Origin: Balneolales bacterium
GTDB taxonomy: Bacteria > Bacteroidota > Rhodothermia > Balneolales > Cyclonatronaceae
NCBI GenBank assembly: GCA_020832405.1
Contig: JAFIET010000020.1
Location: 1-47,619 of the forward strand
DNA length: 47,619 nt
Reading direction: 5' to 3'
Shown: one piece after another, positions 1 to 47,619 of the stretch
Numbering within the stretch: the first letter of the stretch is position 1
How the letters are laid out: the number at the start of each line of letters is the position of its first letter
The notes under the pieces: generated by a model
The model's database searches: none
Told to the model about the DNA's origin: nothing
Seen by the model: the letters and a program-made list of their open reading frames with translations, nothing else
Translations under genes and position numbers: made by a program

Positions 1-18
1 CCCAACAGCATCCCTGCA

Positions 19-2382
19 TCAAAACTCGATTTTGTAGCTGATACTTGGTATCACAACTACCGTGTTATCGAGGGTCACACTTTGGGTTTTGTAGTTGTAG
101 TTGTACCCCTCGGGCATGGGCTGTGCCAGCAGGTTTTTGACCTGAAGCGCCCAAACCCCTGAGTAGCGTGCACGGTTTCTTCTGTAGATTACCGAGAGAT
201 CCAGATAAACGGAGGCAGGCAGCTGATTTTCGAATGCCCTTGTTTCATCAAAGAACACCAGCTCTCTTTCAGCAGATTCTTCCTCGAGTACCGGACTTAC
301 CCGCTCACCGCCCGTTACGCTCAGGCGGGTGTTGATGCCCAAAACGCTGCGGTTGTTATGGAAGGCAAACTCTCTGCCAAACAGGGCATTGGCTACAAAA
401 CCTTTGTCATAACGGGTGTTGCGCCAGATACCGTCGTCTGCTTTGTAACGCGATGAAAATACCGATCCCGTTATCAGAAAATAGTAGCCCCGGTTCAGGA
501 AGCGCTCGAAAGTTAAATCAAGACCCACATTTCTGCCTGTGCTGTTGTTTTCAAGCACTTCGCTGAAGGCCCAGTCCTGCTTGTAATTTATCATAGAAAA
601 GGAGCTGTTGGCTTCGCCCGGTGCATCATGCAGCAGCTGAAGGTAGGGCTCGGCTTTGAGGCGCATGTTTTCGCTGATCTGCCAGTCGTAGGCAATAACA
701 AAATGATGCGCTCTTGCAGGCTTCAGGCTGCGGTTTGGGGTAGCTGTAATTCCGTCGGATACCTGACGCACAAAATAGATTTTCAGTTCTTCGGTCTGGC
801 TGTGCCTGCCATAGCCGATGCTGATGGCATGGTTCGGGTTCACGTTCCAGCGCAGCGCTGCCCGGGGGTCAAGCGTGAAGGCGTTGCTGAGGCCAAAGTA
901 ACTGCCGTGTATGCCGGAGTTAAGTACGAGCCGCGGACTAAGGTTCCAGCCCGACTGTGTGTAGAACGATGCCGTATAGGCCGAGCCGCTTTCGTTTACT
1001 AAATTGCGGTAGGTTTCGGGGGCGCTGTCGATGGTGCTGCTAAAATCCTGATTGTACTGCAGCCTGCTCACAGATGCGCCGGTTTGGGCAGTAAACCGGG
1101 AGCTGAATGTGTGGCTGATGTACGCGCTTGCCGTAAGCCTTCCGGTGTTGTCATGTGCCTGAAGATCGGGATGCGGCACGAGATCATCATCCTGTCGCAT
1201 GGTATCCATACGATTGCGCATACCGGTGGCGGCAAGCGTACTGCTGATGTAGGTGCGCCGGCCGGTCATGATCCGGTGATTAAGACCTGTAGCGCCCATT
1301 TCCACGTTCCAGTCGAAGGTTACGCGGTCCCAGTCGTTGTCCCAGGCTTCGGGGTTCGTTTCCAGCGGCTGCCGCATGGCATCCATGCCGCCCATCCCCC
1401 AAAAGGAAAAGGTGCCGGCCCTGCGGGTCGGAATATTGAATTTAAAGGCCAGATCCTGATACCTGATCTGCTGATCCGTGGGGATCACGTTGATATCGGT
1501 GAGCAGCCCAAGCGTAGAATACCGGTAATTAAACAGATACGATGCATTTGATGCCCGCATAAGCGGCCCCTCTGAGGCAAAATCGATACCCAGCGTGCCG
1601 GCCTGAAAGGTGTGCTCGTAGCGGTCGCTGTTGCCGGTACGCAAATTCATGTCAAAAACGCCGGCAAGGGCATTGCCAAATTCAGCCGGAAAAGCGCTCG
1701 TATGAAAATCGGAATTGGCCAGCATCTGACTGCTGAACAGGGTCACGAGGCCACCCCCTGCCACATTGCCGCCTGCCAGGTGGTGAGGCGCCGGAATTTC
1801 GACCCCTTCAACCCGCCATGATATGCCCTTGGGGCTGTTGCCTCTTACGATGATGGCATTATTCTGAACATTTCCGACGGCAACACCTGCAAAAGCTGAC
1901 ACCAGCCGGGCCGGGTCGTCGAGGCCGCCGGCGTAACGGCGGGTTTCTTCCACGCTAAAGGAGCGGGAACTGACCGTTGCCATGGTGTTAAGCGCACCCG
2001 ATTTAACGATTCCCGGAGTGATGGTGAGCTCGTCCATTTCTGTAACGGTTTGCCGCAGCCCGACTTGCAGCACCACTTCACGGGCCGATGTCACTTCAAC
2101 TTCCGGGATAATTACCGGCTCATAGCCCACATAGTTTACCTGAACAGAATGGCGGCCAAGGGAAACACCGGATATCAAAAAATTACCGTCCGCATTCGTG
2201 GAGGCACCCTGCAGCGGACTGCTGTTCAGTATGATGACCGTAGCTCCTATGAGGGTTTCCCTCGACTGTATATCGTACACATTTCCTTTTATGTTTTGTA
2301 CAAGAGGCTGTGCAACAATTTCCGGCACATATATCAGAAAATTAATTGCAAAAATTACAAGCAAATACTTTAGTGGTTTCAT
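19..2382 (-). CDS. TonB-dependent receptor with CarboxypepD_reg-like domain
   Basis: Outer-membrane active-transport receptor of 787 aa. The first ~24 residues form a signal peptide ending in VAQ. Residues ~29-110 match a carboxypeptidase-regulatory-like beta-sandwich (G-x-V-x-D ... L-x-G-A-x-V). Residues ~118-245 look like the plug, including a 'DDPARLVSAFAGV' segment and 'VRGNSP'. The rest is a long beta-barrel ending in aromatic Phe ('SYKIEF'), as outer-membrane barrels do. The substrate cannot be told from sequence; no SusD partner is present, so glycan uptake by a SusCD pair is not supported. A 43-aa membrane protein gene ends 28 nt upstream on the same strand, and an AraC-type regulator lies further upstream, so the three may be functionally linked (inference). 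Confidence 0.9.
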   Translation of the reverse strand: MKPLKYLLVIFAINFLIYVPEIVAQPLVQNIKGNVYDIQSRETLIGATVIILNSSPLQGASTNADGNFLISGVSLGRHSVQVNYVGYEPVIIPEVEVTSAREVVLQVGLRQTVTEMDELTITPGIVKSGALNTMATVSSRSFSVEETRRYAGGLDDPARLVSAFAGVAVGNVQNNAIIVRGNSPKGISWRVEGVEIPAPHHLAGGNVAGGGLVTLFSSQMLANSDFHTSAFPAEFGNALAGVFDMNLRTGNSDRYEHTFQAGTLGIDFASEGPLMRASNASYLFNYRYSTLGLLTDINVIPTDQQIRYQDLAFKFNIPTRRAGTFSFWGMGGMDAMRQPLETNPEAWDNDWDRVTFDWNVEMGATGLNHRIMTGRRTYISSTLAATGMRNRMDTMRQDDDLVPHPDLQAHDNTGRLTASAYISHTFSSRFTAQTGASVSRLQYNQDFSSTIDSAPETYRNLVNESGSAYTASFYTQSGWNLSPRLVLNSGIHGSYFGLSNAFTLDPRAALRWNVNPNHAISIGYGRHSQTEELKIYFVRQVSDGITATPNRSLKPARAHHFVIAYDWQISENMRLKAEPYLQLLHDAPGEANSSFSMINYKQDWAFSEVLENNSTGRNVGLDLTFERFLNRGYYFLITGSVFSSRYKADDGIWRNTRYDKGFVANALFGREFAFHNNRSVLGINTRLSVTGGERVSPVLEEESAERELVFFDETRAFENQLPASVYLDLSVIYRRNRARYSGVWALQVKNLLAQPMPEGYNYNYKTQSVTLDNTVVVIPSISYKIEF

Positions 2383-2410
2383 AAAAATAATCTTTTTGGT
2401 CGTACCGAAT

Positions 2411-2542
2411 TCAGTTCATGCTGTTCGAAATACTGATCCAAAGCACCATTATCATCACTGCAATGCTGATCAGACAAAGGACTCCGAAAAATATCAGCTG
2501 AACTGATTTCTGTTTTTTTGTTGGTTTCAACGGTTTATGCAT
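2411..2542 (-). CDS. Small single-span membrane protein (43 aa), unrecognised
   Basis: An ATG-started open frame of 43 codons sits on the same strand just upstream of the TonB receptor gene (28-nt gap). The product has a lysine-rich N-terminus (MHKPLKPTKKQK), then one hydrophobic helix (about residues 14-38) and a short polar tail ending SNSMN. The positive-inside pattern predicts a cytoplasmic N-terminus. I do not recognise the family. Position and spacing suggest co-transcription with the receptor. It could be a chance ORF, but the sharp polar/hydrophobic division argues for a real small protein. Confidence 0.5.
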   Translation of the reverse strand: MHKPLKPTKKQKSVQLIFFGVLCLISIAVMIMVLWISISNSMN

Positions 2543-2876
2543 TGTGTTAGCGGTGCACAGTTTCTGTGACTACTTCTGCAAAGATGCGCATTAGTAAACC
2601 GCTAATCGTCCGGGCGGGTACGCCTGTGCCCTTTTATGGTCCGAACCTATAGGACGGGACGTCCCGACAACCCCTAAACAACTGATTATTTTTAGCCTGA
2701 AGGAATATCAAAAAAAACTGTTTGCAGCCTCCTCCGGCAGTTACAGCTGCTAAAGGATGCCTCTTTCGGGCGCATTCACTCCATTCTCCCCTTTGTCGCC
2801 CCCCTTTTAACCTGAGTCCGGTTCCCGGGTTTTCATGCTGTAAGCCCTAATTTTCAGCTGCGCCTGCACTGCCCTG
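2543..2876. other. Intergenic region with a 12-bp palindrome
   Basis: This gap lies between the 3' end of the AraC-type gene and the small membrane protein gene, and should hold the promoter of the small-protein/TonB unit. The one clear structure is a perfect 12-bp palindrome, CGGGACGTCCCG, at 2655-2666. It could be an operator or chance. No RNA gene or convincing ORF is seen here. Confidence 0.3.
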
Positions 2877-4022
2877 CTACCCTGCCATCCCCTGCTTCTG
2901 TTCTGTCAAAAACTGTGAGGGTGTTTTTCCGGTAAACTTTTTGAAAACCTGATTAAAGGCAGATTTGGAATTAAACCCGCAATCAAAGGCAACTGACAAT
3001 ATATTGAAGTTCATATTGGCGGGATCGGCAGCCCTCTGCTTGAATTCTTCAACCCGGTATAAATTCACGAAATCAAAAAAATTCTTTTGCTCATACTGAT
3101 TGATAAGCTGCGACAAATGATTGACTGAAACCCCCAGGTCATCGGCAACGCTGCTCAGGGTGAGCTTGGGTTCGAGATAGGGTTTGCGGGTTTTCATCAG
3201 CTCCAGAAGCTGCTGATGATACCTCAGGGCGTCAGCGTCTTTAAGTCCCGAACGGGCGTATTCAGCGGTGCTTTTGGGTTGGGCGATTTGCACGGCAGTT
3301 TCATCAGAATCCGTAAAAATGCTCTGATGCCGGATTCCGGAATACCCCAGGTAAATAATAAAGGTGATGAGCAGCAGATAAAACACCAGATCGGTATTAA
3401 AACCGAAGTCCATTCCGAAGCCTTCTTCCAGCAAAAGAAAAAGGATTGCAAAGGAAAAAGTACATCCCATACCCAAAATAAAATTCCTCAGCCAGATGAG
3501 GTCGATTTGCTCCAGGTTTGCAAAATTCTGACCCGCCAGCTCATCATACTGCTTTACCAGCCGGAACGAAGCAACGGCATAGCTTACGGCCGAAAGGATG
3601 AAAGCAAAAACGGAGAGCGTGATGAAAGTTGCGTAGTCATCTGTCATCCCCTGATTTACCAGCAGTTTTTCTTCAGCCGAATAAAAAAACAAGAAGGGAA
3701 TCATGTAGAGATAGCAGAGCAGGGCCGGAATAAAATGAAGGTAATTCTGCCGGCTGAAGTGCTGATCGCTTTGAAGGGAAAACCGGACGTACAGGTACAA
3801 AAAGGGCCCGTGAAGCAGCGGGAAAGGGTGATGCAGGCCTGACAGATGCGGATAGATTTCCCAGTATCCCAGATAGTGCAAATAGTAGCTGAACAGATGC
3901 AGGCCAAAAAGGAACATCCAAACGGCCAGAATTTTATCCGGCAGGGACACCCGCTTTTTGGTTATTAGCAGAAACTGGAAAAAGAAGCTGAGAAAGATTC
4001 CTATCGGAAACAGGGTGTTCAT
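2877..4022 (-). CDS. AraC-family regulator with N-terminal 7TM-like membrane domain
   Basis: A 381-aa protein. Residues ~1-230 contain about seven hydrophobic helices (starting MNTLFPIGIFLSFFFQF), so the sensor part is in the inner membrane. Residues ~275-375 form an AraC double helix-turn-helix: first helix pair 'LSSVADDLGVSVNHLSQLIN', then the conserved 'FDCGFNSKSAFNQVFKKFTGKTPSQF' segment (hyphenless core GFNSKSAFNQVFKK). This membrane-AraC architecture is common in Bacteroidota and relatives. It is upstream of, and on the same strand as, the small membrane protein and TonB receptor, so it may control them (inference). The signal sensed is unknown. Confidence 0.85.
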   Translation of the reverse strand: MNTLFPIGIFLSFFFQFLLITKKRVSLPDKILAVWMFLFGLHLFSYYLHYLGYWEIYPHLSGLHHPFPLLHGPFLYLYVRFSLQSDQHFSRQNYLHFIPALLCYLYMIPFLFFYSAEEKLLVNQGMTDDYATFITLSVFAFILSAVSYAVASFRLVKQYDELAGQNFANLEQIDLIWLRNFILGMGCTFSFAILFLLLEEGFGMDFGFNTDLVFYLLLITFIIYLGYSGIRHQSIFTDSDETAVQIAQPKSTAEYARSGLKDADALRYHQQLLELMKTRKPYLEPKLTLSSVADDLGVSVNHLSQLINQYEQKNFFDFVNLYRVEEFKQRAADPANMNFNILSVAFDCGFNSKSAFNQVFKKFTGKTPSQFLTEQKQGMAG

Positions 4023-4194
4023 GATGCGGGGTTGAAGAAAGAGATTTACTGTTTCAGGCCCAAAGAGCTGACGGGCTAAAAGTAGGTAATTCCCCTGTCT
4101 GTTCCGATTGCCTGCCAGATTTTGCTGATGAAAATATTGGCTTTACATTAAGGGCGCTAAGCCTGATGCGCACCTTGCAGGGCAGGTACAGTGT

Positions 4195-4374
4195 GTCAGT
4201 ATGTCAGTATGTCAGTGTGTCAGTGTGTCAGTGTGTCAGTGTGTCAAATTCCGATTCCATGAATAGCGCCGTGGCTTTAGCCCGGCGCCGGTGGTCGGTG
4301 GTCGGCGGTCTCCGGTCTCCGGTCTCCTGTCTCCTGTCAGCGGTCAGCGGTCATTCTAAAAATCCGCGTGCCAT
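4195..4374. repeat. Composite repeat, copy 1 (upstream of M24 peptidase gene)
   Basis: Four elements occur in fixed order. (1) Six tandem copies of the octamer GTCAGTRT at 4195-4242. (2) A unique-looking stretch holding a strong hairpin at 4266-4288, with arms GCGCCG/CGGCGC and GGCT/AGCC, one bulged T and a TT loop. (3) Nine tandem heptamers of form NNNNGTC at 4290-4352, in runs of identical units (GGTGGTC x2, GGCGGTC, TCCGGTC x2, TCCTGTC x2, AGCGGTC x2). (4) The element AATCCGCGTGCCAT at 4361-4374. The same series recurs just after the peptidase stop codon. The ORF that can be read through it (repeating VSVCQ) is not a gene. Confidence 0.85.
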
Positions 4375-4455
4375 CCATTCCTCTGTTCTGAGTATTTTGG
4401 CGGAAGTCTGCCTCCTTTCGTCATCCATCCATCCTTCCCTCAAATTTTCTTTGCT

Positions 4456-5814
4456 ATGAAAAACATCTTCACCCTCTCCTTTATGTTGGTTTTCACAAGC
4501 CTGCTGTTGTTTGGCGGGACTGCAACGGCTCAGTCATCGTCCGCGGCTGGAGAGCCGCACATTCTGCCCATGAAGGAGCGGGCGAAGGTGATTGATTCGT
4601 GGCTTGAGTACCGGCTCGATAACCTTGTTCCGGAACTGATGCGGCGGGAAGGCATCGATATGTGGGTGCTTATTGCCCGGGAGTACAACGAAGATCCGGT
4701 GCTGCTCACCATGCTACCGGCAACCTGGCAGTCCTCGCGGCGGACGACCATCCTCGTGTTTTTCGATCCCGGTAACGGTCAGCCGGTGGAACGTCTTGCC
4801 GTTGCGCGCTACAATATCGGCTTTTTTGAGACGCAGTGGTTTGTGGATGAGGAGCCGGATCAGTGGAAGCGCCTCGGTGAGGTAATTGCCGAGCGCAATC
4901 CGCGCAGGATCGGTATCAATGTTTCGGAGCACTTTGCGCTGGCTGACGGCCTGAGTTTCACCGATTATTCGTTGCTGATGGCCAACCTCGACGAAGCGTT
5001 TCACCCGCGGGTGGTATCTGCAGAGAACCTCTCGGTCGGCTGGCTCGAGACCCGCACCCCGCAGGAAATAGCGGTGTACCGACAGGTGAGCCGCATCGCG
5101 CACGCCATTATTGAGGAAGGCCTTTCGGAAGCGGTCATTACGCCGGGGGTTACGACGACTTCCGACGTGCAGTGGTGGTTTCGGGAGCGTATCCGCGAGC
5201 GGAAGCTGACGGCCTGGTTTCATCCTACGGTTCAGGTGATCCGCGCGCAGCAGGATGAGCACTCGGGGGATTTTTCCGGCTCCTACGACCTGAACGTGAT
5301 TCAGCCCGGCGACATCGTGCATATGGATCTGGGCATCACCTACCTGCGCCTGAGCACCGACACGCAGCGGAACGCCTATGTGCTGCGACCCGGCGAAACG
5401 GAGGTACCGCAAGACCTCCGCTACGCGCTCGCAGTGGGTAACCGGCTGCAGGATATCCTCACCGCGGAGTTTGTGACGGGGCGCACCGGCAACGAAATCC
5501 TTGCCGCGGCCCTGCAAAAAGCGCGGACGGAAGGCATACAAGCCACGATTTACACGCATCCGCTGGGCTTTCACGGTCACGGTGCGGGCCCTACCATCGG
5601 CCTGTGGGATCAGCAGGGCGGCGTGCCCGGCTCCGGCGATTACCCCCTCTACCCCAACACCGCGCACTCCATCGAGCTCAACGCCGAGGTTTTCATCCCC
5701 TCCTGGAACCGCAGCATCCGCGTAATGCTCGAAGAAAACGCCCTCTTCGACGGCGAGCGCGTCTATTATATAGACGGCCGCATGACGGAGTTTTATGTGA
5801 TACCGAGGCAGTAG
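4456..5814 (+). CDS. Secreted M24-family metallopeptidase (Xaa-Pro aminopeptidase-like)
   Basis: A 452-aa protein with an N-terminal signal peptide (residues 1-26, ending ATA-Q), so probably periplasmic or exported. Residues ~40-190 resemble the creatinase/aminopeptidase P N-terminal domain, and ~200-450 the pita-bread catalytic fold. The dinuclear metal ligands can be read: the two Asp in 'HMDLGITYLRLSTDTQR', the His in 'GFHGHGAGP', Glu in 'SIELNAE' and Glu in 'MLEENALF'. M24 enzymes cleave X-Pro bonds or related substrates; the exact substrate is unknown. The gene stands alone, with its start 81 nt after the flanking repeat and its stop 3 nt before the second copy. Confidence 0.87.
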   Translation: MKNIFTLSFMLVFTSLLLFGGTATAQSSSAAGEPHILPMKERAKVIDSWLEYRLDNLVPELMRREGIDMWVLIAREYNEDPVLLTMLPATWQSSRRTTILVFFDPGNGQPVERLAVARYNIGFFETQWFVDEEPDQWKRLGEVIAERNPRRIGINVSEHFALADGLSFTDYSLLMANLDEAFHPRVVSAENLSVGWLETRTPQEIAVYRQVSRIAHAIIEEGLSEAVITPGVTTTSDVQWWFRERIRERKLTAWFHPTVQVIRAQQDEHSGDFSGSYDLNVIQPGDIVHMDLGITYLRLSTDTQRNAYVLRPGETEVPQDLRYALAVGNRLQDILTAEFVTGRTGNEILAAALQKARTEGIQATIYTHPLGFHGHGAGPTIGLWDQQGGVPGSGDYPLYPNTAHSIELNAEVFIPSWNRSIRVMLEENALFDGERVYYIDGRMTEFYVIPRQ

Positions 5815-5817
5815 AAA

Positions 5818-5988
5818 TCAGTGTGTCAGTGTGTCAGTATGTCAGTATGTCAGGCTCTGTTCCCATGAATAGCGCCGTGGCTTCAGCCCGGCGCTGGTAG
5901 TCGGCGGGCGGTGGTCGGCGGCCAATCTAAATAAATCCGCGCAAATCCGGCCCGATCCGCCCAATCCGCGTGCCATCCCGCGTGCCAT
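5818..5988. repeat. Composite repeat, copy 2 (downstream of M24 peptidase gene)
   Basis: Same orientation and order as the copy at 4195-4374. Octamers of type GTCAGTRT run from 5818 to 5853 (about four units). The REP-like hairpin is at 5872-5894, with the same arms as copy 1 and loop TC instead of TT. Four heptamers follow at 5896-5923 (GGTAGTC, GGCGGGC, GGTGGTC, GGCGGCC). Then come ATCCGCGCAAATCCG near 5935-5949, AATCCGCGTGCCAT at 5963-5976 and a further CGCGTGCCAT ending at 5988. The arrays differ in copy number from copy 1, as slippage would produce. Confidence 0.85.
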
Positions 5989-6126
5989 CATCCGTGCAAT
6001 TTTTTTGCACAAATCCCGTCCATAAATACTTGCAACAGTTACATTTATGGCAGGTTTTACTATGATTCGGTGTTCTGCTTTTTTATCTTGCAACAACCCC
6101 TAATATTTTAAAATGAGGCTACTGAT

Positions 6127-6765
6127 ATGACTTTTGAAATTATTGTAGTGATCGTTGGTGTGGTTCTCGTGCTGCCGGCTATTATTGGAACCATCAGAGG
6201 CAGTACAAGCGGCGAACCCTTCCTCAGCCCTACGGCTATGGTTGTTATGGGAGTGCTTGGTATCGGGCTTATCCTGTACGGCGGCTTTTCTTACGGAATT
6301 GTTACGCAGCAGGGGCAGATGGAGCGTGTTGCAACTGCCGGTAAACTTATAGTGCCGCTGCCGGCTGAGCGTGTGCAGATTACTTCCCCCGTAGAAGGTG
6401 ATGCCATCGGCTGCCGGGTGCTCACTATGGGTGTTTATCCCGAAGGGCACGATAAAGACATCTGGGTGCTGCTGCGCCCCTCAGATGAATTTTACTATCC
6501 GCAGTCAGATCATACCAATACGTCTTTCAAACGAAACGGTGAATGGCAGGTAATTACCCGTTATGGCGGTTCACTCAACGAAGCTTATGATGTAATTGTG
6601 TATGAAGCTGATGCCGCAGCCTCTGCTTTTTTCACTGCAACCATCGAAGAATGGAAGGCCAATCTGTTCTACCCCGGCCTTACCGATGAAGAACTCCCCG
6701 AGGGCGCGACCGAGCTCGACCGCATCACCGTTACCCTCGCTGAAAACTGCCGCGGCGTGTTTTAA
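6127..6765 (+). CDS. Two-TM anchored hypothetical protein (212 aa)
   Basis: Two N-terminal hydrophobic helices (about residues 4-22 and 36-56) are followed by a soluble domain of ~150 residues. The soluble part begins with 'VQITSPVEGDAIGCRVLTMGVYPEG' (first half VQITSPVEGDAIGCR), which reads like an Ig-like or beta-sandwich domain. It contains 'DIWVLLRPSDEFYYPQSDHT' and ends 'ENCRGVF'. I recall similar proteins of unknown function in marine Bacteroidota-related genomes, but cannot name a family. A clear terminator follows at 6824-6865, so it is probably a single-gene transcript. Confidence 0.75.
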   Translation: MTFEIIVVIVGVVLVLPAIIGTIRGSTSGEPFLSPTAMVVMGVLGIGLILYGGFSYGIVTQQGQMERVATAGKLIVPLPAERVQITSPVEGDAIGCRVLTMGVYPEGHDKDIWVLLRPSDEFYYPQSDHTNTSFKRNGEWQVITRYGGSLNEAYDVIVYEADAAASAFFTATIEEWKANLFYPGLTDEELPEGATELDRITVTLAENCRGVF

Positions 6766-6823
6766 TCCCGACTCCGCAACTCACTTACTAACCGGCTGAT
6801 GCCGGCTGTTTCTTTTATCTGAA

Positions 6824-6865
6824 TCCCTGAAGCAAGGCCATGCCGCCCCTTCAGGGATTTTTTTT
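6824..6865 (+). terminator. Intrinsic terminator after the two-TM protein gene
   Basis: A 9-bp perfect stem TCCCTGAAG (6824-6832) / CTTCAGGGA (6849-6857) is followed by a run of eight T (6858-6865). Confidence 0.85.
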
Positions 6866-7034
6866 GTCGTGGTTACTTTGGGATGCAGCCCGGCCGCTAC
6901 ACCCAAAAAAAGATCCATAAAGAATTCAGGGCGGTTCCGACATTTTGTAAGCGCTGCAAATGTTTTAAAATTAGTATTTTGCACTAACTTCCCCGGCGAT
7001 CTGAACCGCATCCCCCTAACCCTCGCTGCCCGTT

Positions 7035-7316
7035 ATGAAAAAGCTGCTTACAGGTCTTGTTGTTGTTATGCTCCTGCTTACAGCAGGTCTTTTTGCTTAT
7101 GTCAGTTCCCTAAACGGCGACGACATTGCCAAAATGCTGACTGACGAACTTGGTGCCGGGTTTCAGGTTGAAATGGCGGATGCCTCGGTCTCGCTGATGC
7201 GCCGCTCCGCTGAAATGAGCGACATCAGCATCCGTCACATCCCGTCAGGACACCTGCTTTTTCGGGTAGCTTCCTTCCGACTTAAAGGGCTCAGCCTTAG
7301 CGGACTCCTCCGTTAA
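7035..7316 (+). CDS. AsmA/DUF748-like protein, N-terminal part (cut by in-frame TAA)
   Basis: This 93-codon frame starts with a lysine pair and a strong signal/anchor helix (residues 5-24), then a small alpha/beta segment ending 'FRLKGLSLSGLLR' before TAA at 7314-7316. AsmA/DUF748-type proteins begin this way: one inner-membrane anchor and a large periplasmic repeat domain involved in envelope lipid handling or assembly. The next frame (7320-8600) is in exactly the same phase, only one codon later, and continues the fold without a signal of its own. I read the two as one gene of ~521 codons broken by a nonsense codon; TAA may have been AAA (Lys), giving a natural 'LLRKRMEIRHLE' junction. Confidence 0.7.
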   Translation: MKKLLTGLVVVMLLLTAGLFAYVSSLNGDDIAKMLTDELGAGFQVEMADASVSLMRRSAEMSDISIRHIPSGHLLFRVASFRLKGLSLSGLLR

Positions 7317-7319
7317 CGA

Positions 7320-8600
7320 ATGGAAATCCGTCATTTGGAAGCGTCCGACTTCCTTGCGGACTGGGACCCTTCCCTGTTTCATACCCCCGCACCTCAAGAG
7401 CCGGAAACCGAAATCAAAAGCGACAACGGGAATCAGCCGGCAATTCGTAAAATCATCCTTCATGATTTCGGTCTGCATAACGGCACCCTCGTGCTGCGCA
7501 ATCAGGGTGAGGCAAGCGAGCGCTACAGCGAAATTGCCTTTTCCGGTGGGTTTGCTTTTAATTCAGCAGAGGGCAGCTTCGCTCAGAAAAACCGCGATAC
7601 AAGCGTTAGGGTTGATACCCTCGGCTTTTATTTATCGGATGAGCGCTACCGATTCTTGCTGGCTGACTTCCGCTTTTCTCAGCAAGCGGGCACCGTTTCA
7701 CTTGCCGCCCTGCAGCTTGTGCCGGTCGGGGGCTACGCCGGATTCATGCGCGCGCGTGATTTCCGCACCGATATGCATGAAATTGACCTCCGGAACCTGC
7801 ACATCAGCGGGATTGATGACCTTGCTTTCCTCAACGAAAGCCTCATTATCGCCGATTCGGTTTTTGCGGGAAGCCTTTCCCTTGATGTTTCCGCCAACCT
7901 GAAGCTGCCCCGGAAACCGCGCGTCCGGAATCCCAAGCTGCTCAATCAGATGGTTCAGGGGCTGCCGTTTCATTTTGAGGTGGGCATCATCAGGATTGAA
8001 AACGGCAACATCAGCTATTCCGAAGAGGCGGCAGACGGCTTCCGGCCGGGCACCATCCGCTTCAGCAACACGACGGCAAACCTGCGGGGTATCGACACCC
8101 GGTCAGATGTGCCGGCCGTGCTCACTGCTGCGACTTACCTTCAGAACCACGCAGAGCTGAATACCGAGCTTCGGTTTACCCTCAGCGACGGCCCCTTCCG
8201 TTTGCAGGGCAGCGGCAGGCTCGATCCCTTCGATCTGAAACAGCTCAACAGCATTTTCATGGACCTTGCGGGCGTGGAAATTACCGGCGGTAATGCCCAT
8301 GAGGTCGATTTTTTATTTGAGATGCTGGATGATCAGGCAAGCGGCATCATCCGCATGCACTACGAAGACCTGAAAATCCGCCCGGTTGATAAAGACGATC
8401 ACAGCCACTCCAGAGCCGGCAGCATCGCCGCCTTTCTTGCAAATGAAATTCTGCTCCGCTCAAACAACATCCCTGACTCCAACGGTGAACTCAAAACAGG
8501 CGAAATCCGGCATGAGCGAAACCCCGCTGAGGACCCCTTCTTCAAATACCTCTGGCAGACTTTAAGATCCGGCATATTTGATACCATGCTGCGGATTTGA
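7320..8600 (+). CDS. AsmA/DUF748-like protein, C-terminal part (same frame as 7035-7316)
   Basis: 426 codons in phase with the preceding short frame. The sequence is rich in amphipathic beta strands ('IRKIILHDFGLHNGTLVLRN', 'FHFEVGIIRIENGNISYSEE'), typical of the AsmA/DUF748 periplasmic fold, and ends 'IFDTMLRI'. The apparent ATG is probably just an internal Met of the original protein: there is no signal peptide, so a product starting here would not be exported. The combined reading frame has the membrane anchor in the upstream piece. Whether any functional protein is made depends on read-through or on the stop being a sequence error. Confidence 0.7.
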   Translation: MEIRHLEASDFLADWDPSLFHTPAPQEPETEIKSDNGNQPAIRKIILHDFGLHNGTLVLRNQGEASERYSEIAFSGGFAFNSAEGSFAQKNRDTSVRVDTLGFYLSDERYRFLLADFRFSQQAGTVSLAALQLVPVGGYAGFMRARDFRTDMHEIDLRNLHISGIDDLAFLNESLIIADSVFAGSLSLDVSANLKLPRKPRVRNPKLLNQMVQGLPFHFEVGIIRIENGNISYSEEAADGFRPGTIRFSNTTANLRGIDTRSDVPAVLTAATYLQNHAELNTELRFTLSDGPFRLQGSGRLDPFDLKQLNSIFMDLAGVEITGGNAHEVDFLFEMLDDQASGIIRMHYEDLKIRPVDKDDHSHSRAGSIAAFLANEILLRSNNIPDSNGELKTGEIRHERNPAEDPFFKYLWQTLRSGIFDTMLRI

Positions 8601-8644
8601 TGCGCCGGCGTCAGCTCGCTGCCGCTGCACAGCTGCGCTCACCA

Positions 8645-8690
8645 AAAGCAAAAATCCTCAGGCAGAGACTGCGCTGAGGCTTTTTGCTTT
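8645..8690. terminator. Bidirectional terminator between convergent genes
   Basis: The inverted repeat has A-rich/T-rich outer arms (AAAGCAAAAA / TTTTTGCTTT) and an inner GC stem (CCTCAG / CTGAGG). It would terminate transcription from both sides and lies between the plus-strand AsmA-like gene and the minus-strand GH81 gene. Confidence 0.8.
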
Positions 8691-8753
8691 CATTCGGATG
8701 ATTTTTCGGGGCGCGTGCGGATCGGATCGGGACTTCTGCTTTTCCGTCAGACG

Positions 8754-11700
8754 CTACTTCAGCAGAGTGAAGGTGCGGCTCAGGGTTTGGCCGCCGCTTT
8801 GGAGGCGGTACAGGTAGATGCCGCTGGAAAGATGCGCGGCATCGAAGCGGATATCGTGTGCGCCCGCGGCCTGTTGACCGTCGACCAAGTTTGCTACGAG
8901 GCGGCCGGTGAGGTCGTACACGTTCAGGCGCACTTCCGCGGCTTCGGGAAGCTCGTACCGGATGGTCGTTGCCGGGTTGAAGGGATTGGGATAATTCTGA
9001 TACAGTGCGATGCGGGCCGGCACCTCATCTTCAGGACCTGTGCTCGTTGGGCTTACGTAAGCGATGTTATCGTAGTACCAGGTGAAATCCGCACTGCCGT
9101 TGCCGGGGGTACCGAGCTCGAAAATCAGCACGATATTATCGTAGGTAAAATCGGGATTCGCACCGCTGAGGTCGAAGGTCATTTCCACCCACTCCCCGGA
9201 GGCCGGGATGGTCTGGTTTACCTCAAAATTGCGTGAGTTATCTGCACCGTTTTCAATTTTGAAAAGCAGGCTTGTGTTTGCACGCGGCGCCCAGACCTGA
9301 ATTTTCACTGGCTGTTCAGGATTGAAGGGCTCGGAAAGCGGGATGAGGGAACCGCCCCAGGGCGCGCCGTCGTTCTTCACCATGCGCGCTACTCGTGAGG
9401 TGGTATTGATACCGCTCTGATCCGGGTTCTCGATTACGGTACTTACGCCGCCGTCGAAATTCACAAAGGTTCCGTTCCAGTCGATGAGCTCGTTGTCGAA
9501 GCGGATCGGGAGCTTCACTTCGGTATCGGGAATTTCACCGGCTATTTCAGCGGCAAGCTCCCGCGCGGGCACTTCCATCGAAAATCCGTCCGAAAAGGTA
9601 ACGAGGCGCGGGCTGTCGCCGGCATTGTAGGCCACATAGCTGCGCCCGCCATCCGAATTTATGAAGACGCCAAAAGTCGGGATATCGGCATGTACGGTAA
9701 AATCGACCCGGCCGAGCGTTCTCAGGTTGTGAATCCAGTGCAGGGTGTGGGCTCGGGAGTTTCCGTCGAAGCGGTCGTAGTTGGGGTCGGCCTGCAGGAA
9801 GGCCAGGGCCTGTTCAGCATCGGCCAGGGCGAGGTACTTCCAGAAGATGTCTTTCCAGAGGTTGAGCTGCCCGCCGGCCGCACTTGAGGCTACGTTGAAA
9901 TTGTGAATTACGTACTCAGGATGCTCGCCCAGATAAAACGAGCCGCTGTGCACCGGCAGGATGTTGATGCCGTGTATGAATTCCGGCTGAAGGCCGAACC
10001 AGGTGGTATGGTTGCCTTTGTTGCCCCAAACAATGCCGAGGGCAGTGTAGGAGTAGCCCGGCGGGAAAACTTCCTCATCCACATCGAACCAGTACTGATG
10101 GATGGCGGCAGCTTCGGTTGTATAAAGATAGATCCCCAGATCGCGGATTTCCGGCTGCTGCGTTACTTCACCCCAAAGGATGGCCGCCGAGGCGAAGTTC
10201 ATGGCTTCGGAGCTTGATTCCTGATTGTTACCGTCGCCGAAGGCGCCGTGACCCGATGCCCAGGAATGACCCGCGTACACATCAAAGGAGCGCAGGAAGG
10301 GGAACATCTCGTTATCGCGGTCCCAGTTGTTGGCATCATGCACCAGCAGGTTAACCATACCGCCCCAGTTTTCCTGAGCCGCCCACTCGGGGTCGAAGCG
10401 TGCAATGGTAGCCGCGCTCATAATCAGGTAGGCATGGTGGAAATGGTGGTCGTTGATCTGCGTATTTGCGCCGTGATCAGAAGGATAGCCGGTGAGTACT
10501 TTCCACATTTCATTGTAAACATACTGCTGATCTCCGCCTGCCGTGAGCCAGTTTTGGACCCGTGCCTTCAGCTTGTTCATGAGCTGCGCTTTGGCACCGG
10601 CAGCAGGCTCGCCCAGCTGATCGGCAATGTGAATAACGTGTGCAAAACGCGCCATATCTTTGCCGTTTTGGTAGGTTGGACCCCCGCCGAGGTTGCCCTG
10701 CGCAACCTGATTTACAAGCTGCAGCATCTGTGCGCGGTTGTAGGCACCGGCATCGGGCATGGAGGGCAGCACGCCCGCAAAGCGCCGCTCGGTCGTGAAG
10801 ATGTTGCCGGCAAAGAGCTTCATCTCCCCCCTTGGGGAATTGTAGCGGTAAGGGGTCACAGCCTGCTGCACGCTCAGCCACTGATGGCGGTAGAGTGCAG
10901 AGAGGGTTTCGTTGAGGTTGCCCGGGGCCGTGTCGCGAAGCTCGGTTTCGAAGGTGTAGGTGCTGCGGAGCAGGGCGTTGGCTTCGTCGTACTCCCAGTT
11001 CACGTGCGTATCGGTCACGAAAGCATAGGCCCGTGCCCGGAAAAATTCGAGGGTTTCGGGCGTGTTATCCGGCAGAACAGCCACGCTGAGAAAACCCTGC
11101 CCGTTGAGGGTGCTGATGAATTGTCCGCCGGTCTGCCACTGCGAGCCCGAAGGGGCGAAAAGGCCGTAGTGCTCGCCGCCGACCGTTACCCCAAGCACTT
11201 CCCCCTGCTGATGCCAGACCGAGGCAGCGGAAGTGGGCGTAATCTGAGCCGATCCGCCGCTGATATCGAAATAGACGAAGGGAAGCCCGTGCCCGAGGGT
11301 GGCGAGCATCTCACGGCCGTTGCCCTGCCACTCGCCGGTAACGGTCCAGTCGCCGTAGTGCAGCACTTTGGTATCGGGAGCCGACATGCCCTGCACACCC
11401 ACAATCAGATGAGGCGTATAGGGGAAGCTGTAAGCGCGCCCGTCAACAACGGCATTAGCGGTGTAGCCGAGCTGAAGGCCGTCAGGGGCCGCCTTGAGGG
11501 AAAGCGGATGGGCGTAGAGCGGGGCAGAGTGCGGATCGCCGAAAAACGGAAAGAGGATGCTGCTCCAGAAGTTGCTGGTCTGCACCGGCTGTGTGAATGA
11601 ATCCGAGATCAGCGGCACAGCCGGCTGACCGCTGGCAAGGGTGGGGCCTAAAGCACCCGGAGGCAAGGTTAGGCTGTAACTGCCCTGCCCGACCTGTACC

Positions 11701-11807
11701 GTCTGGGCCTTGATGGCCGGTGCTGCGGTTACAAAAAGAAGGAACAGGAGGGTCCAAAACACAGATATCACAGGGCTTACGCCAGCCCGGCAAGATGATT
11801 TATACAT
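8754..11807 (-). CDS. Secreted GH81 endo-1,3-beta-glucanase with T9SS sorting domain
   Basis: Predicted 1017 aa when started at 11807, giving a direct signal peptide (~35 aa, ending IKAQ); a longer frame to 11930 exists but adds an implausible leader. GH81 family signatures: 'TSNFWSS...', 'PLYAHPLSLKA', 'NDHHFHHAYLIM' with the catalytic-region Asp, and 'GNNQESSSEAMN' with the conserved Glu pair. The enzyme should cleave internal beta-1,3-glucan bonds (laminarin, curdlan, fungal wall glucan). Behind the catalytic domain is a ~130-residue beta-sandwich resembling a carbohydrate-binding module ('WVEMTFDLSG', 'WYYDNIAYV'). The last ~85 residues are a 'YQNYPNPFNPATTIRYELP' sorting domain ending 'TFTLLK', implying type IX export and surface attachment or release. 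Confidence 0.9.
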   Translation of the reverse strand: MYKSSCRAGVSPVISVFWTLLFLLFVTAAPAIKAQTVQVGQGSYSLTLPPGALGPTLASGQPAVPLISDSFTQPVQTSNFWSSILFPFFGDPHSAPLYAHPLSLKAAPDGLQLGYTANAVVDGRAYSFPYTPHLIVGVQGMSAPDTKVLHYGDWTVTGEWQGNGREMLATLGHGLPFVYFDISGGSAQITPTSAASVWHQQGEVLGVTVGGEHYGLFAPSGSQWQTGGQFISTLNGQGFLSVAVLPDNTPETLEFFRARAYAFVTDTHVNWEYDEANALLRSTYTFETELRDTAPGNLNETLSALYRHQWLSVQQAVTPYRYNSPRGEMKLFAGNIFTTERRFAGVLPSMPDAGAYNRAQMLQLVNQVAQGNLGGGPTYQNGKDMARFAHVIHIADQLGEPAAGAKAQLMNKLKARVQNWLTAGGDQQYVYNEMWKVLTGYPSDHGANTQINDHHFHHAYLIMSAATIARFDPEWAAQENWGGMVNLLVHDANNWDRDNEMFPFLRSFDVYAGHSWASGHGAFGDGNNQESSSEAMNFASAAILWGEVTQQPEIRDLGIYLYTTEAAAIHQYWFDVDEEVFPPGYSYTALGIVWGNKGNHTTWFGLQPEFIHGINILPVHSGSFYLGEHPEYVIHNFNVASSAAGGQLNLWKDIFWKYLALADAEQALAFLQADPNYDRFDGNSRAHTLHWIHNLRTLGRVDFTVHADIPTFGVFINSDGGRSYVAYNAGDSPRLVTFSDGFSMEVPARELAAEIAGEIPDTEVKLPIRFDNELIDWNGTFVNFDGGVSTVIENPDQSGINTTSRVARMVKNDGAPWGGSLIPLSEPFNPEQPVKIQVWAPRANTSLLFKIENGADNSRNFEVNQTIPASGEWVEMTFDLSGANPDFTYDNIVLIFELGTPGNGSADFTWYYDNIAYVSPTSTGPEDEVPARIALYQNYPNPFNPATTIRYELPEAAEVRLNVYDLTGRLVANLVDGQQAAGAHDIRFDAAHLSSGIYLYRLQSGGQTLSRTFTLLK

Positions 11808-12018
11808 AGGTTTTTGAAATATAGAAGATGGGGGTATTAATACTGCTGAGCCGTACCCATAGCGATCAGCTATGGTCTGTTTTGCAGAAACCGGAATCGG
11901 GGCAGGAATCAGGTTCAATAAAATCAGCACTCAGCACTTAAAATATAATAAGCGGCTTAGATTTCAAAGTAAAACCGCTTCCCGCTTCCCGTTTCATGCA
12001 TCCCGATTAACAACTGTG

Positions 12019-12582
12019 TCAGTTCGCTGCTTTAACCCGGAAAGCAACTTCCATCTCAGGCAGGCGCATCAGTTCATCATTCACATACACCACATTCGGG
12101 ATGGCATGCAGGACATAATCGCCCGGCGCCAGGGGTACATCATTATAGGTTTGGGTTTCCGGATCGTACTGGCGCTCCGTTGCTTTCATCTCAAATTGAG
12201 TATCAAGCGTTTTGCCCACTTCAATACCGTGGTACCCGAATACGCCCGGCCCGCCTGAAGCGGTTCCGTAAATCCAGACCACTTCGCCACCCTGCCGCAC
12301 CAGAATATCCGAGATACGCGGCGGACTGCTAACGAGCCCCACTGCCTGCCCGGTCACGTTCCGCATGGAGAGCGTAGCCGTAAAGGGCTGCCCCGGCTCG
12401 ATTTCGCGCTCACTCAGCTCAAGGGTGATGCGCAGCTGCGAGCGGAAATCAGTGTAAGGCTCAGCGTCAGAGCCAACGGTATTGCAGCCGGCGGCGAAAA
12501 TAAGCGTGAAAGCTGCAAGCAAGAGCAGCCCTGCTGTTGCTGATGTTTTGAAAATGTGAGGTACTGATGTACTCTGATACAT
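12019..12582 (-). CDS. BsuPI-like lipoprotein A
   Basis: 187 aa. The N-terminal hydrophobic segment ends in a lipobox with cysteine ('FAAGCNTVG'), so it should be a lipidated envelope protein; an earlier in-frame Met precedes the signal. The mature part is a single beta-sandwich with 'ITLELSEREIEPGQPFTATL' and 'RNVTGQAVGL', the pattern of BsuPI-type (intracellular proteinase inhibitor-like) domains, which in lipoproteins are of unknown role. It is paralogous to the gene at 13760-14275 (same GCNTVG lipobox, same 'LRNVSGQ/MRNVTGQ' segment). The two are separated by an AT-rich two-gene cassette on the opposite strand. Confidence 0.75.
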   Translation of the reverse strand: MYQSTSVPHIFKTSATAGLLLLAAFTLIFAAGCNTVGSDAEPYTDFRSQLRITLELSEREIEPGQPFTATLSMRNVTGQAVGLVSSPPRISDILVRQGGEVVWIYGTASGGPGVFGYHGIEVGKTLDTQFEMKATERQYDPETQTYNDVPLAPGDYVLHAIPNVVYVNDELMRLPEMEVAFRVKAAN

Positions 12583-12769
12583 AAGCGGCTGATTTGGTTT
12601 AATTTGCTACGATTTAAAATACTGTCTGAAGCTCAAATTCTAAAGCCCGATGGCCCGGAAACGCCGGGTTTACATTGGTGAAACGATTGTTATTTGTCTA
12701 AATACATTTGTGCATCTATCTTAAAGATATCAACCATAAAATTTACTCAGTTATCGGTATTTTCCGGGT

Positions 12770-13287
12770 ATGCGTAAAAAGAAGTAGACATAGAGATTGA
12801 CAGATTAACCAACTCCATCGAAAACAGCGTTACGGGCGAAGTTTTCGACACATCTGTTGTGAAGCTTGGCAAATCAGACAAAACCGGGTTCAATCCCGAC
12901 GAGTGGCTTTTCGAGTGGGAAGCTGAGATAAATACAATCAATCGAGATGTGTACAAGTTGACAACCGTCAACAATCCGACGATAATTCATGGTTTGGTGA
13001 GTTTAGAAGTAAGGTCCGACCATATTTTTATCCACCTTATAGAAAGTGCCAACTTCAATAAAGGCACGAATAAAACATATCAGGGTGTAGCCGGAAATCT
13101 TTTCGCTTTCGCATGTAAAGTATCATTTGATAATGGGTATGAAGGCTACGTTGCCTTTGATTCAAAGTCTGCTTTAATTGAACACTATAAGCAGACTCTG
13201 GGAGCAATGCATATTAGTAAACAACGAATGTATATTAATACCGTTAATGCTTCGTATCTTGTTAATAAATACTTTATGGATAATTGA
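12770..13287 (+). CDS. GNAT-like acetyltransferase-fold protein with probable 5' frameshift
   Basis: The uninterrupted frame from GTG at 12859 gives 142 aa. The same frame is open back to 12778 and encodes a natural-looking start region (…EVDIEIDRLTNSIENSVTGE). A good ATG lies at 12770 but in another phase: it reads ATG CGT AAA AAG AAG TAG. One extra A in the A5 run at 12776-12780 would restore MRKKEVDIEI and a ~172-aa protein. The C-terminal half ('GVAGNLFAFACKVSFDNGYEGYVAF', then 'LIEHYKQTLGA') has the motif-A-like glycine loop and final strand of GNAT enzymes. Substrate unknown. It is followed directly by a 66-aa partner whose ATG is 3 nt after this stop. AT-rich compared with its neighbours. 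Confidence 0.6.
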
Positions 13288-13289
13288 CC

Positions 13290-13490
13290 ATGGCAATAGT
13301 AAAAGAACCGAAAGGAATTGATTTCATCGTAAAGTCTGAACCTTGGACTGACGAAGAGTTAAAAGAATTCAGACAGATTATGGCCAAGCAGAAGGCGGAA
13401 CTTGGTGAAAAGCAACGTGCAAAGATAGCAGGGAACTTAAAAAAGTCTCTAAACAACTTGCCAAACGGTGCAGGTAACTACGGCAAATAA
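13290..13490 (+). CDS. Small charged protein (66 aa), partner of the GNAT-like gene
   Basis: ATG at 13290 lies 3 nt after the stop of the preceding gene, so the pair is almost certainly co-transcribed. The product starts 'MAIVKEPKGIDFIVKSEP', followed by a charged helix (WTDEELKEFRQIMAKQKAEL) and a short basic tail. I recall similar small proteins next to such GNAT-like genes in Bacteroidota-type genomes, but know no function. A two-component, toxin-antitoxin-like role is conceivable and untested. Codon and base composition are as AT-rich as the partner gene. Confidence 0.6.
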   Translation: MAIVKEPKGIDFIVKSEPWTDEELKEFRQIMAKQKAELGEKQRAKIAGNLKKSLNNLPNGAGNYGK

Positions 13491-13759
13491 AAAGCTTTTC
13501 AAGCTGATTCACCTTGAAGGCGATGGTGGGTTCAGAGGTTGCTAAAAAAAGCAAAAACATAACGTTAATTCATCAGGCTTAGCAGCTTAAACCAAAAGAC
13601 GTTACCCCGGAAATAACCAAAGACGGTTTAAGTGCTTTAAAACGGTGCGGGCACTGTAAAGCCGTACCTGACAGCCCGGGCCGGAGTTGTGGCAGGCAGA
13701 AGGTTAGAGAAGCGGAGGCATACCAAACAGACCGTTTCGCTTAAGCTGTAACGCCAAAG

Positions 13760-14275
13760 CTACCGAACCTGAAAGCTTTGCAAAAGTTCCGGCAGGCTGC
13801 CCGGCTCGCCGTTAATGCTGATGGCCGTGGGCACAGCAACGAGTTTGTAGGTGCCAGCCGGCACTCCAACGGGCTGCCCGGTTACGGGGTCGCTCTCCTG
13901 CAAACGGGCTCTTATCTGGTGCGTTACGGTATGGGTCTGACCTACCCCGATTTCAAAACTCCCGATAATGCCGGGGAACAAAAACAGGGTACCCTCGAAC
14001 GGGATCACCGTTTCGCCCTGCATCGCATAAAATGCAAATAAGACAGGCACGGCGGTAATCATGCTCACCGGCTGACCGGAAACATTACGAAGCTGAACCG
14101 TGACCGTAATTTCATCACCGGGATCAACAGTTCGACTGCTCAATTCGAAAGTAATCCGGAGGTTGTTGTGGAAAGCTGTAACCGTATCTGAGTCGGCGCC
14201 TACGGTGTTGCAGCCCGTTCCGCTGATCAGGAGCAGGGCGGTAATCAGCGCTGATAAAATTGGCTTTGATTTCAT
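13760..14275 (-). CDS. BsuPI-like lipoprotein B
   Basis: With the start at 14275 the protein is 171 aa and opens directly with a signal peptide (MKSKPILSALITALLLIS) and lipobox 'GTGCNTVG'; the longer frame to 14398 would bury the signal and is rejected. The mature domain again has the BsuPI-like pattern 'ITFELSSRTVDPGDEITVTV' and 'LRNVSGQPV', ending in a 'YKLVAVPTAISINGEP' segment matching the end of the paralogue at 12019-12582. A lipidated envelope protein of unknown role. The two copies probably arose by tandem duplication, then were separated. Confidence 0.75.
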   Translation of the reverse strand: MKSKPILSALITALLLISGTGCNTVGADSDTVTAFHNNLRITFELSSRTVDPGDEITVTVQLRNVSGQPVSMITAVPVLFAFYAMQGETVIPFEGTLFLFPGIIGSFEIGVGQTHTVTHQIRARLQESDPVTGQPVGVPAGTYKLVAVPTAISINGEPGSLPELLQSFQVR

Positions 14276-14614
14276 ATAGCGGGAATCCCTCTTGTTTTTT
14301 TTGAAGATACGGATGATGGCGGTACTCTGTCTAATAACTTTCCCAATAGTAAAATGTTCCGGCAAGAACATCTTTCCTACAGTGCTAACCCGATGCATCC
14401 CATAGCTTCAGGCACACCTCCGGGGTGTTGAATCGCCTGAGGATTCGGTTACTGCGCACTAATTCACGATTGGTCACGGGTTAGGGCAGCTGCCGGAACA
14501 AGCCCATGCGGGAGAGTTACTTCCTTCAATTTTTTATTCATTTCCGGGAACATTTTGGAGCGGAGAAGCATTTATTTGTTGCAACAAGTAATTTTAACCA
14601 AATCCAATATCTCT

Positions 14615-15151
14615 ATGGCAGCAACAACCTGGAATATCGACCCAACCCACTCAGAAGTTAAGTTTAAAGTGAAGCATCTCGTTATTTCAACCGTAACCGG
14701 CAGCTTTAACACCTTTGCAGGAAACATCGAAGCCGAAGGTGACGGCACTTCATTCGAAAACGCAAAAGCTTCCTTTACCGCTGATACCGACAGCATCTTC
14801 ACCAACAATGCGGACCGCGATGCACACCTGAAGTCTGACGACTTCTTCAACACGGAAGCTTTCCCTAAACTTAGCTTTGAGTCAACCAAATTTGAGCACA
14901 CCGGCGACGGCGAATACAAAGTAACCGGTAACATGACCATCCGCGACATCACCAAAGAAATTGTGCTTGATGCCGTACACGGCGGTACCGTCGGCGACCC
15001 GTACGGCAACACCAAAGCCGGTTTTGAGATTTCAGGCACCATTAACCGGAAGGAATTCGGCCTCAAATGGAGTGCCATAACCGAAGCCGGCAGCGTAGTT
15101 GTAGGCGACAAAGTGAAGCTCGAACTAAACGTTCAGTTCGTAAAGGGCTAA
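14615..15151 (+). CDS. YceI-family protein
   Basis: 178 aa from ATG at 14615; the frame is open further upstream, but 'MAATTWNIDPTHSEVKF' is the typical start of the family. YceI proteins are lipocalin-like beta barrels that bind long isoprenoid-type lipids. The family pattern is complete: 'WNIDPTHSEVKFKVKHL', 'DAHLKSDDFFNTEAFPKL', 'GNMTIRDITKEI', 'GFEISGTINRKEFGL', 'GDKVKLELNVQF'. No signal peptide is seen, so this copy is probably cytoplasmic, as is common in this phylum. Followed by a clear terminator. Function in the cell uncertain. Confidence 0.88.
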   Translation: MAATTWNIDPTHSEVKFKVKHLVISTVTGSFNTFAGNIEAEGDGTSFENAKASFTADTDSIFTNNADRDAHLKSDDFFNTEAFPKLSFESTKFEHTGDGEYKVTGNMTIRDITKEIVLDAVHGGTVGDPYGNTKAGFEISGTINRKEFGLKWSAITEAGSVVVGDKVKLELNVQFVKG

Positions 15152-15174
15152 AACCCTGCTTTGATTTTTTTGAA

Positions 15175-15207
15175 AGCCAGCCTGCATTAAGCGGGCCGGC
15201 TTTTTTT
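15175..15207 (+). terminator. Intrinsic terminator after yceI-like gene
   Basis: An 11-bp stem, AGCCAGCCTGC (15175-15185) with GCGGGCCGGCT (15191-15201), has one mismatch and one G·T pair and a 5-nt loop, and runs into seven T. Confidence 0.85.
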
Positions 15208-15337
15208 GTGTGGTGTTAAGGCATTCAAAGCCGTGGTAACAGATCGTAAGCGCACTCGTTCGCAGCACGGCTGCACGCGGCCTGCACGGACTCTGTGTTT
15301 CATTTGATGTAAACTGCGGACCGGTTTCAGTAAGTAT

Positions 15338-15375
15338 AAAAAAAGGCCGGCAAACACCTGAAGTGTCTGCTGGCC
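15338..15375 (-). terminator. Intrinsic terminator for the decayed lipoprotein gene
   Basis: GGCCGGCAAACAC (15345-15357) pairs with GTGTCTGCTGGCC (15363-15375), with one mismatch. On the minus strand the hairpin is followed by seven T. Confidence 0.85.
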
Positions 15376-15442
15376 TGATGTAAACTTCTTTCGCGCATCC
15401 GGACTTCCTGTTTAGGCAGCCGAAGGGTTGCGTAAGGCGAAT

Positions 15443-16333
15443 CTATCCGCAGATATCGCTGTCGATAATCTCGGTATGGGTAAAACGCTCACCGGTTACC
15501 GTTACGACGCCCTCTTCTGTTTCTGTATCGTACAGAATTTTCACATCGTAAGAGGTATCCTTAAATACACCTTTCATCACAAATGTGCCGCCGCGAAGGG
15601 CCTGACTTGCCGGGTTGTAGTCAAACTCAAGGCCGGTTGCTATCCGCCAGCTTGTACCGGAGGGGGCATCTACTGCGCGATACTGTACGCTTGCCCCTGG
15701 TATCGAAGTTACGCGAAGGCGTTCAGAAGGGTTGGTACACTTCAGCACAAGATCTACGGTTGCATCTATAGAACCAGGGGCTACAGATGGCATCGTTAAA
15801 TTAAACACCCTTTCAAGTTCAAAGTTATGAAAAGCGGAGACCGAATTGTCTGATGCTTCTGCGGGGTTTAAAACCGTCAGCCAGTAGGAACCCGAATGGA
15901 ACATTCTGCTAAAGCTGCTTTGGCCGTCGGGAATAGTTCCGGCAGTGATATTACCGTGTTGTACTGCCTGAACTGTAAGTTTCCCTGTATGGCCGTTGCG
16001 ATCAACATTGATGGTTCCGTTAATAATTTGACCAGAGGACTGAAACAAACCAATCGAAGTTGGTGCCGTTAAATTTGCGATAGGAAAAAACACATAAACA
16101 AGTCCTAAGCGACCGGTATCCGGCCTTTCGGGAATCCTTATGTTGGATTCATTGAGGGGCAATGTAACTACCACACCTGCAGGGATTACAGCCGGGTTCT
16201 GATTATCTGTTGTGCGCTTAACGTTCACCTGCCTGAGAAACCGGTACGTCACCGGGTCTCGCTGCACCTTCCTGTTCAGAGTCATAAAACAGGGCAAGGT
16301 ACAGTTCCATATTTCCGGCGAAGAATTCATCAA
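15443..16333 (-). pseudogene. Decayed lipoprotein paralogue, C-terminal fragment
   Basis: C-terminal part of a gene that is intact next door at 17630-19303. The last ~110 codons ('TVDLVLKCTNPSERLRVTS' to 'EIIDSDICG') are almost identical to the neighbour. The part before ('INVDRNGHTGKLTVQ') aligns with 'INVNRNGNSGSLSFE' but is clearly diverged. It is out of phase with the middle fragment; the frameshift must lie between 16218 and 16333, since beyond that overlap each frame alone matches the paralogue. The first residues given by the open frame are therefore not genuine. Function of the parent protein is unknown. Confidence 0.75.
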
Positions 16334-16739
16334 GAAGCGATTCTGAAACTGAAAAGAATAATTCTAACGGGCTTTCTTCTTCATGCTCACCGCTGTTATT
16401 AAGACGTGCAGCGTTCCCGGCACTGGCACTGCTAAGCCTGTCGGCTGATCGCCCTGTTTCATCTGTTATGCGCATTGATGCAGCACCAAGCACCAAAGCA
16501 TTCAGATCTTCAGCTACTTCCCTGAATGACTCAGGGAGTACAATCATTGCATCACGTTCACTTGTGTCATAATACTCTGTTGCCACGGTTAAAACACCGG
16601 TAAGCGGGACTCCAAGTGCATCGGTTAGCCGCGTTCCCTGTGATAGTGTTATGCTAACTTCAGGGGAATCGGGATTCAGACCGCTGCCGGGCATGCCGCC
16701 GGGCCGAATGACGAGATCTTCGCCGATTTCTCCATTTGC
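16218..16739 (-). pseudogene. Decayed lipoprotein paralogue, middle fragment
   Basis: In phase with the N-terminal fragment but separated from it by a TAG at 16740-16742. It reads 'ANGEIGEDLVIRPGGMPGSG...', aligning with 'SGEVEGDVVIRPSGPTGSG' of the intact copy, so the TAG replaces a normal codon (TCG Ser would need one change). It continues through 'LTVATEYYDTSERDAM' (intact copy: 'LTVSTQFYDPTVGQAL') to 'LFYDSEQEG', where the phase is lost. No start codon of its own is plausible. Confidence 0.75.
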
Positions 16740-17219
16740 CTAGCTGTTACCCGCGCTTTCGGTTCTGAATACGACCCCCGGTGGCGGGTTATTGGTGCGA
16801 ACCATCCTGGCAAAAAATTCTGAGGTTCCCGTTTCAGTAAGGTCAAAACTACGGGTTATAGCCTTGTAGCCGGGTGCCGAAAACTGCATGCGAACCCTAA
16901 CCGGATTGTCTTCTGAAGGCTCAAGGTCATTTGAGACCCCAAAGTTTACAAAACCGTTGTTCACACGCACGCTTTGCAGCGGGTCGCTGTACATGTCAAT
17001 TACTGAACCGCCGGAAAGGCTCTCGAAAGTAACCGTTGTGCGGGCCGTTATCAGCTCTCCGGTTGCCGCATCAGTGAGTTGCACCACACCCGTTGTATTG
17101 ACGGGCTCAAGCCCGATTACCGGTGCAAAGTTATCAATGGCGTCGGTCAGTTTTGCCGAATCACAGGCCATAGAGGCAAGCATAATCACTAAAGCAGTTA
17201 AAGCAGCTCTTCTATTCAT
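16740..17219 (-). pseudogene. Decayed lipoprotein paralogue, N-terminal fragment
   Basis: 159 codons with signal peptide and lipobox 'LASMACDSAKL', then ~130 residues nearly identical to the intact neighbour ('DAIDNFAPVIGLEPVNTTG', 'GGSVIDMYSDPLQSVRVNN'). It ends at TAG 16740-16742. A short secreted lipoprotein could still be made from this piece. The N-terminal domain resembles a beta-sandwich adhesion-type domain, but I do not recognise a named family. Confidence 0.75.
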
Positions 17220-17629
17220 CAGTCTTAGATTTGAGATTCTAAAAAATTATTAAGCAGGCAAGCCCCGTAGTCCATCCTATAAAGAATATGTTATTTATTT
17301 TTAAATAATCATAAACCAACACTGATACCACCTCGACGTTTTGGTGAGGGGCTCAGCTTCATCAGCACACGCCCCTGAGTTAGGCAGGAACAAGTACCAA
17401 ACTGTGATCAGATATTTAATTTTGCATGCTGCCAGCAGCTCATAATGCCCTGCCGTCAACCGGTGAAGCAATTAAAATATCTGGCTGACTCAGCTTTGTT
17501 ATTTATGAACGTAACTACCCTCACATAAAAAAAGGCAACAGACCATTCACAGGTCTGTTGCCTTTTTCGCATCTCGTACAAACCTTTTGGCAGTTAATTA
17601 ACGAAGCCAAAGGGTTGGGTCAGGAAAAA
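17220..17629. other. Intergenic region between the lipoprotein copies
   Basis: AT-rich stretch (17230-17320) likely to hold the promoter of the decayed copy, then a segment without recognisable structure, then the terminator of the intact copy at 17531-17570. No ORF or RNA gene is supported. Confidence 0.4.
17531..17570. terminator. Terminator of the intact lipoprotein gene
   Basis: A perfect 14-bp stem, AAAGGCAACAGACC (17531-17544) / GGTCTGTTGCCTTT (17552-17565), has a 7-nt loop and A/T tracts on both sides. It works for the minus strand and could act in both directions. Confidence 0.88.
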
Positions 17630-19303
17630 TTATCCGCAGATATCACTGTCGATAATCTCGGTATGGGTAAAGCGCTCCCCGGTTACCGTTACGACGCCCT
17701 CTTCTGTTTCTGTATCGTACAGAATCTTCACATCGTAGGAGGTATCCTTCAGTACGCTGTTCATCACAAATGTACCGCCGCGAAGGGCCTGACTTGCCGG
17801 GTTGTAGTCAAATTCAAGGCCGGTTGCGGTCCGCCAGATTGTACCGGAGGGGGCACCTTCGGCACGATACTGTACCGTTGCCCCTGGTATAGAAGTTACG
17901 CGCAGGCGCTCAGAAGGGTTGGTACACTGGAGTACAAGATCAACGGTGGCATCTATTGTGTTTGGTGGTGGAGCAGGCAGATCTACCGTAACATCTCCGT
18001 TTTGGCAAAAATCATGTGACTCGATGGTTGCAGTGCTCTGTGCGGCATTAACGGAAACCTTGTATGAACCGGGAAGAATGCCCTGAACCGTTATGCTGTT
18101 GCGCCCCTGCAAAATACTGCCGGAATAAAACGCACCGTTCTGTGAAGCTTCGAAACTAAGCGAGCCGCTGTTACCGTTGCGGTTTACATTAATTACGCCG
18201 CTGCACGTAAGTCCGTCAAGTCCGGCAAGCAGCATGTACTGAAACGGCAGCTCGCTGTTCATCTGAATGCTTATAAGGGTGTAGCCTTCCGTTTCAGCCG
18301 GAGCTACAGTCACGATTGTGCCAATAAGCTCAGTAAGATCTATAAATTCAAAGCTTTCATCCTCTTCGGCATTCAGAATAGCCAGCTGAAGCACCTGCAG
18401 GTACTCTTCAACAACTTCATTCGGCAGCACAAACTCAATGAGGTACTCATCGCCCGGTGCCTCTTCGTTGTTCAGTACTGCGTTGCCCGGCAATGGTCTT
18501 CCGGCAGTACCTGTACCAATGCGGGCAGCACGGCGGCCTGAAGCATCGGTAATGCTCATTTCAGCTGCAGTAAGCACAAGGCCGTTTCTTGATTCAGCTG
18601 CATCTCTTAACTCATCTGGCAGGGCATTCAGCGCCTGACCTACAGTTGGATCATAGAACTGTGTCGATACGGTAAGGGCACCGGTAAGCACCGCGCCGCT
18701 TGCATCGGTCAGTATTGACCCCTGAGCAATTTTCACTTCCGTTTCGGGTGAAGTCGGATTTACTCCGCTACCTGTAGGGCCGCTTGGGCGGATAACAACA
18801 TCGCCTTCTACTTCACCACTTTCGGAACTGTTGCCGCCGGAACCGGTGCCAATAATCACTCCTGATGGCGGGTTGCTTGTGCGAACCATACGGGCTGTGA
18901 AGTCTGATGTGCCGGTTTCTGTGAGCAGAAAACGGCGGGTGAGTGTCTGATATCCGTTTGCTTCAAAGCGCATCCGTACACGTACCGGGTTGTCTTCGGA
19001 AGGCTCAAGATCGTTGGAGACCCCAAAGTTTACAAAACCGTTGTTCACGCGCACGCTTAGCAGCGGGTCGCTGTACATATCGATTACTGAGCCGCCGGAT
19101 AAGCTTTCAAAGCTTACTGTAGTACGGGCTGTAATGAGATCACCGGTAGCCGCATCAGAAAGCTGTACCACCCCGGTTGTGTTGATGGGCTCAAGCCCGA
19201 TTACCGGCGCGAAGTTATCGATAGCGTCGGTCAGCTTTGCCGTATCGCAGGCCATAGCAGCAAGCGTAAGGAAAAGAATTATAACAGATAGTTTTGTTTT
19301 CAT
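17630..19303 (-). CDS. Large secreted lipoprotein, intact paralogue
   Basis: 557 aa from the start at 19303, which places a lysine-rich signal peptide and lipobox 'TLAAMACDTAKL' at the N-terminus; the longer frame to 19411 is rejected. The protein has an N-terminal beta-rich domain (~20-150), a middle region (~180-330) with 'ASGAVLTGALTVSTQFYDP' that looks like a surface adhesin-type domain, and a C-terminal domain with repeated 'NVNRNGNSG' and 'LPGSYKVSVNA' motifs and a final 'SDICG'. No catalytic motif seen; probably an outer-surface structural or binding protein. The tandem copy at 15443-17219 is broken. Both share ends but differ in the middle. Confidence 0.7.
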   Translation of the reverse strand: MKTKLSVIILFLTLAAMACDTAKLTDAIDNFAPVIGLEPINTTGVVQLSDAATGDLITARTTVSFESLSGGSVIDMYSDPLLSVRVNNGFVNFGVSNDLEPSEDNPVRVRMRFEANGYQTLTRRFLLTETGTSDFTARMVRTSNPPSGVIIGTGSGGNSSESGEVEGDVVIRPSGPTGSGVNPTSPETEVKIAQGSILTDASGAVLTGALTVSTQFYDPTVGQALNALPDELRDAAESRNGLVLTAAEMSITDASGRRAARIGTGTAGRPLPGNAVLNNEEAPGDEYLIEFVLPNEVVEEYLQVLQLAILNAEEDESFEFIDLTELIGTIVTVAPAETEGYTLISIQMNSELPFQYMLLAGLDGLTCSGVINVNRNGNSGSLSFEASQNGAFYSGSILQGRNSITVQGILPGSYKVSVNAAQSTATIESHDFCQNGDVTVDLPAPPPNTIDATVDLVLQCTNPSERLRVTSIPGATVQYRAEGAPSGTIWRTATGLEFDYNPASQALRGGTFVMNSVLKDTSYDVKILYDTETEEGVVTVTGERFTHTEIIDSDICG

Positions 19304-19462
19304 TTTTAAAGCGATATGTAGAATTATTCCCGACTGTCTGCCCCTGTAAAGGCTCATGGTTTCATGCCGGCAGCAGCGGGGCTGTCCTGTTATTTTGTTT
19401 GGTTGAAGCAAATTTGCGAAACACAGCCGGCTCTGAAAGCCGGGTTCGTTCGTAATCGATTA

Positions 19463-20191
19463 TTAACGAATGCGGTAGCTAAGTCCTACCTGCATTACCG
19501 GGTACCAGTTAAAAACATTCAGACCTTCCTGAATACTGATAGCATGATCGACGGTCGGAGCTATCATCCCTTCTCCTTCCATTGTAAGTTTGGGCGCACC
19601 ACTGTACATCAGGCCAAGATTAAACATAAATGTAAGCGGGGAACCTGTACTCACCATATTGCCGAACCCTAAGCCCAGGTAAGGCATTAATTTATTCGGG
19701 TATTCCAGATTCATGGATAAGGAACCCAGGCGTTCCGGAGCAAAAGTTCTTTCGTTATCACGCCCTTTATTCATAGTGTACGATTCAATCGGAATCGCAT
19801 CAGCACTAACATCAAGGTTGTGGTAAATCAGGCCGGCAGTAAGCTTAAATCCGCGGCCGTTTACCGGGAAGTAATCTACCAGTGCTGATAAACTGTTCAG
19901 CCGCATTTTGCCGTCTATATCCATTGACGGGTCATCATCAACCGTTTCTGACACATTCAGGCCAAAGGCAGAAAACCCAAGGCGAAACGTGAAGTCGTTG
20001 CTGATGTTTGTTGCAGCTTCACCACCAATTCCGGTTGTGCCGGCATACACGCCCAGGCCAAAAGAACGGTTATCCATGAATTGAGCATGCACAGGATTTA
20101 CAATCCATAGCATCTGAATCAGACACAGCAGGCCGAATGCTGATATAAAATACCCATCGGCAAAGGATAATTTCCTTTCTGTAAACTTCAT
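19463..20191 (-). CDS. Outer-membrane beta-barrel protein (242 aa)
   Basis: Signal peptide of ~37 residues ending 'NPVHAQ', then alternating hydrophobic/polar strands ('FGLGVYAGTTGIGGEA', 'FTFRLGFSAFGLNV', 'LMPYLGLGFGNM') and a final strand 'VMQVGLSYRIR'. This is typical of an 8- to 10-stranded outer-membrane barrel of the OmpW/OmpA-barrel type. The specific function is unknown. It is 159 nt upstream of the lipoprotein gene on the same strand, so the two could be co-expressed, although the gap leaves room for a promoter. Confidence 0.7.
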   Translation of the reverse strand: MKFTERKLSFADGYFISAFGLLCLIQMLWIVNPVHAQFMDNRSFGLGVYAGTTGIGGEAATNISNDFTFRLGFSAFGLNVSETVDDDPSMDIDGKMRLNSLSALVDYFPVNGRGFKLTAGLIYHNLDVSADAIPIESYTMNKGRDNERTFAPERLGSLSMNLEYPNKLMPYLGLGFGNMVSTGSPLTFMFNLGLMYSGAPKLTMEGEGMIAPTVDHAISIQEGLNVFNWYPVMQVGLSYRIR

Positions 20192-20416
20192 AGGTTAATT
20201 AAGTAAATATTAAAAGTTAAACGAATTATCATTATACACCCTAACGACCATACGAACAAGATTGTAAACATATTTTTTACAATAACTTTCACTCAGCAAA
20301 ACAGCCCTTTAGCGCCTCATTATGAGGTTTTTTTTAAATGATGACGCCTGTAAACATAGCAGGCTGCTCAGATGTATTCAAAACAGACCGTTAGGATAGA
20401 CGCGCTGCATCTTGCC

Positions 20417-20442
20417 GGTTTCAGCTGCTTTTAGCTGAAACC
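20417..20442 (-). terminator. Hairpin after the subtilase gene
   Basis: A perfect 10-bp stem, GGTTTCAGCT (20417-20426) / AGCTGAAACC (20433-20442), with a 6-nt loop lies just after the stop codon of the minus-strand gene. There is no T tract, so it may be an RNA-stabilising hairpin rather than a full terminator. Confidence 0.5.
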
Positions 20443-20444
20443 AC

Positions 20445-23400
20445 TTACTTAAGGAACATCATTTTACGGGTGATGGCCGTCTCTCCTGTTTGCAGCCGGT
20501 AAAGGTAGAGTCCGCTGCTGAGGGCTGACGCATCAAACTGCACCTGATGCATACCGGCCGCCTGCCTGCCCTGTTGCAGCACCGCAACCCGCTGCCCCTG
20601 CACGTTGAAGACTTCAAGACGCACATCTGCCGGCGCCGGCAGCGCATAGCTGATTACCGTTGCCGGATTGAACGGGTTGGGGTAATTCTGCGAAAGCTGT
20701 ACCTCTCCCGGCAGGTCTGAGGGCGTTTCCGTGTCTGACAGCGGCTGCGGATCGATGTGCAGTAAAAAGCGCGCGCCTTCAGCGGTGAGGCCGGCTGCCG
20801 GCACTACTACCTTTTTAAGGGTTTTGTTTTGGCGCGGGTCAGGCGGCAGTGCCGCAGTACGTCCCCCTGCCCCCATATCGAGATAAAAGCTGTAAGCCGG
20901 GTTGTCACGCAGATTGATGCGTGTGCCGGTGTGAAGGTCTTCCAGCACGAAATCATGATTTTCGGGCAGGGTTTCGGTATGCAGCCACTTCATTTCCGCA
21001 TCACCCGAAAGCGGCTGCCAACCGGTAGTACCCGGCTGCCAGGCCTGAATGAACAGCGGCAGTGAAATACTTTCGTCTGTTTCGGAAGGCAGGTTTTTGA
21101 TGGTGAGGGCGTCAGGGGCAGTATCCGCATCCGCATCAGCCTGTGGCAGGGTGTAGAGCACCAGGAACGGGGCGTAGTCGAGCGGCCACAGCATCACCGC
21201 GTCTTTCGGGTTTCTGCTAAAGCTTCCGGTATCGCTGAAGCTAAGCCAGAGGTCGTCGGCTTCACGGCCGTTCACTCTCGCCGCAAGCTGCAGGACCGGA
21301 TCTGACTGCGGCCGCGTTTCTCCGCCTGCCGGTACCCGCGCCGTTTGCGGAATCGTGAGCGATGCTCCGCCCGTTGTGGTACTGTACACAAAGAACGACT
21401 GAAACGCCCCTATTTCACCGCCTGCAAGGCTGCCCGCAAGTCCGTTCCAGGCCCTGTACCCGCCTCCGGCAGCCAAGCCGCCTGACTGATCCGGCTCAGC
21501 GAAGGGGTCAGGGTTAAAATTGTGGTCATAAACATAAATAACGTCACCAATTCCGCTTGAACCGGGCAGTGCCGGCGGGATGAAGCCGTCGTAGCTTATT
21601 GGCTCACTGAAAGGGTTGCCAAGCAGGGTGAAAACCTCCGTACCCTGATTGAGCAGCGGACTTACGTCCACATCGCCCGGATGCTCAAATCCGTTGAGCG
21701 GCAGTACTTTAGGCCAGGTAATTACATCCGGCTGTGAGATGTTGTCCGCTCCGAAAAAATACACCGCAAGCCCCGCACCGGCCGGCATTTCCTCAGCAAG
21801 ATCGGCTACCGGTACAAAAGCACTTCCGTTGTAAAAAAGCACGGTCGGGTCGCCGCTTGGTGCGTCAGAACCGGCGGAGCCCTGTGTCCATACCGGAGCC
21901 AGCAGCTCCGCATAAGTGGCACCGGCCACTGGCGAACCAACAAAGCGCCAGGCTTCATCAGGCCCCTCAAAGGTTCCTGCAAAGCTTTCTTCTACCTGCA
22001 CAGTAACCGGAATTTCATAAACCGGATTCAGAGGATCGTTGGAGTAAATTTGCAGGGTGCGTTCGTAGGTACCGGGGTTAACATCGCCCATGTTCAGGGT
22101 AAGCTGAATCTGCTCCGCCTCGTTTTCGGCTATATTTGCAGAAGTAGCCGTGTAACTAATTGTGAAGCCCGGCTGAGTATCGGTGCACAGGAAAAAACCG
22201 ATTTCATGCATAAAACCGGTTCGCCAGCCGGATTCGTCACGGATCTGCGTAGGCTCAGCAGGCGCACTGATATCACCAATGATGGAGGAAAGCAGCGCAA
22301 AATCGTAAGCGGGCGGATCATGGGTATCAAACCCAGTGACATCAAGCACAACCAGGATATCTGCATCTGCGGTGAGGGGCTCGGGGAACGGGATATGGGA
22401 TCTCGAAAAGCCGTCCGGCAACTCATCCATGGGCACTGAAACAGATTTCAGAACGCTTTTGGAGTTAAAATCCAGCACCTGAAACAGAGCCGTGCCAGCA
22501 GAGCCGGCTTTCCTGCCGATCAGCACATCTATCCCCTTTAACAAGATTGGTTCAGCAATCGGGAAATGCTGGGCAAAGGCTTCGTTGCCGCGAAGATTAC
22601 TCCCGTACAGATTCCCCAGGGGATCATTCGTCCAGATATAATCGAGCACACCGCTGCGGCTGTTCCAGAAAGGCGGGGCTACCGGCATGGCACACTGCTG
22701 CGGTTCGTGCGGCAATCCGGCATGAAGCCCGTGCAGCGGGGTCCCGCTCAGGCCGCTGATGTGATGCGTCAGCCGGTTTCCCGACAGCGAAGCCTCACCT
22801 CCTGCGGGCAGCACACCCTGCCGGTTCGCGCTTTGTTGCAGAGCATGATGCGGGTGAGCTGCCATGCGCAGACTTCCTCCGCCCGGCACATCGGTAAGCT
22901 GTGCCTGAAGCATGCGCTCACCCGTATTTTGAAGGGTCAGGCTGAGGCTGTAGCTGCTGTTGGCTGTAGCCCGGAAACTTGTGTGAGACAAACCCGCTGA
23001 GATAACAGGCGCTCCGAGCATGGCATCATCCGCCTGAATGCGCGAAAAAGTCAGGTTGATATTATTCCGGGTGTCAGTGATTTGTACGCCTGTGTCCTGC
23101 AGCATCTGCAAAACGGTAACAACGGGCGCGTTTGGGTACTTTTGCCGTATCAGCGCCCAGGCACCGGCTACGTGCGGTGCTGCCATAGAAGTTCCGCCTT
23201 TGGCACCATAGGCTGCGTTGTTTACAGCAGATTCGATGATCTGCCCCGGTGCAAACAAGTCCAGAAAGGGGGCTGTGTTTGATGTGCTCCTTACACGATC
23301 CAAAACCGTACCTGCATATTTCCCGGTTTCGGTATTCCCCACAGAGATAATGCTTGAAATACAGGCCGGGATGGACATTGAGTCGGTAAAACCATCATTC

Positions 23401-24425
23401 CCCGAGGCTGCGATAACGGCGATATTCGCCTGTGTAAGCAAATCAGCAATATCTTTAAGTGCCGGTAATGAAGCATCACAAATATTAAAAAACCGGCCCC
23501 CTCCAAGACTCATGTTAGCTGCAACAACATTCAGATTTTCTTCTATTTTTTGGTCCAGGGTCCATTCGAGCCCTTTTATGATGTCGGAAAACCTGGCGTC
23601 TGTTTCATTGTTTTCATTAACGCCAAAAACCTGAATGCCAAGCACCCCTGCATCTTTTGCGACGCCTTTAATGTCACGCCCGGCGTTGGTTCCGCTTCCG
23701 GTAACAATACCGGCTACATGAATACCGTGATCGCAGTTTGCGCAGGCACCGGCAGCTCCTTCCCCGATCACCTCCGGCTGACCCTCCGGGCACAGTGAGG
23801 TGCGCCCTCCGGCGTTGGTTGAGAAGCAGGCCTCTCCGGCAACCCGCCCGCTGAAGTGCGGGTGCTCAGAATCAAAGCCGTCATCAAGTACGGCAACTAC
23901 GGTTCCTGTGCCGGTATAGCCGGAGTTCCAGACTGCCGGTGAACCTATGATGCCGTTGCTCACATCCATCTGCCGGCTTGCGGTAAGATCGGCATAAACG
24001 CCGAGCACCTGCTCATCGGCAAGCAGGGCTTCAAGACCGGCTGCATTGGTTGTTATGGCCACATGCGGAATGTACCGGTAGGTACGGTTGAGCTGAAGTA
24101 CCGCCTGCTGCTGCCGGGCAAGCAGGCCATCGCGTACCACCGCAACTGCTGTGAGTTGCGCCGCACGCTGCGGCCGGCTTTCGATAGCCTCGGCACTGAA
24201 TGAAGCCGCAAAATGCACGATTACAGAAATTTCTCCGGTATCCCGCGCCTGCTGCAACAGGGCGGTGCCCGGTTTGGAACCGGCGTTTTCAGCAAAGCCG
24301 CTCTGTGCAGCGAGCTGAGACGTGCCGGAATGAAAAGGCATGAGAAGTATGGTAAAAAACACCAAAAACAGAACAATGCGGCGAGGGGGCACAGACTGAA
24401 GCATAAAGTTTAACTTTTGAAACAT
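20445..24425 (-). CDS. Secreted subtilisin-like serine protease (S8) with T9SS sorting domain
   Basis: 1326 aa. Signal segment at ~14-40, then a propeptide-like region (~60-150). The S8 domain carries the catalytic triad: Asp181 in 'VVAVLDDGFD', His236 in 'CDHGIHVAGIV' and Ser413 in 'GTSMAAPHVAG', with oxyanion Asn343 in 'AASGNDG'. After it come a beta-rich region with 'GMDVNPGTYERTLQIYSNDP'-type repeat (readable as NPGTYERTLQIYSNDP), and a ~170-residue domain rich in 'NPF/GDVIYVYDHNFNPDPF'. The end is a sorting domain beginning 'LSQNYPNPFNPATVISYALP' and ending 'ITRKMMFLK'. The enzyme should be exported by type IX secretion and digest proteins outside the cell. An alternative start at the eighth codon (24404) is possible. 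Confidence 0.92.
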   Translation of the reverse strand: MFQKLNFMLQSVPPRRIVLFLVFFTILLMPFHSGTSQLAAQSGFAENAGSKPGTALLQQARDTGEISVIVHFAASFSAEAIESRPQRAAQLTAVAVVRDGLLARQQQAVLQLNRTYRYIPHVAITTNAAGLEALLADEQVLGVYADLTASRQMDVSNGIIGSPAVWNSGYTGTGTVVAVLDDGFDSEHPHFSGRVAGEACFSTNAGGRTSLCPEGQPEVIGEGAAGACANCDHGIHVAGIVTGSGTNAGRDIKGVAKDAGVLGIQVFGVNENNETDARFSDIIKGLEWTLDQKIEENLNVVAANMSLGGGRFFNICDASLPALKDIADLLTQANIAVIAASGNDGFTDSMSIPACISSIISVGNTETGKYAGTVLDRVRSTSNTAPFLDLFAPGQIIESAVNNAAYGAKGGTSMAAPHVAGAWALIRQKYPNAPVVTVLQMLQDTGVQITDTRNNINLTFSRIQADDAMLGAPVISAGLSHTSFRATANSSYSLSLTLQNTGERMLQAQLTDVPGGGSLRMAAHPHHALQQSANRQGVLPAGGEASLSGNRLTHHISGLSGTPLHGLHAGLPHEPQQCAMPVAPPFWNSRSGVLDYIWTNDPLGNLYGSNLRGNEAFAQHFPIAEPILLKGIDVLIGRKAGSAGTALFQVLDFNSKSVLKSVSVPMDELPDGFSRSHIPFPEPLTADADILVVLDVTGFDTHDPPAYDFALLSSIIGDISAPAEPTQIRDESGWRTGFMHEIGFFLCTDTQPGFTISYTATSANIAENEAEQIQLTLNMGDVNPGTYERTLQIYSNDPLNPVYEIPVTVQVEESFAGTFEGPDEAWRFVGSPVAGATYAELLAPVWTQGSAGSDAPSGDPTVLFYNGSAFVPVADLAEEMPAGAGLAVYFFGADNISQPDVITWPKVLPLNGFEHPGDVDVSPLLNQGTEVFTLLGNPFSEPISYDGFIPPALPGSSGIGDVIYVYDHNFNPDPFAEPDQSGGLAAGGGYRAWNGLAGSLAGGEIGAFQSFFVYSTTTGGASLTIPQTARVPAGGETRPQSDPVLQLAARVNGREADDLWLSFSDTGSFSRNPKDAVMLWPLDYAPFLVLYTLPQADADADTAPDALTIKNLPSETDESISLPLFIQAWQPGTTGWQPLSGDAEMKWLHTETLPENHDFVLEDLHTGTRINLRDNPAYSFYLDMGAGGRTAALPPDPRQNKTLKKVVVPAAGLTAEGARFLLHIDPQPLSDTETPSDLPGEVQLSQNYPNPFNPATVISYALPAPADVRLEVFNVQGQRVAVLQQGRQAAGMHQVQFDASALSSGLYLYRLQTGETAITRKMMFLK

Positions 24426-24800
24426 TTAAAACGGGTTAGCTGCTACCATGAAGGTGAACCAATTTACAGAAATAGATGGTGTTTTTTTGGGGGAAAGAAA
24501 TGAGCCGGATTGAGATCAGAAAGCGCAAGATTCCGCCGTGCCGCTGCTTCCGTTACTGTAAGTGCAGCAGTAGGTTAGCAGGAACTTTAAGAGGCCTTTT
24601 TTCGGGCTGAAGTGCGTCTTTCCGAAAAAAACGCCGCGGCAAACAGCCGGTGCCCGTTGCGTTACGAGCTTTACGGCCGGGATTCAAAGCCGCCGGTCTT
24701 ATCCCGCTTGTGCATTCCAAACACAGCCGCAGCTTTTCCAAAAGCAAAATCCGGTTATATTCCCTCAACTTTCAGCACTTTCATCCAAAATAAATTTGCC
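24426..24800. other. Divergent intergenic region, subtilase / amidohydrolase
   Basis: This gap separates two genes transcribed away from each other and so should hold both promoters. I see no conserved motif, RNA gene or repeat. The frame that extends the amidohydrolase to 24612 has no protein-like character. Confidence 0.4.
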
Positions 24801-26417
24801 ATGAAGCTTTTTGTTCCGCTGTTTCTTTTTCTGGGGATGCTCACTTCCCTCACTCCGGTCTCCGGGCTTGTTCCGCAGGCCGCTGCGCAGGTTGCACCCG
24901 CTCCTGACCGCAGTGAGGGCGAGGGGCCCTTCACCCGGCTCATCATCCGCGGCGGCACGCTCATCAGCGGAACCGGGGCGCCGCCTACGGGTCCGGTCGA
25001 TATCGTAATTGAAGGCAACCGCATCGCCAACATCGTGAATGTGGGCTACCCCGGGGTGCCGGTTAACGAAAGCCGCAGGCCCGCAGCCGATGAAAACACC
25101 CGCGAAATCGATGCGGAAGGCCTGTACATCCTGCCCGGCTTCGTGGATATGCACGGGCACATGGGCGGCAGCGCGCAGGGCACACCGGCGGAGTACGTCT
25201 TCAAACTGTGGCTGGCGCACGGCATCACAACGGTACGCGATCCCGGCAGCTACAACGGCCTGGAGTGGTCGCTGCATCAGAAAGCGCGCAGTGCGCGCAA
25301 CGAAATCACCGCGCCCCGGCTGCACGTGTACCTGAGCTTCGGGCGGGGCCATCAGGGGCCGATCACTACGCCGGAGCAGGCGCGCGGCTGGGTGCGGCAG
25401 CTGGCACAGCAGGGCGGCGACGGCATCAAGTTTTTCGGACTCAGGCCCGACCTCATGGCCGCGGCCCTGGAAGAGGCCAACCGGCACGGTCTTGGCTCGG
25501 CGGCGCATCACGCACAGCTGAATGTGGCCTGGATGAACGTGCTGGATTCCTCTGCGCTCGGCCTCACAACCATGGAGCACTGGTACGGCCTGCCCGAAGC
25601 CCTTTTTCAGGACCGCACCATACAGCACTACCGCCTCGACTACAACTACATGAACGAGCAGCACCGCTTCGAAGAAGCCGGCCGGCTCTGGGCGCAGGCC
25701 GCGGGTCCCGGCACGCCGCGCTACGAATATGTGATGCAAACCCTGCTCGACCGCGATTTCACCCTGGTGCCGACCTTCAACATCTACGACGCCAACCGCG
25801 ACCTGATGCGTGCCTACACCGCCGAGTGGCACCGCGACTACACCCTGCCTTCGCTCTGGGAGTTCTTCCAGCCCAACCGTATCGCGCACGGCTCCTACTG
25901 GTTCAACTGGGGCATCGAGCAGGAGGTGTTGTGGAAGGATAACTACCGCCGCTGGATGGCTTTCGTAAACGACTACAAAAACCGGGGCGGGCGCGTGGCA
26001 ACCGGCTCTGACTCCGGCTATATTTTCCAGATTTACGGTTTTGGCTTCATCCGGGAGCTGGAGATGCTGCGTGAGGCAGGTTTTCATCCGCTGGAGGTGC
26101 TGCAATCGGCTTCGCTCAAAGGGGCCGAAGCCTTGGGCATGGCCGGCGAAATCGGAACCGTAGAGCCGGGCAAGCTTGCCGACCTCGTGCTGGTGAACGG
26201 CAACCCCCTCGAAGACCTCAAAGTGCTGTACGGCACCGGCGTGCTGCGCATCAGCGCGGATAACCGGCCGGAGCGCCGGGGCGGCGTGCGCTACACCATC
26301 AAAGACGGCATTGTGTACGATGCGCAGGAGCTGCTGCGGGATGTACGGGAGATGGTCCGCCTCGAAAAAGAGCGGCTCGACTATGAAATCTACCTGCCCG
26401 GCACCCTCGAAGAATAG
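24801..26417 (+). CDS. Secreted metal-dependent amidohydrolase
   Basis: 538 aa from ATG at 24801, which gives a signal peptide directly (ends 'AAAQVAPAP'). Amidohydrolase superfamily features in order: an N-terminal beta-sandwich start 'LIIRGGTLISGTGAPP', metal-binding HxH in 'GFVDMHGHMGG', Lys in 'GIKFFGLRPD' (possible bridging carboxylysine), His in 'SAAHHAQ' and 'TTMEHWYG', catalytic Asp in 'VATGSDSGY', and the C-terminal 'GTVEPGKLADLVLVNGNPL' strand. Such enzymes hydrolyse C-N bonds (peptides with blocked ends, imides, cyclic ureas); the substrate here is unknown. It lies next to a secreted protease, consistent with extracytoplasmic peptide breakdown. Confidence 0.88.
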   Translation: MKLFVPLFLFLGMLTSLTPVSGLVPQAAAQVAPAPDRSEGEGPFTRLIIRGGTLISGTGAPPTGPVDIVIEGNRIANIVNVGYPGVPVNESRRPAADENTREIDAEGLYILPGFVDMHGHMGGSAQGTPAEYVFKLWLAHGITTVRDPGSYNGLEWSLHQKARSARNEITAPRLHVYLSFGRGHQGPITTPEQARGWVRQLAQQGGDGIKFFGLRPDLMAAALEEANRHGLGSAAHHAQLNVAWMNVLDSSALGLTTMEHWYGLPEALFQDRTIQHYRLDYNYMNEQHRFEEAGRLWAQAAGPGTPRYEYVMQTLLDRDFTLVPTFNIYDANRDLMRAYTAEWHRDYTLPSLWEFFQPNRIAHGSYWFNWGIEQEVLWKDNYRRWMAFVNDYKNRGGRVATGSDSGYIFQIYGFGFIRELEMLREAGFHPLEVLQSASLKGAEALGMAGEIGTVEPGKLADLVLVNGNPLEDLKVLYGTGVLRISADNRPERRGGVRYTIKDGIVYDAQELLRDVREMVRLEKERLDYEIYLPGTLEE

Positions 26418-26441
26418 CGCTCAACAATCATGTACAGCACG

Positions 26442-26471
26442 GGGTGATGTGCTGCCGTGAAGCCATCACCC
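26442..26471. terminator. Possible terminator hairpin after amidohydrolase gene
   Basis: GGGTGATG (26442-26449) and CATCACCC (26464-26471) form an 8-bp stem. There is no T tract on either side, so termination is only a guess. Confidence 0.35.
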
Positions 26472-26519
26472 TAAAAACAAAACACAACTTTTTTTACTAC
26501 TGAGAAGACGTGTGAGGTA

Positions 26520-29480
26520 TCAGCCTCTGTAACCTTCCGGCGGGCGGAGGCTGAACTCGCTCTCGTTTGCCTGTTTTACCGTTTCACGGATGATGGTATC
26601 AAGCTCCTGAACCGACTGCTGCAGCCAGGTGATCACATTCTGCTGCTCAGCGGGCGATTTGTCCTGGAACTCATCAAAAATATTGCACAGCCCCAGAATA
26701 TTGGCCACAGGCCTGCGGAGCTCGTGCGACTGCTTCCATGCAATTTTCCGCAGGGTTTCATTTTGGCGAAGGATGATGTCCTGCCGCATTTTCAGCTCGG
26801 TTACATCCTGCAGAATTACAATGATGGATTTTTTCCCGCCGGCTAAAAACGTGTTGAGGCTCGCATTAACGACAATTTCTTTGTCGCCTTTGCCGCTTGT
26901 TGGCAGGAAGAAATCCATCCTTACATTTTTTCCGCCTTCATTAAGATAGCGCTCTTGTTTTAGGCGGTGACCTTCACTGTACTTTTCATCAATCAGAAAA
27001 TCCATGGTTTTGCCCAGCACTTCCTGTTCGGTATAGCCGTAGAGCTCCTCAAATTTTTCATTCACGAACTGAATGCGGAAATCCTCATCGAAAATCAGCA
27101 TGGGATCCGGGATGGACTCAATGGTTTGCTGCAGCTTGTGTTCACTTTCCTCGATAATGCGCTCCTGCTCCTTCCGGTCGGTATAATCGATGCCGACACA
27201 CTGAATTTCATGAATTTGCCCGTCTCTGCCTGATATGGTGCTAAAATCCCACAGGGTATAGGCAATTTCGCCGTTTTCCAGCGGTTTACGAATATCAACC
27301 TGAATCACTTTTGAGGGTTCGGCAATCAGGTTTTGGATTACCTGATAAACCTTTGGCCAGTCTTCCGGAATGATCGAATCGAGGGAGTCGGCACCAAGAT
27401 ATGCCGGTTTTTCACTTCCGCTTTCGGGATATAAATGTCCGAAGCTATCCAGATATTTGGGGTTAACATAGGTGTAACGCCCTTTAATATCGGTTCGAAT
27501 CACGTAGCAGGTTTGCAGTTCGAGCAGGTTGCGCATGCGCTGCTCGCTTTTTTTGATTTCGTCTTCTGCGTAGCGGAATTCGGTTATATCGGTAAAAGAA
27601 ACCAGCACCTGCCGGGGCTTTTGGGTTTTCGGATCGGTGATGGGTTCGCTGTTAATCAGTATCCAGACCCGATCGCCGTCGGGTTTTCTAACGCCCATAA
27701 TGGCATTGCACACGGGCTCGCCGGTTCGCATGGTGATAACCGAAGGATGGTCTTCCGGGCGGGCCGGCGTGCCGTCGTCGTTGAGGGCATCCCAGCGGGA
27801 ATCAAATGAAGTAAGGTACAGGAGTTCCTCTCTGGTAAGGCCCAGTATGCGGGCAGCGGATGCATTGCATTCTGAAATGGGATTCTGCTCAGCAACTTCA
27901 TGCACAATGATGCCCTCGGATAGCAGCTCTACCATTTTCCGGTATTTGGCCTCGCTTTTGCGAAGCGCTTCTTTCGATTCGTTGAGGCGGGCGGCGGCCA
28001 GGGTTCGCTCGGTAACATTATGGATGTAGCCATTCCAGACCACACTGCCGTCAGCCTCCCGCTGCGGGGTAGATTTGCCCTCAAGCCAGATTTCCCTGCC
28101 CGACTTATGAATAATCCGAAAGGTATGCTCCCAGTTTTCCAGGCTTTGCGCCGATGCGCGCACCGATTCGTGATACGCCTGCTGATCGTCGGGATGAATA
28201 TGTTGCAGCACATGCATGGCATCGGTTTCGAGCTGTTCTGGGCTTACATCAAACAGCTTGAAAATCCCTTCGCTTGCGAAAGGAAAATAAGAACTGCCGT
28301 CAGGCATGAGCCGGTACTGATAAATTACGCCCGGCGCATTCCGGCTCACCTGCGCCATATAGCGGGCAACTTTTTCACGCTCTTCTGCCGCCCGCACCCT
28401 TTGGCTCACATCACGAAGCAGCACCATGGCTTTATCGGTTTCAAACGGGGAAATACGCGCTTCGTAATGGTGGTTTTCTCCGTTTTTAAAAACGGAAAAT
28501 GCGAGCTCTCCTGGTCGGTTTTCAGCAACAGCGGCCCTTACCTGGAGCATCAGATTTTCGGACGTATTACTTTCAAACAGGGTATCCAGCTGTTTTCCGG
28601 TAATTCCTGCTTCACGGAAATTTCCGCTTTGCTGATTTACCCGCGCATCGGTTATTACTCCGTCGGTACGTATTACGTAAAGATCGTCGGGCAGACTTCT
28701 AAGCAGGGCGCGGCGGTACTCCTCTGCTTTTTTGCGCTCGTCAATAAAAGTTGTATTAAGGGTGAAGCCCGTTATGCTGCCAGCCTTATCATACACGGGG
28801 TAGTACCGGAACTGAAACCAATAGCCGTTTATCTGCCTGTCGTGTGCAGAGGAAATACCTTTCAAAACCAGTGCGGAATCCCTTAAAAAATCTTCTTTGT
28901 CTGCCGGCAACACAAACTCAAAAATATCCGCCCCTTCATAAACAGGCTTACCAAAAACCAGCTTTGATGCTTGCCATGCTGCCTTATTGAAGGATAAAAT
29001 TTTATAATCAGAGCTGATCAGCAGGTTGCTGTCAGTCGTGCTGTCGAGAATCGCCCGAAGCCGGAGCTTTGATTCCTGCAGCTGCTGCCGGTTAACTTCC
29101 TCTTCGGTTGCATCGTGCCCTACTGCAAGAATACCAAGCGGATTTTGCTCATGGTCTGTTAGCAGGGAAAATTCCCAGCGGGTCATAATATAGCTGCCGG
29201 GCTCAAGCCCAGGTTTCCGCAGCATTACGATTACCGGGCTGCCGGGATTCCGGATACACTGCTCCGCAGCCTGCATAGCTTTGGGGTTATCTTCCGGATG
29301 AATGCTGTTGCTGAATGGCTGCCCTTCAAAATGCTCGTTTATATGCCTGAACCGCTGCTTAAAGCAGTCATTCACGTAAATAAAACACCCCTGCATGTCT
29401 GTAGCAATAACAGCGTACATTTGCGACTGCTGCATTACCCCCGGGATGTAACTTTTAATATTCTTGTCTTTGTCGGACAT
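26520..29480 (-). CDS. Multi-PAS sensor with C-terminal DHp-like domain, no ATPase domain
   Basis: 986 aa, predicted cytoplasmic. About six or seven PAS/PAC units follow one another from residue ~15 to ~890 ('YAVIATDMQGCFIYVNDCF' at the start; 'RAILDSTTDSNLLISSD'; 'ESIPDPMLIFDEDFRIQFVN' near the end). A helix 'RQNETLRKIAWKQSHELRRP' leads into a histidine-kinase-like dimerisation helix with His919 in 'QSHELRRPVANILGL'. The protein ends only 68 residues later, without the N, G1, F or G2 boxes of a HATPase_c domain. It could be a phosphoacceptor served by another kinase, or a signal scaffold. Similar kinase-like proteins without ATPase domains occur in Bacteroidota relatives. No response regulator is adjacent. 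Confidence 0.85.
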   Translation of the reverse strand: MSDKDKNIKSYIPGVMQQSQMYAVIATDMQGCFIYVNDCFKQRFRHINEHFEGQPFSNSIHPEDNPKAMQAAEQCIRNPGSPVIVMLRKPGLEPGSYIMTRWEFSLLTDHEQNPLGILAVGHDATEEEVNRQQLQESKLRLRAILDSTTDSNLLISSDYKILSFNKAAWQASKLVFGKPVYEGADIFEFVLPADKEDFLRDSALVLKGISSAHDRQINGYWFQFRYYPVYDKAGSITGFTLNTTFIDERKKAEEYRRALLRSLPDDLYVIRTDGVITDARVNQQSGNFREAGITGKQLDTLFESNTSENLMLQVRAAVAENRPGELAFSVFKNGENHHYEARISPFETDKAMVLLRDVSQRVRAAEEREKVARYMAQVSRNAPGVIYQYRLMPDGSSYFPFASEGIFKLFDVSPEQLETDAMHVLQHIHPDDQQAYHESVRASAQSLENWEHTFRIIHKSGREIWLEGKSTPQREADGSVVWNGYIHNVTERTLAAARLNESKEALRKSEAKYRKMVELLSEGIIVHEVAEQNPISECNASAARILGLTREELLYLTSFDSRWDALNDDGTPARPEDHPSVITMRTGEPVCNAIMGVRKPDGDRVWILINSEPITDPKTQKPRQVLVSFTDITEFRYAEDEIKKSEQRMRNLLELQTCYVIRTDIKGRYTYVNPKYLDSFGHLYPESGSEKPAYLGADSLDSIIPEDWPKVYQVIQNLIAEPSKVIQVDIRKPLENGEIAYTLWDFSTISGRDGQIHEIQCVGIDYTDRKEQERIIEESEHKLQQTIESIPDPMLIFDEDFRIQFVNEKFEELYGYTEQEVLGKTMDFLIDEKYSEGHRLKQERYLNEGGKNVRMDFFLPTSGKGDKEIVVNASLNTFLAGGKKSIIVILQDVTELKMRQDIILRQNETLRKIAWKQSHELRRPVANILGLCNIFDEFQDKSPAEQQNVITWLQQSVQELDTIIRETVKQANESEFSLRPPEGYRG

Positions 29481-29765
29481 TTTCGGGATTTGCTCGGATC
29501 AGCTTTTGCATTTTGCTAATCATTTCCAAGGTTGGCTTCACACCCTTTCAGGTAGTGGTGATGTCTTCATAGTAAGCAAAAGATACCGTTAAAACCACAT
29601 CAGTATTACTACTAAGCGGCGGAATCTTTTCAAAAGCACAGTATGATTCAACAGCCGCACAGCTGCCTCTAAATGCGGCGGAACCCTCTGTGGACCCTGA
29701 CACCGGGCATAACACATCTTATTGATTTACTTAAGTTTACTCAAATCAATATAGCCGTACGCGGA

Positions 29766-30680
29766 TCAGAAAACAGAGGAACCTGTGCGGGTGGTCAGTT
29801 CTTCCAGAAACTGAATGCCCCTCACTGAGTTCCCCTTTTTATTCAGCCTCGGGCTCCACACAGCTACGCTAAACAAACCGGGGTGTACGGCTGCAATACC
29901 TCCGCCTACTCCGCTTTTGCCGGGCAGCCCGACTTTAAAGGTGAAATCACCGGACTCATCATAAAAACCGCAGGTTTGCATAATGGCATTGATGCGCTTT
30001 GTTTTGCTCACTGAAAGCACCTGCCGGCCGTCGGCCGGGGCCCGGCCATGCCCTGCGTACAGCAAAAAGGTGCGGGAAAGCTGACGGCAGTTCATTTCAA
30101 GGGCGCACTGCATAAAATAGAACCGAAGCACCCGCTCCGGTTCGTGCAAAATGTTTCCGAATGCTTTCATAAGGTTGATGAGGGCGGCATTCCGGTAGCC
30201 GTGTGAGCGCTCTGAGGCAGCAACCGTGGGGTTATACCGTATTGCCGAATCCCCCGTGAGCCCCTGCACAAATTTCAGAAAGCCGGCCTCCGGGTCCGGC
30301 AGATGCTTCATCAGCGCATCACAAACAACCATTGCACCGGAGTTGATGAGCGGGTTTCGCGGAATGCCGTTTTCGTATTCAAGCTGCACAAGCGAGTTGA
30401 AGGGCGTACCTGAAGGCTCAACACCTACCCTCTGCCATAAGGCCGTACCCTCAAGCTCAAAAGCCATCGTTAGGGCAAGCACTTTGGTGATGCTCTGTAC
30501 CGAGAACGGCGTGAGGCTGTCGCCGGCAGCAAACTCCACTCCGCTTGTTGTGCACAGATGCACGCCGAAGCAATCCGGGTTAACCTTCGCAAGCTCCGGA
30601 ATGTAGGCCGCCGACTCACCCTGCGGTGGCTGCCTCAGAAGACCTTCATAAATACCGGAAATGATTTCACCGTAATTCAT
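29766..30680 (-). CDS. glsA: Glutaminase
   Basis: 304 aa, the normal length for the bacterial glutaminase family (serine-dependent beta-lactamase-like fold) that hydrolyses L-glutamine to glutamate and ammonia. The nucleophile motif S-x-x-K is Ser63-Lys66 in 'VQSITKVLAL'. Other family segments: 'EPSGTPFNSLVQLEYENGIP', 'RNPLINSGAMVVCDAL', 'VKQ-less NPTVAASERSHGYRNAAL' and 'GLPGKSGVGGGI'. Cytoplasmic. Next to the arginine genes but divergent, so a metabolic link through glutamate and ammonia is possible but not shown. Confidence 0.93.
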   Translation of the reverse strand: MNYGEIISGIYEGLLRQPPQGESAAYIPELAKVNPDCFGVHLCTTSGVEFAAGDSLTPFSVQSITKVLALTMAFELEGTALWQRVGVEPSGTPFNSLVQLEYENGIPRNPLINSGAMVVCDALMKHLPDPEAGFLKFVQGLTGDSAIRYNPTVAASERSHGYRNAALINLMKAFGNILHEPERVLRFYFMQCALEMNCRQLSRTFLLYAGHGRAPADGRQVLSVSKTKRINAIMQTCGFYDESGDFTFKVGLPGKSGVGGGIAAVHPGLFSVAVWSPRLNKKGNSVRGIQFLEELTTRTGSSVF

Positions 30681-31164
30681 AGTGCTTACACCTGCTTAGG
30701 TTTTGGATTAAATACAACCAACAATTTTGATTGATGATTAATGATTGAATTTACGATACAATTCTAATTGATTGCCGAAATATTACTTTTGTTCAAAGTG
30801 AATCGTGAAATTTCAGAGACATGCACACCGTCCGGATTACATAAAAAGCTGCCCGGAACGGCACTTTCATCCTTGCACCCCCTCCCCGCTTAGCCGGGGC
30901 TTCTGCTTAATAAAACAGGTCTGCTTTAGCGGGTATCACCCAAAAACCGCAATCTCACAGCTGTTTATCTTAAAAGCAGCTAATCAGCCTCGATCCGGAT
31001 AAAGTCTGCGTATTTAACAAATATAAAAGCGCTTTTCCCGCTTAATATAAGGCTGTTGCCCTGCTGCTGTTACCCTAATCTGTCTTTTTTTATACGCCAG
31101 CTCTTGCCTTTTGCCGTCTCAGGGTTTAGGTTAAGAAAAGTTATTCACAACATCATTTTTTTAA
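30681..31164. other. Divergent region glsA / arg leader
   Basis: AT-rich at 30700-30800 (probable glsA promoter side). It contains a GC-rich hairpin CCCCG/CGGGG near 30884-30899 without a proper T tract, and a 12-bp palindrome AAAAGCGCTTTT at 31025-31036. No ARG-box-like pair was recognised. The promoter of the arg leader transcript should lie somewhere in 31030-31160, but I cannot fix it. Confidence 0.35.
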
Positions 31165-31266
31165 ATGTCCGCATACTTCAGCATACAACTCACCGCCGTT
31201 TCTGCATCGCCGCTCGCGATTGCCGAAGGCTCTGTTGTATTGCGCCGCCGCTGTCGTACAGGGTGA
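31165..31266 (+). CDS. Candidate arginine attenuator leader peptide (33 aa)
   Basis: ATG at 31165, stop TGA at 31264-31266. The C-terminus reads LRRRCRTG, i.e. three consecutive CGC Arg codons (31243-31251), then TGT, then CGT (31255-31257), six residues holding four Arg just before the end. The following 70 nt hold a GC-rich hairpin with nine T, and argF begins at 31416. In classical amino-acid attenuation, a ribosome stalled at scarce-amino-acid codons lets an antiterminator form. Here a GCCGG at 31272-31276 could pair with CCGGT at 31303-31307 (five pairs, one wobble) and would be covered by a ribosome resting at the stop codon. There is no Shine-Dalgarno sequence, but argF lacks one as well. 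Confidence 0.6.
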   Translation: MSAYFSIQLTAVSASPLAIAEGSVVLRRRCRTG

Positions 31267-31299
31267 GGTATGCCGGTACTTTCTGTACCCGATTTTCCC

Positions 31300-31336
31300 G
31301 CCCCGGTTAATTCACTTTAGCCGGGGCTTTTTTTTT
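31300..31336 (+). terminator. Candidate attenuator terminator upstream of argF
   Basis: A perfect 7-bp stem, GCCCCGG (31300-31306) / CCGGGGC (31321-31327), has a 14-nt loop and is followed by nine T (31328-31336). No plus-strand gene other than the 33-codon leader precedes it, so it is more likely a regulated attenuator of the arg operon than the end of another gene. An overlapping alternative hairpin, GTACAG (31256-31261) / CTGTAC (31283-31288), includes part of the last Arg codon. Confidence 0.75.
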
Positions 31337-31415
31337 GCCCGTTACCTGAAAAACCCTGCTTCAACCAACCGCAAAACAACCTTCAGCCTCAGTCATCCCC
31401 AAAAACAGCTCACAC

Positions 31416-32459
31416 ATGTCAAACCTGCTCACCATCAGCAAGTACCCGCTTGAGTTTTTGCAGCACGTGCTCGATCTCAGCGCCTATCTGGAAAAGCGGC
31501 GTAACGTGAAGCCGCTCGACGGCTCCACCATTTTGTTCTGCTTCGAGAAGCCGTCGCTGCGCACCAAGCTGGCGACCGAAGTAGCCGTGAATCAGCTGGG
31601 CGGCTCGGTGATTCACATTAGCCCGGAGGAGTTTCTGGGCGGCAAAATCCTGCACGCTACCGAAGACGCCCCCGGCATCCCGGAAGAGCGCGAAGCCCTC
31701 AAAGATACTGTCAAAAATGTGGCACAGTGGTGCGACGGCATTTTTGCGCGGGTTTTCAAACACGAAACCCTGCAGAAGCTGGCCGCCTTTTCGGACATCC
31801 CGGTCGTGAACGGGCTTTGCGACCGGCACCACCCGATGCAGGCCCTGGCCGATCTGTACACCATCCATGAGTCGTTCCGCAGCGACAAGCCGCTGCACAT
31901 CACCTTTATCGGGGATGCCAACAACGTGGCGTTTTCACTGATCGAAATCGGCCTCATTTTCGGGCACCACATGCAGTTTGCCGGCCCCATGCCCTGCTAC
32001 TGGAACCGTGAGCAGCTGGCGCACTTTGCACAGCTCGCAGCCCGGCACGGCGGCACCTTCAGCCATGGCACCGACCCGCTGCCTTTTGTGAAGCAATCGG
32101 ATGTGGTGTACACCGATGCCTTCATCTCCATGGGTCAGGAGCACGAATACGCCCAAAAACTCCGGCACTTTGAGGGCTATCAGGTAAATGAAGCGTTGTT
32201 CGGCAAGGCTCCTGACCACGCCCGCTTTATGCACTGCCTGCCGGCACACCGCGGGCTGGAAGTGACCGACGCCGTTATCGATCATCCGAATTCGCTGGTG
32301 TATCAGCAGGCCAAAAACCGCATGGTAACGGCCAAAGGCGTCTTCGCCATTCTCTGCAACCCCGAGTACCGGCTCGAAAATCCGGTGCCGGCCACGGAAC
32401 AGCATCCCTCTTCATCTTCTTCATCTTCCTTCAAAACCACTCAACTCATCGAATCATGA
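31416..32459 (+). CDS. argF: Ornithine carbamoyltransferase
   Basis: 347 aa. Transfers the carbamoyl group from carbamoyl phosphate to ornithine to give citrulline in arginine synthesis. Carbamoyl-phosphate motif 'FEKPSLRTK' (residues ~43-51) and 'HHPMQALADL'. Ornithine-side motifs 'TDAFISMGQE' and 'MHCLPAHRG' fit true ornithine transcarbamylase better than the N-acetyl or N-succinyl variants. The canonical Trp before SMG is not present ('AFISMG'). The end has an unusual serine-rich tail (about residues 330-347). The stop overlaps the argG start (ATGA), implying translational coupling. Probably controlled by the leader/terminator upstream. Confidence 0.85.
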   Translation: MSNLLTISKYPLEFLQHVLDLSAYLEKRRNVKPLDGSTILFCFEKPSLRTKLATEVAVNQLGGSVIHISPEEFLGGKILHATEDAPGIPEEREALKDTVKNVAQWCDGIFARVFKHETLQKLAAFSDIPVVNGLCDRHHPMQALADLYTIHESFRSDKPLHITFIGDANNVAFSLIEIGLIFGHHMQFAGPMPCYWNREQLAHFAQLAARHGGTFSHGTDPLPFVKQSDVVYTDAFISMGQEHEYAQKLRHFEGYQVNEALFGKAPDHARFMHCLPAHRGLEVTDAVIDHPNSLVYQQAKNRMVTAKGVFAILCNPEYRLENPVPATEQHPSSSSSSSFKTTQLIES

Positions 32460-33730
32460 TTCAGCACGCTGTCTATCACAAAGTTGCCTCGCATGAGGCC
32501 CACAAAGGAACCTTCGACACTTGTCTGCTGCTCTACTCCGGCGGACTCGACACCTCCGTGATGCTCAAATGGATTCAGGACACCTACGAATGCGAGGTAG
32601 TTGCCCTCACCGTAAATCTGGGTCAGCGGGCCGACAATATGGAAGCCATCCGCGACAAGGCCCTGAAGCTGGGCGCCAAAGAATGCATCGTGTACGACGC
32701 CCGCGACGAGTTCGCGCAGCTGTGCATGGAAGCCGTGAAAGCCAATGCCGACTATCAGGGCGGGTACGCGCTGGGGTGTCCGCTGGGCAGGGTGATGATC
32801 TCCCAAATCGCCGTAAAGATTGCCGCTGAATACGGCTGTGAGGTAATCGCACACGGCTGCACCGGCAAGGGTAACGATCAGGTGCGCTTTGAGGGCTACA
32901 TCACGACGCTGAATCCGCAGGTGAAAATCATCGCGCCGGTTCGCGAGTGGTCCATGGGCCGGGACGAGGAAATCGAATACGCCATACAGCACGGCATCCC
33001 CGTGGAGCAGACCAAAAAGGCGCCCTACTCTTATGATGAAAACATGTGGGCAAACACCGGCGAGGGTGGCGAAATCGAAGATCCGCGGCTGATTCCGCCG
33101 CTGGAGAATATCCTAAAATGGTGCAACACCCCGAAAAACGCCCCCGACGAAGAAGAGCTTGTCGTGCTCGAATTCGAGCAGGGCATGCCGGTATCGCTCA
33201 ACTATGAGGCGCTGTCCGCCACTGAAATTATTCAGCAGCTCAACGCCATCGGCGGCAAACACGCAGTGGGCTACTTCCATTTGATTGAAGACCGGATTGT
33301 GGGGCTCAAGGTGCGGGGCGTGTACGAAAATCCGGCGGCGCATCTGCTCATTCAGGCGCATAAAAACCTGGAACAGCTGGTCTCAACCCGGGAAGAAAAC
33401 GAGCTAAAAAGCTTCCTCGACACCAAATGGGCCTACCTGTGCTACGGCGCCAAATATTTTGAACCGGTGATGGATAACATCCGCGCCTTTCAGAACAAAC
33501 AAAACGAGAAAGTGAGCGGCAAGGTCACCCTGCGGCTGTACAAAGGCAACTGTGAGGTAGTGGCCCTCGACTCGCCGTTTTCGCTGTTTGATGAGCACCT
33601 TGCGACCTTCAACAAATCCGCCGATTTTAATCAGAATGCCTCGGCGGGCTTCATCGAACTGTGGAATCTGCCGCAGAAAACCGCGCATCAGGTGAGGCGC
33701 AGCAAGGTGACGGGGGTTTCCGCGCCGTAA
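32456..33730 (+). CDS. argG: Argininosuccinate synthase
   Basis: 424 aa. Joins citrulline and aspartate with ATP to argininosuccinate. The PP-loop ATP motif is 'LLYSGGLDTSVMLKW' (~residues 25-40). Other family segments: 'VALTVNLGQ', 'ALGCPLGRVMIS', 'AHGCTGKGNDQVRFE', 'KKAPYSYDENMWANTGEGGE' (readable as YSYDENMWA and EGGE) and 'RLYKGNCEVV'. The ATG overlaps the last codon of argF by 4 nt. The N-terminal 20 residues before the PP-loop are slightly longer than usual. Cytoplasmic. Confidence 0.95.
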   Translation: MIQHAVYHKVASHEAHKGTFDTCLLLYSGGLDTSVMLKWIQDTYECEVVALTVNLGQRADNMEAIRDKALKLGAKECIVYDARDEFAQLCMEAVKANADYQGGYALGCPLGRVMISQIAVKIAAEYGCEVIAHGCTGKGNDQVRFEGYITTLNPQVKIIAPVREWSMGRDEEIEYAIQHGIPVEQTKKAPYSYDENMWANTGEGGEIEDPRLIPPLENILKWCNTPKNAPDEEELVVLEFEQGMPVSLNYEALSATEIIQQLNAIGGKHAVGYFHLIEDRIVGLKVRGVYENPAAHLLIQAHKNLEQLVSTREENELKSFLDTKWAYLCYGAKYFEPVMDNIRAFQNKQNEKVSGKVTLRLYKGNCEVVALDSPFSLFDEHLATFNKSADFNQNASAGFIELWNLPQKTAHQVRRSKVTGVSAP

Positions 33731-33945
33731 TTCTGTATATCTTGTTTCCGCGCAGGATGGAACCCTTTCGATCCCGGGTTCACGGTGGCTGACGCGTTTG
33801 GGGGACAGGCCGTGGCCTGTCTCTACCGGGTGCGAAACCCATTTCGGCGCGTTTGGTTGTGGTTTTCCCGGTTTGGTGGCTGGGCCGTATTTGTATATTC
33901 ATCATTCGACATTCATTATTCAACATTCACGTTTCATCATCTTAA

Positions 33946-35244
33946 ATGTCACTCTGGAACCCGGCTTCGGCACCGCAGCAAAATTCTGTTCAGGAAAAAA
34001 TTCACGCGTTTACGGTTGGGGAAGATTACCTCCTCGACCGGGAGCTGCTGCCGTGGGATGTGCGGGCCTCGCGGGCACACGCGCTCGGGCTGGTGAAGGC
34101 GGGCCTGCTCACCGAGGCGGAGGGCGAAGCGCTGCTGGCCGGACTGGCCGACATCCTGAAGCTTTGGGAGGCCGGGGAATTCACGGTTGAGCCGCATCAG
34201 GAGGATTGTCACACCGCTATTGAGGCCTGGCTGACCGAAAAGCTGGGTGAGGTGGGCCGGAAGATCCACACCGGGCGCTCGCGCAACGATCAGGTGCTGG
34301 CCGCAATTCGCCTGTACGAGCTGCACGCCTTGGGGGAAATCAGGCAGCGGGTGCGCACCCTGGGCGAAACCTTTCTGAAACTTGCGAAGCAGGGTGAAAA
34401 GCTGCCGATGCCCGGCTACACGCACACACAGCCCGCGATGCTCTCCTCGGCGGGGATGTGGGCAGCCTCCTTCGCAGAACTGCTGTACTTCGACCTGATA
34501 CAGCTCGGTTCCGTTGTGAGGTTGCTCGACCATTCGCCCCTGGGTACGGCGGCAGGTTTCGGGGTAAACCTGCCGCTGGAGCGGGATCTCGTGGCTAAAG
34601 AAGCGGGCTTCAGCGGGCTGCTGCTCAACCCGATTGCGGCGCAAAACTCGCGGGCCAAAATGGAAATTGCCCTGGTAAATGCGCTGGAATCGCTGGCTTC
34701 AAGTCTAAGTCAGTTCGGCACCGACTGCGTGACCTACGCGAGCAACAGCTTTGGTTTCTTCCGGCTGGATGATGCCCTCTGCACCGGCTCATCCATCATG
34801 CCGCAAAAGAAAAACCCGGACAGCGCAGAGCTGCTGCGGGCAACTGCGGGAGAGCTTACCGGCCTCGGGTCGAGCCTTCGGGCCGTGAGCCGGAACCTGG
34901 GCAGCGGCTATCACCGGGATATGCAGCTCACCAAAAAATACGCCATGCGCGCACTGGGCCTCACCCTTTCACTTCTGGAGGTGGCGCAGCTCATCGCCGA
35001 AGGCCTGTATTTCAACGCAGACAAAATGGCGGCTGCCTGCGGTCCCGAGCTGTTCGCGGCCGACCGCGCCAATGAGCTCGTACAGGGCGGCATGAGCTTC
35101 CGGGAAGCCTACTTCGAAATCAAATCGAAGCTCTCCTCGCTGGAAGTGCCCGATCTGCAGACCGCCCTCCGCGCAAAATCGCACCGCGGCGGCACCGGAA
35201 ACCCCGAACTCGAAACCCTCCGAAACCGCCTGCACGCAGATTAA
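33946..35244 (+). CDS. argH: Argininosuccinate lyase
   Basis: 432 aa of the fumarase/aspartase superfamily; splits argininosuccinate to arginine and fumarate. The motifs are 'HTGRSRNDQV' (108-117), the 'GYTHTQPA' segment with the catalytic-region His160, and the signature loop 'GSSIMPQKKNPD' with Ser282/Ser283. It follows argG on the same strand after a 215-nt gap containing an imperfect inverted repeat near 33805 (GACAGGCC...GGCCTGTC) and AT-rich repeated ATTC words. The gap may hold a second promoter. The last step of the pathway completes argF-argG-argH; other arg genes are not in the window. Confidence 0.95.
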   Translation: MSLWNPASAPQQNSVQEKIHAFTVGEDYLLDRELLPWDVRASRAHALGLVKAGLLTEAEGEALLAGLADILKLWEAGEFTVEPHQEDCHTAIEAWLTEKLGEVGRKIHTGRSRNDQVLAAIRLYELHALGEIRQRVRTLGETFLKLAKQGEKLPMPGYTHTQPAMLSSAGMWAASFAELLYFDLIQLGSVVRLLDHSPLGTAAGFGVNLPLERDLVAKEAGFSGLLLNPIAAQNSRAKMEIALVNALESLASSLSQFGTDCVTYASNSFGFFRLDDALCTGSSIMPQKKNPDSAELLRATAGELTGLGSSLRAVSRNLGSGYHRDMQLTKKYAMRALGLTLSLLEVAQLIAEGLYFNADKMAAACGPELFAADRANELVQGGMSFREAYFEIKSKLSSLEVPDLQTALRAKSHRGGTGNPELETLRNRLHAD

Positions 35245-35266
35245 ACAGGGCAAGACACGGGCTTTA

Positions 35267-35343
35267 AAATTATCTCCCCCCAAACACCATCCGCGCAAAT
35301 CCGAAAAAACGGTACTACCTGCGTGCCCTTAATGCTTGCCATA
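35267..35343. repeat. Direct repeat, left copy, beside orphan antitoxin
   Basis: AAATTATC, then a C-rich stretch, then AAACACCATCCGCGCAAAT, then CCG up to 35303; GCGTGCCCTTAATGCTTGCC follows at 35321-35340. It matches the copy at 35710-35783 over nearly its whole length, with a 4-nt indel in the C run, and shares the core ATCCGCGCAAATCCG and 'CGTGCC' words with the repeat at 5934-5988. Confidence 0.8.
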
Positions 35344-35399
35344 AAGCATAGTAAAAAGTACACTAAAGAACATTTAAAGTACCACCAATTGGCACTATC

Positions 35400-35681
35400 A
35401 TGGAATTTTCAGTTTCAAAAGACATCGAACCCCTTTCTGCATTCAGAAAGCATTCAGCCGAGTTTATTCAGCGCTTAAAAAAAGACAAGCAGCCCATCAT
35501 TCTCACACAACACGGCAAAAGCGCAGCTGTATTGATGGATGTATCAGAATTTGAGCGCTTTCAAAAAAAATTAGCGATGCTCGAGGACCTGCTCGAAGCC
35601 AAACAGCAAGTTGAAGAAGGCCATATATACAGCATGGAAGAAGCCAAAGCGAGGATTGAAAAGCATCTCAAAAGAGACTGA
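35400..35681 (+). CDS. Phd/YefM-type antitoxin, no toxin adjacent
   Basis: 93 aa. The N-terminal half has the Phd/YefM DNA-binding and dimerisation pattern: 'EPLSAFRKHSAEFIQRLKKD', 'PIILTQHGKSAAVLMDVSEF', then an amphipathic tail likely to bind a toxin. Type II toxin-antitoxin antitoxins of this family normally precede or overlap a RelE/ParE-type toxin gene. Here only ~110 nt of repeat sequence follow before the convergent tmk gene, with no toxin ORF on either strand. It may be a relic, or may regulate a toxin elsewhere. Flanked by direct repeats on both sides. Confidence 0.8.
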   Translation: MEFSVSKDIEPLSAFRKHSAEFIQRLKKDKQPIILTQHGKSAAVLMDVSEFERFQKKLAMLEDLLEAKQQVEEGHIYSMEEAKARIEKHLKRD

Positions 35682-35709
35682 ACTGATACCCAAACACCCC
35701 GGCTTCAGC

Positions 35710-35783
35710 AAATTATCCCCAAACACCATCCGCGCAAATCCGGACAAATCCTCTAAATCCGCGTGCCATTAATGCGTGCCATT
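35710..35783. repeat. Direct repeat, right copy, beside orphan antitoxin
   Basis: Same orientation as the copy at 35267-35343. AAATTATC is at 35710-35717, the core ATCCGCGCAAATCCG at 35728-35742, and GCGTGCCATTAATGCGTGCC at 35761-35780. It ends 10 nt before the stop codon of the convergent tmk gene. Confidence 0.8.
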
Positions 35784-35792
35784 AACCAGGGC

Positions 35793-36404
35793 TCAACGGA
35801 TCATCCCCGATACCCGCTGCCAGATTTGCTGATGCAGGTCTTCGGCCTTGCGGGTCGCATCAAGCTGAATAAATCGGGCATGCGTTTTCGCCAGATACAG
35901 GAAGCCGTCGCGTACGCGCTCGTAAAACGGCTGCCCTGCAAGTTCCATGCGGTCGTGCCCGCCGGATTGCGCCATACGGCGCTGCAGGGCAACATCCACA
36001 TCGAGATCGAGGAAGAAAGTAGCATCCGGCTCAATTCCCTGAGATGCGATTTTATTGAGGTGATGAATCTCTTTAATCGGCAGGCTCCCCCGCCCAAACC
36101 CCTGATAAGCGACCGTTGAGTCGTAAAAGCGGTCGAGAATTACGATTACTTTTTGCTGCAGCAGCGGGCGCACCCGCTCGGCAACAAGCTCTGCCCGCGC
36201 AGCCGAGAAAAGCAGCAGCTCCGTAACGGGATTCATCTGAACGTCGGGGTTCAGCAGCAGGCTGCGGATCATTTCTGAGAGATCGGTACCTCCCGGCTCT
36301 CTGAGTACTTCTACGGGAAGCTTCTCCCGCATCAGCCGCTCTTTAAGCAGCATAATTTGTGTTGTTTTCCCGCAGCCATCAATACCTTCAAATGAAATCA
36401 GCAC
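35793..36404 (-). CDS. tmk: Thymidylate kinase
   Basis: 203 aa when started at GTG 36404, the usual length for the family, and the first strand then begins '(M)LISFEGIDGCGKTTQ', the P-loop. The much longer frame to 36536 would overlap the pspC-like gene and is rejected; a GAGG lies ~10 nt upstream of the GTG. Phosphorylates dTMP to dTDP. Other motifs: 'LREPGGTDLSEMIR' (the DRX-like/EPGGT substrate loop), 'ILDRFYDSTVAYQGFGRG' and 'DATFFLDLDVDVAL'. Cytoplasmic, essential. Same strand as the following housekeeping cluster. Confidence 0.93.
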   Translation of the reverse strand: MLISFEGIDGCGKTTQIMLLKERLMREKLPVEVLREPGGTDLSEMIRSLLLNPDVQMNPVTELLLFSAARAELVAERVRPLLQQKVIVILDRFYDSTVAYQGFGRGSLPIKEIHHLNKIASQGIEPDATFFLDLDVDVALQRRMAQSGGHDRMELAGQPFYERVRDGFLYLAKTHARFIQLDATRKAEDLHQQIWQRVSGMIR

Positions 36405-36501
36405 GATCAGTAATCCTCGATTATAAAAAAGTTTAATACAGACAGCCCAATGTATCGCAGCTGATCTGCCCCCTTGTTGGGTTTCAGCACTTAACTGTAC
36501 A

Positions 36502-37254
36502 TCAATCCACCGGTTCTTTCCGGAGAATAAAGCCAAGTGCGAGGTAAAGAAAAAAGGTAGTTCCGTAAAATGCTACCGACAAAGCAAAAATAATGCGGAC
36601 TAAAGTGGGATCTACATTCAAATATTCGGCAATACCTCCGCAAACACCCATTATTTTTTTATCTGTACGGCTTCGGTAAATTGTTTTTTTTCTGGTGAAG
36701 GCATAGGTGTCGTTTCTTTGTTTCTTTGCGCGGGCAGCATTTGCTACCCGTTCAGCGTAGGTGTTCCCAGAAAAGCTGTTGGCCTGAAAATCTCTGAAGT
36801 TTTCCCGCTTCTTTTTCTGTTTCTGCTCCTGCTCAAGCTCTTCAAAAGCATCTGTTTGCCTTGCGTCGGTATTACGCCCCCCTGTTTTAACTTTCAGAAG
36901 CGGCTCATCAAATTTTTCCTCACTTCTTTTGTCAAGCTTCCGCTTCAGGCCCGTCCAGCCAAGTAACACAAACAAAGCTGCGATCACGGGCAGTAAAATG
37001 TGGTTTGTGAAATTAATATCCGGTCCGGCCGGTATGCCCACCATCTGAAGCATCATCATAAAAGTAACGACGAGCATCACCCCTCCGAAAACAGAAGCCG
37101 CTCCCCGCAAGCCTTTATTCTTCTTTTTAGGCTTTTCTTTGGCAATAAACTGCCGGTACGCACGCTCGAGATCCTGATCAGAAATATTAAATTCCTGTTC
37201 AAGTTCAATCGCATCCTGCGGGTAATCTTTTTGTGATCTGCTTTTGGTTGACAT
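36502..37254 (-). CDS. PspC-domain membrane protein
   Basis: 250 aa. The N-terminal ~45 residues are charged and cytoplasmic; two hydrophobic helices follow (~49-72 and ~83-105), then a charged linker (~110-185). The C-terminal ~60 residues are a PspC domain ('IYRSRTDKKIMGVCGGIAEY', 'DPTLVRIIFALSVAF', 'LYLALGFILRK'). PspC domains act in membrane-stress responses. The domain is at the C-terminus here, while in most proteins it leads. The gap to the tmk start is 97 nt, so they could share a transcript. Confidence 0.85.
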   Translation of the reverse strand: MSTKSRSQKDYPQDAIELEQEFNISDQDLERAYRQFIAKEKPKKKNKGLRGAASVFGGVMLVVTFMMMLQMVGIPAGPDINFTNHILLPVIAALFVLLGWTGLKRKLDKRSEEKFDEPLLKVKTGGRNTDARQTDAFEELEQEQKQKKKRENFRDFQANSFSGNTYAERVANAARAKKQRNDTYAFTRKKTIYRSRTDKKIMGVCGGIAEYLNVDPTLVRIIFALSVAFYGTTFFLYLALGFILRKEPVD

Positions 37255-37437
37255 GCCGTAAAAATAGGATTTTTCAGCTTAAATAGGCTTTATTATCATA
37301 CAAAAATAACAAACGATTAAGATATGCCTTTCCGGTTTGTAAGCATACAGCCATACAGCCGGTTCATATGTGATCTGCTACGTGCCAACGGTTTTAAAGG
37401 TACAGTTGGAGATTGCCCCATCCCTTCCGCCCCGATA

Positions 37438-38028
37438 TTATACCGTTGCACTCAGAAAGCGATTTTCAGTAATCACATGATTCAGCCTTACATCGTGTGG
37501 CTCACAGGGTATTTGCTCAAAAATGCAGCACTCCATACACAAGCCTACTTTGAGTGCTGTAGTATTTTCCAGAAAGTTGTCGTAGTAGCCTTTGCCGTAG
37601 CCGAGGCGGTTGCAGTGTACATCTGCGGCGACCATAGGCACAACGATAAGCCCGAAGGTATCGGGGTTTACCGGAATTCCGTTCAGGGGTTCGCTTACGC
37701 CCCAGCGGTTGGTCGCCCACCGCGTGCCTTCATCTACCAGGAAATGGGTGAGTGTACGGCTCTCAAAAGACATCACCGGAACAGCGATTTCTTTTCCGGC
37801 ACGCAGCAGGCGGATTGCGAGGGTTTCGGTATCGATTTCATTTCGTAGCAGCATGGCTGAATACAGGTGAATTCGCGGAAAATCAGCCGTTTCAAACAGG
37901 TCCAGAAAACAATCCTGAATACGGGCGCAAGCTTCGGCCCAATCGTCGGTGCTGAGGGCCATACGGGTTTGCAGGGCACGTGCCCGAAGTGTTTTTTTCG
38001 CAGCAGTTAAATCGTTTAATGGCATCAT
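37438..38028 (-). CDS. 5-formyltetrahydrofolate cyclo-ligase
   Basis: 196 aa, matching the family length. Converts 5-formyl-THF with ATP into 5,10-methenyl-THF, feeding one-carbon metabolism. Family features: basic N-terminal 'AAKKTLRARALQTR', 'LYSAMLLRNEIDT', 'GTRWATNRWGVSEP', 'LIVVPMVAAD' and the ATP/substrate loop 'NRLGYGKGYYDNFL', followed by 'GLCMECCIFEQIP'. Starts ATGATG; the second codon (38025) may be the real start. It lies in a cluster with fmt, which uses a formyl-folate, but with mgtE between them. Confidence 0.92.
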   Translation of the reverse strand: MMPLNDLTAAKKTLRARALQTRMALSTDDWAEACARIQDCFLDLFETADFPRIHLYSAMLLRNEIDTETLAIRLLRAGKEIAVPVMSFESRTLTHFLVDEGTRWATNRWGVSEPLNGIPVNPDTFGLIVVPMVAADVHCNRLGYGKGYYDNFLENTTALKVGLCMECCIFEQIPCEPHDVRLNHVITENRFLSATV

Positions 38029-38095
38029 AAGCGTGTGTTAACCGGAAAAATATACCATAAAATCGAGCTAAGGCACCCTCTTTTCTCCGACAGGT

Positions 38096-39442
38096 TCAAA
38101 GATTAAAATACCAGGTTGCAATGCTGAAATACATCAGCACTCCGGCAATATCTGCCAGCGAGGTGATGAGGGGTGCTGAAGCCGTTGCCGGGTCAAAATT
38201 AAATTTCTGAAGCAGGAAGGGCATCGACATTCCCAATAAACTTCCAACTGTAACGCAGCATACCATTGTGAGGGCAACAACAAAAGCAACTTCGGGACCT
38301 GAGCGGAAAAAGCCTACGAGAGAAACAGCGACCCCCATAATAACGCCTATGGTAATGGCCACAAATATCTCCTTGCTAAACAGGCGGAACCAGTCTCTTA
38401 TTTTCACATCGCCGGTAGCAAGGGCACGTACCATCAGGGTTGAGGCCTGCGAGCCGGCATTCCCGCCGCTATCGATCAGCAGGGGAAGGAAAAACACCAG
38501 CGCTACGACGGCTTCGATAGTGTCTTCAAAATAAGCGATGCCTGCACCCGAAAAGATGTTCATAAACACAAGTACCAGCAGCCAGGGCATACGCTTCAGG
38601 ATCAGGGTTTTAACAGGTGCATCGCTGAGGCTGATGTTCATAAGGCCTACGGATCCCATTTTGTGAAAATCCTCCGTAGCCTCTTCCTTGCGAACGTCCA
38701 TGACGTCATCGAAGGTAACGATACCGACCATTTTGTTATGGTCGTCAATTACCGGCATGGCGATAAGGTCGTACTCACTCAGGCGGTTGGCCACAACTTC
38801 CTGATCCTCATCTTCCCGGGCAAATACCACATCGGTATTCATAATATCGGCCATTTTGGTGCCACCTGAGTAGAGCAGCAGCTCTCGGAGGGTTACGATA
38901 CCGGTAAGCCGGTTATAGGCATCTACCACATAGGCGTTATAAATGGTTTCGCGGTCTTTGGCAACCCGCCGGATACTCACAAGGGCTTCTTCGACCGTCA
39001 TGGTTTCGCGCAGGGTTACGAACTCGCTTGTCATCACTGCACCGGCGGTTTCTTCCTCGTACAGGCTCAGGCGCATAATGTCTTCGCGGTCGGCTTCTTC
39101 GATTTTCATTAAAAGCTTTTCGCGCCTCTCTTCCGGAATCTGCTTGATAAGGTCAACACGGTCATCGTGCGGCATGAGCTCGATAATATCTGCGAGCATT
39201 TCATCCATATACAGTTCGGCAAGCTCTCCGGCTTTTTCCTTACGGAAATGACTGAGCACAATGGCCTGATTTTCAGGAAGGAAACGGTCAAGAATGGCTT
39301 TGGCATCTTCCGGTTCAAGCTCCGAGAGGCGCAGCCCTAAAACAGCCGGATGCAGCATTTCGCAGATGCGGTGCAGTTCTTCCTCATTATCAATGCCTTC
39401 ACGCAACATCACATCAAGGCGTTCGAGATAAATATTTTTCAT
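38096..39442 (-). CDS. mgtE: Magnesium transporter MgtE
   Basis: 448 aa, the typical size. Inner-membrane Mg2+ channel. The N-terminal superhelical domain is at ~1-125 ('MLHPAVLGLRLSELEPEDAK'), the paired CBS domains at ~130-255 ('FVTLRETMTVEEALVSIRRV', 'DLIAMPVIDDHNKMVGIVTF') sense cytoplasmic Mg2+, and five transmembrane helices occupy ~280-448 with 'LLIDSGGNAGSQASTL' as the pore signature. The 5' leader contains an inverted repeat, CGTTCGG/CCGAACG, close to the start codon (see findings). Confidence 0.95.
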   Translation of the reverse strand: MKNIYLERLDVMLREGIDNEEELHRICEMLHPAVLGLRLSELEPEDAKAILDRFLPENQAIVLSHFRKEKAGELAELYMDEMLADIIELMPHDDRVDLIKQIPEERREKLLMKIEEADREDIMRLSLYEEETAGAVMTSEFVTLRETMTVEEALVSIRRVAKDRETIYNAYVVDAYNRLTGIVTLRELLLYSGGTKMADIMNTDVVFAREDEDQEVVANRLSEYDLIAMPVIDDHNKMVGIVTFDDVMDVRKEEATEDFHKMGSVGLMNISLSDAPVKTLILKRMPWLLVLVFMNIFSGAGIAYFEDTIEAVVALVFFLPLLIDSGGNAGSQASTLMVRALATGDVKIRDWFRLFSKEIFVAITIGVIMGVAVSLVGFFRSGPEVAFVVALTMVCCVTVGSLLGMSMPFLLQKFNFDPATASAPLITSLADIAGVLMYFSIATWYFNL

Positions 39443-39446
39443 AGCA

Positions 39447-39487
39447 CGTTCGGATTTAATTTTATTCGGAGGAGAGCCGGCCGAACG
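39447..39487 (-). promoter_or_regulatory. Inverted repeat in the mgtE leader
   Basis: CGTTCGG (39447-39453) and CCGAACG (39481-39487), a 7-bp stem with a 27-nt loop, lie 4 nt upstream of the mgtE ATG. It could hide the start region in RNA or bind a protein; it does not match an M-box Mg2+ riboswitch by eye. Confidence 0.3.
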
Positions 39488-39709
39488 GGAAGCTCAACAC
39501 CCTGTAATCGGGCTGAAGCCTGTCCGGCAGGCCGTTCATCAGGGCCTGACCGTTAACATAAGTCGTTTTAAGCAGTAGCTGCCGTTGCTGTCTTTATATT
39601 AATGAAAATTTAATATCGCATCAGGCAGGGGTACCGACCCGGCAGCGGTTTATAATACAGCTTTATAAACTATGTTTTAGCTACCCTAACTTCAAGGGTG
39701 AAATCAATC

Positions 39710-40669
39710 TTATAGCCCCTTTAAACGAAGGCTTCCGTTCCAGCCCCGGAAAAAATCGAGAGCCGGCATTTGCTTTTTACCTTCAAACCGAACCTCTCCC
39801 AAACATACAGCGTCTTCGCCACAGCGTACCAGAACCCTTCCTGCCGATCCATCCTGCATAATACTGCCGGGCACCAAAGTCTGCAAAGGGTGTTCAGCCT
39901 CAAGGGTGACGGGCTGAGAGCTGAGTACCTTCAATCTTTTACCATCGAGCAGGGAGTAAGCTGTGGGGTACGGACTCAGCCCGCGTATTTGGTTATGAAC
40001 CTGCACAGCCGTCCGGGAGAAATCGAGCAGGCAGTGTTCATCGTAAAGTTTAGGGGCAGGCGTTGCGGCGCTGTTGTTTTGCCGGGTGAAGGTTGCCGTG
40101 CCCTGTGCCAGCTGTTGTACTGCTTCAAGCAGGGCGCCGCTTCCAAGTTCCATGAGGCGGGCGTACACATCGCCGGTGGTTTCATTCGGCCCGACTGCTG
40201 TACGAACCTGTGTGATGATGCCTCCGGTATCAATTCCGGAATCGAGGCGGAAAACGGTACAGCCGGTTTCTGTTTCGCCCTGCATCACCGCATGATGGAT
40301 GGGTGCCGCGCCCCGGTATTTAGGCAACAGAGAAGCGTGCACGTTCACTGAGCCAAGCTTTGGGACAGCCAGCAGGCTGTCGGGCAAAATTTTAAAGGCA
40401 ACAACCACAAACAAATCCGGTGCAAGGGCTTTGAGCTGCTGCTCCAGCTCCGTATTGCCACGGAGGCGGTCGGCATGCAACACCGGCAGCCCAAGTTCCA
40501 GGGCTTTTAACTTAACAGGTGTAGGCGATAGTGCACCGCCGCGGCCCCGTTTTTTGTCAGAGCCTGAAACAACGGAAACAATACGGTGCGGGCTCTGCTG
40601 TGCGAGCCTGGTAAGGGAAGGCACGGCGAAGTCCGGCGAGCCCATAAAAACGATGCGCAGGGTTTTCAT
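39710..40669 (-). CDS. fmt: Methionyl-tRNA formyltransferase
   Basis: 319 aa. Formylates initiator Met-tRNA using 10-formyl-THF. Formyltransferase catalytic residues are visible: Asn109 and His111 in 'VNVHASLLPKYRGAAPI' and Asp147 in 'SGIDTGG'. The N-terminus begins 'RIVFMGSPDFAVPSL' and includes the loop 'KKRGRGGALSPTPVK'; the C-terminal domain has 'VHNQIRGLSPYPTAYSLL'. Peptide deformylase follows upstream on the same strand (86-nt gap), making the usual def-fmt pair for N-formyl-Met initiation. Confidence 0.95.
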   Translation of the reverse strand: MKTLRIVFMGSPDFAVPSLTRLAQQSPHRIVSVVSGSDKKRGRGGALSPTPVKLKALELGLPVLHADRLRGNTELEQQLKALAPDLFVVVAFKILPDSLLAVPKLGSVNVHASLLPKYRGAAPIHHAVMQGETETGCTVFRLDSGIDTGGIITQVRTAVGPNETTGDVYARLMELGSGALLEAVQQLAQGTATFTRQNNSAATPAPKLYDEHCLLDFSRTAVQVHNQIRGLSPYPTAYSLLDGKRLKVLSSQPVTLEAEHPLQTLVPGSIMQDGSAGRVLVRCGEDAVCLGEVRFEGKKQMPALDFFRGWNGSLRLKGL

Positions 40670-40754
40670 TCAAAAGCTGGTTTTGTGGGCATCATCCTTG
40701 CGAGAAAGACACAGGAAATAGCGTGGAAAGCAGAAAAGCGAAACTGCGGCAGGC

Positions 40755-41336
40755 TTATGCCTGCTTTGCAGCGGTTTCTGTTTTTGGCCTGATGGGGTAG
40801 CCGGCATCAACTTCGCCGGTTTCGACCAGGGTAAGGCGGCTACGGAGAAGGCGGCGGCGGAAACTGCCGAGATAATCGATAAACAACACGCCCTCGATAT
40901 GATCATATTCGTGCTGAATAACGCGGCTCACCCATCCTGAAAAAGTCTGCTCCTGTGGTTTAAAATCGCGGTCGAGCCATTTCACCTGAATGGTTTCAGG
41001 GCGTGATACTGATTCACGGACCCCGGGTATGCTCAGGCAGCCTTCATCGGTTGCTGTTTTGAAATCACCAACCGGGGTAAATTCAGGATTAATAAAAACC
41101 ATAGGCCCGAAATTTTCTTCCCCTTCTTCATCTTGGGTAAAGGGGTCGGCATCTATCACAAACAAGCGGACAGATTCGCCGATTTGCGGAGCGGCAAGGC
41201 CTACGCCCTGACCGTTGTACATGGTTTCAAACATGTTGTCGATCAGTTGCTGCAGCTCAGGGGTATTTTCCGTTAAAGCTGCGGCTTTTTGCCGAAGAAC
41301 CGGGTCGTTATAGGTTACGATGGGTAAAATACTCAT
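40755..41336 (-). CDS. def: Peptide deformylase
   Basis: 193 aa. Removes the formyl group from nascent proteins. The three motifs are intact: I 'GVGLAAPQIG', II 'EGCLSIPG' with Cys100, and III 'QHEYDHIEG' with His142, Glu143 and His146 binding the metal. Spacing and order match the type I enzyme. Followed by fmt and preceded by ruvX with only 7 nt between the ruvX stop and the def start, so these form one operon. Confidence 0.95.
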   Translation of the reverse strand: MSILPIVTYNDPVLRQKAAALTENTPELQQLIDNMFETMYNGQGVGLAAPQIGESVRLFVIDADPFTQDEEGEENFGPMVFINPEFTPVGDFKTATDEGCLSIPGVRESVSRPETIQVKWLDRDFKPQEQTFSGWVSRVIQHEYDHIEGVLFIDYLGSFRRRLLRSRLTLVETGEVDAGYPIRPKTETAAKQA

Positions 41337-41343
41337 GAAATGC

Positions 41344-41775
41344 TTATCGGGTGTTTGGTTGCTGGTCTAAGAATTCTTGTAAGATAATACAGGCGGCGGT
41401 TGCATCTACAATCCCTTTTTGCTGCCGTTTCTTTTTTTTCATGCCCGAATCGATCATCTGCTGCTTGGCCATAACCGAGGTAAAACGCTCATCAACCAGG
41501 GTAACCGGAATTCCGGGAAAACGCGATTTCAGCCGTTTCACAAACTGTTCAACCATTTGGGTGGATGAGCCAAGCTGGCCGTTTTGCCCTACGGGCCAGC
41601 CTACAACAAAATGCCCCAAAGGGTTGCGGGCTGCAATTTCGTTTACTTTTTCAAACAAATCACGTTCCCCAAACGCACCAATCGGACTCGCGATGATGTG
41701 CATCGGGTCCGATTGTGCAAGTCCGGTTCTTTTTTGGCCTACGTCGAAGGCCAGAATACGGCTGTAATTTACCAC
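41344..41775 (-). CDS. ruvX: Putative pre-16S rRNA nuclease / RuvX (YqgF family)
   Basis: 143 aa, family-typical. RNase-H-like fold with the first-strand Asp in 'ILAFDVGQKRTGLAQSD', then 'FVVGWPVGQNGQLGSST', 'VTLVDERFTSVMAKQQM' and the final 'KGIVDATAACIILQEFL' containing the catalytic Asp. Thought to mature the 5' end of 16S rRNA; older annotations call it a Holliday-junction resolvase. The first gene of the ruvX-def-fmt run on the minus strand. Confidence 0.9.
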   Translation of the reverse strand: MVNYSRILAFDVGQKRTGLAQSDPMHIIASPIGAFGERDLFEKVNEIAARNPLGHFVVGWPVGQNGQLGSSTQMVEQFVKRLKSRFPGIPVTLVDERFTSVMAKQQMIDSGMKKKKRQQKGIVDATAACIILQEFLDQQPNTR

Positions 41776-41814
41776 AGGTTAAGCCAGCTAAGCGGTTCAG
41801 AAATCAGATTCCGC

Positions 41815-42132
41815 TTATTGCTGATCAACCGACTCAAGCGGCTGCCGGAGAAATTCTTTCAAAAGCTTGCTTGGCTTGAAATGGGTTTTACGGTGTTCCG
41901 GCACAAAAATAACTTCGTTGGTTTTCGGATTTCTTGCTTTTGGTTTGGCTTTGGTAAGTTTCACCTCAAAAACGCCAAAATCACGGATTTCAATTCTGCA
42001 GGTTGGGTTAGCTTCCATCATAGTTTCACGCAGTGCTACAATAACATCATCAACCCAGGGTTCAACCTGCACCATTGGAAGGTTTTTGGTCTCAGATATA
42101 CGACGAACAATGTCCCGTTTTGTATAAGTCAT
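41815..42132 (-). CDS. HU/IHF-family DNA-binding protein
   Basis: 105 aa from the ATG at 42132 ('MTYTKRDIVRRISETKNLP'); the open frame continues to 42168 but its extra 12 residues are unlike the family. DNA-bending histone-like protein. It has the helical dimer part, the 'IRDFGVFEVKLTKAKPKARN' beta-arm stretch and 'VPEHRKTHFKPSKLLKEF'. The C-terminus is a little longer than in E. coli HU ('LRQPLESVDQQ'). It is 39 nt upstream of ruvX on the same strand. Confidence 0.9.
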   Translation of the reverse strand: MTYTKRDIVRRISETKNLPMVQVEPWVDDVIVALRETMMEANPTCRIEIRDFGVFEVKLTKAKPKARNPKTNEVIFVPEHRKTHFKPSKLLKEFLRQPLESVDQQ

Positions 42133-42438
42133 GGCAATTCCCTTTTGTATCAATATTTTTGGATGCAACTGTAAGTGATTAATAACTTTGCCTTAATATA
42201 AGGCGAAATCCTCTCTGTTAGTTGTTAAATTTCAATAAGAGTACAAACAAACAGTTGATTTTATTATATATAGGTGGCCAAAAAAATATTCTTCAATCGT
42301 TTGATTAACTCTGTAAGCTCTAACAATTTAAGTATTTAAATACTATTGTATGAAATAGGGATGCACTTGGTCGGAGGCAAATTTAAGCACGGGTTAAAAC
42401 CTATGTTTTTCTACCTGATTTTAGTGTTAGAAAAAGGA

Positions 42439-44679
42439 TTATTCAAGTCGGTATGCGCTCTTCACACCCGAAACCTTTCTGATATTTGCAATTACGCTTC
42501 TCAGATGATCAAGATCCTCTACGTGCACTACAATGGTGCCTTCAAAGGTACCGTCATCACTTTCCACATGAATTCCCTTCATGTTGGTTTTGAGCTTATT
42601 GGAAAGCAGGTCTGAAAGATCGTTTACCAAACCCTGACGGTCTTCACCAATGACCTTTATCCCCCCAATAAATTTACCGCCGGTATTTTTGGTCCACTGT
42701 ACTTCCTGAACTGCATTTTCGGATGTCTTCATCAAATGCATCAAATTACGGCAGTTTGAGCGGTGAATTTTCAGCAGGCCCTCCTTGCTCACATAGCCCA
42801 TCACATCATCGCCGGGTATGGGTTTACAGCATCCGGCGAAGGAGTATTTAATATTACCCAGGTTCCCGTCAAGGGTAAGGGTATGCGCATTTGCGGTCTG
42901 CATGTCTTCTATCACTTCACTGGAGTCCAGCTTACGGGCCTGATGCAGGTTCACTTCCTGATCATCAGCTTCAAAACGTCCCTTGCTCAGAAACGAACGC
43001 ACCGCTTTAACCAGTCGGTTGATTTCGTACGACTCATTCCCGATGGCAAAAAACATTGCCTGAATAGACGAGAAACCGAGCTTACGGGCAATACGCGCCA
43101 GATCCTGATCAGAAAGCTCGAACTTGTTGCGGTCTGCTTTCTTCTCCCAGGCTTCCCGCCCAAGATCCGATATTTTCCGCTGTTCGTGTTTCAGAAACTG
43201 CCGCAGCCGTGCCCGTGCTTTGTGCGTAACCACATAATCGATCCAGTCAGGGTTCATGTTCGGCACCTTGCCGGTAACAATCTCAACCTGATCGCCGCTG
43301 CTGAGTTTGTGCCTGAGCGGCACCAGCCTTCCGTTCACTTTCGCAGATATTGCCCGCTCACCAATCTGACTATGAATATCAAAGGCAAAATCTATCGGCG
43401 TTGCCCCCTGCGGCAGTGTTCTCAGTTCGCCGTTAGGTGTGAACACATAAATTTCGCGTGAGTACAGGTTCAGCTGAAAATCTTTTACGAACTCCTGAGC
43501 CGACTCCGCACCGGGGTTTTCAAGCACTTCCCGAACCCAGTTCACGAATTTATCCAGGCCTTCACCGCCTTCGCTTCCCTGTTTGTATTTCCAGTGTGCA
43601 GCCAGGCCCTGCTCTGCAATTTCATCCATCTGCCGGGTACGGATCTGAACCTCAACCTTGCGGCCACGCTTCGTAATTACCGTTGTATGAAGCGACTGAT
43701 AGCCATTTGCTTTAGGTACAGAAATAAAATCCCTGAAGCGCTCAGGTATAGGCGTGTATTCATCCGTAATGAAGGAATAAACCCGCCAGCAGTCTTCTTT
43801 TGCGTGCGGCCGGTCTAATATGATGCGGATCGCAAACAGATCATAAATTTCTTCGAATGGCTTTTGCTGCCGCACCATTTTTTTATGAATCGAAAAAATA
43901 TGCTTGGGTCTGCCCTTTATTTCAAAGTTAAAACCTGAGCGCTCCAGCTGTTCCCGAATCGGCTCCATGAACTCCCGAATGAAACTTTCCCGCATATCCT
44001 TTTTCTCTTTCAGGCGGCGGGCAATATACTTGTAGGCCTGCTCGTCAGAGGCTTTAAGACACAAATCCTCAAGCTCACTTTTTATGTTGTAGAGGCCAAA
44101 ACGGTGAGCGAATGGCGCGTAGAGCTCGCTCGTTTCATTTGCGATCCGCAGCTGCTTGGGCTTGGGCAGGTGATGCAGGGTGCGCATGTTGTGCAGGCGG
44201 TCGGCAAACTTGATCAGAACTACCCGCAGGTCGTCGGCCATATACACCAGCAGTTTCATGAAGGTCTCAGCCTGCTTGGCCCCTTTGCTTTGGAAAAAAC
44301 CCGAAATCTTGGTCAGCCCGTCAATCAGTTTCACCACGACTTCCCCAAAATGCTTTTGGATATCTTCGAGGGTCACAGATGTGTCTTCAACGGTGTCGTG
44401 AAGCAGGGCTGCTGCTACGGAAACATCATCAAGGCCAATCTCCTCCACTATAATAGCTGCTACCGCAAGGGGATGCAGGTAGTAGGGCTCACCGGAAGCC
44501 CGCACACCTTCCTTGTGCGATTGATAGGTGAGCTTAAATGCTTTGGAAATCAGCTGTTTATCATAAGATTTCAGATGTTTTTCGCACAATCGCAACAACT
44601 GATTCAGGTCGTTTTGCTGGACTTCCGGGAGGTTGTACGCTTCAAGATCCCAATTGATTTCTGGGTTGGACTCAGCCAT
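42439..44679 (-). CDS. Bifunctional (p)ppGpp synthetase/hydrolase, RelA/SpoT family
   Basis: 746 aa. Domain order: HD hydrolase (~40-200) with His69 and the 'LLHDTVEDT' HD pair (His94, Asp95) intact; synthetase (~240-360) with 'RPKHIFSIHKKM', 'YDLFAIRIIL' and 'ANGYQSLHTTV'; TGS (~410-470) with 'VFTPNGELRTLPQGATPIDF'; zinc-finger-like region with 'CCKPIPGDDVMGYVSKEG'; and ACT (~665-746). Presence of both active sites suggests the single bifunctional Rel enzyme controlling the stringent response. This is relevant to the arginine starvation circuit proposed upstream of argF, but any link is only conceptual. Confidence 0.93.
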   Translation of the reverse strand: MAESNPEINWDLEAYNLPEVQQNDLNQLLRLCEKHLKSYDKQLISKAFKLTYQSHKEGVRASGEPYYLHPLAVAAIIVEEIGLDDVSVAAALLHDTVEDTSVTLEDIQKHFGEVVVKLIDGLTKISGFFQSKGAKQAETFMKLLVYMADDLRVVLIKFADRLHNMRTLHHLPKPKQLRIANETSELYAPFAHRFGLYNIKSELEDLCLKASDEQAYKYIARRLKEKKDMRESFIREFMEPIREQLERSGFNFEIKGRPKHIFSIHKKMVRQQKPFEEIYDLFAIRIILDRPHAKEDCWRVYSFITDEYTPIPERFRDFISVPKANGYQSLHTTVITKRGRKVEVQIRTRQMDEIAEQGLAAHWKYKQGSEGGEGLDKFVNWVREVLENPGAESAQEFVKDFQLNLYSREIYVFTPNGELRTLPQGATPIDFAFDIHSQIGERAISAKVNGRLVPLRHKLSSGDQVEIVTGKVPNMNPDWIDYVVTHKARARLRQFLKHEQRKISDLGREAWEKKADRNKFELSDQDLARIARKLGFSSIQAMFFAIGNESYEINRLVKAVRSFLSKGRFEADDQEVNLHQARKLDSSEVIEDMQTANAHTLTLDGNLGNIKYSFAGCCKPIPGDDVMGYVSKEGLLKIHRSNCRNLMHLMKTSENAVQEVQWTKNTGGKFIGGIKVIGEDRQGLVNDLSDLLSNKLKTNMKGIHVESDDGTFEGTIVVHVEDLDHLRSVIANIRKVSGVKSAYRLE

Positions 44680-44829
44680 GGATGCAAGACTTTCGGGTGA
44701 TGGTATTTTAGGTAAAATATTTATTCAGTCCCTGTGATACAATCTGAATATGATTAATCAGTTGATTAAATCAATGCAGGTTGACATAAGCTGCTGAAGC
44801 GGCGCATTCAGGGAATTGCCTGACCGGAT

Positions 44830-47244
44830 TTACTGCCGCCGGTTTTCCATGATGGTGATGCGCCGGCTCAGCTGCAGCCCGTGCTCGTCAACCAGGGTGA
44901 GCAGGTAGGTGCCGGGTTCGGGGGCCAGCTGCAGCTGATGCTGCCCGCTTGTGCTGCCGGCGAATTCGCCGTTCAGGTGCCAGAAAATGCGGGTATCCGG
45001 CCGCTGATGCACCGCCTCGAAAACAGTGCGCCCGCGCTGCCCGTCCAGCTCAACGGGGATGTAGATTTCGGCGCCCTCTGGCGGGTACAGCAGGTCGATG
45101 GCCGGCTGCGTTCCCTCATCGGGTTCACAGCCGGGCATCCAGGCAGGCAGGCTGCGATAGGCGGGGTTCCGGCTGCGGTAGAAGTGCGCCATGGCCGGCG
45201 GCAGCACGAAGTAGTTTTCTGACTGCATCTGCGCCGGATCCGCGCAGCGGCTGTTAACGCGCAGCCCGCCTACGGCATCGGTGTGCACGCGGGTATGGTA
45301 GGGGCAGGCCGGCGTTTCGAGGCCCGCCTGCGGTATGGCCTGCGCGGCGGTGTGCGTGCAGTCGGGGCCGGCACGGTGACCGCTGAGCAGGCAGATCTCT
45401 GCCGTGTGCATATCAAAAACCGGCTCGGGGAACCAGCGCGTTTCGCCAAGCAAACCGAACAGGCTGAACATCACCGGGGCAGCGGCCTGCACGCCTGTGA
45501 GGCCGGGCCGCCCCTCTCCGCCCGCATTTCCGACCCAAACCGCCACCACATATTCCGGGGTGAGGCCTACCGACCAGGCATCGCGGTGTCCGTAGCTTGT
45601 GCCCGTTTTCCAGGCGACCTGCCGGGCCGATGCAAAGCGGCGCCAGTCAACCTCACTGTCGGGCCGGTTCACATTCTGCATGGCTTCCAGCATGGCCCAA
45701 ACCGCGCCGTGCGAAAGGGGAAAGCCGCTGTTTTGAGCAAGGGACCCTTCACCCTGCAAAAAATGAAGCGGCTGCGCGCGGAACGGCTGCTGCTCCGAAA
45801 GCCGGGCGTCGTAGCGGAGCAGGTGCCGCCCCAGGGATGCGTACATGCCGGCAACATCCCAAAGCGTGGCCTCTGCCCCGCCCAGAATGAGGGTTAGGCC
45901 ATAGTGATCGGGGGAACGGGTGATTGTGCTCAGCCCCAGCTCCTGCAGATAATAGTGAAAATCGGGCAGGCCGAAATCGCGCAGCATGCGCACCGAAGGC
46001 ACGTTGAGGGAGCGGGAGACCACCTCCGAAGCAGGCACCGCGCCCATGTAGGTGCGGCTGAAATTCTGCGGACTGTACCCGGCTACCTGCGTTGGCACAT
46101 CGGCGACGAGGGTGTTGGGCAGGATCATGCCCCGGTGCAGCATGAGCGCATAGAGGGCAGGCTTGAGGATGCTGCCCGTGCTGCGCGGTGCCCGGATAAT
46201 ATCGACGGCCTGCCCCCGGCTGCGCTGCCCCGCCTGCTGCGGACTGTTACCGATATAGGCGAGCACCCGGCCGCTGTTTACCTCAGCTATGAGCACGGCC
46301 ATATTGTGGATTTCGTTGGCGCGCAGCAGCTCGTGATGCTGTGCCGCGACTTCTGCGGCCCGGCGCTGCAGGTTTGCATCGATGGTGCTGCGCTGCTGCG
46401 TGCCCGCGCCGCCTTCGAGGGCAATGCGGTCGAGCAGGTGCGGTGTGAGCTGCGGCAGGGGCAGCGGGGCTTCGGGCAGCGGCTCGGCCTGCGCCAGCTG
46501 CAGGCTGAGGGCATCGAAGTGACCAGCCCCGTGCAGGCTTTCGAGCAAGCGGTTGCGCTTGCGCAGCAGGGCGTCGCGGTTTCGGCCGGGATGGATGAGG
46601 GCCGGGGCGTTGGGCAGCACGGCAAGCAGGGCCGCTTCAGCCCAGGAAAGCTCCGCAGCGTCGCGACCAAAAAAGCGCCATGACGCCGCCTGAAGCCCGA
46701 CCACATTGCCGCCGAAGGGCGCATGCGCCGCATACATCTGCAGGATTTCCGCTTTGGTGTAGCGGCTTTCGAGCCTGAGCGCCTGCACCGCTTCCAGCAG
46801 CTTGCGCCGGAATGTGCGCGGGGGGTTCACCTCCGACAGGCGCACGGCCTGCATGGTAATAGTGCTGCCCCCGCTCACCACGCGGCGGGCACGGAGATTC
46901 TGTCGCACGGCCCGGCCCACAGCCAGCGGATCAATGCCGGGATGCCGCATGAAGCGTTTGTCCTCGAAATGCAGCAGCGCGGTGAGGTAGCGCTCCGGCA
47001 GCGCATCTCCGGGCGGGAAGCGCCACTGACCATCATCGGAGATGCGGGCGGCAAGCAGCTCCCCGTTGCGGTCGTACACTACGCTTGCGTAGGGAACCTC
47101 AAAAACCGGCACCGGCACGGCAAACCAAAGCAGCGCAAAAAGTAGCAGCACCGGCAGGGCAATCCAAAGCCTTTTCCGGCCCCGGTCTGCCGGATGCTTC
47201 CCGAATAGCCCTGTTTCCTGATCTGCTTCCGATGCCTCTTTCAC
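44830..47244 (-). CDS. pbpC: Penicillin-binding protein 1C
   Basis: 804 aa, typical PBP1C length. A single N-terminal TM helix (~25-45), glycosyltransferase GT51 domain (~60-240) with Glu94 in 'HFEDKRFMRHPG' and 'GGSTITMQ', transpeptidase domain (~310-580) with the SxxK motif Ser358-Lys361 in 'STGSILKP', 'SLN' in 'VSRSLNVPS' and 'KTGTS', and a C-terminal BiPBP_C-like beta domain (~715-804). Polymerises and cross-links peptidoglycan in the periplasm. In many Gram-negative genomes pbpC is next to a large alpha-2-macroglobulin gene. In this window only a short acidic ORF lies upstream. Confidence 0.93.
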   Translation of the reverse strand: MKEASEADQETGLFGKHPADRGRKRLWIALPVLLLFALLWFAVPVPVFEVPYASVVYDRNGELLAARISDDGQWRFPPGDALPERYLTALLHFEDKRFMRHPGIDPLAVGRAVRQNLRARRVVSGGSTITMQAVRLSEVNPPRTFRRKLLEAVQALRLESRYTKAEILQMYAAHAPFGGNVVGLQAASWRFFGRDAAELSWAEAALLAVLPNAPALIHPGRNRDALLRKRNRLLESLHGAGHFDALSLQLAQAEPLPEAPLPLPQLTPHLLDRIALEGGAGTQQRSTIDANLQRRAAEVAAQHHELLRANEIHNMAVLIAEVNSGRVLAYIGNSPQQAGQRSRGQAVDIIRAPRSTGSILKPALYALMLHRGMILPNTLVADVPTQVAGYSPQNFSRTYMGAVPASEVVSRSLNVPSVRMLRDFGLPDFHYYLQELGLSTITRSPDHYGLTLILGGAEATLWDVAGMYASLGRHLLRYDARLSEQQPFRAQPLHFLQGEGSLAQNSGFPLSHGAVWAMLEAMQNVNRPDSEVDWRRFASARQVAWKTGTSYGHRDAWSVGLTPEYVVAVWVGNAGGEGRPGLTGVQAAAPVMFSLFGLLGETRWFPEPVFDMHTAEICLLSGHRAGPDCTHTAAQAIPQAGLETPACPYHTRVHTDAVGGLRVNSRCADPAQMQSENYFVLPPAMAHFYRSRNPAYRSLPAWMPGCEPDEGTQPAIDLLYPPEGAEIYIPVELDGQRGRTVFEAVHQRPDTRIFWHLNGEFAGSTSGQHQLQLAPEPGTYLLTLVDEHGLQLSRRITIMENRRQ

Positions 47245-47289
47245 GCGCCCTCTTGTCGAATAGTCAGCTAAGAATGATTTTAATGCCGT

Positions 47290-47619
47290 TTATTTAATTG
47301 GAAAGATATTGTTTTCTTTACCAAAGGGCTCGTCCTCGTCCTCATCGTTGTCGTCATCTTCCTCATCATCAGCGAAGCCGACCGGTTTATTGATTTCTTC
47401 TTCGGTGATGAAGTTGCCAAACTCATCATACAAAAACTCATCCGGGTCAATTTCGGAATCATCATCATATTCTCCGGCCTGCAGGGCATAGAGCTCTGCG
47501 ATGGCTTCATCCATCGCTTCATTGACCTTGAGCATATATTTGACCCTCGTTTTCTTTGTTCGGGCGGATGAGATCTTTCCGGCGGCCGAGGCAATAGCAT
47601 CGATTACCGGGTACCAGTT
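47290..47619 (-). CDS. Acidic protein, 5' end beyond the window
   Basis: The frame is open from the window edge (47619) to a stop at 47290-47292. An ATG at 47535 gives 81 aa, but upstream codons (…ASAAGKISSARTKKTRVKYM) read as basic, helix-forming protein sequence, so the true start is probably outside the window. The visible part has 'NEAMDEAIAELYALQAGEYD' and a very acidic end with 'DDEEDDDNDEDEDE' before 'PFGKENNIFPIK'. I do not recognise the family. It is 45 nt upstream of pbpC on the same strand. Confidence 0.55.
   Translation of the reverse strand, partial: NWYPVIDAIASAAGKISSARTKKTRVKYMLKVNEAMDEAIAELYALQAGEYDDDSEIDPDEFLYDEFGNFITEEEINKPVGFADDEEDDDNDEDEDEPFGKENNIFPIK

Follow-up and report, generated by a model that had tools for sequence, protein, structure and literature searches.

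The 5' region of argF in the 47.6-kb stretch of DNA analyzed here (the window) very probably encodes a trp/his-type ribosome-mediated transcription attenuator, which would read charged arginyl-tRNA and control argFG, and probably argFGH. This reading is drawn from sequence and from modeled RNA structures: the leader open reading frame (ORF), the terminator, the conservation in relatives, the covariation of the antiterminator and the geometry of the ribosome on the leader were all computed, and read-through into argF would be expected to respond to arginine. The original prediction, that an Arg-codon leader peptide and a terminator form an attenuation switch for argFGH, is supported by conservation and by the absence of ArgR. 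Textbook attenuators respond to amino acids like His, Trp, Leu, Ile/Val, Thr or Phe, and textbooks present arginine synthesis as the model of control by the ArgR repressor. The mechanism that we propose for the argF leader is classical; the amino acid, arginine, and the phylum would be new.

The leader ORF (31165-31266, plus strand) extends from an ATG at 31165 to a TGA at 31264-31266 and encodes the peptide MSAYFSIQLTAVSASPLAIAEGSVVLRRRCRTG. As originally predicted, it comprises 33 codons, with four Arg codons among the last seven, which the sequence confirms. It thus shows the cluster of codons for one amino acid that is typical of trp/his-type attenuators. The sensor codons, identified from the sequence and from ribosome-blocked folding, are codons 27-31 (CGC CGC CGC TGT CGT; 31243-31257, plus strand). 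The leader RNA between 31150 and 31345 folds at -68.9 kcal/mol, compared to -48.3 on average for shuffled sequences (z -5.3). Upstream of the ORF, a motif match returned a putative plus-strand promoter (31104-31132), composed of TTG (31104-31106) and TAGGTT (31127-31132) separated by 20 nt. This element, which L002 and L004 as the nearest relatives also carry, resembles the -33/-7 type of Bacteroidota promoters. Transcription probably starts 5' of the leader ORF, which is likely to be translated.

The leader lies ahead of biosynthesis genes for the amino acid that it would sense, all on the plus strand: argF (ornithine carbamoyltransferase; 31416-32459), argG (argininosuccinate synthase; 32456-33730), whose first 4 bases overlap with the end of argF, and, after a gap of about 215 bases, argH (argininosuccinate lyase; 33946-35244). 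The best families for argF are ornithine carbamoyltransferases, with scores slightly under the curated cut-offs, and argH matches its profile just under the curated cut-off, with no better family. The second arginine operon of the same genome, argB-argD-argC-argJ (L117:3354-7724, contig C20), has, as a point against the attenuator reading, no upstream Arg-rich leader ORF, so that in this genome the control seems to be limited to the argFGH branch. A search of the genome for leaders with runs of His codons found none with a terminator-like T-run.

Between the leader ORF and argF lies an intrinsic terminator (31300-31336, plus strand). Positions 31300-31310 pair with 31317-31327 across a 6-nt loop, and nine T follow at 31328-31336. 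The prediction of a 7-bp GC-rich hairpin with nine T, located 33 nt after the stop codon, was right about the T-run and the distance; the stem is longer, with 11 pairs, 7 of which are GC. Since the 5' neighbor gene of the leader is on the minus strand (29766-30680), the terminator cannot belong to it. The interval between leader ORF and terminator folds into a small hairpin (GGTAC-TTTCT-GTACC; 31275-31289, plus strand), and similar hairpins are visible by eye in L002 and L004. An Rfam search of the leader returned no T-box or other cis-regulatory family at the gathering score. The cyanobacterial small RNA NsiR1 matched 31284-31335 below threshold (38 bits, with a cut-off of 39); we rejected this identity, as the match does not extend beyond the hairpin of the terminator and the spacer 5' of it, and treated it as hairpin resemblance. 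A second hairpin, CCCCGCTTAGCCGGGGCTT, at 30884-30905 has TTAGCCGGGGCTT in common with the terminator, and is possibly a decayed duplicate of it.

Arg-rich short ORFs are fairly frequent by chance in GC-rich upstream regions (11.5 out of 20 expected in our class set), and one of them could happen to lie beside an ordinary terminator or a small RNA, as the sub-threshold NsiR1 match might hint. We consider such a coincidence extremely unlikely at argF, where the terminator has no upstream plus-strand gene to serve and where the arrangement is conserved and covaries in 28 loci. The complete pattern, defined as an ORF of 10-50 codons with at least four Arg in seven codons, followed within 80 nt by a terminator, was detected at a single site when both strands of the window were searched, and only twice in total in 200 dinucleotide-shuffled windows.

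Arg-codon leader ORFs at the corresponding position, followed by a terminator, are present in all complete argF upstream regions of Balneolia (28 loci including the window, 13 after thinning). The relatives therefore keep both the Arg codons and the terminator, the loss of which had been proposed at the outset as grounds for refuting the switch. The terminator stem begins 20-52 nt 3' of the leader stop. Just before this stop, the leaders end in VVLRRRCRTG (L002), LVLRRRRP (L003) and VVLRRRCRTGRSM (L004), and those of other relatives include MKFNSQIILSNLRRRRPLGV (L005), MKFNAHTTTLSLRRRRPWGV (L034), MKFEAHNILSISLRRRRRSGV (L042) and MKFNSNYITTALSNRRSLFRV (L058). The terminator stems vary as well (GCCCCGG, GCCCGCTCA, GCCTGCTTAA and CCCGTTCAA), with the pairing always kept. 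Overall, leader peptides and stems diverge among relatives, while Arg codons, spacing and pairings are kept.

An alternative is that the leader encodes a nascent-chain arrest peptide, where the peptide together with free arginine or ornithine, and not the lack of Arg-tRNA, stalls the ribosome. Such a peptide would explain why L001, L002 and L004 have in common SASPLAI....SVVLRRRCRTG, which extends beyond the Arg codons. This likeness in the closest relatives can, however, be explained by kinship and by an RNA hairpin (CATCGCC..GCGAT), and elsewhere mainly the Arg codons are kept and the remaining peptide is unrelated. We therefore consider an arrest peptide very improbable and favor stalling due to the lack of charged Arg-tRNA.

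The layout of Arg leader and terminator is missing from the argF loci under the titles Uhrbacteria and Peregrinibacteria, and in a Cytophagaceae MAG (L054) the Arg-rich ORF is divergent and has no clear terminator. One of the loci titled Candidatus Uhrbacteria (L043) bears a T-box-like GGATGGTACCGCG stretch 5' of argF, with no Rfam match at the cut-off. Outside Bacteroidota, a locus titled Candidatus Gracilibacteria (L063:1472-1610) has, ahead of argG-argF, the peptide MNFKVLFTNLRRRP followed by a stop, a hairpin at the stop and a GCCCG..CGGGC terminator with seven T; horizontal transfer and a misplaced contig are both possible origins of this layout.

Because the RNA model derived from a MAFFT alignment captured no more than the terminator and a short helix, we examined the pairings with a permutation test. 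In this test, pairing partners are swapped between leaders, which asks whether the best partner of each RNA is its own; kinship inflates the resulting scores, and thinning corrects for this in part. The terminator pairing has a z of -8.9 across leaders. The antiterminator, in which the end of the ORF and the stop codon pair with the left arm of the terminator and its 5' flank, has a z of -6.0. When narrower regions are considered, none of 10,000 permutations is as good, and the same holds for the 13 dissimilar leaders that thinning leaves (z -4.2, 0 out of 10,000). Weak matches of an RNA model, R1, elsewhere in the genome (E at least 0.11) were taken as noise.

In the window, covariation and ribosome-blocked folding place the 5' arm of the antiterminator, GGGTGaGG, across the stop codon (region 2; 31261-31268, plus strand) and the 3' arm, CCCGCCC, in overlap with the left arm of the terminator (region 3; 31297-31303, plus strand). 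The two hairpins are thus computed to be mutually exclusive. Examples of antiterminators are GGGCGUGUGAUA with UAUCACAAGCCC, AGGCGUGUGAAAU with UUUUCACAACGCCU and GGGUGUGA with UUUUACACCC; that of the window contains one mismatch and one G-U pair and ranks with the weaker ones (0.30-0.54), a point against the model. A GCCGG:CCGGT pairing had originally been proposed as the antiterminator. These motifs are present where they were reported, but the pairing did not hold up: it shows no covariation (z -1.3, with 183 out of 2,000 permutations as good) and its probability is at most 0.01 in each ribosome state that we folded.

Two other pairings may protect the switch when the leader is not translated. 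Across leaders, the early ORF pairs with the region after the stop codon (z -4.8) and the Arg codons pair with the antiterminator arm (z -3.3). In the window, the fold pairs the early-ORF arm GCATACTTC (31171-31179, plus strand) with 31265-31273, which hides the antiterminator arm in the ribosome-free state, and the probability of the antiterminator in the free window is 0.00.

We then folded the leaders with the ribosome at different positions, cutting each RNA just 5' of the right arm of the terminator and allowing no pairing under an assumed footprint of -15 to +16 around the P site. Over the 28 leaders, the mean probability that the antiterminator captures the left arm of the terminator is 0.29 in the free RNA. 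It is 0.76, 0.67 and 0.13 with the first, second and third Arg codon in the A site, respectively, and 0.00 with the ribosome at the stop, where the antiterminator arm is covered by construction. In 24 out of 28 leaders, a ribosome at the first Arg codon raises this probability above that of the free RNA. In the window, the corresponding values are 0.00 (free), 0.30, 0.54 and 0.00 (first, second and third Arg codon) and 0.00 (stop). With this footprint, the antiterminator arm is set free when the ribosome stands at the sensor codons and is covered when it stands at the stop. The values of the window and the means both indicate that the first two CGC codons should act as sensors. These two codons are predicted to be the effective stall sites, and a stall at one of the later Arg codons would leave the operon uninduced. 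The complete leader RNA at equilibrium always favors the terminator, so that the decision must precede transcription of its right arm. Classical attenuators likewise decide before the right arm of the terminator exists.

According to the proposed mechanism, when arginine is ample the ribosome would reach the stop codon (31264-31266) and cover GGGTGaGG, the terminator (31300-31336) would form and transcription would end. When Arg-tRNA is scarce, the ribosome would stall with the first or second CGC in the A site. The stalled ribosome would break the pairings of the early ORF and of the Arg codons and leave GGGTGaGG (31261-31268) free to capture CCCGCCC (31297-31303) before the right arm of the terminator is made, allowing RNA polymerase to continue into argF. 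With no ribosome on the leader, the early-ORF pairing would mask GGGTGaGG and the terminator would form.

The argF leader resembles the trp, his, leu, thr and phe attenuators in having a leader with codons for the end product, a protector, an antiterminator, a terminator and a matching operon. Those attenuators are found in Proteobacteria, Actinobacteria and some Firmicutes, whereas the argF leader would sense arginine and belongs to Balneolota/Rhodothermia. Leader-peptide systems were previously known only from Proteobacteria and Actinobacteria, and a survey in 2010 added Firmicutes (PMC2965389). The 34-codon leader of Salmonella speF, ORF34, has consecutive Arg codons, through which low arginine is sensed by ribosome pausing (PMC6386406). 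Unlike the argF leader, it controls ornithine decarboxylase rather than an arginine biosynthesis operon, lacks an intrinsic terminator and acts through Rho, masking of the ribosome-binding site and RNase G (PMC6386406). In Staphylococcus aureus, the Arg codons of the rbfL leader peptide also sense arginine limitation; in this case, however, the codons are the rare AGA/AGG, the leader blocks translation initiation of a biofilm regulator and there is no terminator (PMC13009471). Work cited in PMC4997734 describes a leader peptide and attenuation at Pseudomonas aeruginosa carAB, a gene common to arginine and pyrimidine synthesis; as summarized there, the attenuation is linked to pyrimidines, and arginine acts transcriptionally by another route. 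In Bacteroidota, amino-acid operons of Flavobacterium psychrophilum show signs of leader-peptide attenuation, in a passage that, in contrast to the case of argF, names no arginine operon (PMC9723704). No conserved RNA element precedes the arginine operons of Actinobacteria (PMC1262725). Within the open-access literature, we found no trp/his-type attenuator for an arginine biosynthesis operon.

Our search for ArgR (PF01316), which as a control matched 9 out of 14 known genomes, found none in the genome of the window or in 60 relatives of the order Balneolales (61 genomes overall). In the class, only 1 out of 117 genomes matches (G065). We rejected it as ArgR, because its five identical frames of 127 amino acids match the DNA-binding domain and probably belong to a mobile element. 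In the sampled phylum, 43 out of 109 genomes match, mostly beside argG. The co-occurrence of an order devoid of detectable ArgR and of Arg-codon leaders at its arginine operons suggests that the two strategies can substitute for one another.

We scanned automatically for Arg-rich leader ORFs 5' of the argG operon and derived the expected counts from shuffles. Such ORFs are found in 19 out of 19 loci of family f4 of the order (2.7 expected), in 9 out of 11 loci of its other families (3.8 expected; one locus missed by the script, L095, was identified separately) and in 11 out of 20 ArgR-less loci of the phylum (4.2 expected). The ArgR-bearing loci have 2 out of 20 (4.5 expected), with several stretches too short for the scan. 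In the other orders of the class the count is 17 out of 20 (11.5 expected), which is close to chance, and the number of Arg-rich ORFs alone is weak evidence in GC-rich genomes. The argument for the class therefore leans on the constant position of the leaders and on the T-run found 47-79 nt 3' of the stop in most loci.

The arginine operon starts with argG in families f2, f3, f5 and part of f1. A leader of this type is MKLNMTYNLCNDSRRRRFRRRLERDLCKDCV, whose stop precedes a GGCAGAATCT...AGGTTCTGCC terminator; the conserved end CKDCV/CEDCV encodes a GAAGATTGTG-like sequence that, by eye, matches AATCTTC in the left half of the terminator. In f4 (L098, L102, L104, L106, L108 and L144-L157), the leaders typically read MQ..LAH...RIPRRR up to the stop and lie ahead of an acetyltransferase-like gene, the first of the arginine operon. 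Here the early ORF forms a long pairing with downstream sequence (AACATTGTTCG..CGAACAATGTT in L106) and none of the five loci that we folded has a T-tract terminator, so that control must work otherwise. A mode of this kind probably exists in the same order, and the argF leader might itself act mainly via translation, Rho-dependent termination or RNA decay, as reported for speF. We regard this as very unlikely at argF, since the strong terminator with its nine T has a left arm that overlaps the antiterminator, and both covary.

Intrinsic termination thus remains our preferred reading for argF. More tentatively, and with a likelihood that we place slightly below even, leader-peptide control by arginine may be the normal mode in Rhodothermia and in other ArgR-less Bacteroidota, where it would replace the repressor through at least three RNA architectures, including the terminator-less f4 type acting on translation, Rho or RNA stability. 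The argF leader would extend well-supported leader-peptide attenuation to Balneolota, and Arg leaders account for small ORFs that would otherwise lack annotation in many metagenome-assembled genomes. The argF leader is also a short and defined sequence suited to reporter assays. Finally, three ArgR-less loci of the phylum (L164, L167 and L174) have a conserved element, AGAACTTAG(A/G)TG.GT.CGGTTCT, just 5' of the first gene of the arginine operon. It follows Arg-rich short frames, one of which, in L164, ends in RRPLGA before the stop.
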